This document shows, piece by piece, positions 1 through 64,000 of a stretch of 64,000 nucleotides of DNA. The translations under genes were made by a program, and so were the position numbers. The DNA is from Chloroflexota bacterium (GTDB lineage: Bacteria > Chloroflexota > Anaerolineae > Aggregatilineales > Phototrophicaceae): NCBI GenBank assembly GCA_011523515.1, contig WTGO01000118.1, positions 62,001-126,000 of the forward strand, in the 5' to 3' direction. The notes beneath the pieces were generated by a model. The model was not told the origin of the DNA. It searched no databases and saw only the letters and a program-made list of their open reading frames with translations. Position 1 is the first letter of the stretch; each line of letters begins with the position of its first letter.

Positions 1-665
1 ACATCTTCAATCGCCATCATGAAGGGTTTGTCAACATCGCGGGTCGGGGTGGGGATCCACTCGTCAACGGCATCCATCAGCTCGACGATCGACTCGTATT
101 CCGGCGCGCTGGGGTCGCTGCTGGCGCTTTCCTGCGCCGCCAGCGCCGAACCCTTGATGATGGGCGTGTCCGGATCAAAGTCGTAACCTTCCAGCAGCTC
201 GGCCAGCTCCATCTCGACCAATTCGATCAATTCTTCGTCGTCCATCTGATCGGTCTTGTTGAGATAGACGACCATGGCCGGCACTTCCACCTGCTTGGCC
301 AGCAAGACATGCTCGCGCGTCTGCGGCATGGGGCCGTCGGGCGCGCTGACGACCAGGATAGCGCCGTCCATCTGCGCCGCGCCGGTAATCATATTCTTGA
401 TGTAGTCGCGGTGGCCCGGGCAGTCTACGTGCGCATAGTGGCGGTTGTCGGTCTCGTATTCGACGTGGCGAATGTTGATGGTGATGCCGCGGGCGCGTTC
501 TTCCGGCGCATTGTCGATATCGCCGTATTCACGTTCCTGCGCTTGCCCTTTCAGCGCCAGCACCTTGGTAATGGCGGCCGTCAGGGTGGTCTTGCCGTGG
601 TCGACGTGACCAATCGTCCCGATATTTACATGTGGTTTGCTACGCTCGAATTTCCCTTTAGACAT
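1..665 (-). CDS. tuf: Elongation factor Tu, N-terminal part (gene runs off the left edge)
   Basis: Reverse-strand translation from ATG at 665: [40 protein letters not shown]...[42 protein letters not shown]...NKTD; not in the ORF track because it is open at the edge. Confidence 0.97.
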
Positions 666-748
666 CTGACAATCCTTCTTGTGAACCTAGCGATTTGAAT
701 ATGGACAACCGGACGAAAATTGCGGGCCAGGCAAGCCGGGCCCTTGAC

Positions 749-2872
749 TTAACGCGAACCGGATTTCACTGCCTCGGCAATGCCCTCCGGCGCGACCGTA
801 TACGTATCAAATTCCATGCTGAAATTGCCGCGGCCCTGCGTGTTATTGCGCAGGTCATTGGCGTAACCGAACATCTCGCCCAAGGGCACTTGCGCTTGGA
901 TCACCGATATGCCTTCGCTGTGCGGCTCCATGCCTTGCACGATGCCGCGCCGTGAAGAGATATCGCCAACGACCGCGCCGGTATAATCATCGGGCACGAC
1001 CACTTCCACGCTCATGGACGGCTCCAGTATGACCGGAGCGCCCTTCTGAATGCCCTCTTTGAGACCCATTGAACCGGCGATCGTGAAGGCGATTTCGCTG
1101 GAGTCGACCTCATGGTAGGCGCCGTCGATCAGCGTCGCCTTGATATTCACGACCGGGTAACCGGCGATGACGCCGCCTTGCATCGCTTGTGTGATGCCTT
1201 TTCTGACAGCCGGAATGTATTCTTTGGGGATGGCGCCGCCGCGGATGCCGTCAACGAAGAGCAGCTCGCCGGCTGCCTCGGATTTTTCCTCATTCGGAAT
1301 GGGCTCGAAGCGAACCGTGCAGCGGGCGTACTGTCCCGCGCCGCCAGTCTGTCGTCTGAAGGTCGTGTCGATTTCGACCATGCGCGTGATCGTCTCGCGA
1401 TAAGCGACGCGCGGCCGCCCTACTCGCGCTTCCACGCCGTATTCGCGCATCAAGCGGTCAACCAGCACCTCAAGATGCAACTCGCCCATGCCCTTGATCT
1501 TGGTCTGACCGAGTTGGTCGTCGACCTCAATCTGAAAGGTGGGGTCTTCTTCCGCCAGCTTGCGCAGGCCGATGCCCATCTTGTCCTGGTCGGCTTTGGT
1601 GTTGGGCTCGATGGCGACTTCAACAACGGGATCGGGAAAGCTGATGTTTTCCAGGAGTATGGGACTGTTGGGCGCGCTCAACGTATCGCCGGTGAAGGTC
1701 TCTTTCATGCCGATCACGGCCGCGATGTCGCCGGCGCGAACCTCTTTGACATCCTCGCGGCGGTCGGCGAACATACGCACAATGCGGCCGATGCGCTCAC
1801 GCTGACCATTGGCCGTATTGACAACCATGGCGCCGGCTTTGAGCACGCCGGAATAGACGCGCGTAAACGCCAGGCGGCCGTATTGATCGGAAACGATCTT
1901 GAATACGAGCGCCGCCAGCGGCTCCTCGTCATCGGCATGCCGCAGCAGGTCGCTGCCGTCTTTGGGATGCTCGCCTTTCACCGGCGGTATATCAAGCGGC
2001 GACGGCAATAGAGCCACCACCATATTCAGCAGCGCTTGTACGCCCTTGTTTTTCAAAGCCGCGCCACACATCACGGGATGCAACTGGCCGGTGATCGTGC
2101 CAGCGCGCAGCCCGGCCAGGATCTCGTCCTGCGTGATTTCTTCTTCGTCGAGGAACTTCATGGTCAAGTACTCGTCGTGCTCGACGATCTTTTCGATCAT
2201 GTCCTCGCGGCGAGTTTCGGCCATCTCCCGGTGGCTCTCGGGGATGGCATGGTAATTGATGTCGGTGCCTTCGTCATTGCCGTAGGTGATCAGCTCCATC
2301 TTGAGCAGATCGATAATGCCTTCAAAGTCCTCGCCGCTGCCGTAGGGAACCTGGATAACCACTGGGTTGGCTTTCAGGCGATCTACCATCATATTGACGC
2401 AGCGGTCAAAATCGGCGCCGGTGCGATCCATCTTGTTGACGAAGCACATGCGCGGCACATTGTATTCGGAAGCCTGACGCCAGACCGTCTCCGATTGCGG
2501 CTCCACGCCCGCCACACTGTCAAACACGGTGATGCCGCCATCGAGGACGCGCAGGCTGCGCTGCACTTCGGCGGTGAAATCCACGTGGCCCGGCGTGTCG
2601 ATGATGTTGATCTGGCAGTCGTCCCAACTCGCCGTAACGGCAGCGGATGTAATCGTGATGCCGCGTTCCCGCTCCTGCTCCATATAATCAGTAGTCGCGG
2701 AGCCCTCGTGCGTCTCACCGATTTTGTGCACCATGCCGGTGTAATACAGTACGCGCTCGGTGACAGTCGTCTTGCCGGCGTCGATGTGCGCGATGATGCC
2801 GATATTGCGCACTCTTTTCAGGTCAAAATCCAGATTGCCAGTTGCCATTTCCCATTCACTTCCCGATTTCAC
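749..2872 (-). CDS. fusA: Elongation factor G
   Basis: RNIGIIAHIDAGKTTVTERVLYYTG, DTPGHVDFT, NKMD; adjacent to rpsG and tuf. Confidence 0.98.
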   Translation of the reverse strand: MKSGSEWEMATGNLDFDLKRVRNIGIIAHIDAGKTTVTERVLYYTGMVHKIGETHEGSATTDYMEQERERGITITSAAVTASWDDCQINIIDTPGHVDFTAEVQRSLRVLDGGITVFDSVAGVEPQSETVWRQASEYNVPRMCFVNKMDRTGADFDRCVNMMVDRLKANPVVIQVPYGSGEDFEGIIDLLKMELITYGNDEGTDINYHAIPESHREMAETRREDMIEKIVEHDEYLTMKFLDEEEITQDEILAGLRAGTITGQLHPVMCGAALKNKGVQALLNMVVALLPSPLDIPPVKGEHPKDGSDLLRHADDEEPLAALVFKIVSDQYGRLAFTRVYSGVLKAGAMVVNTANGQRERIGRIVRMFADRREDVKEVRAGDIAAVIGMKETFTGDTLSAPNSPILLENISFPDPVVEVAIEPNTKADQDKMGIGLRKLAEEDPTFQIEVDDQLGQTKIKGMGELHLEVLVDRLMREYGVEARVGRPRVAYRETITRMVEIDTTFRRQTGGAGQYARCTVRFEPIPNEEKSEAAGELLFVDGIRGGAIPKEYIPAVRKGITQAMQGGVIAGYPVVNIKATLIDGAYHEVDSSEIAFTIAGSMGLKEGIQKGAPVILEPSMSVEVVVPDDYTGAVVGDISSRRGIVQGMEPHSEGISVIQAQVPLGEMFGYANDLRNNTQGRGNFSMEFDTYTVAPEGIAEAVKSGSR

Positions 2873-2906
2873 AATTCCGGATCATCGGGATCAATTGATT
2901 GCTGTC

Positions 2907-3374
2907 TTAACGGAAATGCGCGAAGGCGCGGTTCGCCTCGGCCATGCGATGCGTCTCGTCCTTGCGGCGGATAGCGCTGCCTTGGCTGTTGTAAGCATCA
3001 AGCAGTTCATTTGTCAGTTTTTCCGCCATGCTGCGTCCGCTGCGATCGCGCGCGAATTGAATCAGCCAGCGCATAGCCAGCGTTATGCCGCGTTCCTGCG
3101 ATACGTCAATGGGGACCTGATAGGTTGAGCCGCCGACTCGCTTGGGTTTGACTTCTACGGCCGGCGTAACGTTGCGGATGGCAATCTCGAAAACCTCGAC
3201 CGGATCCTTCCTGGTGCGTTCGCCCATGGCGTCCAGCGCATCGTACATGATACGCGTCGCCAAACTTTTCTTGCCGCCGTGCATCATGCGGTTGATGAAC
3301 ATCGCTACATGCAGATTGCCATACTTGACATCAGGCGGCGGAATTCGCTTGGGCGGACGATTTTTTCTGGGCAT
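2907..3374 (-). CDS. rpsG: 30S ribosomal protein S7
   Basis: [10 protein letters not shown]...[15 protein letters not shown]-like, [28 protein letters not shown]. Confidence 0.97.
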
Positions 3375-3467
3375 GCTTTGGCTCCTTCTTTAACGCGCTT
3401 CTGGGCCCCGCCTGCAAAACCATCAGTTCGCAGTTCGCCGAGCCGGACTTTGCGATTGGCGCGAGAC

Positions 3468-3884
3468 TTATCTGCTGCGCTTGGTCCCGTATTTGCTGCG
3501 GCCCTGTTCGCGTCCGTCTACGCCGCTGGTATCCAAGGTTCCGCGGACAATGTGGTAGCGAACGCCGGGCAAGTCCTTGACGCGACCGCCGCGCACGAGC
3601 ACGACGCTGTGCTCCTGCAGGTTGTGCCCTTCGCCACCGATATAGGCCGACACCTCGATGCCGTTGGTCAGCCGCACGCGGGCAACCTTGCGCAGCGCCG
3701 AATTCGGCTTCTTGGGCGTCATCGTCCGCACCTGCGTGCAAACGCCGCGCTTCTGCGGGGCGCCCTTCTGCTGGCGCGCTCGCCGATTCTTCAAGGCGTT
3801 GAACGTATACTGGAGCGCCGGCGCTTTATTCTTCTTGCCCTTGCTTTTGCGCCCTTTGCGCACCAACTGATTGATCGTGGGCAT
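3468..3884 (-). CDS. rpsL: 30S ribosomal protein S12
   Basis: [13 protein letters not shown]...[18 protein letters not shown]...[19 protein letters not shown]. Confidence 0.98.
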
Positions 3885-3936
3885 ACGTGACTCCGTTGCA
3901 CTCTTTTCTTGCCTGTCCTGTCTTAGACATGCAAAC

Positions 3937-3954
3937 AGGCGTAAATATACGCCT
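3937..3954 (-). promoter_or_regulatory. Perfect inverted repeat in the str operon 5' leader (AGGCGTA-N4-TACGCCT)
   Basis: aggcgta aata tacgcct, about 53 nt upstream of the rpsL start and inside the predicted leader. Confidence 0.5.
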
Positions 3955-4072
3955 ATTGATTGTTTCTCGATGGCGAGACGCCCCGCCTCGGCGCAGCACT
4001 TTCGCCATATCCGCTCAATTCAACCAACAGCGCCTCGTTCGCGGAGGGTACTGGTTGGGTGTGCAATCGCGC

Positions 4073-4101
4073 ATATTATCAACCACAGGTTGTGCTGTCA
4101 A
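4073..4101 (-). promoter_or_regulatory. Sigma70-type promoter for the str operon (TTGACA-N17-TAATAT)
   Basis: Minus strand reads TTGACA GCACAACCTGTGGTTGA TAATAT; perfect -35, 17 nt spacer, good -10, upstream of rpsL. Confidence 0.8.
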
Positions 4102-4148
4102 GGCAAATCTATGGCGATTACGGATTCCGTCACAAGAGCACTGCGACT

Positions 4149-5303
4149 TTATTGACTTCGATAGAGCTCGCGCACGATAATGTTGCGCTGGATCTCGCTG
4201 GTGCCCTCATAAATCTGAAAAATCTTGACATCGCGCAGCAGCTTTTCCACCGGGTATTCCTTCATGTAGCCGTAGCCGCCGAAGATCTGGACGGCGTCAA
4301 CGGCCGCTTTGGTGGCCATGTCGGCCGCGAATGCTTTGGCATAGGCGGGTATACGCGGATTAAAGATGCCGGCATCGACTTGCCAGGCGGATTGCCAGGC
4401 TAGCAGGCGCGAGGCCTCATAATTGATCGCCATATCCGCGAGTTTATGTCCGATGGCCTGGTGCTGATAAATGGGCACGCCGAAAGCTTCGCGCTCGCCA
4501 GCGTATTTGACGCTCTCCTCGAGTGCGCGCCGCTGCAAACCGCAGGCCGCCGCCGCCACGCCCGGGCGGCTGTGGTCGAAGACTTTCATCGCGATATAGA
4601 AGCCCTGCCCAATTTCGCCGATGATATTCTCCTCCGGCACTTCTACATTCTCAAAGACGATCTCGGCCGTATCCGAGGCGCGCTGGCCCAATTTATCGAA
4701 TTTCTTGCCTACGCTGAGCCCGGGCGAGTCGCGATCGACGATGAAGCAGGTCATGCCGCGATGGCCGGCGGACGGGTCGGTCTTGGCGAAAATTGTATAG
4801 AAGTCGGCGTGGCTGGCGTTGGTGATAAAGGTCTTGCTGCCGTTGATTATGTACGCAGCGCCACGTTTGTCGGCGCGGGTTTGGATGCCGGCGACATTTG
4901 AACCGGCGTTGGCTTCGGTTACGCCGTAGGAACAGAATTGGCCCTGTTCGCCGGCCCGTTCACCCAGCCAGTACGCCTTCTGCTGTTCATCGCCGGCGAT
5001 TAAGATCGGCAGCGTGGCCAGCGAATTGACACCCAGGCTCGAACTGATACCGGTACAGCCGTATCCAAGCTCTTCCGATACCAGCGTTTCTTCAAACGCC
5101 GAAGCGCCAACACCGCCATATTCTTCAGGAATGAGCATATTGACAATGCCGAGGTCGCGCGCCTTGTGGAAAATGTCTTCGGGAAAGATAGCTTTTTCAT
5201 CGTATTCGGCGGCCACCGGGATAATATTGTCCGCGACAAAATCACGCGTCATGCGCACCAGCATCTCTTGCTCGTCGTTCAATTGAAACTGCGGACCCGA
5301 CAT
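4149..5303 (-). CDS. Acyl-CoA dehydrogenase
   Basis: LNDEQEMLVRMTRDFV, CSYGVTEANAGSNVAGIQTRA, IFGGYGYMKEYPVEKLLRDVKIFQIYEGTSEIQRNIIVREL. Confidence 0.95.
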   Translation of the reverse strand: MSGPQFQLNDEQEMLVRMTRDFVADNIIPVAAEYDEKAIFPEDIFHKARDLGIVNMLIPEEYGGVGASAFEETLVSEELGYGCTGISSSLGVNSLATLPILIAGDEQQKAYWLGERAGEQGQFCSYGVTEANAGSNVAGIQTRADKRGAAYIINGSKTFITNASHADFYTIFAKTDPSAGHRGMTCFIVDRDSPGLSVGKKFDKLGQRASDTAEIVFENVEVPEENIIGEIGQGFYIAMKVFDHSRPGVAAAACGLQRRALEESVKYAGEREAFGVPIYQHQAIGHKLADMAINYEASRLLAWQSAWQVDAGIFNPRIPAYAKAFAADMATKAAVDAVQIFGGYGYMKEYPVEKLLRDVKIFQIYEGTSEIQRNIIVRELYRSQ

Positions 5304-5358
5304 CGGCTTGCTGCCCCTTCACCATCTGTACTCGGCAATAATCTTACAGCGATTCAAT

Positions 5359-6117
5359 TTATATTCCAGTCTCTCGCATAAGTCTTATCATGGCCTTTAG
5401 CACCTGATCTTGCTGGTCGCGGCGACTAATGGTCGCGGAAAGATCCCCGGTTTGTGGGCCGTACCAGCCGAACTGCGCGTGATTGGCGCCGGCGATCAAG
5501 ATCTTCTGCGCATGTGGAGGAAGTCGGACGAAGGACGCTTTGATCTCGGGCACGGTCGCCAAGCCGTCCAGGTCGCCGTGGATTGTGGCGACAGCCAGTC
5601 CACGGTCACTAAGATCAATCCCCTCCTCAGGATAGGCAGCCAGCAATACCAGCCCAGTCACATTAGCTGGATTGTTGTAGGCGAAGCGAGCCGCCATCAC
5701 GCCACCCAGCGAGTGGCCGCCGATTATCCATTCGGTTATCTGCGGATTCGCGGCGATCACAGCCGATGCCGCCTCTGGATTGAGCACGGCCAGATTCAAG
5801 GGCATGGGCGCAATAACGGCCAAAGCGCCATGTTCCGCAAGCGATCTGGCCAGTGGCGCGTATGCTTCCGGCGCTACACGCCCGCCCGGATAGAAGATGA
5901 AGCCGCTCTCTGCAATTTGCCCGGTCGGTTCAAAACTCAGCCACGGCTCACGCTTTACGATAACAGCCGAGTCGCTGACTAGAGCCGACTCCGCCTCGAC
6001 CATCAGCTCGCCGACTGGCCTGCCCAGCCAGAATAGTGCGACGATTAGCGCCAAAACAAGCGCCAGCAGCGCAATGGCTACAACGCGGAAATAACGACGT
6101 GAAGGCCGCAAGCGCAT
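5359..6117 (-). CDS. Alpha/beta hydrolase with N-terminal membrane anchor
   Basis: N-terminal TM; GGHSLGGVMAARFA nucleophile elbow; PGGRVAPEAYAPLARSLAEHG; DUF/alpha-beta hydrolase style. Confidence 0.8.
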   Translation of the reverse strand: MRLRPSRRYFRVVAIALLALVLALIVALFWLGRPVGELMVEAESALVSDSAVIVKREPWLSFEPTGQIAESGFIFYPGGRVAPEAYAPLARSLAEHGALAVIAPMPLNLAVLNPEAASAVIAANPQITEWIIGGHSLGGVMAARFAYNNPANVTGLVLLAAYPEEGIDLSDRGLAVATIHGDLDGLATVPEIKASFVRLPPHAQKILIAGANHAQFGWYGPQTGDLSATISRRDQQDQVLKAMIRLMRETGI

Positions 6118-7154
6118 TATGCGAGCGAGTTAGCCAGCTTATTGCCCGCCGCGATGCCTGAGAGGAAGGCGCCTTCGACACGTCCGCGGCCGCCAAAGGC
6201 GTCACCGGCGAAGACCAGCGGCGGCAGACCATCAGCCAGCAGGCATTCGTCGGCATGCGTGGTTAGGGGGACAGAGTAGCGCCATTTCTTGAGCTGCGTA
6301 CGCACAATTCGGGCGCCGGCTTGGAGGTGGGGCTGCACCGCCGACTCCAGCTCGCGGACGATGTCCGCTTCGGGCGCGTCCCAGTTTTGGCGGCTGAACT
6401 TGGCGTTGGCATGGCTGGTGACAACGGCGGTCTGAGAGATGCCCTTCGCCTGATTATCAGCGACCCAGTAGATGTTGGCCTGGAAGTTCTGCACGGCGCC
6501 TGGCTCGGGCAAGTTTACCTCGCCTTCGATTTCGTGGATGCCGCAGAGGCAGGGGCCAAAGCGTATGCGCCGCAGGGCAGTCTGGTCATCGTCCTTAAGA
6601 TAGATGCCGTTATTAATCAGTAAGGCGAGCGCCTCGGGCACAGGCGGCGTCATGATGAGGCCTCTGGCCTGGTGTTTTTCGCCGGCGCTGTCTTCCAGCG
6701 TCCAGCCGCTCTCATTCTGCTGAATCCCAGTTACGAGCCGATTGATAGCGATATTGAGGTCGCGCGCCAGGTGCTTGGCCAGCGCGTTCATGCCGCCGCG
6801 ACAGGCATAACGCGCATGGCCGTCGCCGGCTGTGCGCTTGACGCTGCCATCGGACCAGCCCGTGCCCCAGACGTATACGAGTTCCTGGGCCAGCCAGCGA
6901 TCCACGAAACCCTGCAGCGTATCGCTGCGGACGGTGAAGAATTGCGCGCCATGATCGGCCAGGCCGCCGTCCCCGACGCGGCGCGTGGCCAGGCGCCCGC
7001 CGACGCTGCGTCCGCGTTCGATCAGTTGCGCGGAGTGGCCGCGCCGCCGCAATGTCTGCGCCGCCATCAAGCCGGACATTCCCGCGCCAACTATCAATGC
7101 GTCCATGCCGGACCTCACGCTGAGCAGTCGTTTCTTCCCGAAATCATACCGCAA
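6117..7154 (-). CDS. FAD-dependent (renalase/amine-oxidase-like) oxidoreductase
   Basis: DALIVGAGMSGLMAAQTLRRRGHSAQLIERGRSVGGRLATRR; C-terminal LVFAGDAFGGRGRVEGAFLSG; TAA stop overlaps the ATG of the downstream hydrolase (TAATG); start may be internal. Confidence 0.85.
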   Translation of the reverse strand: MRYDFGKKRLLSVRSGMDALIVGAGMSGLMAAQTLRRRGHSAQLIERGRSVGGRLATRRVGDGGLADHGAQFFTVRSDTLQGFVDRWLAQELVYVWGTGWSDGSVKRTAGDGHARYACRGGMNALAKHLARDLNIAINRLVTGIQQNESGWTLEDSAGEKHQARGLIMTPPVPEALALLINNGIYLKDDDQTALRRIRFGPCLCGIHEIEGEVNLPEPGAVQNFQANIYWVADNQAKGISQTAVVTSHANAKFSRQNWDAPEADIVRELESAVQPHLQAGARIVRTQLKKWRYSVPLTTHADECLLADGLPPLVFAGDAFGGRGRVEGAFLSGIAAGNKLANSLA

Positions 7155-7236
7155 TCGTTGAGTTTATAAAGCGCTGTTTGCCGTCGCGCGCGTTAAAGGC
7201 CTAAGGGCAGGAACTATCCGAATAGATTAAAGCTGC

Positions 7237-7265
7237 TTCACAACGCGTCTAGGTTGTGCTACACT
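7237..7265 (+). promoter_or_regulatory. Sigma70-type promoter for tmRNA (TTCACA-N17-TACACT)
   Basis: ttcaca acgcgtctaggttgtgc tacact, about 55 nt upstream of the mature tmRNA 5' end. Confidence 0.65.
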
Positions 7266-7319
7266 GTGGTTGCGTGGCGACGCCGCTGAATTGGGTCAGC
7301 GCGGGTCGCCAGTCATCAT

Positions 7320-7707
7320 GGGGGCGAATTAGATTCGACGTTGGTGGCTGAAACCGCACGGCAAGCCGTGGCGCCACAACACGTTAAACTGGCAACGCAC
7401 ATAGGTGCAAAACCCAATTTCCAACCCCTTCCTATGGTAGCTTAGGCGACCGGGATGAGGGTGTAGAGGCGCAAAGTCCTCTACCGCTCCCGCAGACTCG
7501 TCTCCCTTTGCGAGCTGCGATGAGTGTCATAAAAAGTTAGGGCGCCCGTCGTTCACGCCGATAAGACGACGCCAAGACTCATCGGCTAGCCTCATGTAAA
7601 CCGCGCCTTCTGGGACTGCATGACGCGAAACCTTTCAGAGGGCTAAGCTTGTAGATGTGCGAGATTCGAATCCAGCGGACCCGGGGGGCAGGTCCCCGGC
7701 GCTTCCA
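7320..7707 (+). ncRNA. ssrA: Transfer-messenger RNA (one-piece tmRNA)
   Basis: 5' GGGGGCGAATTAGATTCGACG pairs with 3' CGCTTCC-A (G3:U70 present); ...GACTGCATGACGCGAAACC, CTAAGCTTGTAGA, GGAC-T-arm; tag ORF GCA ACG CAC ATA GGT GCA AAA CCC AAT TTC CAA CCC CTT CCT ATG GTA GCT TAG at 7392-7445; CCA not encoded. Confidence 0.93.
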
Positions 7708-7717
7708 CTCCCAGCAG

Positions 7718-7750
7718 CCGCCTTGCCAATTGCGAGGCGGTTTTGCGTTT
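7718..7750 (+). terminator. Intrinsic terminator after tmRNA
   Basis: CCGCCTTGC-CAATT-GCGAGGCGG (9 bp stem) followed by TTTTGCGTTT. Confidence 0.75.
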
Positions 7751-7770
7751 GCGCTATAATCTGCCGCATT

Positions 7771-8574
7771 ATGAAGGCCAAGTATTCAATCGCGTCCCGC
7801 TTAGCTAGTGTCTTGGCGCTGCTGGCGATGTCGATGGCTCTTTCCGCCTGCGCGTCCAGCGCGCCAGAATTAACCGCAACGGTGATTTATCAGCGCGCGA
7901 AAACGGAAGCGGAAAGTCTGCGCGCTACGGCGACGGTTGTGCGAGCGCGCATGAAAACCACGCTGGAATATGCGGCGGCGCGGGTGGCGCAGGCCGAGGA
8001 CGCTGGCGAGTTCCTGCAGTTCAGCTTGATCGGCCTGGGCACCGAAGCCAGCTTCATCGCGACCGGCGTCAGCCAGCTCGAAACCGCGCCGACACCCATT
8101 ATCTTGGCAGCGCCGTCGGCTACGCGCCAGGCGCAAATTAGCGGCGTTACGCCAATTGGACTGTCGACCCCGGCGCCGACAGCCAGCGCGGCTCGGCCGG
8201 CGGTAACCAGCCCACCGCAGGCAACGGCGACGGGCCCGCATCTGGATAATATCGTCATGGCTTCCAGCGTCGACGGCAATGATTGCGCTATTGATGTCAA
8301 TCCCGTGTTTACACCAGCATCAACTGAGATTTATGTGGTCGCCGAGGCGCATGATATCCCGGCCGGCGCCAAGATTTCGTCGCGCTGGCATCGCCGGGGC
8401 ATTGAAGTGGCTTATTTCAGTTTTGATGCCGAAAACAGGATTGACGGCAGCTGCATCTGGTTCTTTATTGACCAGACCGATACGGCCTTTGCAGCCGGCG
8501 CCTGGAGCGTCGAACTTCGCGTAGACAATATCCCGCTGGGCTCGCCTATTGCCTTTCAGGTTCACGCCAATTGA
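7771..8574 (+). CDS. Putative lipoprotein of unknown function
   Basis: MKAKYSIASRLASVLALLAMSMALSAC lipobox. The ORF-track start at 7657 lies inside the tmRNA, so the 7771 ATG is preferred. Confidence 0.75.
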   Translation: MKAKYSIASRLASVLALLAMSMALSACASSAPELTATVIYQRAKTEAESLRATATVVRARMKTTLEYAAARVAQAEDAGEFLQFSLIGLGTEASFIATGVSQLETAPTPIILAAPSATRQAQISGVTPIGLSTPAPTASAARPAVTSPPQATATGPHLDNIVMASSVDGNDCAIDVNPVFTPASTEIYVVAEAHDIPAGAKISSRWHRRGIEVAYFSFDAENRIDGSCIWFFIDQTDTAFAAGAWSVELRVDNIPLGSPIAFQVHAN

Positions 8575-8696
8575 GACAGCTGAAGACTCGATTAGGGTCT
8601 CGGCCAGCCTTGATCTCAGACTGGATAAGCTGACAACTATTGGCATAATAATGCGTATAGACGTAGTAGTTTCGGTTGATTAGCGAGATCAAAACG

Positions 8697-9095
8697 ATGG
8701 CGATCGTTACGCGCTGGGATAACAAGAAGAAGACCGTCGTTCTGCTGGAGTTTGAGTCCGAGTGGACCTGGCCGGATCTTGAAGTTGCCATCCAAAAGGC
8801 GGATGAGTTGATCGGCAGCGTAGAGCATTTTGTGGACTTGATCATTGATCTGGAAGGCGCGGCGATTCCCCGCGACATCATGACCGGCGCCAAGAATCTG
8901 CTGGCCTCCGGCGAGGCGCGACCCAACGAAGGCGCTCGAGTAGTCGTGGGCGCGAACGGCGCGCTGCGCACCATATACCAGACGCTCCAGAAGACCTTCA
9001 ACAACGATATGGAAGGACGCGAGGTATTGTTCGCGTCTACCCTGGCGGATGCGCGCGCCATCATCCGCGGCCTGGCGCTGGATCGCCAAGCGTGA
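8697..9095 (+). CDS. Small soluble conserved-type protein (possibly STAS/SpoIIAA-like fold)
   Basis: MAIVTRWDNKKKTVVLLEFESEWTWPDL...VDLIIDLEGAAIPRDIMTGAKNLL; good coding ORF; fold assignment is a guess. Confidence 0.6.
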   Translation: MAIVTRWDNKKKTVVLLEFESEWTWPDLEVAIQKADELIGSVEHFVDLIIDLEGAAIPRDIMTGAKNLLASGEARPNEGARVVVGANGALRTIYQTLQKTFNNDMEGREVLFASTLADARAIIRGLALDRQA

Positions 9096-9239
9096 CCCAA
9101 TAGTTCTCGGCTACGTGCTTTCGCCTCATTGCCGTTTCCCCTATGGTTTGATTCAAGCCGCGTACTTGCCAGCCCTAGCCATTCGCGCAGTAGTTTGCGC
9201 TTGGCGGTCGCCGCTATGCTATAGTCTGAACAGGAGAGG

Positions 9240-11189
9240 TTGCACACCATGATGATGCGCGGCGGCGGCTGGTTCCGCTACATGCATGGGCACGACAACA
9301 AAGCCAAACCGAATGTGACTCGGCGTTTGCTGCTGAGGGTGTTGGCTTACGCCAAGCCTTACCGGCCGCAAATTGCCGGGATGCTCGCGACCATATTGCT
9401 AACGACCGGCCTGGGCCTGCTCAGCCCGCTCATATTCCGAGAAATTATCGATCAAGCGCTGCCGCAAAAGGACTTCGCCAAGCTGAATCTGCTGGCGCTG
9501 GGTCTGGTGGTCATCCCCATCATCAGCGGCGGCATACGCATCTGGCAGCGCAAGCTCAACGTGGCCATCGGCGAAGGCGTGATCTATGACCTGCGCGTCT
9601 CGCTTTATCATCACCTGCAGCAGATGTCGCTGCGCTTTTTCACCAATACCAAGACCGGCGAGCTGATGAGCCGGCTCAACAACGATGTGGTTGGCGCGCA
9701 GAACGCCATCAGCAACACGATCGTCTCCATCATCACCAATGTGATTACCGTGGTCGCTACGCTGGCCGTAATGCTGGGCATGAAGTGGCAACTGACTATC
9801 CTGGGTGTGATGGTGCTGCCGCTGTTCATCTTGGTCGCGCGGCGGCTGGGTACGCGGCTGCAGCGGATCGCGCGCGAGCAGATGGGCTACAACGCGCAGA
9901 TGAACGCCATGATGAACGAAACGCTCAATATCAGCGGCGCGCTGCTGGTCAAGCTCTTTGGGCGCATCGACGCGGAAGTCGAGCATTTTGACAGGCGCGC
10001 GGCCGACGTTCGCGATGCCGGCATCAAGCGCGCGGTGCTGGGCAGCCAGTTCTTCGTGTTAATCGGCCTGGTCAGCGTGGTCGGAACGGCGCTGGTTTAC
10101 TGGGTCGGCGGCATGCTGGTCATCCGCGGCGAGTTTACTATCGGCGATATTGTCGCCTTCGCCACCTTCCTCGCGCAGCTCTACACGCCGCTGCAAGCCT
10201 TGACCAACGCGCCGGTCGATTTCGCGCAATCAATTGTCAGCTTCGAGCGGGTCTTTGAGATCATTGATCTGCCGCTGGAAATCGAGGAGAAGCCTGACGC
10301 TATCCACCTGAGCGCGGTAACTGGCGCCTTGGTCTTTGAAGATGTCAGCTTTCGCTATCAGCTTAACCGCAGCCACCTGCTATCCGATGTGGAGCGCATC
10401 GGGCGCATTGATAGCGTCGCGGCTACGCGCTCGGGCAATCCGGCGCAGAAGGACAACGGCGCTTCAACCGGCGGCGCGAAACACCAGGCGCGCGAATTGG
10501 CATTGGAGCAGCTTGCGTTTCACATTGAACCGGGCCAGTTGGTCGCTCTGGTGGGGCCGAGCGGCGCGGGCAAGACCACGCTGACCTACCTGATCCCGCG
10601 CTTGTACGATCCCACCGCCGGGCGCATCAAACTGGACGGTCACGATCTGCGCGACCTTAGCCTGCGCACCATGGCGGAGAATATCGGCATGGTGACACAG
10701 GAGACCTACCTCTTCCATGACACCATCCGCACCAATCTGCTCTACGCCAAGCCGGACGCTTCGCAGGTAGAGCTGGAAGCCGCGACGAAAGTCGCCCATA
10801 TTCACGACTTCATCATGGGGCTGAACGACGGCTATGATTCGATCGTGGGCGAGCGCGGCTATCGGCTAAGCGGCGGTGAAAAGCAGCGGCTGGCCATCGC
10901 CCGCGTGGTATTGAAGGACCCGCGCATACTGGTATTGGACGAGGCGACCAGCCATCTCGACAGCCAATCGGAAGCGCTGATCCAGGATGCGCTCAGCCAT
11001 ATCCTGCGCGACCGCACCAGTATCGTGATCGCCCATCGGCTCAGCACGATACTGGCGGCCGACCTGATTCTGGTGCTTGACCGCGGCCGAATCGTCGAGC
11101 GCGGCAGCCATAGCGCATTGCTGGCGCGCGAAGGCGTTTACGCCAATCTATATGAAACGCAATTCAGCCGGCAGCGCGAATCAGCCTGA
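9240..11189 (+). CDS. ABC transporter, fused permease/ATPase (MdlB/MsbA-like half transporter)
   Basis: TM domain, Walker A GPSGAGKTT, signature LSGGEKQR, Walker B ILVLDEATSHLD, switch IVIAHRLST. Confidence 0.95.
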   Translation: MHTMMMRGGGWFRYMHGHDNKAKPNVTRRLLLRVLAYAKPYRPQIAGMLATILLTTGLGLLSPLIFREIIDQALPQKDFAKLNLLALGLVVIPIISGGIRIWQRKLNVAIGEGVIYDLRVSLYHHLQQMSLRFFTNTKTGELMSRLNNDVVGAQNAISNTIVSIITNVITVVATLAVMLGMKWQLTILGVMVLPLFILVARRLGTRLQRIAREQMGYNAQMNAMMNETLNISGALLVKLFGRIDAEVEHFDRRAADVRDAGIKRAVLGSQFFVLIGLVSVVGTALVYWVGGMLVIRGEFTIGDIVAFATFLAQLYTPLQALTNAPVDFAQSIVSFERVFEIIDLPLEIEEKPDAIHLSAVTGALVFEDVSFRYQLNRSHLLSDVERIGRIDSVAATRSGNPAQKDNGASTGGAKHQARELALEQLAFHIEPGQLVALVGPSGAGKTTLTYLIPRLYDPTAGRIKLDGHDLRDLSLRTMAENIGMVTQETYLFHDTIRTNLLYAKPDASQVELEAATKVAHIHDFIMGLNDGYDSIVGERGYRLSGGEKQRLAIARVVLKDPRILVLDEATSHLDSQSEALIQDALSHILRDRTSIVIAHRLSTILAADLILVLDRGRIVERGSHSALLAREGVYANLYETQFSRQRESA

Positions 11190-11204
11190 GCCAGGTCAAC
11201 TCCT

Positions 11205-11975
11205 GTGAAAGCCACGATCACACAAATTGACGCCAATCACCTGGAGCGCGAATGGCAGCTGCTCAGACGGCATGTCGATGGAACTGCCTCCGAGCTGGTG
11301 CTGCTGCCCGAAATGTGCTTCGCGCCCTGGTTCTGCGTTGCGCCGGCGCGAGACGAAATTACCTGGCAGCGGGCCGTAAGCGCGCATGAAGAGTGGCTGC
11401 TGCGCTTGCCCGAGCTCGGCGCGGATATCGTCATCGGCACGGCCCCACGCAACATCGGCGGGGCGCGCTACAATGTCGCCTACCTGTGGGCGGCGCGTGG
11501 CGGCTTGCGGTGGATTCACAGCAAGACCTATCTGCCCAATGACGAAGGTTATTGGGAAGCCAACTGGTATGACCGCGCTCCGGTAGACTTTCAGCCGACG
11601 CGCGCCGGCGACCTGACAATAGGCGTCATAATCTGCACCGAGATCTGGTTTCTGCAGCACGCGCGCGAATACGGCAAAGACGGCATCCATTTGCTGCTGA
11701 ATCCGCGCAGCACGCCGCGGCCTGCCAATGCCAAGTGGCTGGCCGGCGGGCAGACGGCCGCGGTCGTCTCCGGCGCCTACTGCCTCTCGTCCAATCACGC
11801 CGGCCAGGCGGGAGTGGTCGAATTGGGCGGCGCCGGCTGGCTCTGCGACCCCGATGGCGCGGTCCTGGCCACCACCAGCGAGGCGGAACCCTTCGTCACG
11901 CTTGATCTTGACCTGGGCACGGCGGAACGAGCCAAGTCCACATACCCGCGTTACGTAGACGACAGCCCGCTTTAG
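11205..11975 (+). CDS. Carbon-nitrogen hydrolase (nitrilase superfamily)
   Basis: LVLLPEMCFAPWF (Glu), HSKTYLPNDEGYWE (Lys), GVIICTEIWFLQHAREYGKDGIHLLLNP (Cys). Confidence 0.9.
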   Translation: MKATITQIDANHLEREWQLLRRHVDGTASELVLLPEMCFAPWFCVAPARDEITWQRAVSAHEEWLLRLPELGADIVIGTAPRNIGGARYNVAYLWAARGGLRWIHSKTYLPNDEGYWEANWYDRAPVDFQPTRAGDLTIGVIICTEIWFLQHAREYGKDGIHLLLNPRSTPRPANAKWLAGGQTAAVVSGAYCLSSNHAGQAGVVELGGAGWLCDPDGAVLATTSEAEPFVTLDLDLGTAERAKSTYPRYVDDSPL

Positions 11976-12053
11976 ACCGGGATTCCGCTATTCAATCCAG
12001 CTGTCCCTCTGCTACCATACCGCCAAACACAAGGCATTGAATGTGCACGGCTT

Positions 12054-13094
12054 ATGTCTGAAAAATACATGATTGTCGGCTTGGGGAATCCCGGCGCCAA
12101 GTACGACGGAACGCGCCATAATGTAGGTTTTGCCGTCATTGATGAATTGGCGCGGCGATATCGCCTGGGCGCGGGCCGTTCAGAGAAGCGCGCGCTGACT
12201 TGGAACGGCGGCATCGGCGCGCGGCGCGTCAAGCTGGCCAAACCGCTGACCTATATGAACCGCAGCGGTGAGTCCGTACGCCAGCTGACCGATTACTTCG
12301 CAATCTCGCCGGAAAATCTGCTCGTCGTTCACGATGACCTGGATACGCCCTTCGGCGCGCTGCGATTGCGCTGGAATGGCGGGCATGGCGGCCAGAAGGG
12401 GCTGCGCAGCATCGTGCAGCATCTGGGCAGCACGGACTTCGCGCGCTTGCGCTTCGGCATCGGTCGCCCGCCGGGACGGATGGACCCGGTGCATTATGTG
12501 CTGCAAACGTTCAGGGGCGACGAGGCCATACGCGCTGATGAACTGGCGGCGCGGGCCGCGGACGCTATTGAAGTCTGGCTGAGCGACGGGCTCGACCGCG
12601 CGATGATGCTCTACAACGGCGATGCGGCCAATGCCGGGCGCCAAGAGAGCAAGCCCGATCTCAGCGAGCGGCTGGCCCTTTTTGAGCGGGCGCATGAGTT
12701 GACGCCGCGGGATCCCAAGCCATTGGTCAAGCTCATTGCGCTGCAAAAGAAGCTCGGTCAAATCGACGAGGCGGTCGCCAACCATCTCAAACTGGCGCAG
12801 CTCTACGAAAGCGGGGAGCAAGGCAAGCTGGCGGTTGCGGAGAAGGCTAAAGCGGTGGCGATACGCCCGGGTTTGGTCGAGCAGCAGCGGGAAATCGCTG
12901 AATGGTATCTGGCCCGGGAAAATAAGAAGAAAGCTGTCAGCCGCTATCTCATTCTGGCAGAGCACTTGCGAGACAGCGGCGAAGCCGACAGGGCGATGGA
13001 GGTCGTGGCGCTGGCGCTGGCCATCAATCCGCAGCATCCAAAAGCGCTGGATATGCGCCGTGCGCTGCAAGAAACGCATATATCGCCCAAGTGA
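12054..13094 (+). CDS. pth: Peptidyl-tRNA hydrolase with C-terminal TPR-like extension
   Basis: MIVGLGNPGAKYDGTRHNVGF, KPLTYMNRSGESV, VVHDDLDTPFGALRLRWNGGHGGQKGLRSI; residues after ~195 are helical/TPR-like. Confidence 0.93.
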   Translation: MSEKYMIVGLGNPGAKYDGTRHNVGFAVIDELARRYRLGAGRSEKRALTWNGGIGARRVKLAKPLTYMNRSGESVRQLTDYFAISPENLLVVHDDLDTPFGALRLRWNGGHGGQKGLRSIVQHLGSTDFARLRFGIGRPPGRMDPVHYVLQTFRGDEAIRADELAARAADAIEVWLSDGLDRAMMLYNGDAANAGRQESKPDLSERLALFERAHELTPRDPKPLVKLIALQKKLGQIDEAVANHLKLAQLYESGEQGKLAVAEKAKAVAIRPGLVEQQREIAEWYLARENKKKAVSRYLILAEHLRDSGEADRAMEVVALALAINPQHPKALDMRRALQETHISPK

Positions 13095-13174
13095 GTGAAC
13101 AGCGGGCCCAAGCGATTCGATTGCCGCTGTCCAAAGCTACTTCTAACTGATGCGTCTAGGGTAAGGAGCAAGCC

Positions 13175-14383
13175 ATGCAAGTTATCGCGCCGGAACTGGT
13201 CGGCATGTCAGCTGATCGTCTGAAGGGAATCGGCATCAGGATGCAGAAGTATGTCGACGCGGAACAGGTGGCGGGATTCGTCACGCTGGTCGCGCGGGAT
13301 TCGGAAGTAGTGCATTTCGAAGCCTGCGGCTACCGTGATGCCGAGCAGCGCTTGCCCATGGAGCTGGACACGATATTCCGCATTTACAGCATGACCAAGC
13401 CGATTACGTCGATTGCTTTGATGATGCTGTATGAGCAAGGCAAATTCCAGCTGGTCGAGCCGGTCAGCCGCTACATCCCGGCTTTCGGCAACACGAGAGT
13501 TCTGGCAGGCTATGGTTACATGGGTCCACAGCTGGCGCCGCAGAATCCGCCGATGACCATCCACCACTTGCTAACGCATACTGCCGGCTTGAGCTATGGA
13601 TTCTTCTTCGATACGCCGATCGACGATATGTACCGCGACTCGATGTTTCGCAGCGAGACCGCTTCGCTGGAAGAGAAGATGCTCGCCATCGCGGAATTGC
13701 CACTGCGCTTCCAGCCGGGCAGCGCCTGGAATTACAGCGTCGCCACAGATGTTTGCGGTTATCTGGTTCAGGTGCTGGCCGATATGCCATTTGAAGACTT
13801 CCTGAAAGAGCGAATTTTCGAGCCCCTGGGCATGGTGGACACGGCCTTTCACGTGTCGGCGGACAAGCTGGACCGTTTCGCCAAGCTCTATCGTCACGAT
13901 GTAAAGACCGGCCGCTTCAGCGAATACGAGGGCGCGCCGCATATCCCCTGGCACGACTATACGCAGCCGGCGAGCGCGCCGTCGGGCGGCGGCGGCTTGG
14001 TCTCTACGATGTCCGACTATTGGCAATTCGCCAATATGCTGCTGAACGAAGGCGAGCTGCTGGACGTGCGCATCATCGGGCGCAAAACGCTGGAGTACAT
14101 GACGCGCAACCACCTCAAGAGTGAATTGCTGCCCATGGCCATCGGCCTCGCTGGCATTCCCGGACGCGGCTTCGGCCTGGGTTTTGATGTCGTCATGGAT
14201 GCGGCGCAAACCGGCGTGATCAATTCGGATGGCAACTACGGCTGGAGCGGCGCCGCGGCGACCAACTTCTGGGTTGACCCGCAGGAGCAATTGGTCGGCA
14301 TCATCATGACGCAGCTTATGGAAAATATGCTGCCCTTCCAGGCGGACTTCCGCGCGCTGACCTATCAGGCGCTGATCGACTAG
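13175..14383 (+). CDS. Serine hydrolase (class C beta-lactamase / esterase family)
   Basis: FRIYSMTKPITSIALMMLYEQGKFQL (SxxK), HHLLTHTAGLSYG, YSVATDVCGYLV. Confidence 0.92.
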   Translation: MQVIAPELVGMSADRLKGIGIRMQKYVDAEQVAGFVTLVARDSEVVHFEACGYRDAEQRLPMELDTIFRIYSMTKPITSIALMMLYEQGKFQLVEPVSRYIPAFGNTRVLAGYGYMGPQLAPQNPPMTIHHLLTHTAGLSYGFFFDTPIDDMYRDSMFRSETASLEEKMLAIAELPLRFQPGSAWNYSVATDVCGYLVQVLADMPFEDFLKERIFEPLGMVDTAFHVSADKLDRFAKLYRHDVKTGRFSEYEGAPHIPWHDYTQPASAPSGGGGLVSTMSDYWQFANMLLNEGELLDVRIIGRKTLEYMTRNHLKSELLPMAIGLAGIPGRGFGLGFDVVMDAAQTGVINSDGNYGWSGAAATNFWVDPQEQLVGIIMTQLMENMLPFQADFRALTYQALID

Positions 14384-15531
14384 GGAGCGTCGATAGCCGG
14401 GATCAGGTCGTCCCACAAGAACTGATATGACTCGGCTTCTTCGGCGTAATCGCGCGGATTGCCAGCGAAACTATGGGTCGTGACCAGCACCAGCTCGAGC
14501 TCGGGGATGACGTGCAAGATCTGGCCGGCGGCGCCCAGAGCGGAATACATGTCGTAGCCGGCGATTTGATTCAGCCACCAATAGTAGCCATAGCCGGCGT
14601 AATTGTCGCCAATGTCAACTTGCGGCGAAGTAGAGGCGACCACCCACCATCCGGGCACCACTTGCTTGCCGTGCCAGCGTCCTTCTTGCAAGAACAGCTG
14701 TCCGAATCGCGCCAGCTCACGCGCCGTCATGCTTACGCTGTGACCGCCGGTGAAGTAGCCCTTGGGGTCGACGCCCCAGAAATCCGCCTCGATGCCCAGC
14801 GGAGCGAACAGGTAGCGATGCGCGAATTCGCAGGTGCTCATTCCCGTTGCTTCCGTCAATACCGCCGACATGACATGGGACACGCCAGTGCTGTAGTGGA
14901 ATAGTGAGCCCGGCGCGTTGCTGATGGGCAGGCTCAAGATGTCAGCCACCCAGTCTTGGCTGCGGTTGAGGGAACGCTCGCTCTCGTTTTCTTGCCAGGC
15001 CAGGCCATGCGTCATGGTCAGCAGATGGCGCAGGCGCAAGTCCAGCAGCCGCGGATCGTCCGAGTCTTCAAAGTAGTCGGGAAGATAACCGGCTACGCGA
15101 TCGTCCACGTTCAGAAAGTAGCCTTGATCAAAGGCGAGGCCGACCAGCGCCGACAATATGCTCTTTGATACGCTGGCGATATTGTTGCTGTCCGCTGCGT
15201 GGCTGCCGTTGAAGTACTGCTCGTGGACGATATGCCCGTTGCGAATCAAAATCAGCGACAGTCTTCGCGGCGAATCCGCCAGGCGCTCCAGGCCAGGCGC
15301 GACAACCGCCGGATCGATGCCCTGCGCGCTCAAGGTGGATGTCGGCCAATCGTAGTCGTCCGTGAGGTCATCCGGCGCGTTGCCACGCTGATAGAAGCGG
15401 CGTTGCTGCCGCTGATTTTTGAGTTCGCAGGCCGCCGGCAGGTCTTCGGGCGATTGCGCGGTGGCGGGCACGAAGCGGCAGACAAACGCCAGTACGCAAA
15501 ATAGCAGTGATCTATAAGCTATAACTGTCAT
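14380..15531 (-). CDS. Secreted serine hydrolase (class C beta-lactamase family)
   Basis: Signal-like N-terminus; NIASVSKSILSALVGLAFDQG (SxxK), RHLLTMTHGLAWQ, YSTGVSHVMSAVL. Confidence 0.9.
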   Translation of the reverse strand: MTVIAYRSLLFCVLAFVCRFVPATAQSPEDLPAACELKNQRQQRRFYQRGNAPDDLTDDYDWPTSTLSAQGIDPAVVAPGLERLADSPRRLSLILIRNGHIVHEQYFNGSHAADSNNIASVSKSILSALVGLAFDQGYFLNVDDRVAGYLPDYFEDSDDPRLLDLRLRHLLTMTHGLAWQENESERSLNRSQDWVADILSLPISNAPGSLFHYSTGVSHVMSAVLTEATGMSTCEFAHRYLFAPLGIEADFWGVDPKGYFTGGHSVSMTARELARFGQLFLQEGRWHGKQVVPGWWVVASTSPQVDIGDNYAGYGYYWWLNQIAGYDMYSALGAAGQILHVIPELELVLVTTHSFAGNPRDYAEEAESYQFLWDDLIPAIDAP

Positions 15532-15689
15532 TTGGGCAAAGTTCGGCGAATTTGCTTCTCGAAAATGCGCGCAGCGGGACGCGACCAGCGTATCATATTC
15601 TGGGTCGGGTTACAGCGGTCGCGTCTAGTGCCTCTATTTCCGCTCTGATATACTGATTCGTTGCTGCCTGTCACTAGAGCAAAGAAGTT

Positions 15690-18600
15690 ATGTCGCTAGC
15701 GCTTTCCGGCTTACTCGATGCACTGCGAAAAACGCAGAATTATCAGGACTTTTTGGATCAGCTGCGCGGAGACGGGTCGCTCGCGCATTACAACGTGGTC
15801 CGCGCGGCGAGGCCCTTTCTGCTGGCGGCCCTGGCGCGGGACTGGACGGCGCCAATACTCTATGTGACCTCGGCGGCGCGGCGTGCCTACAATGTCAGCG
15901 AACAGCTTCCGATTTGGCTGGACGAGGCGCAGCGCCTGCATCGATTTGCCGAGCCCTCCGCCCTCTTTTACGATCGGGCGCCCTGGGATAGCAGCGTGAT
16001 TCGCAATCGGTTAGCGACTTTATCGGCGCTGACTTATTCAGCGGGCGATTGCGGGCCAATCGTCATCGCATCGGCGCGCGCGCTGCTGCAAAAAACGCTG
16101 CCGCCGGCTGAGTTTCGCGGCGCGACGGTCGAATTGGCCCGGGGCGAGCGGCGCCCCATGGAGCAGCTCATACTGCGCTGGATCGGCATGGGCTACGAGC
16201 CGGCTACCCTCGTAATGGAGCCGGGCAGCTTCAGCCGGCGCGGCGGCATCCTGGACATATTCCCGCTAGCTAGCGAATATCCGCTGCGGATAGAGTTCTT
16301 CGATGACGAAATTGATAGCCTGCGGCGCTTCGACCCGGGCAGCCAGCGCAGCGTCGATCGGGTGGAGAGGGCGCGTATCGCGCCGGCGCGCGAAGCCCTG
16401 CCGTTGCGCACCGCATCGGTCGGCGCGCAGTTGCGAGCATGGGCCAAGGCGGCCGCCGGCGATCCGGCTGATTTCTCCAGCATCAGCGCCGACATCGAGT
16501 CGTTGGCGCAAGGCAGCGCCTTCCCCTGCCTCGAGCATTACCTGCCCTACCTGTATGATGCGCCGGCCAGCCTGCTGGACTACATACCGGACAAGGCCTT
16601 GGTCCTAATCGAGGATGCGCATTTTCTGGAGGAGACGGCTCTGGAGATCGCCGAGCAGGCGGAAGACAATCGCGGCGAAGCCGAGTCTGCCGGTCAGGTG
16701 GCGGCCGATCATCCAACGCCCTATCTCCGCTGGGAGGCGGTCCAAGCTGAGCTCGAGACCCGCGCCAGCGCGGCGCTCAGCAGCTTTAACGCGGGGACAG
16801 CGTTTGCGCCGGGCGAACGATTCGGCGGGCAATTGCGCGTGCTGCTCACACAAGTCCGGCGGCAGCTCAACCAAGGCGACAGTGTCGTAATCATCACGGA
16901 GCAGGTCGAGCGGCTGGAAAACTTGTGGTACGAGCAAGACGCCTCGACCTATATTCCGACTGTGACTGGCATTGATACGCCACCAAAGCCGGGCAGCCTA
17001 TGCTTTATCCGCGGCGCCGCCGCTGAAGGCTGGTCCCTCAAAGGCGCAGCTGGAACGCTTCACTTTGTCACTGACGCGGAGATATTCGGCTGGACGCGAC
17101 CTGAGCCGCGGCGCCGTCACGAGCCAAGCGGCGCGCGCGGCGGCAAGACGGCCGACTCCAGCTATACCGACTGGCAGGACGGCGTCTACGTGGTGCACGT
17201 CGACTACGGCATCGGCAAATTCATGGGCTTGCGCCATCGCACCGTCAATACGACCGAGCGGGAGTACCTGTTGGTGGAGTACCAGGGCGCCGACACGATT
17301 TATGTGCCCATCCATCAAGCCGATCGGCTGTCGCGCTATGTTGGGGCGGACGACAAAGCGCCCAAGCTGAACCAGCTGGGCAAAGCCGACCAGTGGATAA
17401 AGGCGCGGGACAAAGCGCGGCGCAACGCCATTGAAGAAGCCCGAGAGCTGCTCGCCATCTACAGCAAGCGCGCCCGCGCAATGGGGCATGCTTTCAGCGG
17501 CGACACAGCCTGGCAGCACGAGATGGAAGCCGGCTTTCCCTTTGTCGAGACGGAAGACCAGCTGCGCGTCATTCAAGAAGTCAAAGCCGATATGCACGAC
17601 CGCAAGCCGATGGATCGGCTAATCTGCGGCGATGTCGGCTTCGGTAAGACGGAAGTCGCCTTGCGCGCCGCCTTCAAGGCTGTGCAAGATGGCATGCAGG
17701 TGGCGGTGCTGGTGCCGACAACGGTGCTGGCGCAGCAGCATTACGAAATATTCAAACTGCGCCTGGCGGCTTTTCCGGTCGTGATTGAGATGATGTCGCG
17801 CTTCCGTAACAAAGCCCAGCAGACGCAGATCGCGGAGCGGCTGAGCTCCGGCGAGGTGGATATCATCGTCGGCACGCATCGCCTCTTGTCCAAGGATATC
17901 CGCTTCAAGCGCCTGGGCCTGATGATTATTGACGAAGAACAGCGTTTCGGCGTCAAGCACAAGGAGCACTTCAAGAAAATGCGCTCGCGCATAGACATCC
18001 TGACGCTGACGGCGACGCCGATCCCGCGGACGCTCTACTTGAGCTTGAGCGGCATACGCGATATCAGCATGATTCAGACGCCGCCGGAAGAGCGCCTGCC
18101 GGTCATCACGCAGGTGGGCTCCTGGGACGACAAACTAAGCCGGCGCGCCATTATGCGCGAAATCGAGCGCGGCGGGCAGGTCTTTGTCGTGCATAACCGC
18201 GTCAAGACCATTCACATGATACGCAGCAGGATAGAGAGGATCGCGCCCGAGGCCTCAATCGCCGTAGCGCATGGGCAGATGAGCCCGCGCGCCCTGGAAA
18301 CGGTGATGGCCGAATTCTCGCGCGGGGAGTATGACATTTTGATTTCGACTTCCATAATCGAAAATGGCATCGACATGCCGCGCGTCAATACGCTGATCGT
18401 TGACCGGGCCGATCATTTTGGCGTATCGCAACTGTATCAGCTGCGCGGCCGCGTCGGTCGCTCGGCACAGCAAGCATACGCGTTTTTCTTTCACGACCGC
18501 GGTACGCTGACCGAGGAGGCGCGCACGCGCCTGGAAACGCTGGCGGAAAACACGCGGCTCGGCGCCGGCTTTCAGGTCGCCATCCGCGACCTGGAGCTGC

Positions 18601-19196
18601 GCGGCAGCGGCGACATCCTCAGCATGCGCCAGTCGGGCCACATCGCCAGCGTCGGCCTGCACCTGTATACCGAGATGCTCCAGCAAGCCGTAAAGGACCA
18701 GCAAGGCGGCGCGCAAGCCGATGGCGCTGAAGTCGCTCCGGCCTCCGCGCGCGAGCGCATCATCATTGATTTGCCCTTGCCGGCCTACCTGCCGACAGAC
18801 TGGATCCCCGAGATGTCGCTGCGTTTGCAACTGTATCGCCGCATCGGCAACATCACACAGTTGAAAGAGGTCGACGCCATGCGCCAGGAGCTGACCGATC
18901 GCTTCGGCCCGCTGCCGGCGGCAGTCGAGGGGCTGCTGTATCAGATTCGGGTGAAAGTGCTGGCCTTGGCGGTGCGCGCCAGCCACGTTCGGCTGCCTCG
19001 CAAGCAAGTACTGATCAAATTGCCCTATCTGGCCACGGTCCGGCGCGAGCTGCTGGCGCTAACTTTGGGCGACGATGTTGAAGTCACGCGGACGGAGGTG
19101 CGCTTCCCGGCGGCCGCTGGTCAATGGCAAGAGCGTCTGCTGGAGGTGCTTGAGCATTTGGGCTACAAGGCGCTAGTGAAGACCGATGCCAGCTAG
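15690..19196 (+). CDS. mfd: Transcription-repair coupling factor Mfd
   Basis: 1168 aa; DGVYVVHVDYGIGKFMGLRH, DRLICGDVGFGKTEVALRAAFKAV, TLTATPIPRTLYLSLSGIRDIS, GRVGRS. Confidence 0.97.
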   Translation: MSLALSGLLDALRKTQNYQDFLDQLRGDGSLAHYNVVRAARPFLLAALARDWTAPILYVTSAARRAYNVSEQLPIWLDEAQRLHRFAEPSALFYDRAPWDSSVIRNRLATLSALTYSAGDCGPIVIASARALLQKTLPPAEFRGATVELARGERRPMEQLILRWIGMGYEPATLVMEPGSFSRRGGILDIFPLASEYPLRIEFFDDEIDSLRRFDPGSQRSVDRVERARIAPAREALPLRTASVGAQLRAWAKAAAGDPADFSSISADIESLAQGSAFPCLEHYLPYLYDAPASLLDYIPDKALVLIEDAHFLEETALEIAEQAEDNRGEAESAGQVAADHPTPYLRWEAVQAELETRASAALSSFNAGTAFAPGERFGGQLRVLLTQVRRQLNQGDSVVIITEQVERLENLWYEQDASTYIPTVTGIDTPPKPGSLCFIRGAAAEGWSLKGAAGTLHFVTDAEIFGWTRPEPRRRHEPSGARGGKTADSSYTDWQDGVYVVHVDYGIGKFMGLRHRTVNTTEREYLLVEYQGADTIYVPIHQADRLSRYVGADDKAPKLNQLGKADQWIKARDKARRNAIEEARELLAIYSKRARAMGHAFSGDTAWQHEMEAGFPFVETEDQLRVIQEVKADMHDRKPMDRLICGDVGFGKTEVALRAAFKAVQDGMQVAVLVPTTVLAQQHYEIFKLRLAAFPVVIEMMSRFRNKAQQTQIAERLSSGEVDIIVGTHRLLSKDIRFKRLGLMIIDEEQRFGVKHKEHFKKMRSRIDILTLTATPIPRTLYLSLSGIRDISMIQTPPEERLPVITQVGSWDDKLSRRAIMREIERGGQVFVVHNRVKTIHMIRSRIERIAPEASIAVAHGQMSPRALETVMAEFSRGEYDILISTSIIENGIDMPRVNTLIVDRADHFGVSQLYQLRGRVGRSAQQAYAFFFHDRGTLTEEARTRLETLAENTRLGAGFQVAIRDLELRGSGDILSMRQSGHIASVGLHLYTEMLQQAVKDQQGGAQADGAEVAPASARERIIIDLPLPAYLPTDWIPEMSLRLQLYRRIGNITQLKEVDAMRQELTDRFGPLPAAVEGLLYQIRVKVLALAVRASHVRLPRKQVLIKLPYLATVRRELLALTLGDDVEVTRTEVRFPAAAGQWQERLLEVLEHLGYKALVKTDAS

Positions 19197-19248
19197 GCTG
19201 GCGAGCAAGAAATTCCGCTACTAGAATGATGCTATTCCAGATTTCAGA

Positions 19249-21207
19249 TTGCCCGGGTCCAGCATGAGATTTGCGGAGTCAAACAAGCAGTCGTTTGCCA
19301 TTTTGGCGGCGAGTCTATTGGTGCTAGTCAATACGCTGCTGCACACTCATGTTTACGGCCAGCGCAATTATCGCGAGGATGAAGTCCGGGTAGTTCACGA
19401 GTCGCTGCGATTGTCAACTACCGAGCTCGTTCGTTACCTGGGAACAGCGAATATCCACCCGCCAGGCTGGAGGTTGCTGGCCAAATACTGGATAGTAGCC
19501 TTTGGACCCAGTGAAGAAACAACGCGTTGGCTGGCCAAGTTTAGCAACCTCATCACATTCGCGCTGCTATATCAGCTTGGCAAACATATCGTCGGCAGGC
19601 GCGCAGGTTTGTACGCAATTATCCTGCTTGGCGTTTACGGCTTCGCCAGCAATCTGATGTACGAACTGCGCCCGTATCCGATGCTTATCATGTTGACAAC
19701 GGCATTGCACCTTCTGTTTTTCCGCTGGATTCAAAAGCCGACTTCCGCCTTGATGTTCGTTTATGTTTTCGCCGGCATTGCCGTGATATACACGCATTTC
19801 TTTGCGTTCTTTATCTTTCCAGCACATGCCGTTATGCTGGCGCTGTTCACGCGTTTCGAGCGCAAGCTGTGGCTGAATAGCCTTCTAATGTGGCTGTTTA
19901 TAGGCTTGTCATTTCTTGGCTGGACCTTGCCCTTTCTGCACAGCATCACCGTGGCGAAGCCAGGAGGAATACCCTATTCATTGGCAGCGAGCGGAGCAAG
20001 CATTTGGGAGTTTCTTGATGGCGGCAAGTTCGAGCCGGAAGTCGTATTTCAATGGCTTATGTTATTGGGTCCCTTCACGCTCTTGAGCGTTCGTCAGGTA
20101 GGCGCAGTCAGCATCCGCCATCGGTTCAATGGTCGCTATCTGGGTCTGTTCCCCTTGATTCTATTTGTTTCAATCATCCTGATTGCTACAACGGGCGATG
20201 TTGTCGTGGGAAGCTTTTCGCTGCGTAATTCGGTCATGTCAGCGCCTCTGATCGCGGTCAGCATGGCGCTGGGCTTGCGCCTGCTCCCGACCAAAGCGGC
20301 GCTGATTCTTATTGCGGTTCTGTTTCTCCATGCGCCGCAGAACATCGCCTGGCAAACTTCAAACGCGCCTCACCGTGAAATCGTCCGTGAGATGAGCAAG
20401 ACTTATCAAAATGACAGTATCGTCGTCACCGAGTTCAATTGGGCATGGCGCTGGCTTCTTGCGTCTGCCTATTATTTGATGGACTTCACACCGGACAAAA
20501 TGGCCAATGATAGGATGTTCCATATCGTAGACCCGCAAGATAGCGCGCATCCACCGTTATATGCCGATCGTCTGGTAAATGTGTATAACTGGTTTCATGC
20601 GGAAGTATTCGAAAGCCAACTGCCGCCGCATCGGCAACTGTGGCGCCTGACTGAAGGAGACGGCAATTTCCCCGGGCTCGCGCTGGGCGACTGGCTCAAC
20701 CAGCATTACGCCCTGGTCCAAACTCATGCCTGGGACAAGCCGTATCTCACCAACTATGCCTTGAGCGAATATGCGAAAGCACCGGACCATCAAGGACCGA
20801 TGTTACACGTCGGCGACGAACTGCAACTCTATGCTTGGGAGCTTGGCGGCTCGGTAGAAGTCGCGGCTTGTCAGCCGGTCACTGTCGAAAGCTGGTGGCA
20901 GTCAAGCGCTGAAATGGAGCAAGGCTATTCGCTGAGTATCATTCTCGCCACGCAAAGTGGCGACAGGCAACTGGCGATCCAAAACTCGGTCCCGGCCGAT
21001 GTCTTTACGACCGAATGGCAATCGGGCAGGTTCTACCAAGACCGTACTACGCTGTTGATTCCCTGCGTCCTTGATGAAGGTCGCTATAACTTACTGCTCG
21101 CTGCCAAAGAAACAGTTAGCGGGGCGAGTCTTGCACTGCAATTTCCTGACGGAAGCAACATAGGCAATGAATTCTATCTGACCACTCTACACGTTGCTGA
21201 GAGTTAG
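19249..21207 (+). CDS. Polytopic membrane protein, GT-C/PMT-like glycosyltransferase (paralogue 1)
   Basis: HTHVYGQRNYREDE catalytic-Asp-like early loop, many TM helices, soluble C-terminal domain; start uncertain (ATG 19264 possible). Confidence 0.7.
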   Translation: MPGSSMRFAESNKQSFAILAASLLVLVNTLLHTHVYGQRNYREDEVRVVHESLRLSTTELVRYLGTANIHPPGWRLLAKYWIVAFGPSEETTRWLAKFSNLITFALLYQLGKHIVGRRAGLYAIILLGVYGFASNLMYELRPYPMLIMLTTALHLLFFRWIQKPTSALMFVYVFAGIAVIYTHFFAFFIFPAHAVMLALFTRFERKLWLNSLLMWLFIGLSFLGWTLPFLHSITVAKPGGIPYSLAASGASIWEFLDGGKFEPEVVFQWLMLLGPFTLLSVRQVGAVSIRHRFNGRYLGLFPLILFVSIILIATTGDVVVGSFSLRNSVMSAPLIAVSMALGLRLLPTKAALILIAVLFLHAPQNIAWQTSNAPHREIVREMSKTYQNDSIVVTEFNWAWRWLLASAYYLMDFTPDKMANDRMFHIVDPQDSAHPPLYADRLVNVYNWFHAEVFESQLPPHRQLWRLTEGDGNFPGLALGDWLNQHYALVQTHAWDKPYLTNYALSEYAKAPDHQGPMLHVGDELQLYAWELGGSVEVAACQPVTVESWWQSSAEMEQGYSLSIILATQSGDRQLAIQNSVPADVFTTEWQSGRFYQDRTTLLIPCVLDEGRYNLLLAAKETVSGASLALQFPDGSNIGNEFYLTTLHVAES

Positions 21208-23200
21208 AATCGTGGCCGCAGCTGTCACTAAACACGACCACATCCGCGAACGCGCCGTCAGGCCGCATTTGAAGTCGAATACGCAATCAAGAGCGATTTG
21301 GGCAGCGGCGCTCCTGCTCCTAGGAATTTCGCTGCTGCACACGCATGTCTACGACAATCGCAATTATCGCGAAGATGAGGTATTTGTTACTCGATTCTCC
21401 TCCATCTATTCGTGGTCGTCATTAGTGCTGGATACAGCAGACGATCCCGAAGTTCCCGGATGGCGACTGCTGGTCGACATTTGGATGGATTACTTTGGGC
21501 TTTCGGAAGAAGTTACCCGTTGGCTTTCCAAGCTAATCAACCTTTTGACATTTGCGCTACTATTTCAACTGGGCCAGCAGATATGTGACAGGCGCGTCGG
21601 CCTCTACGCAATAGTCTTGCTGGGAATCTACGGCTTCGCAGCCAGCGCAATGTACGAGTTGCGCCCGTATCCGATGCTCATCATGTTGACAACGGCATTG
21701 CATCTTCTGTTTTACCGCTGGCTTCAAAAGCCAACTTCCATCTTGATGTTCGCCTATGTTATCGCCGGCGTTGCCGTCATTTATACGCATTTATTCTCGA
21801 TATTCGTTTTCCCTGCGCACGCTGTCTGCCTGGTATTATTCACGCGCTTCGAGCGCCAGCTGTGGCTGAACTCGGTGCTGATGTGGCTATCCATCGGCCT
21901 TTCGTTTCTGGGTTGGCTCTTGCCTTTCTTGCAGGCAATTCTGATTGTCATGCCGGGTGGCATTTATTACGCCATTCCACCGAGCTGGGCCGGAATCGTC
22001 CTGTATTATGATCAGAGCAAATTCCAGCCCGAGCTCATCTATCAATTTCTAATGGCGTTGAGCCTGCTTACACCTGTACTGCGCCGTCCATTTAGGGCGA
22101 CCAATAGCAGACTTCGATTCCGCCACAGGATCACCGCGCTCTACCCGCCGATTCTGCTACTGTTGACGGTGCTGATTGCCTACACGGCCAACTTTGTGGT
22201 TAGCAGCTTTTCGCTCCGCAATGTTGTCATGTTTGCGCCCTTAATCGCGGTCAGTATGGCGCTGGGCTTGCGTCTGTTGCCGGCAAAGGCGGCCCTGGCC
22301 TTATTGCTGGTCCTGCTGCTGCACGCGCCTGACAATATTCGGGTGCAGGTTGAAAACGCCCCCTACCGCGAATTCGCGCAGACTATGTCCGCGAGCTATC
22401 AAGCGGACAGCGTGGTTGTTACCGAATTCGACTGGGCCTGGCGCTGGCTCTTGCCGGCCGCTTACTATTTCATGGATTACACACCCGACAAGATGTCCAA
22501 ACACCGGCAATTCCATCTGGTGGAGTCGCGGGACTCGGCGCATCCGCCGAATTATCCAGACGAATTGGTGAACGTCTTCAATGCATTTGATCCAGCTTCT
22601 TTTGAAAGGCAGCTGCCTGATCACCAGCAGCTTTGGCATCTGACCGAAGGGGATGGCAATGACCTGGGAGAAGCGTTTGGAAACTGGCTGAACCAAAAAT
22701 ACGCCTTGGTCCGAACGCAGGCCTGGGACGAACCCTATGTAACTGAATATGCCCTTAGCGAATACGCGCGGGCGCCCCGGCATCAAGGGCCGATGCTACG
22801 CGCCGGCGATACGCTGCAACTTTATTCCTGGGCGCTTGAGGGCTCGGTCGAAGTCGCAGCGTGTCAGTCGGTCACGGTCGAAAGCTGGTGGCAGCTGAGC
22901 GCCGAAATTGATGTATCGTATTCGCTTGGCATCATCTTGGCTGCGGCTGACGGCAATGGCCAACTGGCGATTCAAGACTCTGTCCCGGCGGACGTCTTCA
23001 CGACGGAATGGCTGGCCGACAGGTTTTATCGCGACCGAACCAGCTTGCAGATTCCCTGTACCATCGCCGACGGCCGTTACAATTTGCTGCTGGCCGCGAA
23101 AGAAACCTTGAGCGGCGCGATATTGCCGCTGAGCTACCCCGATGGCAATACAATCGGCAGTGAATTCTACCTCACCACGCTACATGTTTCGGCGGACTGA
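21194..23200 (+). CDS. Polytopic membrane protein, GT-C/PMT-like glycosyltransferase (paralogue 2)
   Basis: Strong colinear similarity to the preceding gene (HTHVYDNRNYREDE, YELRPYPMLIMLTTALHLLF, IYTHLFSIFVFPAHA). Confidence 0.7.
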   Translation: MLRVRIVAAAVTKHDHIRERAVRPHLKSNTQSRAIWAAALLLLGISLLHTHVYDNRNYREDEVFVTRFSSIYSWSSLVLDTADDPEVPGWRLLVDIWMDYFGLSEEVTRWLSKLINLLTFALLFQLGQQICDRRVGLYAIVLLGIYGFAASAMYELRPYPMLIMLTTALHLLFYRWLQKPTSILMFAYVIAGVAVIYTHLFSIFVFPAHAVCLVLFTRFERQLWLNSVLMWLSIGLSFLGWLLPFLQAILIVMPGGIYYAIPPSWAGIVLYYDQSKFQPELIYQFLMALSLLTPVLRRPFRATNSRLRFRHRITALYPPILLLLTVLIAYTANFVVSSFSLRNVVMFAPLIAVSMALGLRLLPAKAALALLLVLLLHAPDNIRVQVENAPYREFAQTMSASYQADSVVVTEFDWAWRWLLPAAYYFMDYTPDKMSKHRQFHLVESRDSAHPPNYPDELVNVFNAFDPASFERQLPDHQQLWHLTEGDGNDLGEAFGNWLNQKYALVRTQAWDEPYVTEYALSEYARAPRHQGPMLRAGDTLQLYSWALEGSVEVAACQSVTVESWWQLSAEIDVSYSLGIILAAADGNGQLAIQDSVPADVFTTEWLADRFYRDRTSLQIPCTIADGRYNLLLAAKETLSGAILPLSYPDGNTIGSEFYLTTLHVSAD

Positions 23201-23222
23201 GCGGGCTTAATCTCCCGCCAAT

Positions 23223-23717
23223 TCATTTAACCAGGTTTGCGAAAGCGCCGCCGGTCACTGCCCGCAGCGTCCGCAATTGTATTGGAAATATGGCGTTGGG
23301 GGCGCCGCCGGCGGCATACACCGTCTCAAAACGCTGCAGCGACTGGTCAAGATAGACCGCGATGCCGCCGCAGCGATGCGCGATTGGCGGGACGCCGCCC
23401 GGAGCGTAGCCCAGTATGGAAATGCACTGTTCGGCGGTCATCAAGCGTACTCTCTTGCGCCCCACAGCAAAAAGCGCCGCCAACTTGCGCTCATTGACCG
23501 AGTGATCGCCACTCGCCAATACCAGCGTCGGCGTCGTTTTGTCGATCATGAAGCCCAAGCTTTTCACGATTTGGCCCAGATCACAGCCGATATTGTCCGC
23601 CGCCTGCTGCGAGGTGGCCGTTGAATTGGCGAATTCGACCACGTCGACATCCAGCGTCAGCTTGCGCAGCGCCAACCTTACATTCGCCACTCCCAAGACT
23701 TGCATATTCGTTCCCAT
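23223..23717 (-). CDS. YbaK/EbsC-type aminoacyl-tRNA deacylase-like protein
   Basis: TATSQQAADNIGCDLGQIVKSLGFMID, GDHSVNERKLAALFG-like, MTAEQCISILGYAPGGVPPIAH; internal start MGTNMQV preferred over 23768. Confidence 0.88.
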   Translation of the reverse strand: MGTNMQVLGVANVRLALRKLTLDVDVVEFANSTATSQQAADNIGCDLGQIVKSLGFMIDKTTPTLVLASGDHSVNERKLAALFAVGRKRVRLMTAEQCISILGYAPGGVPPIAHRCGGIAVYLDQSLQRFETVYAAGGAPNAIFPIQLRTLRAVTGGAFANLVK

Positions 23718-23791
23718 ATTGCATACAATATGTGCTGACGATTGTAGTGATAATGTTCGGCAGAGCAACAGCCGGTTACAGGAGCATGCTC

Positions 23792-24604
23792 ATGCAAGTG
23801 GATGCGCAGAGTTTCGATAAGCTGGGATACGTCACGGTGTCCGGCATGTTCAGTGACGCGGAAGTGGCGAGCTACCGCCAGCATTATATGGATATGCGCG
23901 CCGCGGGCGAATATCCGGGCGATTTCGTCGGCGTTGACGCCAGCAGCAGCGACCCGCTCAAGCGCTTTCCGCGAATGGTTCACATGCAGCGCTGGGACAA
24001 GATCAGCCTTGACTGGATGCTTGACGAGCGCATCGGCAGCGCCTTTCGTCAGTTGCTGGGCAAAGAGCCCCTTGCCGTGCAGACGATGCTGTATTTTAAG
24101 CCAGCCGGCGCCCGCGGCCAGGCCCTACACCAGGACCAATACTATTTGCGCGTACAGCCCGGCACGTGTATTGCTGCCTGGATGGCGCTTGATGATTGCG
24201 ATGAAGAGAACGGCTGTTTACAAGTGGTGCCGGGCAGCCACAAACTGCCGATTTTGTGCCCGATTGATGCCGACACCAGCAAAAGCTTCACCGATGTCGC
24301 GGTGCCGCTCTCGGCCGATATGCAGCCGGAACCGGTCATCATGAAGGCCGGCGATGTCTTCTTTTTCAACGGCCAGGTGATCCATGGCAGTTTCCCCAAT
24401 ACCTCAGCCAATCGCTTTCGACGCGCGCTGATCGGCCACTATATTGACGCCGCTGCCGACCAGGTAGCGCGCTATTATCATCCGGTGATGCGTTTCAATG
24501 GCACGGTCGTCGATTTGGAAGTCGCGGAAGGCGGCGGACAGTGCGGCGTCTGGGTGGACGAAGATGGTGAGCAAGTCCTCGAAATGAGCGGCCAGCTGGG
24601 CTAG
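23792..24604 (+). CDS. Phytanoyl-CoA dioxygenase (PhyH) family protein
   Basis: LHQDQYYLRVQPGTCIAAWMALDDCDEENGCLQVVPGSHK, VIHGSFPNTSANRFRRALIGHYI; AGGAG 7 nt before ATG 23792 (23786 also possible). Confidence 0.9.
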   Translation: MQVDAQSFDKLGYVTVSGMFSDAEVASYRQHYMDMRAAGEYPGDFVGVDASSSDPLKRFPRMVHMQRWDKISLDWMLDERIGSAFRQLLGKEPLAVQTMLYFKPAGARGQALHQDQYYLRVQPGTCIAAWMALDDCDEENGCLQVVPGSHKLPILCPIDADTSKSFTDVAVPLSADMQPEPVIMKAGDVFFFNGQVIHGSFPNTSANRFRRALIGHYIDAAADQVARYYHPVMRFNGTVVDLEVAEGGGQCGVWVDEDGEQVLEMSGQLG

Positions 24605-25128
24605 TCGGCGTAGTAGATGCCGCCAGCTTGCTCGAAGTGAATGCTCGGTTCAGCCAGTTCCGCGTCCGGGTGCCGCTTGGGCACGGCAGTTAGCAAGATG
24701 CGGCGTCCGCCTGCTTCGACATAGTAGGCGTGCAAGGCTTGGTCCGGCTCGACATTGAGGCGGCCCGAGAGCCGGTGGTCGAAGCGTATGGAGGCGCCTG
24801 ATTTGCTGGCCAGAGCCGTCTTGCCCCAGAGCTTCCAGCGCGACTGCGCGCCATCGGCGAAGAGTACGCGATAGCACAGCTTGACGCGGGCGAAACGCAG
24901 GGCGCGCATAGCCATCGTCAAGACAAATGCCCCAATCAGCGCAATGACTATCAGACGGCCCGCCGGTCCATAGCGCCCGGCAATCAGTGTCAAGGGCACG
25001 GAAAGCAGCAGCAGTGTCGTCAGCGGCTCGGTGATCAATTGTAGCCACTGGCGCGACGACAGACGTCCATCGCGGTTGCGATTGAGATTGTCGCGGGTTT
25101 CTCGTGACAGCTTCTCGCTGGTGGCCAT
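24601..25128 (-). CDS. Membrane protein of unknown function
   Basis: Two TM helices (LITEPLTTLLLLSVPLTLIAG, LIVIALIGAFVLTMAMRAL); PH-domain-like C-terminus possible. Confidence 0.6.
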   Translation of the reverse strand: MATSEKLSRETRDNLNRNRDGRLSSRQWLQLITEPLTTLLLLSVPLTLIAGRYGPAGRLIVIALIGAFVLTMAMRALRFARVKLCYRVLFADGAQSRWKLWGKTALASKSGASIRFDHRLSGRLNVEPDQALHAYYVEAGGRRILLTAVPKRHPDAELAEPSIHFEQAGGIYYAD

Positions 25129-25138
25129 GGGACTAATT

Positions 25139-26056
25139 CTATCCCGCTTCGTGGACGATGCTAGTATCGATCCGGTTGCGGGGACGCAATTGCAGCACGA
25201 TGACGCTGCCGATGATCAGAGCGGCGCCGAGCCATTGAATCGCGAGAATCACCTCGGCGAGGATGAGCGCGGAAACGATCATCGACAGAATCGGCTCGAC
25301 CGCGCTAATCAGCGAGGCCTGCGCCGCGCCAATACGCTGTATCGCGAGGTTGATGGCGAAAATCGGCAGAACGGTACCCAAGGCAGCGATGCCGACCAGC
25401 ATGATTAGAGACAGCGCATTCTGGGGCAATTGCAGCCCGCGCAGGGGGATCAGCAGCAGTAGGACGGCCAGCGTGCCGACCATCATCCACGCGCTGGCGC
25501 CGGATACATCGGTCACGCCGGCCAGGGCGCGCCTGGCCAGCAGGTAATAGACGGCAACTATCGCCGCGTTGAAAAGCGCCAGGGCCACGCCGAGCGCGTC
25601 CATACGCGCGCCGAGAGTGAGGTCGGGCACGGTAAGTACGATGCCGGCCAGCGCCATGACCAGCGCCAGCCAGGCAATCGGCCGTATCCGCTCGCCCAAC
25701 AGCGCCGACAACACAACCACCATGGCCGGATATGAATAGAAGAGCACGATATAAGTGCTGCCCGGCAGACGCTCCAGGGCGAAGAAGGCCGCCAGCACAG
25801 CGGCTGATATTACGACGCCGATGGCCAACATGGGGCGGCGCGGCACATCGCTTCTGCGCGCAGTAGGGGCCGAGCGCCGGCTGCGGTAGACCAGCGCCCA
25901 CATCATGGGCGCCGCGATGACAAAGCGCCAGATAGCGATGTCAAAAGGCGCAAAGGAGGAATGAAGAAAGGTGGTCTTTACCATGGTCGGCATGAGTGCG
26001 AAGCCCGCGGCAGCGAGCAGCACCCACAGGATGCCTTCGCGCTCTTTACGAGACAT
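25139..26056 (-). CDS. EamA/DMT family transporter
   Basis: 10 TM pattern; WRFVIAAPMMWALVYR, LPGSTYIVLFYSYPAMVVVLSALLGERI, AAQASLISAVEPILSMIVSALILAE. Confidence 0.9.
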   Translation of the reverse strand: MSRKEREGILWVLLAAAGFALMPTMVKTTFLHSSFAPFDIAIWRFVIAAPMMWALVYRSRRSAPTARRSDVPRRPMLAIGVVISAAVLAAFFALERLPGSTYIVLFYSYPAMVVVLSALLGERIRPIAWLALVMALAGIVLTVPDLTLGARMDALGVALALFNAAIVAVYYLLARRALAGVTDVSGASAWMMVGTLAVLLLLIPLRGLQLPQNALSLIMLVGIAALGTVLPIFAINLAIQRIGAAQASLISAVEPILSMIVSALILAEVILAIQWLGAALIIGSVIVLQLRPRNRIDTSIVHEAG

Positions 26057-26124
26057 AGCGGCTCAACCGCGAACAAGCAGCTCTGAAATGCTGCCGACTT
26101 GCTGTTCGCGCGCTTCAAGCGGAG

Positions 26125-27663
26125 TCAAGCGATGCTCACCATGCTGACCAGGTTGGTCGCCAAGGGGTAGAATATGCCGAAGACCAAGGTACCTGCCAGC
26201 GAGATATTGATCGCCCAGCGGACGTAGCGCGTCTCCAGCGCCGGAATTAGCTCGCCCTCACTGTCGCGCAAATACATGTTGACGACGACGCGAATGTAGT
26301 AATACGCGCTGACGACGCTCGTCAGGACGCCGACCACCGCCAGGCCAAAGAGTCCGGCTTGCACCGCGGCGGAGAAGATCATGAATTTGCCGACGAAGCC
26401 GGCGGTCAAGGGTACGCCGGTGAGGCTGAGCATGAATATCGTCATGGCCATGGCCATGAGCGGGCGCGACCGGGCCAGGCCGTTGAGGTCATCGATATTA
26501 CCACCGCTGCCGTCCACCTTTTCGATCGCCATGACCACAGCAAAGGCGCCGAGATTCGTGAACATGTAGGCCATCATATAGACGAGCGCGCCTTGGGTGG
26601 CCGCGTCGATGACCGCAGCGCTGCCGGCGGCCGCCACGGCCACCATGATGTAGCCAGCGTGCGCGATGGACGAGTAGGCCAGCATGCGCTTGAGATTACG
26701 CTGCGAGATGGCGACGAAGTTGCCCAGCACCAGTGTGAGTATGGCGATGAGGGTGGCGGTCGCCTGCCAGGCCGCCGCTTCCCCATCAGCCAGCACCAGG
26801 ACGGAGAGCCCTGTGATCAGGACGCGCAAAAGCGCTGCAAAGCCGCCGATCTTGGCGGTAACACTCATGAAAGCGGTGACGGGCGTGGGCGCGCCTTCGT
26901 AGACATCGGGCGTCCACATGTGGAAGGGCGCGACCGCAACTTTGAAACCCAAGCCCACGATTAGCAGAGCGGCGCCAACCAGCAAGTAGAAGGTTGCGGA
27001 TGACGTCGCGCCGACGATGCCGCCGGCTGCCGCGAAAATCTGCGGGATGCTGGTGGCGCCGGTAGCGCCGTATACCAGCGCCGCGCCGAAGACAAGGAAA
27101 GCGCTGGAGAAGGCGCCCAGGATGAAGTATTTCATGCCGCTTTCTTCAGATTTGAGCGCCAGGTCGCTGCCGTCGTTCTTGATGGAGCGGAAGGCAGCCA
27201 GGATATACAGCGGAATGCTCAGCAATTCGAGCGCCACGAAGACGATGATCAGGTCGTTGGCGCCGACCATGAACATGGCGCCCGCCGATGAAATCAGCGC
27301 CAGAATGTAATACTCCCCGCGGTGGATCTCAGCGCGGTTGAGGTAGTCCCAGCTCATCAAGACGGCGATCAGGGTCGCCACCAGGATGACCGCGTTGAGG
27401 AAGCCGGTGAAGGCATCGGCGACGAACATGCCATAAAGCGCGACTTGCTCGCCAGCAGCCGGCGAATATACAAATATGTTTGCCAGAAAGCTAAGGCCCA
27501 ATCCCAAGCCAGCCAAAATTGGCGTCCAATGCTGACGCTCCTCGCCGGCGAATAAATCCGCCAGGACCAGGAACAGGGTCCAGGCCAGCAGAAGGGTCGC
27601 GGGCAACGTGGAAGCCAGGTTGGATTGCGCGAGGAATTCCGCGATGGTCGGCGACTGAAACAT
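26125..27663 (-). CDS. nuoN: NADH-quinone oxidoreductase subunit N
   Basis: MKYFILGAFSSAFLVFGAALVYGATG, FKVAVAPFHMWTPDVYEGAPTPVTAFMSVT. Confidence 0.96.
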   Translation of the reverse strand: MFQSPTIAEFLAQSNLASTLPATLLLAWTLFLVLADLFAGEERQHWTPILAGLGLGLSFLANIFVYSPAAGEQVALYGMFVADAFTGFLNAVILVATLIAVLMSWDYLNRAEIHRGEYYILALISSAGAMFMVGANDLIIVFVALELLSIPLYILAAFRSIKNDGSDLALKSEESGMKYFILGAFSSAFLVFGAALVYGATGATSIPQIFAAAGGIVGATSSATFYLLVGAALLIVGLGFKVAVAPFHMWTPDVYEGAPTPVTAFMSVTAKIGGFAALLRVLITGLSVLVLADGEAAAWQATATLIAILTLVLGNFVAISQRNLKRMLAYSSIAHAGYIMVAVAAAGSAAVIDAATQGALVYMMAYMFTNLGAFAVVMAIEKVDGSGGNIDDLNGLARSRPLMAMAMTIFMLSLTGVPLTAGFVGKFMIFSAAVQAGLFGLAVVGVLTSVVSAYYYIRVVVNMYLRDSEGELIPALETRYVRWAINISLAGTLVFGIFYPLATNLVSMVSIA

Positions 27664-27671
27664 GTAAGCTC

Positions 27672-29279
27672 CTAGCGAACAAACATCGCTACAATGTTAT
27701 CCACGGAAACATCCAGCAGATTGAAGAAGACGATCGGTTGCAAGCCCATCCAAAAGATCATGATGATAATCGGGATATAGGCCGCCTTCTCGTACCAGGT
27801 CAGCGTGTAGCCCTCTTCGTTTGAGAGTGGATTCTTGAGCTCGCCCATGAATACATGCTGGAACATCTTCAGCAGGTAGACCGCGGCCAGGATGACGCCA
27901 AGGGTGGCGAAGAGCGTGAAAGCGAAGCCAAGGTAGTCGCTGCCCAGCGAGCCCAGCAAAATGGTAAATTCGCCGATGAAGCCGTTGAGACCGGGCAAGC
28001 CCATACTACTCAGCGAGATGACCAGGCTGATGGCGCCGAAGAGCGGCATCACCTTCCAGACGCCGCCGTAGCCCGTCATCTCCTTGGTGTGCCAGCGCTC
28101 GTAGAGCATGCCGACAATCAAGAAGAGGCCGCCGGTGCTGATGCCGTGGTTGACCATTTGCAGGGTCGCGCCTTGCAAGCCTTGCGCGTTCAGCGCGAAG
28201 ATACCTACGACGACAAAGCCGAGATGGCTAACGGAGGAGTAGGCCACCAGCTTCTTGACGTTGTCCTGCGCGTAGCTAACCCAGGCGCCGTAGATGATGC
28301 CGACCACACCCAGAAAAGCGATCGTCGGCGCCCAGGCCACGGTCGCCTCCGGGAAGAGATTCAGATTAAAACGCACAATGCCGTAGGTGCCCATCTTTAG
28401 CAGCACGCCGGCCAGGATCACCGAGCCTGCGGTGGGCGCCTGTACGTGCGCGTCGGGCAGCCAGCTGTGGAAGGGGAAGATCGGCACTTTGATGGCGAAG
28501 GCGACCAAGAAGCCCAGGAAGAGGAAACTCTCGACCGAGTTCAGCAGGAAGCCGGCGTCTTCGCCATCACCCTCCGGACCCAGCGCGTCCCAATAGGTGC
28601 CGTCACCGTCGAAGGTCTGCACCCGCTCGATGACACCGATGTCGCCGCCGGCGCTGTAGGTGCTGAAGGTTCCGGAGCGATTGCCGACGTAGAGAATCGC
28701 GATCAGCATCAGGATCGAGCCGGCCATGGTATAGAGGAAGAACTTGACCGCGGCGTAGATGCGATCTTCGGAGCCCCAGATGCCGATGAGGAAATACATC
28801 GGCACCAGCGTGACTTCCCAGAATACGTAGAAGATAATCAAGTCGTGAACGACGAAAACGCCAATCATCGACCACTCGAGCAGCATTAGGAAGATGTAGT
28901 AGAGCTTTTCGCGGCCACGCTCTTCAAAGATGTGGCTGCCGAAAGATCCCAGAATCGCAATCGGCATAATAAAAGTCGTCAAGAGGACCAGGAGCATGCT
29001 GATGCCGTCCACGCCGACAAAGTAGCTGACATTAATGACCGACTCGCCCAAGGTGACCTCGGCCCAGGTATTGCGCTGCACCATCTGCAGGTCGGCCGAA
29101 CTCGGGTCAAAGTTGATCCACATGAGCACGGAGGCGACAAAGGTTACGATGCTTGTCGCAAAAGCCACCCACTTCAAACTGCCCTTGTGCGTCTCGCCAT
29201 TCATGAAGAGCAGGATGGCAAGCCCGATGATGGGCAAGAATAAGGTGATTGTGGTAAGCGAGAGTCCAGTTACGTCCAT
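27672..29279 (-). CDS. nuoM: NADH-quinone oxidoreductase subunit M (with acidic insert)
   Basis: KVPIFPFHSWLPDAHVQAPTAGSVILAGVLLKMGTYGIVRF; MVNHGISTGGLFLIVGMLYER. Confidence 0.96.
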   Translation of the reverse strand: MDVTGLSLTTITLFLPIIGLAILLFMNGETHKGSLKWVAFATSIVTFVASVLMWINFDPSSADLQMVQRNTWAEVTLGESVINVSYFVGVDGISMLLVLLTTFIMPIAILGSFGSHIFEERGREKLYYIFLMLLEWSMIGVFVVHDLIIFYVFWEVTLVPMYFLIGIWGSEDRIYAAVKFFLYTMAGSILMLIAILYVGNRSGTFSTYSAGGDIGVIERVQTFDGDGTYWDALGPEGDGEDAGFLLNSVESFLFLGFLVAFAIKVPIFPFHSWLPDAHVQAPTAGSVILAGVLLKMGTYGIVRFNLNLFPEATVAWAPTIAFLGVVGIIYGAWVSYAQDNVKKLVAYSSVSHLGFVVVGIFALNAQGLQGATLQMVNHGISTGGLFLIVGMLYERWHTKEMTGYGGVWKVMPLFGAISLVISLSSMGLPGLNGFIGEFTILLGSLGSDYLGFAFTLFATLGVILAAVYLLKMFQHVFMGELKNPLSNEEGYTLTWYEKAAYIPIIIMIFWMGLQPIVFFNLLDVSVDNIVAMFVR

Positions 29280-29294
29280 GGGCCAGTGTTCTCC

Positions 29295-31796
<2,502 letters not shown>

Positions 31797-31825
31797 TAGC
31801 TGGCGCCTCTTCCGACGGCAATAGG

Positions 31826-32134
31826 CTAACCGTGCATTTGCTGCAGGTCGTCGATATTGATGCTTTGACGTTCGCGGAAAATATTCACGATCAGCGCCAA
31901 GCCGATCGCGACTTCAGCCGCGGCCACGGTCATGACAAAAAAGACAAAGATGTGGCCGTTGACCTGGCCCCATTCGCGCGCAAACGCCACCAGCGCCAGA
32001 TTGGCCGAATTCAGCATCAACTCCACAGACATGAAGAGCAAGATGGCGTTGCGGCGCATGAGCACGCCCAGCGCGCCCATTAAGAATAGCACCATGCTGA
32101 GTACGATATACGGCTCGGCGCCGATTGGGTTCAT
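31826..32134 (-). CDS. nuoK: NADH-quinone oxidoreductase subunit K
   Basis: [33 protein letters not shown]; start MNPIGAEPY at 32134 preferred. Confidence 0.95.
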
Positions 32135-32153
32135 TGTTCGCTCTCTCCTGCGG

Positions 32154-33542
32154 TTATTCACCGGCCGGATCGTCGGCGCCGCCGGTCAACTTGGCGCGGT
32201 AGTCGCCGCTCAAAACATTGGAGCCGGTTTGCTGCGAGATTACACTGACCAGCGGACGATTCACTCGTCTGCGCCGATTGATGCGCCGCCGTTCGGCTTG
32301 CGCCAGAGCGTCAGGCCGCGCCAGAACAATTACGCCGATCAGCGCCACCAGCAGCAGCATGCCGACCAGCATCACCGGCAGCACGTATTCAATGAACAAC
32401 ACCTGCCCGACTGACTCGGGGCTGCCAAATGCCGGCGCGCCGATGGCGTTGAAGACCGCGGCGCGGTAGCTGTGCTGGCTGCCCGGCACGCCCGGTTCAC
32501 GCACCAGTACGCGCGTTTCGATCAAGCCGCGCTCGGCAGGATAATCAGCCAGCGTCCGCAGGATATTCTGGTCTTCGTCCACGAAGGCCAGATTGTAGGT
32601 TCCAGCTTCCAGCTCAAGGCCGACATGCGCGCCGACGGGCAGCTGTTCAATGAGGACGCGATGCGGAATTAGCGAGCCGCAAGCGCTGTCGTCGCAGAGT
32701 GTGCCCCGCGTCGTGTACTGACCGACATCTACCAATGAGACTTGCTTGTCCGTCACCGCGTTAATCAACGAAAGTCGCATTTTGCCAACAGCCGGCGCGT
32801 TGATGTCATCTTCGAGCACGGCGACATCAACCATGCCCTCGGCATTTTCGTAGAACAGGACTGAGTGAGCCGATTCCGGCGCCAGCGCAAGCGATGCCGA
32901 ATATATTGGCGCAGACTCAAAGTCGCCAGCGCCAACGCCGACGATGAAGGTATAGTCGCCCGCCGCCACTTCAACGTACTCTTGTGCAGCCTCGCGACCG
33001 TAATCGTAAATCATACCCTCCAGGCGCAGGTCTTCTGTCGCCTCAGAAACCGGATCGAGCAGGACGTTGCCGCGAACGGTGTCTTCCAGGGTCATCGCGC
33101 GGCCCATGTCCATCACGGTAAAGGTTTGCGCTTCGCCGCCCGGGATAGCGTTAATCACGCGAATCCGCGCCTGCGCATCCGGCTGCTCCACAGGTTCGTC
33201 CGTCAACATATTCGAGGCCAGGGGAAAGGCGAATATCATCAACAGCAAGATGGCGACGCCTGTGCCGACGAAACCCAGCCAGCGCATCCGACCGGAGGTA
33301 TCGGTGGTCGTTTCCGCGCCCAGCAGCATGATGACGAAGAGGAAAAGCACCATGATGGCGCCGGTATACACAGTGACCTGCACCATAGCCAGAAAGGGCG
33401 CGTCCAGCATCAAGTACAGGAAAGCAACGCAGCCGAAATTAACGATGAGGAAGAGGGCGCTATGTACTGCGTTTTGCCGCGTCAGCATCATGCCGGCCGC
33501 CAGGACCGCCACAAAACTCACGACCAGAAACAACCATTCCAT
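32154..33542 (-). CDS. nuoJ: NADH-quinone oxidoreductase subunit J with large inserted domain
   Basis: N-term [75 protein letters not shown] and C-term [28 protein letters not shown] are NuoJ-like; ~260 aa between them are not. Confidence 0.93.
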
Positions 33543-33638
33543 ACGAGCTATTTCCCAGGATAAATGCGTTTGCGCACTTTAGCACAAATGAATTCGCCGT
33601 ACAATTTGCAATACCCGCGCAGCCAGTCAATCCGCCCG

Positions 33639-34133
33639 CTACGATGGATCTTCCATATCCGGGATGGACCGGTCGAATGCGCCCGGTTTGACCTGCTGTG
33701 GCGTGGCCGGCGCGCCCGCCTGCGGCGGATCAATCAGCATGTCTTTTACATAAATGGCATCGCGGCGGTCGGTGAATGACATCTGATGTTCGTGACCAAG
33801 CTGGATGGCTTCGGTCGGGCAAGCGTCTTCGCAATAGCCGCAGAAAATGCAGCGCAGCATATTGATTTCGTAGGTCTTCGCATAACGCTCGCCGGGGCTG
33901 TAACGTTCTTCGTCGGTATTCTCCGCCGCTTCGACCCAGATGGCATCGGCCGGGCAAGCCGCTGCGCAGAGCGAACAGCCGATGCATTTCTCCAAGCCGT
34001 CCTCATAGCGGCGCAGATGGTGCCGCCCTTTGTATCGATCATGGAATTTCTGCACCTGTTCCGGATACTGCACCGTAACAGCGTCGTCCATCAGGTGCTT
34101 CAGAGTGGTGGCGAAACCTTTGACTACGTTCAT
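33639..34133 (-). CDS. nuoI: NADH-quinone oxidoreductase subunit I
   Basis: CIGCSLCAAACPADAI and CIFCGYCEDACPTEAI 2x[4Fe-4S]; start MNVVKGFATTLK at 34133 preferred. Confidence 0.96.
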   Translation of the reverse strand: MNVVKGFATTLKHLMDDAVTVQYPEQVQKFHDRYKGRHHLRRYEDGLEKCIGCSLCAAACPADAIWVEAAENTDEERYSPGERYAKTYEINMLRCIFCGYCEDACPTEAIQLGHEHQMSFTDRRDAIYVKDMLIDPPQAGAPATPQQVKPGAFDRSIPDMEDPS

Positions 34134-34185
34134 CCTGTGAACCCTCTTGCTCTTATGTCCGTTGAACAAAACTTTCGTCGATCGG

Positions 34186-35754
34186 CTACTCGCCGGCGCG
34201 CTTGAGCGCAGTCTCCCCGCTTTCGAGCATTCGATCTTCTTCGGGTGTGCGCCCGAAGCTGGCCAAGCCTTCCAGCGCGCGCACCTGGAAGCGGATATGC
34301 GCCAGCGGGATAGCGATGAGCATGCCGACCAGATGCACCAGCGCCCAGCCCAGGCCGCGCCGCTCGCCGGTATAAGCCGGGTCATCTTCCAGCGGGATGG
34401 CCTCTTCGCTGTCTCGCTCGCGACTGATGCGGCGCAGCGCCCAGGCGCCCAAGGCCAGCACCAGAACGAAGACGATTCCCGATACCAACGTATAAGCCGA
34501 CCCGCCCATGGAATCGCCCACGACCAGCGCCACCGCCGTCCAGGCCACCGCCAGCAGCGCCAGCGGAATCATCACTTTCCAGCCGAACATCATCAGCCGG
34601 TCGTAGCGGATGCGCGGCAGCGTAGCGCGAATCCAGATCATGCCGCATAGCACCAGTACGACTTTGAGTATGAATATGACCGGCGCCAGAATGGGCAAGC
34701 CATCCATCGGCCACAGGTGATACCCGCCGAAGAAAACCGCCACCGCCACCAGGCTCACGGCGATCATGCCCAGATACTCCGCCATCATAAACAGCGCGAA
34801 TTTCATGCCGCTGTATTCGGTCATATAGCCCTGCGTCAATTCCTGCTCGGCTTCGGTCAAGTCGAAAGGCGCGCGATTGGTTTCGGCTAGAAGCGCCAGG
34901 ATGAGCACAGCGGCCGCCAGCGGATTCTGAAACACGAACCAATCCCAGATATTGCGCTGGGCGTCAATGATATCGCCAATCGCCATGCTGCCGACGATCA
35001 TGACCGGCACTGCCAGCGTCAGCGCAAAGCTGAGCTCGTAACTGATCATCTGGGCCGAGGCGCGCAGCGCGCCCAACATGGCGTACTTGTTGTCGCTGGA
35101 CCAGCCAGCCAGCACGACGCCATAGGTGGCGATGCTGGTGATCGCGATAACCCAGAGGACGCCGACATTGGAATCAATCAAGCCTTGAGGCACTTGAAAC
35201 CAGACATCGCCCAGCGACGGCGCGAACCAAGGCAGTACCAGGTCCGGTCCCATCGGTATCACGGCAGCGATCATCAGAATGGGAATCACTTTGATCATGG
35301 GCGCCAGGCGGAATACCCACTTGTCGGCGCCGGCCGGCATCAAGTCTTCTTTGAACACCAGCTTGACGCCATCGGCCGCCGGCTGCATGAAGCCCATGGG
35401 ACCAACACGATTCGGCCCGACGCGGTGCTGTAAGAAAGCCAGCAGCCGCCGCTCCAGCAGAGTAGAGTACGCGAAACCGGTCACGATGACGAAGGCGAAG
35501 CCGGCAGCAAAGATGATCGGCCACAATGCCGTGCAGCCCGCGTCATCCGCGCATTGCACGACGTTGATCACGCGCGCTTCCGGGTTGAGCAGCAGCCCGA
35601 TGGCGCCTTCGCGACCGTTGAGATTGCCGGCGTCGTCGAAACCGATCCAGGCCGCGATCGCGCCTAAATTGGCGATCACCAGCACCAGGACTACGATAGT
35701 TCCGATCAAGCCGATTAGGGCTGCACCAATGCCGATCTTTAGATTTCGGCTCAT
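34186..35754 (-). CDS. nuoH: NADH-quinone oxidoreductase subunit H (extended)
   Basis: ERRLLAFLQHRVGPNRVGPMGFMQPAADGVKLVFKED, AETNRAPFDLTEAEQELTQGYMTEYSGMKFALFMMAEY; 522 aa, longer than typical. Confidence 0.96.
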   Translation of the reverse strand: MSRNLKIGIGAALIGLIGTIVVLVLVIANLGAIAAWIGFDDAGNLNGREGAIGLLLNPEARVINVVQCADDAGCTALWPIIFAAGFAFVIVTGFAYSTLLERRLLAFLQHRVGPNRVGPMGFMQPAADGVKLVFKEDLMPAGADKWVFRLAPMIKVIPILMIAAVIPMGPDLVLPWFAPSLGDVWFQVPQGLIDSNVGVLWVIAITSIATYGVVLAGWSSDNKYAMLGALRASAQMISYELSFALTLAVPVMIVGSMAIGDIIDAQRNIWDWFVFQNPLAAAVLILALLAETNRAPFDLTEAEQELTQGYMTEYSGMKFALFMMAEYLGMIAVSLVAVAVFFGGYHLWPMDGLPILAPVIFILKVVLVLCGMIWIRATLPRIRYDRLMMFGWKVMIPLALLAVAWTAVALVVGDSMGGSAYTLVSGIVFVLVLALGAWALRRISRERDSEEAIPLEDDPAYTGERRGLGWALVHLVGMLIAIPLAHIRFQVRALEGLASFGRTPEEDRMLESGETALKRAGE

Positions 35755-35772
35755 ACGCTAAGTCCTCTTGTA

Positions 35773-38307
35773 TCAGTCCGCGGCGGCAACCGCTGCCGAG
35801 ACCCGGCTAACGGCCCCGCTAGTTATCGTCAACGGGACAGCCGCGTCGGTCATGTGTCGCGGCAGGGCCACGGCGCCGGCTGCAATCTCGTCGCTAATGG
35901 AGGCGCGTACCCGCAGGGTTGCTTCGCCCGCTTGTATCTCAATGACATCGCCATGAATGATTCCCAGCGCTTGCGCGTCGGCGGAATTCAGAGTCGCGTA
36001 AGCCGCCAGGATTCGCGGCTCCATCAGCAGCGACGGGCGGAAATTGCGCTGACGATTGTACAGCCGCGTCACCGGCATAATCAACAATTCGCCTTCAGCG
36101 GCGGAGATGCCGTCCGGATCGCCGATTGCAAGCGGCTTGAGCGTCTTCTTGCCATCCGCGAGCGACGGGATCTGGATCCCGAGCCCGCCTTCATTGGAGT
36201 AGGCGGTGCCGCCGTAATACTGGTCGCGGCCGCCGACATCCGGGAATTGCCGCTTCACCTGCCCCAGCGCCTGATAGCGCATGCCTTCAAAGACGGCGAC
36301 ATTCTTACCCAGTTCCAGCATGACAGCCGCCGCGGAAGGTTTGAGGTGGCTCATGCCCATAGCCTGGCGCAAGCTGCCAAAGAGCTTCCAGGCGGGCAGG
36401 GCTTGCCTCAGCGGTCCCTGCGCGGTGTAGAAGCGCTGCACGCGCCGCTCGCCATTGACAAAGCTGCCATCGCGCTCGGCGAAGGTCTGTATGGGCAGGA
36501 CGTATTCCGCCAGCTCCGATATGCCGTCATCAAAGAAATTGGCGTAGATGACAGTCTCGACTTCGCTGAGCCAGGTTCGCGCCGCCGGGTCATCATCCAG
36601 CAGCTCGGCTTGCGCCACGATCAGCACCTTGGGCGGTTTGGCGGCGATGTCCAGGCTGGCCGCCGGCGAATAACCCAGGTAGTGCAGCCCCATGCCATTG
36701 GCGCCGGGGATGGGCGAGAGCAGACCGTTGTTGGGCCGCCCGACGTGCCCGCTTTCGATGAGGAAGTTGGCCGCCGCCTGCGCCAGCGCCGCGCTGCCTT
36801 CGAGCGTGAGTCCTTCAGCGCCGGCAACGATGACCAGATTCTGCGCCTGGCTCAGCCGCGCGGCGATCGACTCGTGCGTTGTCGCCAGGTCGCGCATGAC
36901 GGCAACCGCCTCGCCGGCGCCATAGCGGATGGCATCGCCTTCGACAACTTTGTCATTGCGCGCGCCTTGCAAGGCGAAGTCTTCCAGCCTCGTATCGCGC
37001 GCATTGGCCACGACCAGGTAGGCGCCGCGGTCTTGCGCTTGTTTCAAGCGAAGCCGCCAGATTGGGACTTCTTCTTCCAGATCGCTGGCGATCACCAGGA
37101 TGGCGTCGCCCTTGCCCAGCTGGCCCAGGTTGGCGCCGAAGCCGACGCCGGCCCGCGCGACCGAATCCGCGCCACCGTGAGTCGGCGGCCAGGCGCCCAG
37201 CCGGCTGCCCCCGAGGCCTTCCATCAGCCGGCGCAATTCCCAAAGGTCTTCGTTGGTCATGCCGCTGCCGGCGATGGCCGCTACATCGCCGTCGGCGCTG
37301 CGCAGCACTTCGGCGATATCGGCCAGAGTGGTCTCCCAAGACGAGTCGCGGAGTGAGTCACCGCTGCGCATTTGCGGCGATTGCAAGCGGTCGGCGCTGC
37401 GCGTGAAGTGATGGCCGAAGCGAGTCTTGTCGCTGATCCAGATTTCGTTTACCTGCTCGTTCTGACGCGGCATGACCCGCTTGATCATGGCGCGGCCGTC
37501 GAAGTCGCGATCCAGGCGCATGCTCAAACTGATGTTCTCGCCGGCCGCGTCCCAAGGCGAGATGCTGGGCACTTCGTTCAGCTCCCAGGGCCGCGCGCCG
37601 AAGCGGAAGTCAGCTGTGGTCAGCGCGCCAACCGGGCAAATGTCAGTGGTATTGCCGCTGAAATAAGTATCAAATCCGGGGTCGGAATTGGTAATAATCT
37701 GCAAGCGGCGACCGCGTTCGTGGAAAGCCAGCACATCGTCGCCGACAATCTCGTCCTGGAAGCGCACACAGCGAGCGCATTGAATGCAGCGCTCTTGATC
37801 CAGAAAGATCAAGTCACCCAGCGGGTAGTGCTTCTCCAGAAGCTGCTTGTCTTCAAAATACATGCGCGAGGACTGCGGGCCGTGACGCATGGTCAGGTTT
37901 TGCAGCGGGCATTCGCCGCCCTTGTCACAGATGGGGCAGTCCAGTGGGTGACTGCTGAGCAAAAATTCCAGTACGTCGTTGCGCGCGTCGATCACTTCCT
38001 GCGTCTCAGTTTTGATATGCATTCCGTCGCTGACGACGGTTGTGCAGGCCGTTTGCAGCTTGGGGAAGTAGCGAATCTGCGGCGTGCCGTCGTCGTTGAG
38101 CATGACTTCACCAGTGGCGCGATCTCTGGCCGGCGCGCCCAACTCGACCAGGCACATGCGGCACATGCCCACCGGCTCCATCTTGGGGTGATAACAGAAG
38201 ACGGGGATATCATTGCCGGCGTGCCACTTGGCGGCGTCGACAAGATTGGACCCGGCCGTTACTTCAAATTCATCGCCGTCGATGTTGATCTTCACCGTAT
38301 CGGACAT
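35773..38307 (-). CDS. nuoG: NADH-quinone oxidoreductase subunit G
   Basis: GMCRMCLVELG, HPLDCPICDKGGECPLQNLTM, CIQCARCVRFQDEIVG; molybdopterin oxidoreductase-like C-terminus. Confidence 0.95.
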   Translation of the reverse strand: MSDTVKINIDGDEFEVTAGSNLVDAAKWHAGNDIPVFCYHPKMEPVGMCRMCLVELGAPARDRATGEVMLNDDGTPQIRYFPKLQTACTTVVSDGMHIKTETQEVIDARNDVLEFLLSSHPLDCPICDKGGECPLQNLTMRHGPQSSRMYFEDKQLLEKHYPLGDLIFLDQERCIQCARCVRFQDEIVGDDVLAFHERGRRLQIITNSDPGFDTYFSGNTTDICPVGALTTADFRFGARPWELNEVPSISPWDAAGENISLSMRLDRDFDGRAMIKRVMPRQNEQVNEIWISDKTRFGHHFTRSADRLQSPQMRSGDSLRDSSWETTLADIAEVLRSADGDVAAIAGSGMTNEDLWELRRLMEGLGGSRLGAWPPTHGGADSVARAGVGFGANLGQLGKGDAILVIASDLEEEVPIWRLRLKQAQDRGAYLVVANARDTRLEDFALQGARNDKVVEGDAIRYGAGEAVAVMRDLATTHESIAARLSQAQNLVIVAGAEGLTLEGSAALAQAAANFLIESGHVGRPNNGLLSPIPGANGMGLHYLGYSPAASLDIAAKPPKVLIVAQAELLDDDPAARTWLSEVETVIYANFFDDGISELAEYVLPIQTFAERDGSFVNGERRVQRFYTAQGPLRQALPAWKLFGSLRQAMGMSHLKPSAAAVMLELGKNVAVFEGMRYQALGQVKRQFPDVGGRDQYYGGTAYSNEGGLGIQIPSLADGKKTLKPLAIGDPDGISAAEGELLIMPVTRLYNRQRNFRPSLLMEPRILAAYATLNSADAQALGIIHGDVIEIQAGEATLRVRASISDEIAAGAVALPRHMTDAAVPLTITSGAVSRVSAAVAAAD

Positions 38308-38337
38308 TCACGCCTCCGCATATCAACCACAAGCGCC

Positions 38338-38691
38338 CTAGGCCGCCGACTGCTCGTGGCGTTGCACTTCTCTCAATCCGTAAGCCGCGCGGTCGCGCAT
38401 AATTTGCTCCACGACGTGCCAGGCTCTGGCATCATCCAGCATGTCCGCCAGCGCCAGCGCGCGGTCAAAATCTTGTTTCGCTCGATCGTACTCGCCCCGC
38501 TCCAGCATCAACTCGCCACGCAGCACATGCTGCGTCAAGTCGTCCGGCGCAGCAAGGATCGCCCGATCGAGCTCACGCAGGCGCCGGTAAAATTCGCGCT
38601 CGCGCGCCAGCGGCGGCTGATATACCGCGCCGATTGCTTTGCCAATCAAAAGGCGCCAATTCAGCCTCTGTCGTCCAGGTACCTGCATCAT
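38338..38691 (-). CDS. Small TPR-like protein inside the nuo operon
   Basis: MMQVPGRQRLNWRLLIGKAIG...LDRAILAAPDDLTQHVLRGELMLERGEYDRAKQDFDRALALADML; 117 aa, starts just after the nuoF stop; internal start preferred over 38916. Confidence 0.7.
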   Translation of the reverse strand: MMQVPGRQRLNWRLLIGKAIGAVYQPPLAREREFYRRLRELDRAILAAPDDLTQHVLRGELMLERGEYDRAKQDFDRALALADMLDDARAWHVVEQIMRDRAAYGLREVQRHEQSAA

Positions 38692-38699
38692 GCCCTCAC

Positions 38700-39950
38700 C
38701 TATGCCTGAACGTGCTGCGAAAAGTCGTCTGGAAAATGGCGAATGGTATGAATGATCGGATTGGCGGCGAAATCGCCCAGGGCGCAAAGCGTCGTGCCGG
38801 CCATATTCTCGGCGACATCGGCAATGCGCTTGACGTCTTCTTCGCTTCCGCGCCCGTCCAGGATCCGGTCGATCACTTTGTCCAGCCAGTAGGTGCCCTC
38901 GCGGCAGGGCGTGCACTTGCCGCAGCTTTCGTGGGCGAAGAACTTGGTCACTTTGGACGCGACCCAGGTCATATCGACGCTTTCGTCCATGATGATGATC
39001 GAGGCCGAGCCGATGATGGTGCCGATGTCGGCGCAGTGTTCATAGGACATGGGCGTGTCGAGCACATCGTCGGTCAGCGGCACGATGGGGCCCGAGCCGC
39101 CGGAAGGCAGCATCGCCTTGAAGGCGCGGTCTTCGTGCAGGGGGCCGCCGGCGTGATCGTAGAGCAGTTCGCGAAAGGTCGCGCCCATGGGCAATTCGTA
39201 ATTGCCTGGCCGCTTGACATGGCCGCTGACGCAGTAGATTTTGGGACCGGCGCTCTGTTCAGTGCCAATGGCTTTGAAGGCGTCAGCGCCCTCGCTCAAG
39301 ATGTAAGGGACGTTGGCCAGCGTTTCGACATTGTTGACGACCGTGGCTTCTTTGTACAAGCCGCCGCCCTTCTGCGCTGGAAAAGGCGGGCGCACGCGCG
39401 GCTGACCCAGGTAGCCTTCCAGGCTGTTGAGCAAGGCGCTTTCTTCGCCGCAGATGTAGGCGCCGGCGCCAAGATGCGTGTAGACCTCGCAATCGTAGCC
39501 GGAGCCCAAGATATTCTCCCCGACCATGTTCTTCTCGCGCAGCGCCTCAATGCAGGCGTCCAGTTGATCGCCAATATCCCAGAATTCGCCGCGCAGATAT
39601 ATGTAGACAGCTTTAGCTTGAATGGCGTAGGCGCAAATCAGCGATCCCTCTATCAATTGATAGGGATTCTCTTCCATGATCTCGCGATCTTTGAAGGTGC
39701 CGGTCTCGCTCTCGTCGGCGTTGACCGTGACGTATTTGACCGGTTCGTGCTGGGGGATAAAGCTCCACTTGACGCCGGTGGGGAAGCCGGCGCCGCCGCG
39801 CCCGCGCAAACCGGAAGCCTTGACCACGTCAATAACTTCGGCCGGCGTCATGGCTAGCGCCTTCTCAAAGCCGACGAAACCGTCGTGCTTTTCATAAGTC
39901 GCCAGCTCTTTGATATTGGCTATCTCGCGACCGCGTAAGAGAATGTGCAT
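38700..39950 (-). CDS. nuoF: NADH-quinone oxidoreductase subunit F
   Basis: GLRGRGGAGFPTGVKWSFIP, NADESETGTFKDREIMEENPYQLIEG, ESCGKCTPCREGTYW. Confidence 0.97.
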   Translation of the reverse strand: MHILLRGREIANIKELATYEKHDGFVGFEKALAMTPAEVIDVVKASGLRGRGGAGFPTGVKWSFIPQHEPVKYVTVNADESETGTFKDREIMEENPYQLIEGSLICAYAIQAKAVYIYLRGEFWDIGDQLDACIEALREKNMVGENILGSGYDCEVYTHLGAGAYICGEESALLNSLEGYLGQPRVRPPFPAQKGGGLYKEATVVNNVETLANVPYILSEGADAFKAIGTEQSAGPKIYCVSGHVKRPGNYELPMGATFRELLYDHAGGPLHEDRAFKAMLPSGGSGPIVPLTDDVLDTPMSYEHCADIGTIIGSASIIIMDESVDMTWVASKVTKFFAHESCGKCTPCREGTYWLDKVIDRILDGRGSEEDVKRIADVAENMAGTTLCALGDFAANPIIHTIRHFPDDFSQHVQA

Positions 39951-39997
39951 AATGGCCTTTGCTTCCTTTTTCCCGCGCTATCCGACAGGCCTCTAGA

Positions 39998-40504
39998 TCA
40001 CACGCCCGCGCTAACGGGCTGGGCCGCTTCCTGCCGCCATTTCGCCAGCAGTTCGCGCATTTTGTCTTGATCGAGATTCTCGACATAACGGAAGTTGCAC
40101 TGCAGCATCGGCGCCTTGTCACAGGCGGCCAGGCACATGACGTGCTCGACGGTGAACAGGCCGTCTTCGCTGGTGCCGCCTTCATTAATGCCCAGCTCTT
40201 CCTTCAGCCAGGCGTAAAATTCGTCCGCGCCTTTCAGCGCGCAGGGTAAGTCGGTACAGACATGCAGCCAATACTCGCCCTTGGGCTTTTCCGAATACAT
40301 AGTGTAGAAGCCGGCGATGGACTTGACCTGGGTCGGATCCAGATTCAGAATTCGCGCGACCTCGTCAATGCCTTCGCTATTGACCCAGCCGTATTCTTCT
40401 TGCGCGATGTAGAGCAGCGGCATCACCGCCGAGCGCTTGGTCTCGTATTTGGCGAGGTGGTGATTGATGCGCTCTTCGTATTTCGGATTGCCGATGATCG
40501 CCAT
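39998..40504 (-). CDS. nuoE: NADH-quinone oxidoreductase subunit E
   Basis: SAVMPLLYIAQEEYGWV, HVCTDLPCALKGAD, CLAACDKAPMLQCN. Confidence 0.95.
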   Translation of the reverse strand: MAIIGNPKYEERINHHLAKYETKRSAVMPLLYIAQEEYGWVNSEGIDEVARILNLDPTQVKSIAGFYTMYSEKPKGEYWLHVCTDLPCALKGADEFYAWLKEELGINEGGTSEDGLFTVEHVMCLAACDKAPMLQCNFRYVENLDQDKMRELLAKWRQEAAQPVSAGV

Positions 40505-40595
40505 ACAAGTCGTTCCTTCGCAAAGGGATTCCCGGCAGCAGCGCGGGAATCCATGCCTTGATCCTGATTACTGACCGCCTGTTTTCAGCCGGTCT

Positions 40596-41864
40596 TTAGC
40601 GGTCGCAGTCGCCCAAGACGATATCGACGCTGCCGATAATCGCGACCATATCCGCCAGCAGATAGCCTTTGGACATCACCGGCAAGGCGCTGATGTGTAT
40701 AAATGACGGCGTCTTGAAATGCACGCGCCGCGGCTTGTTGGCGCCGGTGCCATGAATATAGCAGCCGATCTCGCCGCGCGGGCTTTCGATAGCGTTATAG
40801 ATCTCGTCATCGGGCGCGTCGTAGCCGTAAGTCCAGAGCTTGAAGTGATGAATGACCGCTTCCATGCTCTGCCCCAATTCGCTGCGCAGCGGGGGGCAGT
40901 ACTTGCGATTCTCGGATCGGTAAGGTCCCTGGACGCACTCCAGCCGTTCAACCGCCTGGTTCAAGATCTTCATGCTTTCGCGGAATTCGTGAATACGAAT
41001 CAGATAGCGGTCGTAGACATCGCCGTGCTCGCCCAGCGGCACATTGAAGTCGTAGGTCTCGTAACCACTGTAGGGCTGCGCCTTGCGCAAATCCCAGTTG
41101 ACGCCACTGCCGCGCAAGGCCGGTCCAGTCAAGCCATAAGCCAGAGCCACATCGGGTTCGATGACGCCGACGCCTTGGGCGCGATCCTTCCAAATCGGGT
41201 TTTGTGTCAGCAGCGCTTCGTAATCGTCGACTTTGCCGGGGAAGTCGTTCAGGAATTGCTTAATTGTGGGCAGGAAGTCGTCGGGCACATCGCGCCAGAC
41301 GCCGCCGGGGCGAATGTAGCTGCTCATCATGCGCTGGCCGGAGAGCATCTCGAACATGCCCAGTATGCGTTCGCGCTCGCGGAAGGCGTAGAGCAAGACG
41401 CTCATCGCGCCCATGTCGATGGCATGCGTTCCCAGCCAGACCAGATGGCTGGCGCAGCGCGCCAACTCCAAGCAGACGACGCGGATGACCTGGCCACGCT
41501 CGGGCACGTCCAGGTCGAGCAGCTTTTCGACCGCCGCCGCGTAGGCCATATTGTTGGACATCGGCGACAGATAATCCATGCGGTCGGTCAGCGGCAGAGC
41601 TTTTTCGTAGCTTTTGTCTTCAAGCGACTTCTCGATGCCGGTGTGCAAGAAACCGACATCGGGCAAGCAGGAGACAATTTGCTCGCCGTCCAGTTCCAGC
41701 AGCAGGCGGAGAACACCATGCGTGCTGGGGTGATGCGGGCCCATATTGAGCAGCATCGTCTCGCCGGTGATGGCGCGCTCCGAAACCAGGCCGCGCAACT
41801 GGTCCAGGTTGCCTTCCCAACTGCGCTGGTCTTCTATTGATTGCGGTGGTGTCGCAACTGCCAT
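40596..41864 (-). CDS. nuoD: NADH-quinone oxidoreductase subunit D
   Basis: NMGPHHPSTHGVLRLLLELDGE, PDVGFLHTGIEKSLEDKSYEKALPLTDRMDYLSPMSNN, IIGSVDIVLGDCDR. Confidence 0.97.
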   Translation of the reverse strand: MAVATPPQSIEDQRSWEGNLDQLRGLVSERAITGETMLLNMGPHHPSTHGVLRLLLELDGEQIVSCLPDVGFLHTGIEKSLEDKSYEKALPLTDRMDYLSPMSNNMAYAAAVEKLLDLDVPERGQVIRVVCLELARCASHLVWLGTHAIDMGAMSVLLYAFRERERILGMFEMLSGQRMMSSYIRPGGVWRDVPDDFLPTIKQFLNDFPGKVDDYEALLTQNPIWKDRAQGVGVIEPDVALAYGLTGPALRGSGVNWDLRKAQPYSGYETYDFNVPLGEHGDVYDRYLIRIHEFRESMKILNQAVERLECVQGPYRSENRKYCPPLRSELGQSMEAVIHHFKLWTYGYDAPDDEIYNAIESPRGEIGCYIHGTGANKPRRVHFKTPSFIHISALPVMSKGYLLADMVAIIGSVDIVLGDCDR

Positions 41865-41878
41865 ACCGTCCTCAAAAC

Positions 41879-42448
41879 CTAGTCTGTGGCGAAAGGTTTG
41901 TGCTTGCGGATTTCCGCTTCATTAAAGGAAAAGGCAACCGTCTCCTTGCCCAAGGGATAATCGCGCCGATGCGGATGGCCGTACCAGTCTTCGGGCATGA
42001 GCAAACGCCGCTGATCGGGATGCCCTTCAAAGACGATGCCCATCAAATCGGCGATTTCGCGCTCTAGCCAATTGGCCGCGGGCCAAACCACCGTCGCCGT
42101 CGGCAAGCGCGGATCTTCTTCCGCCGCGAAGGCTTTTATGCGCAGGCGGCGATTGTATAACATCGACAATACGTGATAAGACACTGCGAAGCGTTCTGGG
42201 CGGAATTCGAGCTCGCCGCCGTCAAAGCGTTCTCCATAGTCGTTGGGATAGTAGTCAACCGCGCTGACATCCGAGAGCATGTTGTAGACCAGCCCTGGGC
42301 TGATTCGCAGAAAGTCCAGCACTTCGGGCGTCCGAGCGGCTTCCACCACCAGGGTCGTTTCTCCACGAAATTCCTTGACGTGCAGCAGCGCCTTGCCAAA
42401 GGCATCGCGCGCTTGCTCGACCGGATCTATGGCCGCCGGGATTTCCAT
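41879..42448 (-). CDS. nuoC: NADH-quinone oxidoreductase subunit C
   Basis: ERFAVSYHVLSMLYNRRLRIKAF, WPAANWLEREIADLMGIVFEGHPDQRRLLMPEDWYGHPHRRDYPLG. Confidence 0.95.
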   Translation of the reverse strand: MEIPAAIDPVEQARDAFGKALLHVKEFRGETTLVVEAARTPEVLDFLRISPGLVYNMLSDVSAVDYYPNDYGERFDGGELEFRPERFAVSYHVLSMLYNRRLRIKAFAAEEDPRLPTATVVWPAANWLEREIADLMGIVFEGHPDQRRLLMPEDWYGHPHRRDYPLGKETVAFSFNEAEIRKHKPFATD

Positions 42449-42555
42449 ACTGAAGCAACCTTCCCTGTTGACGCAGCAAAATCCGGCGCCAACGAAAGTT
42501 TAAGTCTATTTGCTACTGATCCATGCCGCCGCAATACTGACTGGCGTATGCACGA

Positions 42556-42684
42556 TCATCCTCGCCCCCCAGGGACAGCGATAAGCGCTGCACTTATCAG
42601 CCAAAGCACAAACCACTTACCCGCGCCTGGTTTTCCAGATATAAGATGGGACAAGCCCCATACTGTAAAAATCAGCCCAATCAT
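42556..42684 (-). CDS. Candidate small membrane protein between nuoB and nuoC
   Basis: MIGLIFTVWGLSHLISGKPGAGKWFVLWLISAALIAVPGGRG (42 aa); its ATG overlaps the TGA of an upstream 18-codon ORF MEGGKMYEEERRRNWLAL (42737-42681). Confidence 0.35.
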   Translation of the reverse strand: MIGLIFTVWGLSHLISGKPGAGKWFVLWLISAALIAVPGGRG

Positions 42685-42763
42685 AAAGCCAACCAATTCC
42701 GTCGACGCTCTTCTTCGTACATCTTGCCACCCTCCATTTGCGGAGTCTAAACCGCGTAATGCT

Positions 42764-43246
42764 CTAAGCCCAGTCGGCGATGCGTTCGCTGCGAACTTTT
42801 TCGTGCAGCGTCAGGATGCCATGCAAAAGCTGTTCAGGCCGCGGCGGGCAGCCCGCGATATAGACATCGACCGGGATGATCTCGTCAACACCCTGCACGA
42901 TGGCGTAGTTATTGTAGACGCCACCGCAGGAGGCGCAGTCGCCCATCGAGATGACCCACCTGGGTTCGGCCATCTGATCATAGAGCTGGCGCACAACCGG
43001 CGCCATCTTGCGCGTCAGACGGCCCGATACGATAAGCAAATCGGCCTGACGGGGCGTGGCGCGATTCAGCTCCATGCCGAAGCGCGACAGGTCGTAACTT
43101 GATGCCTGCGAGCTCATGTATTCGATGGCGCAGCAGGCCAAGCCGAAGAGCAGCGGCCACATCGCGCCCGTGCGCGCCCAATTGACAGCTTGCTCAACCG
43201 TGGTGGTGACAACGCCCATATTTCCGAGCTTGGAACTTACTCCCAT
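42764..43246 (-). CDS. nuoB: NADH-quinone oxidoreductase subunit B
   Basis: [57 protein letters not shown] overlaps the nuoA 3' end. Confidence 0.96.
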
Positions 43247-43599
43247 TCCAGACCACCTTTCTTCCACTCGTAGACGAAGCCGACAATCAGAATCACTGTA
43301 AAGACCGCCATGACCACGAGTCCGTACACACCGAGATCACGCATTGATACCGCCCAAGGCAAGAAGAAAATCACCTCGATATCGAAAATGATGAAGAGTA
43401 CCGCCACCAGGTAAAACTTGACGGGCAGCCGCCGTGTTGCCGGTCCGATCGGCTTCATGCCGCTTTCGTAGGGCACCGACTTGCGGTAGGTCGGCCGCCG
43501 CGGGCCAATGACGCGCGAGATATTGGCGATGATCAGCGCCAGCACGACTGAAATGACCAGCAAAGCCGTGACGGGACCAAATTCAAGGACGGTCGACAT
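43237..43599 (-). CDS. nuoA: NADH-quinone oxidoreductase subunit A
   Basis: [17 protein letters not shown]...[23 protein letters not shown]; start [10 protein letters not shown] at 43599 preferred. Confidence 0.95.
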
Positions 43600-43645
43600 A
43601 CGGACTAAACCATTTGTGCTTTTTGGAACAAATCCAGTCCTAGTG

Positions 43646-43674
43646 AGACTAGCATAGATTTCAGGCAAAATCAA
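43646..43674 (-). promoter_or_regulatory. Sigma70-type promoter for the nuo operon (TTGATT-N17-TAGTCT, extended -10)
   Basis: Minus strand TTGATT TTGCCTGAAATCTATGC TAGTCT upstream of nuoA. Confidence 0.55.
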
Positions 43675-43801
43675 GCAAGCCCGGGGATGGATTTGCGACC
43701 CAGTCTGGAGCGTTTAAGATGAGACTGTGTTGACGGACTGCAATCAATACGGCGCAGGCCAAACAGAAGGCGGACTAGGATAGGGCCGCCAATGGCGAGC
43801 G

Positions 43802-44920
43802 CTATTCCTTCTGCGCGAGCAATCCACTCGCCGCCAGGTATTCCGCAATCTGCCGCGCCATTTCGGCTGTGCCCGCGGCTTTCATGTGAACGCCGTTGAC
43901 CCAGTACTGTTCATCAATTGGCATGGACGCCGCCAGGTCGAAGAACAGTGTGCCCTCGTCATCCGCCAGCCGTCCGACGATGTCGTTGTGTTCATCCACG
44001 CCATCTTGCAAGTGCCGATGGATCATGCCACCACCGCCCGCCTCGGGGAAATCAAGCGGGGAATAAGCCCAGGTCAGCAGCAGCACATCGCTGTTCATAC
44101 CGCGCGCCAATCGAATCATATTGCGCAGGTTGCGCTCAAAGTAGGTCGGCGGATTCGCCCGCATCACTTCGCTGGCCGTCATATCGAAGCCCTCGCACAC
44201 AGATTCAGCGCCGCTAGTGTCCTGATCGCAGCTACGGATCCCGTCTGGACGTTTGAATGTCGAGTCCAATTCGTATGCTACCGGTAGCTCGTAACCCAGC
44301 CGCTTGAGCGCAAAGCGCCACAAGACGCCGGGCGGCAGCGGATCGTCCAGATCGACCCAATAACCTTTGCCTGTATTCAAGCCGTCGTAGAAGTCCGGGT
44401 CCGTCAAGCGTACGCCGACATCGTTGATGCCGTGGTAAATGATGACCAGGTCAGGTTCAAGGTCCGGGATACGCAGCAGCATGTTAACGGCGGATTCCCA
44501 GGTCGAGTATTGGGGGACGCCGGCGTTGATCACTTCGACCTGGTCATAGCCGTAGTCGCGCTGCAGCATCTCCTCCAGCTGGCGCGGATAGGCCAACTGC
44601 CAAAGATCCAGGAATAAGCCGTAGGTGGTCGAGCCGCCGATAGCCACGATGCGATAGACATCGGCCGGCTTGGGCAGCGCGATTTCGGGACCGCGGTATC
44701 CTAGCGAATTGACATGGTCGTGTGCGGTCGACAGCCCGTAGTTGAGGTAGGCCAATCCCTGGAGCAGGGTCTGCTTTTCGTTGATTTCGTCGCGCGAATA
44801 GAGGTAGAGAATCTTCTGGCGCTCGTCGCCGTATCGCGCCAGATAGAAGCGGGCGCCAAGTTCCAGTATCAGCAAGGTGATTACGATTGACGCCAGAATG
44901 ACGGCGATCTTGCTGCGCAT
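43802..44920 (-). CDS. Membrane-anchored SGNH/GDSL hydrolase family protein
   Basis: N-terminal TM; YRIVAIGGSTTYGLFLD (Ser), INAGVPQYST, IIYHGINDVGVR (Asn), VNGVHMKAAGTAEMA (His). Confidence 0.87.
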   Translation of the reverse strand: MRSKIAVILASIVITLLILELGARFYLARYGDERQKILYLYSRDEINEKQTLLQGLAYLNYGLSTAHDHVNSLGYRGPEIALPKPADVYRIVAIGGSTTYGLFLDLWQLAYPRQLEEMLQRDYGYDQVEVINAGVPQYSTWESAVNMLLRIPDLEPDLVIIYHGINDVGVRLTDPDFYDGLNTGKGYWVDLDDPLPPGVLWRFALKRLGYELPVAYELDSTFKRPDGIRSCDQDTSGAESVCEGFDMTASEVMRANPPTYFERNLRNMIRLARGMNSDVLLLTWAYSPLDFPEAGGGGMIHRHLQDGVDEHNDIVGRLADDEGTLFFDLAASMPIDEQYWVNGVHMKAAGTAEMARQIAEYLAASGLLAQKE

Positions 44921-44970
44921 TATTTCGGCGCTCCGCCGGCTCGGAACATCTTGCTGCGGTCAGTCGGCGT

Positions 44971-45001
44971 AAAAAGAGAGGCGCACTGTCGCCAATGCGC
45001 C
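44971..45001 (-). terminator. Intrinsic terminator immediately after rpoB
   Basis: Minus strand GGCGCATTG-GCGA-CAGTGCGCC (9 bp stem with one G:T, GNRA tetraloop) followed by TCTCTTTTT. Confidence 0.85.
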
Positions 45002-45024
45002 CGCTGCATTTTCGCGCTAGCGAC

Positions 45025-48000
45025 TTAGCCGGTTCCCAAGCCGAGCAATCCCGTCTCCGGCTGCGGTCGGCGCGTCTGCTCATCGTATTTGCCGAAGCGA
45101 ATCACATCGCCGCTGCCGGTGATCGCTTCCACCGACAAACCCAGGCTCTGCAATTCCTTGACCAGCACGCGGAAGCTGGTCGGGATACCGGGTTCTTCGA
45201 TCGGCTCGCCTTTGACGATGCTTTCGTAGGTCTTCACACGCCCCTGCACGTCGTCGGATTTTACTGTCAGCATTTCTTGCAGAATATGGGCCGCGCCGTA
45301 GGCTTCCAGCGCCCAGACTTCCATCTCGCCGAATCGTTGACCGCCGAATTGCGCCTTGCCGCCCAGCGGCTGCTGAGTGACCAAGCTGTAGGGACCGGTC
45401 GAGCGGGCGTGGGCCTTGTCTTCGACCAAATGCGCAAGTTTGAGCATGTGCACGTATCCGACCGCGACGTGACGATCGAAGGGTTCGCCCGTCCGCCCGT
45501 CGTACAAGGTCTGCTTGCCATAATGCGGCACGGGCCGGCCGGTTTCGAACATCACGCGATCGGCTATGGCGAAAAGCTCACGATTCGACAGATCATCCGC
45601 CAACTCGATGTCTTCGGGCGCGGTCTGCTGAATCCACAAGCGTATTGAGACATCCAGCGCCTTCAAATCGCGTTCATCTCGTTCTTCGGCTGACAGGTCG
45701 CTGTTGTCGTACACCATGATCTCATCCGGGTCGTAGCCGAATTCTCTCAGGATTTCGGCGGCGGCGACGCGGCGCACATAAATCTCGTCGCGCTCCAGAA
45801 TGATCGCTTCGCTGTCATAGCGGTCGGAATCACCGACTCGTTCAATCAGGTAGGCGCTGATTACGTGCATATCGTCATCGAAATCTTCCGGCGCCATCCC
45901 CACAGTCTCCGCCAGCCGCGCCTGATTTTCCCAGGCGCGCGCGGTCGTGAGCTTCCAAGCCCAGTCGATCATCCAGGCGCGGCCAAGTTCCGCCTGAATC
46001 TCGTGCTCTTTGACCCCGTCAAATACGGGCGTTATGGCGCGGAAGCCCATGCGGTCGGCGGCCCAGCCCAGATGCAGCTCCAAAATCTGGCCGATATTCA
46101 TGCGGCTGGGTACGCCCAGCGGATTCAAGATGATCTCGACCGGGATGCCGCCTTCAACGTAGGGCATGTCTTCGACGGTGACGATCTTGGAAATGACGCC
46201 TTTGTTGCCGTGGCGGCCTGCCATCTTGTCGCCGACTGTCAGCTTGCGGCGCTGCGCCACGCTGACGCGCACCATCTTTTCTACGCCCGCCGGCAGATCC
46301 GGGTGTTCCTCGCGCGTGAAGACTTTGACATCGGTTACTTTGCCGCGGTCGCCGTGAGGCAGGCGCAAAGACGAATCTTTCACTTCGCGCGCCTGCTCGC
46401 CGAAGATGGCGCGCAGCAGCTTTTCTTCCGGCGACAGTTCCTTCTCGCCTTTAGGCGTTATCTTGCCTACGAGAATATCGTTGGGGCCGACTTCGGCGCC
46501 AATACGCACGATGCCGTGTTCGTCGAGGTCCTTCAGCGCGTCTTCGCCGACATTGGGAATGTCGTAGGTGATATCTTCCGGACCCAGCTTGGTGTCGCGG
46601 GCTTCAATCTCATGCTTTTCGATATGAATGCTGGTGAATTTGTCATTACGCAGCATGTCTTCGCTGACCAGCAAGGCGTCTTCGTAGTTGCCGCCGTCCC
46701 AGGACAGGAAGCAAGTCAAGACATCGTGACCCAGCGCCAGGTGTCCGTCGTAGGTCGATGAACTGTCGGCGATGATATCGCCCGGCTTGATCATGTCGCC
46801 CTTGCGCACGACGGGACGTTGGTCGATGCAGGTAGACTGGTTCGAGCGTTCGTATTTGCGCAGCTGGAAGGTCTGCTCCTCGCCGTCTTCCTTGCGGACG
46901 ATCACACGATGGCCTTGCACGCTGATCACTTCCGCGCTGATGTCGGAGACCAAGACCTGGCCGCTGTCGGACGCCGCCTGCCGTTCCATGCCGGTGCTGA
47001 CGACCGAGACATCTGGCGTGAGCAGCGGTACAGCCTGACGCTGCATATTCGATCCCATGAGCGCGCGGTTGGCCGCGTCATGGGACAGGAAGGGAATCAA
47101 GGCGGCGCTAATGCCGACGATCTGGCGAGGAGCGATGTCCATATAGTCGATTCGTTGCGGCGGCACCGACAGGAATCCCTGTTCGAAGCGCCCCGATACG
47201 CGATTGGACACAAATTGCTCATGCTCATCCAGCACGGCGTTGGCCTGGGCGATAATGAATTTGTCTTCGTTGTCTGCCGACAGGTATTCGATGTCGTGCG
47301 TGGCGAAGGGCGTCACCGGCACTTCCTTGATTTTCATGCGCTTGAGCCGGGTGACCACCTTCTTGTCGATGACCGTGCCTTCTTCAATGGCGACCTTGCC
47401 CTTGCTGTTTTCGATGTCGTCGCGCAGTGCGCGCCCGATCAAGTTGGGATCGGTCACTGCCATCATGCTGGTGACTTTGCGGTAGGGCGTTTCGATGAAG
47501 CCCAGTTCATTCACGCGCGCGTAGCTGGCCAAGCGGCCGATCAAACCGATGTTCGGGCCTTCCGGCGTTTCGATGGGGCAGATGCGCCCGTAATGGCTGT
47601 GGTGAACATCGCGCACGTCAAAGCCGGCGCGCTCCCGCCGCAAGCCGCCCGGACCCAGCGCCGAAAGCGTGCGTTTATGCGTCAGTTCGGACAGTGGATT
47701 GGTCTGCTCCATGAATTGCGACAATTGCGACGAGCCGAAGAATTCGCGCACAGCCGCCACGATGGGCCGGATGTTGACCAGCGAGACCGGCGTCAGTTGT
47801 TCCGCCTCACGGATCGACATGCGCTCTTTGACGACGCGCTCCATGCGGCGCAGGCCGATGCGCAGCTTGTTGCCGATGAGCTCGCCTACGGTCTTGACGC
47901 GCCGGTTGCCCAGATGATCAATGTCATCCTTCGCGCGCCCGCCGTTGTTGATGAGAATCATGTGCTCGACCAGCTTAACGATATCGGACTTTGAGATCGT

Positions 48001-48972
48001 CCGATGCGAGCGGTCGATGACGCCTTCGAGGCCCAGACGCTGGTTGAGCTTATAGCGTCCGACGCGCTCCAAATCGTAGCGCCGCTGGTCGAAGAGCTGG
48101 CCGGCCAGGTACTCGCGCGCGTTGTCCAGCGTGGGCGGATCGCCGGGGCGCATGCGGCGGTAAAACTCGATCAGAGCCACCTCGGCCAGGGTCTGGTTTT
48201 TCTTGACCTCCCATACCGGCTCATTCTTGATAGAGCTCTCGATAAATTTGTGCGCTTCGTTGTTGTCGATCTCGGCGAATAGCGCCAGGATCTCGTCGTC
48301 TTCGCCGGTTTTGATGGGCGACGCCGATGCCGGCAAGCCGTCGTCGACAGCCGCCAGCGCTCGCAGCAGGATGGTGACCGGAATCGTGCGCTTGCGATTG
48401 AACTTGATGGTGATGTAGTCGGTCTTCTTGGTTTCGAATTCCATCCAGGCGCCGCGATCGGGAATCAGCTTGGCGTTGGAGAGCAGGCGTCCGGTGGTGC
48501 GGTCTTCTTCGGCGTCAAAATAGACGCCGGGCGAACGGATCAGCTGGCTGACGACCACGCGCTCGGTACCATTGATGATGAAGGTGCCCTTTTCCGTCAT
48601 CAGCGGGAATTCGCCCATGAAGATATCCTGGCGGATAATCTCGTCACCCTGCTCGTGATTCACCAAGGCGACTTCCACGTAGAGCGGGGCCGCGTAGGAC
48701 ATATCGCGCTCTATGCACTCTTCTTCGTCATATTTGGGATCTTCAAAGTAGGGCTTGAGGCCGAATTCCTGCGCCTGCGGATGGTTGCCCGGGAAGTAGA
48801 GAGACAAATTGCTGTTGAAACTCTGGATCGGATTGATCTCGTCGAATAGCTCCAGCAGCCGGCCCCCATAGAGGAAGTCTTCAAAAGACTTCAACTGGAT
48901 ATCAATCAGCGAGGGCAGTTCCTGAATCTCAGTCGTTCGCGCATAATTCTTCACATTATAATACTGTTTCAA
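45025..48972 (-). CDS. rpoB: DNA-directed RNA polymerase subunit beta
   Basis: 1315 aa; [30 protein letters not shown]-type motif ([20 protein letters not shown]), [42 protein letters not shown]. Confidence 0.98.
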
Positions 48973-49153
48973 GGCAGAGCTCCTTGGATGAATAGCTGAC
49001 CTAGCTGAGCTGACTGGATGAAAACAACAAGAACCCCCTACCCCGCCACGTGGCGACGCAAGGAACAGCTAACGCGCATACAACACAGATAGTGCCTATG
49101 ACCGAATGTCATGTATCCAATAAATTGTGACAGCAAGAGGACTGCAAGCCTGT

Positions 49154-49183
49154 AGTGTACGACATGCAATTAGGTCTTGTCAA
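49154..49183 (-). promoter_or_regulatory. Sigma70-type promoter for rpoB (TTGACA-N18-TACACT)
   Basis: Minus strand TTGACA AGACCTAATTGCATGTCG TACACT; about 175 nt leader before the rpoB ATG. Confidence 0.7.
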
Positions 49184-49297
49184 GGTGTACCTTACACTAG
49201 ACCATTCGTTGAAGATGCTGATCAAAATGATAACATAGCAGTCCGCGGTTGCAAGCCCCTGTTAACTCTCTGCCACGAACATAAGAAAGTCGAATTG

Positions 49298-50110
49298 ATG
49301 ACAGAAGACGCCAATCGACGTCAACAACGACCAAAGGTGCGGGATCATGTGCAGCAACGCTTTGGCGATGTCGCCGCCAATTATCGCACGAGCCGAGTTC
49401 ACGCCTCGGGCCAAGACCTCGATCTGATGGCTGATGCGGTCGCGCTCAACGCAAACATGCAGGTGCTGGATGCTGGCTGCGGCGCCGGCCATACCTCGCT
49501 CGCCTTTGCCCCGAGGGTCGCGCAGGTAATTGCCTGCGACTTCACCGGCGCCATGCTCAGGCAGGCGCGGGCCTTGGCGCGGGAACGCGGCATCGACAAT
49601 ATCGAAACCAAGCTGGCCGATGTCGAGAACCTGCCCTTCCCCGCGCGCAGCTTTGATCTGGTGGTCACGCGCTACAGCGCGCATCACTGGCAGCGGCCGG
49701 AACGAGCGCTGGCAGAGTTCCGCCGCGTGCTTGGGCACGAGGGCGTCTTCCTCATCAGCGACATCATGGCGGGGGAAGATTACGCCCAAGACACATTTCT
49801 ACAGACCATTGAGCTGCTGCGCGATCCGTCGCACGTGCGCGACTATCGCATTTCCGAGTGGCGAGCGATGCTGTCCGCCGCCGGCTATTGCAGCGAAGTA
49901 CTGCTGAGATTTGACCTGAGGCTGTATTTCGATACCTGGACGCGGCGGATGGCGACGCCGCGGCAGAATGCAAACATGATTCTTTCGCTGTTCAGCGGAG
50001 CGCCGGCGGAAATCCGGAGCAGCTTCAGCTTGCGGGAGGACGCGGCGGCAGGCGAGTTGAGCTTCACGATTCCGGGAGCGGTCATTCGCGGGACTGTGAA
50101 GCGGGATTAG
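49298..50110 (+). CDS. SAM-dependent methyltransferase (class I)
   Basis: NMQVLDAGCGAGHTSLAFAPRVAQVIACDFTGAML, NLPFPARSFDLVVTRYSAHHW; internal start MTEDANRRQQ preferred. Confidence 0.9.
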   Translation: MTEDANRRQQRPKVRDHVQQRFGDVAANYRTSRVHASGQDLDLMADAVALNANMQVLDAGCGAGHTSLAFAPRVAQVIACDFTGAMLRQARALARERGIDNIETKLADVENLPFPARSFDLVVTRYSAHHWQRPERALAEFRRVLGHEGVFLISDIMAGEDYAQDTFLQTIELLRDPSHVRDYRISEWRAMLSAAGYCSEVLLRFDLRLYFDTWTRRMATPRQNANMILSLFSGAPAEIRSSFSLREDAAAGELSFTIPGAVIRGTVKRD

Positions 50111-51753
50111 CTCAACCCCTGCGCTTCCAGAAATTCGGTATAGTCGCCGTGGAATTCGCGCAGCGCGCCGGCGCGAATCTCGACCAAGCGGTCAACGGTC
50201 TGGTCGAGGAAGTAGCGGTCGTGTGAGACGATCAGCACAGTTCCCTCAAAATCATCCAGCGCGTCTTCCAGCACTTCTACCGAGGCGATGTCGAGATTGT
50301 TGGTGGGCTCGTCGAGCAGGAGCAGGTTCGGCCGCCGCAGCACGACCAGCGCCAGCTGCAAGCGGCTGCGCTCGCCGCCGGACAGCGACCGAATGGATTG
50401 GCGCGTTTGCTCGTAGCTGAAAGCCATACGCAGCAGAAAGTTGACGGCGGTGGCTTCGCTGCTGTTCTGTATATTGCGGATAAGATCCAGCGGTGCGCGG
50501 TCCAGCCAGTTGTCCAGGGTCTGGTGCTCCTGCGAGTAGTAGCCGACGCGTATGCTGGGCCCCAGCTTGATCTCACCTGCAAGCGGCTGCAGCTCACCGA
50601 GGATCAGGCGCAGCAGCACCGTTTTGCCGGCGCCATTGGGGCCGATGACGCCGACCCGCTCGCCATGGCGCAGCAGCAAGTCCGCATCCTGAATCAGCGG
50701 TTGATCGGCGAATGCGACTGAGACAGCGACCAGTTCCAGCACTTTCTTGCTGCCGCGCCAGCCGTCGACCTTGAAGTCCATCAACCTGGCGTCGGCCACT
50801 TTTTCGATGATTTCGCCGCGTTCTTCCATCTGATCCAGCTGACGGCGCCGCTGCCGCGCGGCCAGCATGTGCTTGCGGCTCAGCACCTGTTTGGCCCAGC
50901 GTTCAAAGCGTTCGATCATGGCTTCAAGGCGCGCGATCTCCTTCTGCTGCGTGACATATTGCTGCTGCTGACGCAGGCAGCGCAATTCCTTCTCGTTGAT
51001 GTAATAGGAATAATTGCCGTGATAAATCGTGAGCTTGCCCGCCGCCAATTCCACGGTCTGCGTCGCCACCTCGTCCAAGAGGTAGCGGTCATGGGAGATG
51101 ATGACGACGCACTTGGGATAATTGAGAATGAAGCGCTCAAGTTGATTTTTGCCAGCCATATCGAGATGATTGTCGGGTTCATCCAGCAGCAGTATGTCGG
51201 GGGCAGATACGGCCAGCCGCGCCAGCGCCACCATCTTTTTCTGGCCGCCGGAAAGCGCAGCCGTGGGCAGCGAGTAATCGTCCGCGCTGAAGCCCAGCAT
51301 CGCCAGCAACTCGCGCACATGGCTAGCGTGCCGGTTGCCGTTCATCGTTTCAAAGCGCAGGAGTTCCGCCTCAAGCTCGGCCAGCGTATGCGCCAGCAGC
51401 GACTCATCGCCGTAGACTTGCGGATCGGCCAATTGCGCTTCAATTGCGCTGAGCCGGTCTTCCGCCTCCGCCAATTCCGGCGGCTTGACCAGCGCAGTTT
51501 CGATCAAGGTCATGTCGGGAGGCAGGGTAATATCCTGTGGCAAGTGACCGATGCGAAGGCCGCGTTGGGCCGTGATATGTCCGCGATCCGGCTCAATCTC
51601 GCCCAGGAGCACTTTGAGCAAAGTCGACTTGCCAGCGCCGTTGGGCCCAACCAAAGCGATACGATCGCGGTCGCCGATGGCCCACGACAAGTCGCTATAC
51701 AATTCGGTTCCCGCGAAATTCACGGTGATGTTGTTGACCTGCAGTACCCGCAC
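50107..51753 (-). CDS. ABC-F family ATPase
   Basis: Two NBDs: LVGPNGAGKSTLLKVLLGE / VIGPNGAGKTVLLRLILGE, LSGGQKKMVALARL / LSGGERSRLQLALV; GTG start (VRVLQVNNITVNF) at 51753 preferred because the ORF-track start overlaps the divergent gene. Confidence 0.93.
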   Translation of the reverse strand: MRVLQVNNITVNFAGTELYSDLSWAIGDRDRIALVGPNGAGKSTLLKVLLGEIEPDRGHITAQRGLRIGHLPQDITLPPDMTLIETALVKPPELAEAEDRLSAIEAQLADPQVYGDESLLAHTLAELEAELLRFETMNGNRHASHVRELLAMLGFSADDYSLPTAALSGGQKKMVALARLAVSAPDILLLDEPDNHLDMAGKNQLERFILNYPKCVVIISHDRYLLDEVATQTVELAAGKLTIYHGNYSYYINEKELRCLRQQQQYVTQQKEIARLEAMIERFERWAKQVLSRKHMLAARQRRRQLDQMEERGEIIEKVADARLMDFKVDGWRGSKKVLELVAVSVAFADQPLIQDADLLLRHGERVGVIGPNGAGKTVLLRLILGELQPLAGEIKLGPSIRVGYYSQEHQTLDNWLDRAPLDLIRNIQNSSEATAVNFLLRMAFSYEQTRQSIRSLSGGERSRLQLALVVLRRPNLLLLDEPTNNLDIASVEVLEDALDDFEGTVLIVSHDRYFLDQTVDRLVEIRAGALREFHGDYTEFLEAQGLS

Positions 51754-51906
51754 TTTGCGATCCGCCGCCTGCCTTGCTGCTGTGCCGCGAGGATAGCACA
51801 ATTGCGCGCTCGCTTGGATAGCGCAGGGCAACAGCGAGCATAGTCGATTATCATAAGACATGCGACGGAGCGCCGCCATGCAGCCTGTAAAAGAGAGCTG
51901 ACCCGC

Positions 51907-52968
51907 GTGTTTATTGTCGATGCCCAGCAGAATATCGCCTTCAACGCCCAGCAGCTCGGGCGCGACTACACGAAGTGGGCCTGGCATCAGCGACGCGGCG
52001 AATCGCGCAGCGACCTGCCGCCCGCAACAACCGGCCTGTATGATAATCTGCTGGGGCGGGTCGCTGTGGTCTTCGGCAGCATACAAGTGGTAGCCGAGAC
52101 ATCGCCGCAGCTGCAGCCCTGGCAGCAATTCAGCTATCGCTCGGCCAGCGATGCCCGGCAGCTCGCGCTTTGGCAGCTGGATTACTACAGGCGGCTAGCG
52201 GACGAGAGCGACAGAATCCGGCTGATACTCACGCAGGAAGACTTGAATTCCGTGCTGGAGTCCTGGCATCCGGACACGTCTGTCGGCCAGCGGATTCAGG
52301 GCATCGCTGTGCTCATGAAGGGGGCTGAAGCGATATCGGAACCACAGCAATGCGAAGAGTGGCTGGAATACGGGCTGCGTATCCTGGCGCCGGCCTGGGG
52401 GCGGAATCGCTACACCGACGGCCACGACGGCGATCTCACGCTCCTGGGTTATGAGCTGCTCGAGGTGATGAACGGCTTTCATGTTTTGCTCGACATTTCG
52501 GGCCTGTCGGAACGGGCGGCGGCGGCGGCAATCGAACGCTATGCCGGGCCCATTGTCGCCAGCCACGCCAACCCGCGGCATTTTCACGATAGCCCGCGCT
52601 GCCTGGCGGATTCCATGATCCATCGGCTGGCGGAACGCGATGGGGTGATGGGTATCATGGTGTATAATCGATTTCTAAGGAAAGACTGGCATCCCAGCGA
52701 CCCAAAGCGCCGCGTCACCTTGTCGCATTGGGTTGACGCCGTTGACTACATCTGTCAGTTAACCGGATCGGTGGATCATGTCGGGCTGGGCAGCGACATC
52801 GACGGCGGCTATGCATATAGCAGTTTGCCGAATCGAGTGGATACGTCCAGCGATCTTTGGCTGCTGCGGAAAGCGCTGCTTGAGCGGGGTTTCAGCAGTG
52901 GCGATGTCAAGTCGATTCTGAGCGGCAATATGATTCGCAAGCTGCGAGAGTCCTTGGGAGACGGATAG
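51907..52968 (+). CDS. Membrane dipeptidase-like protein (peptidase M19 family)
   Basis: VDAQQNIAFNAQQLGRDY, GFHVLLDISGLSERAAAAAIERYAGPIVASHANPR, VDHVGLGSDIDGGY; GTG start. Confidence 0.88.
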   Translation: MFIVDAQQNIAFNAQQLGRDYTKWAWHQRRGESRSDLPPATTGLYDNLLGRVAVVFGSIQVVAETSPQLQPWQQFSYRSASDARQLALWQLDYYRRLADESDRIRLILTQEDLNSVLESWHPDTSVGQRIQGIAVLMKGAEAISEPQQCEEWLEYGLRILAPAWGRNRYTDGHDGDLTLLGYELLEVMNGFHVLLDISGLSERAAAAAIERYAGPIVASHANPRHFHDSPRCLADSMIHRLAERDGVMGIMVYNRFLRKDWHPSDPKRRVTLSHWVDAVDYICQLTGSVDHVGLGSDIDGGYAYSSLPNRVDTSSDLWLLRKALLERGFSSGDVKSILSGNMIRKLRESLGDG

Positions 52969-52974
52969 ACTCTA

Positions 52975-53490
52975 ATGTGGCGCTTTGCGCAAGTCGGCAT
53001 TGCTTTGGGCGCGCTGGGCGTCATGATTTGCTTTATGGGCCTGTTTCCCGACGTGACCGGCGCCCCGACAACCGCAGGCATCGGCTTAATTCAGGTGGCC
53101 ATGGTGCTGGTTGGCTACAGTCTGCTGATTCTGGGCGCGCTGACCTATCTCAAGTACACCTTTTTCCTGGACGTGCCGGCCGCCTTGAGCCAACAGATCG
53201 GCATTCGGCTCGCGCTCACGGGTATATTGTTCGCTGCCTTGGCTGGTCTGGCGGACATTTTAGGTTTCGGCACCCACATTCGCGATGATTCCGGCGACAT
53301 CTTTTTCGGGCAGCTACAGGTGATCGGCATCCTGGCGAGCTTTGCGCTGTCATCGCTGGGGGTTCTGGTCTACGTGCTGGCCGGCGCGCATCTCGCGCGA
53401 CACGCCCCGGTGGAAGCGCTCAGCGAGAGCATCGCCGGCGTTGACGACACCAAAGAGCTGATGCTGGTCGAACTGGACGAGCCGCTTTAA
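52975..53490 (+). CDS. Four-TM membrane protein of unknown function
   Basis: WRFAQVGIALGALGVMICFMGLFP and three further hydrophobic stretches. Confidence 0.65.
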   Translation: MWRFAQVGIALGALGVMICFMGLFPDVTGAPTTAGIGLIQVAMVLVGYSLLILGALTYLKYTFFLDVPAALSQQIGIRLALTGILFAALAGLADILGFGTHIRDDSGDIFFGQLQVIGILASFALSSLGVLVYVLAGAHLARHAPVEALSESIAGVDDTKELMLVELDEPL

Positions 53491-53560
53491 TCGCCAACCG
53501 CTCAGGGCGCGTGTCCACCTGCCGGGTCATTGTTCAGCGAGGCAAGCGTAGGGAAATTCG

Positions 53561-54706
53561 GTGCGGAACAAGCCTGCCAAGCTGCTTTACGTGGTCAACA
53601 TTCCCCGCTTCTTTGTGTCCCATCGCCTGCCTCTGGCCTTGGCGGCGCGCGCTGAGGGATTTGAAGTGCATGTGGCCGCGTCGGATTCGGACGCGAAGTC
53701 TGCCGAGCGCATCGCAGCGGCGGGCCTGCCCTTTCATCGATTGCCGCTCAGCCAACACGGGCTGAACCCTTTGCGCGAATTGTGGACGATTCTCGCCTTG
53801 CGGCGGCTGTACACCCGCCTCGAGCCCGATTTGCTGCATCATGTCAGCATCAAACCCGTGATTTATGGCGGTATCGCGGCCAGGCTGAGCCGACGCCGCA
53901 GCGTCATCCAGGCAATGAGCGGCCTGGGCTACTTGCAAGTCGGTGAAACACCCAAAGCGCAGCTACTGGAGAGACTCAGCCGGCCGGCGTTTAAGCTGGC
54001 GCTCGCCGGCGCCGGCACGCGCATGATCTTCCAGAACCCGGACGACCGGCAAGTCTTCGTCAAGCGTGGCTTGATCCCGGAGAGCAGGGCCGTGGTTATT
54101 CACGGTTCGGGCGTCGACGAGCGCGAGTTCGCTGCGCGCCCAGAGGATTTGTCGCGTCCGCCGGTGGTGCTTTTCGCCGGGCGCCTGCTCTGGCATAAAG
54201 GCGTGGGTGAGTTTGTCGAATTGGCGCGCCGGTTGCAGGGCAAGGCACGCTTCCGCGTAGTCGGCTATGAAGAGCGAACCAGCCCGTCGAATGTCCCGGC
54301 ATCGCAACTGCAAACCTGGCACGACGCCGGCATCATCGAATGGTGCGGCCAACGCGACGATATGGCGCGGGTCTTCGGCGAGTGCAGTATCGTCTGTCTG
54401 CCGTCTACCTACGGAGAGGGCGTGCCCAAAGTGCTGATCGAGGCGGCGGCTTGCGGGCGGGCTTGTGTGACGACGGATACGCCCGGATGCCGTGAAATCG
54501 TGCGCCACGGAGTCAATGGCTTGCTGGTACCGCCAAACGATAGTGACGCGCTGGCGAGCGCGGTCAGCCAGCTGATCGCGGACCCGGCTCAGAGGCAGTC
54601 GTTCGGCGCCAAGGGACGCGAGATCGTACTGCAAGGATTTACATTGAAGCGGGTCGCCGAGGAGACGATTGCGCTGTATCGATCGGTAATGGAGCGCGCT
54701 CTTTGA
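53561..54706 (+). CDS. Glycosyltransferase family 4 protein
   Basis: VVIHGSGVDEREFAARP, VVLFAGRLLWHKGVGEFVELARRL, CLPSTYGEGVPKVLIEAAACGRACVTTDTPGCREIV; GTG start. Confidence 0.93.
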   Translation: MRNKPAKLLYVVNIPRFFVSHRLPLALAARAEGFEVHVAASDSDAKSAERIAAAGLPFHRLPLSQHGLNPLRELWTILALRRLYTRLEPDLLHHVSIKPVIYGGIAARLSRRRSVIQAMSGLGYLQVGETPKAQLLERLSRPAFKLALAGAGTRMIFQNPDDRQVFVKRGLIPESRAVVIHGSGVDEREFAARPEDLSRPPVVLFAGRLLWHKGVGEFVELARRLQGKARFRVVGYEERTSPSNVPASQLQTWHDAGIIEWCGQRDDMARVFGECSIVCLPSTYGEGVPKVLIEAAACGRACVTTDTPGCREIVRHGVNGLLVPPNDSDALASAVSQLIADPAQRQSFGAKGREIVLQGFTLKRVAEETIALYRSVMERAL

Positions 54707-54720
54707 ACGCTGCCCGGGCG

Positions 54721-55947
54721 TCAGGCGCCGGCGGAAGCTTGCGCCGTGACGGTGGCCGGCGCGCAGATTGGCGGTCCGCCGGGCGGGTAGGTCCAGGTTT
54801 GCGGCAACTGCGCCCCTTCGACCATGGCGAGGAATTCGCGGTATACCGTCATGAGCCCGGCGCAATCGCCGCGAATCTCGGCCGACTGCCCTTGCAAGTA
54901 CCAGCACTCCAGACGCCGCTCGGCAATGTCGACTCGCCCCTCCACCTGCAGCCGGCCGCATTGTCTCAAGGCGGCCTGCGCGTTGAGGTAATCGCCGTCA
55001 AGATAAAGCAAGCGACCCAGTTTGTACCAGCCGTCCGACCAGGCCGGCGCCAGCTCCGTTACCTCACGACAATATCGCAGCGCGTTTTCGCGCTCCAGCA
55101 AGCGGTCGGATAGCTCGCACAGGCGAACGCGAACTTTAACATTGTCGTCATCCAAAGCCGTGATTCGGTAATAGGCAACGGTTGCCTGATCGATATCGCT
55201 GATCTGCAGCGCGAAAAGCGCGGCCTCAAAATGCAAGGGGATTAGCTTTGCGCGATAGCGAATGGCATGATCCATATGCGCAATCGCTTCACGGTAGTCG
55301 CCTAAATCGCTATAGGCTAGCGCGACGGCGCGATGACCTTCCCATTCATAGCGACCGGCCTGTCGCGCCAAGTCGAGGCCGATTTCCGCTTCGCGCAAGG
55401 CAGCGCCCGGTAAGCCCCGCGATCCATAAGACAGCGATAAGGCGATACGCGCCAATATATGTTTCGGCAGGCGCTCCACAATACGCAACGCGACGCGGCC
55501 GGCCTCGTCCGAGTAGCCGTTCGCTTGCAGAGCATAGCTCAAGACCGCCTGTATATCTTCGCTCCGCGGCAGTCTGGCGACGGCTTCGCGGCTGATTTGC
55601 AAGGCCGATTCCCGGTCCAACTCGCGTTCTATCTCGCTATAGCTGCGGTAGATTAGCGCTCGAATGAGCAATTCGTAGGTGGCGATGTCGGGTCCATCGC
55701 GCTCAAGAATCTGGCTGGCATAGTCAACGGCTTTTTCCAGGTCGCCATTCTCAAAAGCGGCAAAGGCTGCTGGCAGGTTGGCGACTGTTTGCGGGATACG
55801 GCCGGCGTTCAAGCGCTGCTCAATCCAGTTCCGCCCGGACCAGACTACGGCCATGGCAACCAGCACCAGTACGAGCAGCGGCGCGCAGCCTCCATGTCGC
55901 GGCCGCGGTCGCGCGAATGCTCTGGCGGAATTGCGATTGACTTTCAT
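54721..55947 (-). CDS. TPR-repeat protein with N-terminal membrane anchor
   Basis: LLVLVLVAMAVVWSGRNW anchor; repeated TPR-like helices (YKLGRLLYLDGDYLNAQAALRQC). Confidence 0.75.
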   Translation of the reverse strand: MKVNRNSARAFARPRPRHGGCAPLLVLVLVAMAVVWSGRNWIEQRLNAGRIPQTVANLPAAFAAFENGDLEKAVDYASQILERDGPDIATYELLIRALIYRSYSEIERELDRESALQISREAVARLPRSEDIQAVLSYALQANGYSDEAGRVALRIVERLPKHILARIALSLSYGSRGLPGAALREAEIGLDLARQAGRYEWEGHRAVALAYSDLGDYREAIAHMDHAIRYRAKLIPLHFEAALFALQISDIDQATVAYYRITALDDDNVKVRVRLCELSDRLLERENALRYCREVTELAPAWSDGWYKLGRLLYLDGDYLNAQAALRQCGRLQVEGRVDIAERRLECWYLQGQSAEIRGDCAGLMTVYREFLAMVEGAQLPQTWTYPPGGPPICAPATVTAQASAGA

Positions 55948-56099
55948 CTGACTAATGGATGCGTGTACGGATAAGTATCGAGGCTAAGACATGGCAGAAG
56001 TGTAGCGGAGTACAAAAAAATCTCGCCGTAAAGCATCAATGAAATCCGCCGAGCGTTAATCGAGCGCCAGGCATCAAGGACTAATTAGCCGAGCTCCGG

Positions 56100-56765
56100 T
56101 CAGGCCAGGCTCGCCGCCTTATGAGCCGCGCGTATGGGATCTGGCAAGCGGAATCTAGTTGTGCATGACAAGACCAGCTCCACCGCGCTATCGAGATCGG
56201 CCAAATGCCCACACGACACGTAAACCGGCTTGACGCCCCGGCGTGTACGCAGGACGACGCCAAGCTGCTGCCCGCGATAGAACAATGGGCAACGGCTGCC
56301 TTTCTCTAGGGGCGGCTCCTGATACTCTCCAATATAATGCGTCTTTCCACAGCCTACGGTCGGTCGCCCGAGCCACAGGCCCAGGTGAGCAGCGATGCCC
56401 ATGCGCCGCGGATGGATCTGTCCCATTCCGTCAAAGATAATTGCATCCGGTTCATGGCGGAGATTGCTCAGCGCCTCCAGGACCACGGGCCCCTCGCGGA
56501 ACGCCAGCAGGCCCGGAATATAGGGATAGTCGGTAGCCCGCTGCGCGCGGACCGTCTCGAGGGTCGTCGACATGTCGGGAAACGTCATGACGACGACTGC
56601 CGCCCGCGACTGACCGCTCTTCACGCTCACGTCAACGCCTGCTACCCGCTGGATACGGTCGAGCTTGAGCGGAGCGTCATTAGCCAGCAGCGCAGACAAT
56701 TCGGTTTGCAGGGCGATGGCTGACTGTGGGCCGAGGTCCCAATTGTGAAGCGGCTTGAAGCGCAT
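56100..56765 (-). CDS. nfi: Endonuclease V
   Basis: RVAGVDVSVKSGQSRAAVVVM, YIPGLLAFREGPVVLEAL, DAIIFDGMGQIHPRRMGIAAHLGLWLGRPTVGCGKTHYIG; start MRFKPLHNWDL preferred. Confidence 0.94.
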   Translation of the reverse strand: MRFKPLHNWDLGPQSAIALQTELSALLANDAPLKLDRIQRVAGVDVSVKSGQSRAAVVVMTFPDMSTTLETVRAQRATDYPYIPGLLAFREGPVVLEALSNLRHEPDAIIFDGMGQIHPRRMGIAAHLGLWLGRPTVGCGKTHYIGEYQEPPLEKGSRCPLFYRGQQLGVVLRTRRGVKPVYVSCGHLADLDSAVELVLSCTTRFRLPDPIRAAHKAASLA

Positions 56766-56787
56766 GGTCCGAGCGTCAAACAGCGGC

Positions 56788-58356
56788 TTACATTTCCAGG
56801 TAATCTCGCAGCTGGCGGGAGCGCGTGGGATGGCGCAACTTGCGCAGGGCTTTTGCTTCGATCTGGCGGATCCGCTCGCGCGTAACGCCGAAGAAGTGGC
56901 CGACCTCTTCAAGCGTATTGTCCTGGCCGTCAATCAAGCCGAAGCGCATCTCCAGCACCTGGCGCTCACGCTCGCTGAGGACGCCCAAAGCGGACCGGAT
57001 CTGTTCCTTGAGCAACTGCCGCCCGGCCGCGTCCACCGGTCCCAGCATATTGTCGTCGGGGATGAAATCGCCCAGCCGACTGCTGTCTTCCTGGCCGACC
57101 GGCATATCCAGGCTCATCGGCTCCTGGCTGATACGCATGATGCGGCGCACCTTCTGCGACGCCTTGCGCAACTTGCGATTCAGCTGTGGATCGAGGTCTT
57201 CGCCTTCGCGCATCTGCTGCTTGATGTCGCTGCGCTCGGAATCACTGAGGAAATCCATCTCAAGGGCGATCTGTTCGGTGATCGGCTCGGCGCCAAGCGT
57301 TTGGATCAACTCGCGCTGCACACGCATCATGCGGTTGATCGTCTCGACCATGTGGACGGGAATGCGAATGGTGCGCGCTTGGTCGGCGATCGCTCGGCTG
57401 ATGGCCTGGCGGATCCACCAGGTGGCGTAAGTGCTGAATTTGTAGCCCTTGGTATGGTCGAATTTGTTCACAGCCCGCAGTAGACCAATATTGCCCTCTT
57501 GAATCAGATCGAGGAAGCTGATCCCGCGGCCCAAATAGCGCTTGGCAACGCTGACCACCAGGCGCAGATTGGCGCGCGTCAAATCTTCGGATGACAGCGC
57601 CGCGTGCTGCTCTACCTGCTCCTGCTGCTGCTTTGCCAAGCTGATCGGATCAACCGTATCTTCTATCCAGCTATCGAATTCCTCGAGCGGCGGCAGCGCC
57701 TGCTCGCGGCGGAAATAGCGCTGCATCTGCTGCTGGTGCTCAAATGGGAACAGGAAGAGCGCATGAATGACTTGGAAAAACTGCTGCGCCAGCTTGGTCC
57801 AGTCTTCGTCTCTGCCCCAGCTGCGCTGTTTGAGATAGCCGCGGATATACGAATCCGCATCACGATCCCAATTGAGAATAGTCTCTTGAACTTCCGCCAT
57901 CACCTGGAAAAAGTCCGGCGCTTCCACATCGCGCCCGGCGGCGGCCGCTTGCAGGACGTCCCAGTCCTGGCGCAGACGCCGGTACGCAAAGCGCTCAACA
58001 TCGAGAAAGTCGGGATGGCCGTTAGCCGACGACTGATTGTCCAGACTCATCAACTCATCACGGAGCTGCTCCAAGTGGCGCTCGGCGGCGATCTGCGTGC
58101 TCAGCCACATTTCACGGTTGCTATCCAGCAGCGGAACCTGCCCAATTTCTTTCAGATACATCCGAACCGGGTCATCCGGCAGCGGCATACTTTCGCGCGA
58201 AGCGCCCTCGCTCTGCTCGTCCGGATCGCCGGTTGCAAAACTTGAAGTAGTCTGATGAGACCCGCGTCGATCCCCGCTATCCGCCAAGTCGTCGTCCGGT
58301 GACTCGCGATCGTACCCAATGTACTCCCGTAGCGTGTCTTCAGATTCATTCATCAT
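56788..58356 (-). CDS. rpoD: RNA polymerase sigma-70 factor (primary sigma type)
   Basis: [109 protein letters not shown]. Confidence 0.96.
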
Positions 58357-58407
58357 GTTTCTGACTCCTTCTGTTGAAATCGATGTTTGCCGCGATGGGA
58401 GTACTGT

Positions 58408-60447
58408 TTAGCTGACTGCCGCATTGATTCGAGCTTTTGCTCGCATCGACAGCATAATCTTCGCGCGTATTTGATCCCCGAATTGCTCGTCGCCTTTCGT
58501 GCCGGTCTGGGCTTCTTCCTGCAAATACTGCATCTCGACACGTTCGTTGTCGAGCCGCCGCAGGCGCAGTTGCAGCGCGCGGATCACCAATTCTTCTTTC
58601 ACGCTGAAGCCCGGCCTGGCCTTTTGCGAGCCTCTCCTAAATATATCGTGTAAGTCGACCTGAAAGTTTCCGTTAATTCGCGCGGCAACTGCATCGGGGT
58701 CGGCAATCAACAGCGACCGGACCTCGGCGCGCAAGTCTTCGTCAAGCACCAGGCCAAGGTATTGCATGGGCGCCATATCATCCTGCGCCATCGAATCTTG
58801 CAGGGACACCATGAGAGCGCGATATTGGCTTTGCGTGAAGTCATTGGCGCTCAACTCGCCGAGCGGGCCCTGTAGCAAGTCTTCATCTTCAGCCGCCAGC
58901 TCGCGCAATTTTCGATTGACTTGATAGAGCAGATCGGGATCTTTGAGCAGAACGCTGAGACAGAATTCTTCAATCGCCCGTTTCAGCGGCTTATTCGGGG
59001 CCGGCGGCTGCTGCGGGCTCTCCGCGCTGTCGTCTACGGTTGCAAACTCCGGCCCGGCTATTTCGTGTTCGTTGTCCCAGTATTCCGGCGGCATGTCCGG
59101 TGGTGGCGCTGCGGGTGTTGTAGGCCGGACAAGAGGCGTCTGCTCTTGCGCCCAAGCCAGCATGTCGCGCTCGCTGATGCGCAGGCGCCGCGCCAGATTC
59201 TGAATGTTGTCTTGTTTGTAAACGTTGTTCTCCGATACCAGCAGCATAGGCAGCACGGCTTGGGCAACCGCCTGGCGCGCTTGCAGGCTGGAATCAGCCG
59301 TCAGCGGCTCCGACTCCATGTCGATTACGAAATCGGCAACGCTCTGCGCGCTGTCAACGAGGGCTGGCCAGCCCTCAGGCGACTCGCGCAGGAAGTCGTC
59401 CGGGTCTTTGCCGGCGGGGATCTTCAATATCGCGATATCCACCGACAGCTTGCCGGCGTAATCCCGAGCCAGCGTCTGGCGGGCCACTTCCAGGCTGCGG
59501 CGGGCGGCATTCCGGCCTGCTTCGTCGGCGTCCAGCGCGAGCACGATGCGCTTGGCGTAACGCGGCGCCACCTGGCGAATCTGCGGCTCAGTCATGGCCG
59601 TGCCCATCTGCGCCACGACATTGGCATAACCGGCCTGATGCGCCTGGATCACATCCATATAGCCTTCGACAATCACGACCGTGCCGCTGTCGCGAATGGC
59701 CGAGCGGCCCGTATCCAGCCCGTAAAGCAGACGGCTCTTATCGAAAACGGCAGATTGGGGCGAATTGATGTATTTGGCGTTGTCGTTCGCATCCAGGGCG
59801 CGCCCGCCGAAGCCAACCACGCGGCCGCGTTCATCGCGGATGGGGATGATCAGTCGGTTGCGGAAGCGGTCGTAGACGCGTCCGTTGTCGTTGCGCACGG
59901 CCAAGCCGACTTCGACGATCTCGTCGTCACTGTGTCCTAAATCGCGCAGCGCGCGCAGCATAAAATCCCAGATGTCCGGCGCGTACCCAATCTGGAAGGA
60001 CTGAATGGTCTCATCGGTCAAACCGCGCTGATCGCGCAGATACGATCGGATTCTGCCTGTTGTTTCGCGGCGCAAAGCCCTCTGAAAGACTTCGGCCGCG
60101 CTTGCGGTCATGCCGCGCAGCTTTTCCAGGTGATCGCTGCGACTCTTTTGCGCCGCCGTTTGGCGTTGCAGCTCCACGCCGGCTTCAGCCGCCAACTCCC
60201 GCAGCGCTTCTTTGAAGTCCCAACCGTGCAGCTTCTGGGCGAAGGTGAAGAGGTCGCCGCCTTCAGCGCAGGCGCCAAAGCAGTGCCAGGTCTGCCGCGC
60301 CGGGTTCACAACAAAAGACGGCGTCTTTTCGTTGTGGAAGGGACAGCAAGCCTTGTGATTGCGTCCGGCCTTTTTCAGGGTAGGCACGAAGCGCTGCACA
60401 TAACTGACTATGTCGATGCGGGACTTGATGTCATCCGTTGTGGACAC
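58408..60447 (-). CDS. dnaG: DNA primase
   Basis: CPFHNEKTPSFVVNPARQTWHCFGACAEGGDLFTF zinc finger; YGLDTGRSAIRDSGTVVIVEGYMDVIQAHQAGYANVVAQMGTAMTEPQ. Confidence 0.97.
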   Translation of the reverse strand: MSTTDDIKSRIDIVSYVQRFVPTLKKAGRNHKACCPFHNEKTPSFVVNPARQTWHCFGACAEGGDLFTFAQKLHGWDFKEALRELAAEAGVELQRQTAAQKSRSDHLEKLRGMTASAAEVFQRALRRETTGRIRSYLRDQRGLTDETIQSFQIGYAPDIWDFMLRALRDLGHSDDEIVEVGLAVRNDNGRVYDRFRNRLIIPIRDERGRVVGFGGRALDANDNAKYINSPQSAVFDKSRLLYGLDTGRSAIRDSGTVVIVEGYMDVIQAHQAGYANVVAQMGTAMTEPQIRQVAPRYAKRIVLALDADEAGRNAARRSLEVARQTLARDYAGKLSVDIAILKIPAGKDPDDFLRESPEGWPALVDSAQSVADFVIDMESEPLTADSSLQARQAVAQAVLPMLLVSENNVYKQDNIQNLARRLRISERDMLAWAQEQTPLVRPTTPAAPPPDMPPEYWDNEHEIAGPEFATVDDSAESPQQPPAPNKPLKRAIEEFCLSVLLKDPDLLYQVNRKLRELAAEDEDLLQGPLGELSANDFTQSQYRALMVSLQDSMAQDDMAPMQYLGLVLDEDLRAEVRSLLIADPDAVAARINGNFQVDLHDIFRRGSQKARPGFSVKEELVIRALQLRLRRLDNERVEMQYLQEEAQTGTKGDEQFGDQIRAKIMLSMRAKARINAAVS

Positions 60448-60479
60448 GGACTGTCGCTCCTCGAAGAGACTTGGAAGTG

Positions 60480-60508
60480 ATTATAGTGTTGCGTGAAAAC
60501 TTGTACAA
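60480..60508 (-). promoter_or_regulatory. Sigma70-type promoter for dnaG-rpoD (TTGTAC-N17-TATAAT)
   Basis: Minus strand TTGTAC AAGTTTTCACGCAACAC TATAAT, ~33 nt before the dnaG ATG. Confidence 0.6.
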
Positions 60509-60611
60509 TGAATTGGCACTCATGTTGGAGAATTAATACAATTGCCCAGCTTTTGATTTGGCTTCACAAATGACTGACATTCGGGCTGCAGATCGGCCAG
60601 GAACATGGCCG

Positions 60612-63611
60612 CTAGAAATTCTCCAGTTCGCTCAAATCAGCTATGCCCGCCTGCATCGCGCTGATGCGCTGCAGCAGCGCGATGCGATTGTCGCGCAGCT
60701 TCGGATCCGGGTCGTGCACCAGCACCTTGTCGAAAAAGTCGGTCACCGCCGGAACCATGGGCTCGAAGATCGTGAGGAATTCGTCGACGTTTGTCGACGG
60801 GCCGAGTTTAGCGGAAGCGCACAAGTATGTTTGGTGAAGCTGCTTTTCCTCAGGCGCGTTCAAGAGATCGAGTCGCAGGTCCATTTCGGCTTCCGCTTTG
60901 GTGATCCTGACGCAGCGGGCAAAACTGTCGAGTAAAATTTCCCAATCATCGCGTACAACCCAGCGTGACAAGGCCTCAATGCCGCGCAGCGCACGGTAGG
61001 GATTATGCGCCTGCGCCTTTAGCACGGCTTTGATCACATCTGACGGGACACTCAGGCGATCGTCCAGCCAACTGGCGAAGCGTCCCTCCACAAAGGCAAG
61101 CACCTGCTGCTTGACCGGCAAGTCAACGGCCACCAGCTGGCCCTCAGCCACAAAGGCAATCACTCGGCGCAAATCGACCGAGAGCGCCGATTCCGCAAGT
61201 ATGCGGATGACGCCGAGAGCAGCGCGCCGCAATCCAAAGGGATCGGATGTCGATTTCGGCGCCAGGCCCACGGCAATCAGCCCCACAAGGCTGTCGAGCT
61301 TGTCCGCCAGCGCCAGCAGCCGGCCTGCATTAGAAGCAGGCAGGCGATCGCCGGCGCCGGTCGGAAGCCAGTGTTCGCGAATGGCGCTCGCAACTGCCGG
61401 CTCAATACCCTCGCGCAGGGCGTATTCGCGCCCCATGATGCCTTGCAAAGATGTCATCTCCACCACCATGCTGGTCGCCAAATCGGCCTTGGCGATCTGC
61501 GCTGCCTCATGCGCAGTTGCAATGTCGTCAGCGGCAAAACCGAGCAGCGCGCCCAAATCGGCTATGGTCTCCGCCACACGGTCGTTTTTGGCGCGCATGG
61601 AGCCGAGATCGGCTTGAAATGTCAGCGTCCCCAGGCGCGGCAGGTAGTCTTTGAGCGGCTGCTTGATATCCGCCTGGTAGAAGAAACGGGCGTCGGCAAA
61701 ACGGGCGCGCAGCACTTGCTCATTGCCGTGGATCACCTTGTCGAGATGCGCGCCGTTACCGTTGCGCACGCCAATGAAATAGTTCATGAGCTGGCCGTCG
61801 GCATCCTCCAGCGCGAAATAGCGCTGATGCTTGCGCATGACCGTCACCAGTACATCGCGCGGAAGCTCGAGGTAAGCGGCGTCGAATTTGCCCAGAAATG
61901 CCGTAGGCGCTTCCACCAGATTGGTCACTTCCGCCAGCAGCGAGTCGTCATCCGCTACGCTAGCATTGATTCCGTCGGCGAGGGCGACTATCTGTTCACG
62001 TATCGCCGCGCCGCGTTCCGCGGCATCCAGCAGTATGCCCTGCCGACGGCAGAGCTGTATGTATTCTGACGCGCCGGTCAACTCAAATTCGGGCGAGCCG
62101 GCAGGGCGCAGGCCGCGCGTAAGATGGCCGCTCGCCAAGCCGGCAAATTCAAAAGGTATAATCGTCTCGCCAAAGAGCGCGACGACCCAGCGGATGGGAC
62201 GAGAGAAGGCGACATCGGTGTGGTTCCAACGCATGGATTTGCTGAACTTCAGGCCGGTGACGAAACCCGGCAGCGCTTCCGCCAACACTTCTGTCGCCGG
62301 CCGCCCCTCATTGCGCACGACGGCAGTGACGTAGCGGCCGCCGTCAATTTGCTCGACCTTTAGGTCCGCGATATCGACACCTTTGCCGCGCGCGAAACCG
62401 ATGGCGGCTCGGGTCGGATTGCCGGCGGCGTCGTAGGCGCGGTCAGCCGGCGGCCCCTTGGCCAGAAATTTTTCATCCGCCTGTCGTGGCGCCACGTCAC
62501 GCGCGATCACAACGATACGGCGCGGCGTGGCGAACACGTTTAGCTCAGCATAGGTCAGGCGCAGCTCATCAAACAACCTAGGAGCGGCGTCCTTAGCCTG
62601 CGCCAGCGCAGCAGCCACATCATCGGCCGGCAGCTCTTCGACGCCGATTTCGATGAGTACGTCAGCGGCCTCAGCGGGAACCGGAGGTAGATCGCCCGGC
62701 TTTTGCATTTCCGCGCCGGGCCACTGGTCCGCCATCTTCATCAGTGGATGGCCCAGCGCCTCGCGCTGCGACACATACTGCGCTGCGATCGCGCGCGTCA
62801 TTTCGCGCATGCGCCGGAAGTAAGCCGCGCGTTCGGTCACGCCGATGGCGCCGCGCGTGTCCAACACGTTGAAGAGATGGCTGCACTTCAGCACGTAGTC
62901 ATAAGCGGCGATCAGCGCGTCGCCTTCCAGCGCGCGGGCGTATTCGCGCTCGTAGGTATCGTAGGTGGAGCGCAGGGCGGCGACATCCGCCACATTGAAG
63001 TAGTAGCGGCAATGCTCCACCTCGTCGTTGAACATGACATCGCCGTAGCTGACGCCGGGCAGCCAGTCAATTTCCCAGGCGGATTCTTTCCCCTGCAGCG
63101 CCAGGACGATGCGCTCGATGCCGTAGGTGATTTCGACGCTGACGGGATCCAGGTTCATGCCGCTGGCCTGCTGAAAATAGGTGAATTGGGTGATCTCCTG
63201 CCCGTCCAGCCAGACCTCCCAGCCCAGCCCCCATGCGCCCAGAGCCGGCGATTCCCAATTGTCCTCGACGAAGCGGATATCGTGTTCGCGCGCCTTGATG
63301 CCCAGCGCCTCCAGCGAATCCAGATAGAGCTCCTGCGGGTTGCCAGGATCGGGCTTGAGGATGACCTGGTACTGATAGTATTTCTGCATGCGATTGGGAT
63401 TTTCGCCGAAGCGCCCGTCGTCGGGCCTGACCGAGGGCTCAACGTAAGCCACGCGCCAGGGCTCGGGACCCAGCACGCGCAAGGTCGTGGCGGGATTGCC
63501 CGTACCCGCGCCGACCTGCACGTTGTAGGGCTCCCAGATCAGGCAGCCTTGCGCCGCCCAAAAATCATGCAGCTTCAGAATAACTTGCTGGAAGGTCAAG
63601 GCAGTTGTCAT
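60612..63611 (-). CDS. glyQS: Glycyl-tRNA synthetase, alpha and beta subunits fused
   Basis: Alpha: [69 protein letters not shown]; beta from ~[15 protein letters not shown] through [37 protein letters not shown]; single 999 aa ORF. Confidence 0.96.
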
Positions 63612-63778
63612 GCAGTTTCCTGCTAGGGTTGGCTGGGCCCGGAATCGTCCGTCATTATATGGGCGACCTCAGCGTATAACGAGGGCGACAGTCGCGGGCC
63701 TTTAGCTGAAGCAGCGGCTGCGCCAAACAGTCGAAGCAGCCCGCTTTACTGAGCATACATACGCGGCGGGTGTATGGC

Positions 63779-64000
63779 TTACTCGCCGCTCGCTGGCGCT
63801 TCGCCCTCAGACGCCGGCTCAGGCGTCTTTACCAATTCGTCATGGACGATGTTGGTGAAGGCGTTGAGCACGGTATCGCCCACCAGCACATAATACTCGG
63901 CATCACTAGACTTCAGCACGATGTCGCCGTCATCCATGGCTGCGCCAAAGGTCAGCGTGTAGGTCGCTTCAGTATATTCGGGTAACGCGGAGGAGGCGTC
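63779..64000 (-). CDS. C-terminal fragment of an uncharacterised protein (possibly DUF4340-like; runs off the right edge)
   Basis: Reverse-strand frame ...DASSALPEYTEATYTLTFGAAMDDGDIVLKSSDAEYYVLVGDTVLNAFTNIVHDELVKTPEPASEGEAPASGE*. Confidence 0.6.
   Translation of the reverse strand, partial: DASSALPEYTEATYTLTFGAAMDDGDIVLKSSDAEYYVLVGDTVLNAFTNIVHDELVKTPEPASEGEAPASGE

Follow-up and report, generated by a model that had tools for sequence, protein, structure and literature searches.

Why does a membrane-embedded core subunit of complex I carry about 250 additional residues in the middle of its chain, on which side of the membrane do they lie, and what might they do there? These questions are raised by a nuoJ gene in a 64,000-nucleotide stretch of a Chloroflexota genome, the whole of which is called the window here. 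The open reading frame (32154..33542, minus strand) encodes a product of 462 aa, in which Pfam finds both the NuoJ/ND6 family (Oxidored_q3, PF00499; E 1.1e-36, 126.2 bits against a gathering cut-off of 33.2) and DUF4397 (PF14344; E 1.8e-10), the Oxidored_q3 match consisting of two stretches with the DUF4397 match in between. The NCBIfam equivalogs for NuoJ reach a top score of 114.4 bits, against a cut-off of 192 (NF005165), and here too the match is split in two by the insert. The gene is flanked by nuoI and nuoK in a complete operon (nuoA, B, C, D, E, F, G, H, I, J, K, L, M and N, minus strand, 43674 to 26125), with identities assigned by Pfam for A, H, I, J, K and L and by sequence and gene order for the others, and the neighbourhood around nuoJ is the same in relatives. 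Hydropathy places hydrophobic stretches at residues ~1-23, 24-58, 48-81, 86-115 and 377-416, and none was found at residues 116-376. The TM1-TM4 core (residues 1-113; 33204..33542, minus strand; omega 0.02-0.08) includes the conserved TM3 stretch, in which Y59, G61-F67, F69-L73 and G75 are invariant in the order-wide alignment. Behind the insert the core is rejoined by an FGSP motif and TM5 (residues 369-410; 32313..32438, minus strand; omega 0.00-0.07), as seen by alignment with the short NuoJ of sister families, and a basic C-terminal tail follows (residues 411-462, stop codon included; 32154..32312, minus strand; net charge +5 over residues 409-462). A sequence-only reading of this DNA had called the frame NuoJ-like over TM1 to TM4 and again at TM5, and soluble over residues ~115-375 (32418-33200); the two Pfam stretches and the hydropathy bear this out, and the coordinates are right. 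The five-helix core, the conserved TM3, the position between nuoI and nuoK and the PF00499 score above cut-off are shared with NuoJ, Nqo10 and ND6, and solved NuoJ chains such as 8e9g_J and 3rko_J are matched. However, those NuoJ/ND6 chains that the PDB search found have 161-252 aa, match the profile in their TM parts, and are without any counterpart of the insert. We conclude that the window NuoJ is a genuine and probably functional subunit of a 14-subunit, NADH-dehydrogenase type complex I.

In the same operon, NuoL (29295-31796, minus strand) has two His/Asp-rich loops, ADAHADDEAHADDSHAEDDGHGEAAAHA and HGVEHGHHHVHEHSHGDDHHHEEF, that are suggestive of metal binding, and NuoH (34186-35754, minus strand) is 522 aa long, with an added N-terminal hydrophobic segment, a C-terminal extension and a loop that holds a Cys pair (VVQCADDAGCTALWP). 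The same genome (G000) encodes a second, shorter nuo cluster with nuoA, H, J, K, L and M-type genes on contig C92, where an HNH-endonuclease ORF, possibly a homing-type element, lies between nuoA and nuoH (L065:4195-5088). NuoJ of this cluster has the normal length of 170 aa, hence the additional domain is present on only one of the two enzymes of the genome.

The inserted residues sit exactly between TM4 and TM5 (window 32418-33200 corresponds to NuoJ residues 115-375) and are made of two units. Unit 1 (residues 124-252; 32787..33173, minus strand) is a DUF4397 domain by its Pfam match (E 1.8e-10, 41.8 bits, cut-off 30.6). Unit 2 (residues 253-368; 32439..32786, minus strand) is a diverged, DUF4397-like sequence without a Pfam match of its own in the window protein, which is related to unit 1 by hhalign and colinear with secreted tandem DUF4397 proteins. 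When residues 122-254 and 254-372 were aligned over 19 diverse members and the two profiles compared, hhalign returned a probability of 90-94 and E-values of 1.5e-7 to 1.9e-7, and thus the units are repeats of one domain. The NuoJ plus DUF4397 architecture was found in 19/19 diverse members scanned, with E-values up to 0.01 for the DUF4397 match, which excludes chance. Nearly invariant across the order are R128 and the A-G-x-Y motif (G195, Y197) in unit 1 and R256 in unit 2. An intein or other mobile insert was rejected, as Pfam shows no such domain in NuoJ. What had been described from the letters as a beta-rich, DUF4397-like double domain of two similar units is therefore confirmed as a repeat, including both motifs quoted for it. 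For unit 1 the description stands in full, with a Pfam score over the cut-off and a predicted beta domain at residues ~121-245, whereas for unit 2 the putative DUF4397 assignment comes from the hhalign match to unit 1 (E 1.5e-7) and from colinearity with secreted tandem proteins, and the structural model is of low confidence.

Inserted NuoJ is a property of a whole clade. All 34 genomes of the genus, which is sponge-associated, encode it in the same uninterrupted frame, and searches with an alignment profile find it in ~132/151 genomes of the order (counted by hand; several of these forms end at contig ends), spanning five families with near-universal retention. The rest of the 151 have a normal-length NuoJ (nine genomes of families f2, f5 and f6 and one of f3) or no usable primary copy (nine genomes). 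The named relatives are Anaerolineae or Chloroflexi metagenome bins, among them bin20 from a study of the sponge Aplysina aerophoba (PMC5649159); as that study placed other Chloroflexi bins in Caldilineaceae, the order is probably Caldilineales. Outside the order the insert was not detected by profile search in samples of 199 class genomes and 301 phylum genomes; PF00499 scores inserted NuoJ lower, and the A2 alignment profile was used for the class search. An assembly chimera or annotation artefact, which would have left close relatives with a normal-length NuoJ, is ruled out by the same frame in the 34 genus and ~132/151 order genomes from many separate assemblies, and we regard its probability as negligible: nothing was found in its favour, all close relatives carry the insert, and a NuoJ of normal length is seen in the sister families and one nested genome. 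In a tree of 29 taxa built from NuoH, I, K, L and M, the insert forms are one clade (UFBoot 100) and families f5 and f6, which have no insert, are its sister. The nested genome (G285), placed in family f3 with support 1.0, encodes a clean normal-length NuoJ (L117:5711-6352), which we take as a secondary loss, a misassembly being less likely. Hence, the insert was gained once and lost at least once. As an intact normal NuoJ remains after this loss, insert and pumping core can be separated.

The two units differ in conservation within the genus. Mean identity within the genus is 92% in the core, 70% in unit 2 and 47% in unit 1 (33-78% in the pairs compared), and across the order it is 59% in the core and ~27% in each of the units; within the genus unit 1 is the faster evolving part and unit 2 the better conserved one. 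Pairwise comparisons of genus members, by a simple Nei-Gojobori estimate in which some dS values are near or at saturation, gave a dN/dS of 0.06-0.35 in the insert units and of 0.00-0.08 in the core. The insert is under purifying selection; it is constrained, yet evolves faster than the core. These values bear on the idea that the pair is a tolerated passenger, inserted once into a permissive loop and kept as its removal is rarely neutral, without a specific partner. Evolution several times faster than that of the core and the one clean loss would fit such a history, but the omega of 0.06-0.35 and the retention in five families argue for selection, and Cys pairs at differing places in three clades for maintained folding, so that a passenger seems very improbable to us.

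On which side of the membrane the insert lies can be deduced from several independent signs, namely topology, charge, cysteine parity and secreted homologues. They place it almost certainly outside the cytoplasm, and we are highly confident that it forms an ectodomain on the outer face of complex I. Of the five TM helices of NuoJ/ND6, TM3 and TM4 are joined by a loop that touches the TM1-2 loop of NuoA/ND3 and may be located between the peripheral arm and the membrane arm (PMC10212512). With the TM3-4 loop at the arm interface of a five-helix protein, the TM4-5 loop comes to lie on the other, outward side. All members scored (19/19) have an acidic insert (net -6 to -38), while the C-terminal tail is basic in most of the members scored and is predicted to be cytoplasmic by the positive-inside rule. 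The insert has an even number of cysteines (0, 2 or 4) in 19/19 members. Cys283 and Cys288 of unit 2 (32679..32696, minus strand), invariant in the 18 genus-level sequences aligned, are proposed to form a disulfide, and the genome encodes a VKOR disulfide-forming enzyme. In the sponge genus, f7 and f8 the Cys pairs stand at differing positions, as expected if the disulfides arose separately.

Compared with the insert profile, secreted tandem DUF4397 proteins of this and related Chloroflexota genomes line up colinearly with most of unit 1 and unit 2 (E 1e-32 to 1e-54 for the full proteins). The tandem homologues examined have signal-peptide-like N-termini, as judged by eye; one of them also carries an SH3 domain and one a C-terminal segment that is hydrophobic and anchor-like, and no complex I subunit is among them. 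Besides nuoJ, a single DUF4397 gene was found in the window's genome (contig C23, L118:2441-5125); its 895-aa frame has a start resembling a signal peptide and contains DUF4397 repeats as well as a bacterial SH3 domain, and its BLASTP alignment with the insert is colinear across both units. Judged by sequence, the insert is homologous to these secreted tandem proteins. Together with topology, charge, cysteine parity, clade-wide conservation and purifying selection, this gives substance to the suggestion, first made in the sequence-only reading, that complex I here carries an extra extracytoplasmic domain of a cell-surface kind. Bacterial SH3 domains are often found on cell-wall proteins. The SH3 domain of the own-genome homologue would agree with an envelope anchor, in which the inserted domains would hold complex I in place in the envelope by binding a polymer of the cell wall or outside the cell. 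Pfam, however, finds no SH3 or known carbohydrate-binding domain in the NuoJ insert itself, the acidic character of the insert disfavours binding of an acidic polymer, and its structural relative AlgF is a mediator of protein-protein contacts that does not bind alginate (PMC10641220). Hence, we consider anchoring improbable.

The predicted fold bears, by analogy, on a possible function. AlphaFold, run on an 18-sequence alignment, models residues ~121-245 as a beta domain with mostly good confidence (block means 50-89, most >70; the blocks of unit 1 are mostly at pLDDT 73-89), and unit 1 is predicted to fold as a beta-sandwich. The mean pLDDT of the full-length model is 49.6, with low confidence in unit 2 and most of the TM part, and unit 2 folded alone (18 sequences) gave a pLDDT of 48 and no fold match. 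A region without any folded domain is thus not what the models show, at least for unit 1. In Foldseek the full model comes closest to PepT2 (E 2e-4) and to the isolated PepT2 ectodomain (E 5e-4), and the matches to the PepT2/PepT1 ectodomain span E 2e-4 to 8.5e-3; PepT1, HGSNAT and AlgF rank behind PepT2, the AlgF domains being weakly matched. A sequence profile independently but weakly picks PepT2 (E 0.0046) and PepT1 (E 0.022). As the TM-scores are low (0.36 on the 189-residue PepT2 ectodomain), the likeness to PepT and AlgF is a resemblance in fold class and not evidence of homology.

PepT1 and PepT2 (SLC15), the best fold match in the PDB, carry tandem immunoglobulin-like beta-sandwiches within a TM loop of a proton-coupled membrane protein (PMC4597091), although their host is an MFS peptide transporter and the sequence similarity is not convincing (profile E 0.0046). 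Deletion of the ectodomain in PepT2 leaves the KM of transport unchanged, and PepT ectodomains bind trypsin (PMC4597091), which is an implausible ligand for the NuoJ insert. AlgF, a protein of alginate O-acetylation in which a DUF4397 domain has been recorded (PMC7349177), likewise consists of two tandem periplasmic beta-sandwiches; they mediate protein-protein contacts, and its authors named the PepT ectodomains as the closest structural resemblance (PMC10641220). AlgF differs from the insert in being a separate soluble periplasmic protein of the alginate machinery and not part of a membrane subunit. In the open-access literature searched, DUF4397 appears only in a table of archaellins, in a chitinase and in a paper with a title on phage nucleases. 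A bacterial complex I with a periplasmic domain was not found there.

In our reading, a tandem DUF4397 pair entered the TM4-TM5 loop of NuoJ in the common ancestor of a single clade within an Anaerolineae order. The pair would be AlgF/PepT-ectodomain-like beta-sandwiches of a kind otherwise found in secreted proteins, and almost certainly projects outward on the P side, beside NuoH, A and K in the proximal part of the membrane arm. There it may serve for docking and keep a protein partner from outside the cytoplasm in place against complex I, while staying apart from the proton-pumping machinery. The partner might be another respiratory complex, an assembly factor or an envelope protein. Among docking, envelope anchoring and supercomplex assembly, the roles that had been suggested from the sequence at the outset, docking is favoured, on the basis of the fold likeness to PepT1/2 and AlgF (PMC4597091; PMC10641220). 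Most economically, the insert may be read as a docking ectodomain peculiar to this order, on the outer side of complex I, and for the docking role itself the case is evenly balanced in our judgement. Beta-sandwiches also act as spacers or structural caps, the full-length model has a mean pLDDT of 49.6 and its Foldseek matches have low TM-scores, and the strong variability of unit 1 is compatible with a changing partner as well as with weak constraint. As candidate partners the genome offers a cytochrome b and a single haem-copper oxidase, although nothing ties either to the insert. Alternative complex III was rejected as a partner, since no NrfD-family match was found in the genome.

Conservation of unit 2 within the genus (70%) would also suit a structural stabiliser, with the tandem packing on the outer face of NuoH/A/J/K/N and replacing supernumerary subunits that brace the membrane arm elsewhere. 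E. coli complex I offers a precedent, as it stabilises its peripheral arm by subunit extensions and a 94-residue insertion in NuoG, and these extensions overlap with supernumerary subunits of other species (PMC8357420). A larger NuoH, too, is seen in the families with the insert; however, it is large in f5 and f6 as well, which have no insert, and much less so in f2 and the class outgroups. Moreover, unit 1 is poorly conserved for a packed interface, and the insert is cleanly lost in G285 and absent in the sister families while the nuo operons are otherwise normal. A stabilising role is therefore unlikely in our view, though it is to be taken seriously. Returning to docking, a more far-reaching form of it would make the insert a built-in outer-face receptor, with a specific extracytoplasmic partner (respiratory, assembly or host-interface) recruited to the pump near the E-channel or regulating it. 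We regard this as a tentative and rather doubtful idea, but if true, the receptor would be a complex I contact without counterpart in the solved NuoJ chains found.

Described additions to complex I are for the most part extra subunits or terminal and peripheral-arm extensions. Here, a domain pair sits mid-way in a membrane-embedded core subunit near the E-channel and is retained across the order, and the TM4-TM5 loop of NuoJ thus tolerates large cargo. Sister families, the nested loss and the normal paralogue in the same genome provide a natural before/after comparison, and the NuoJ insert marks a place to seek an outer-face partner of complex I.
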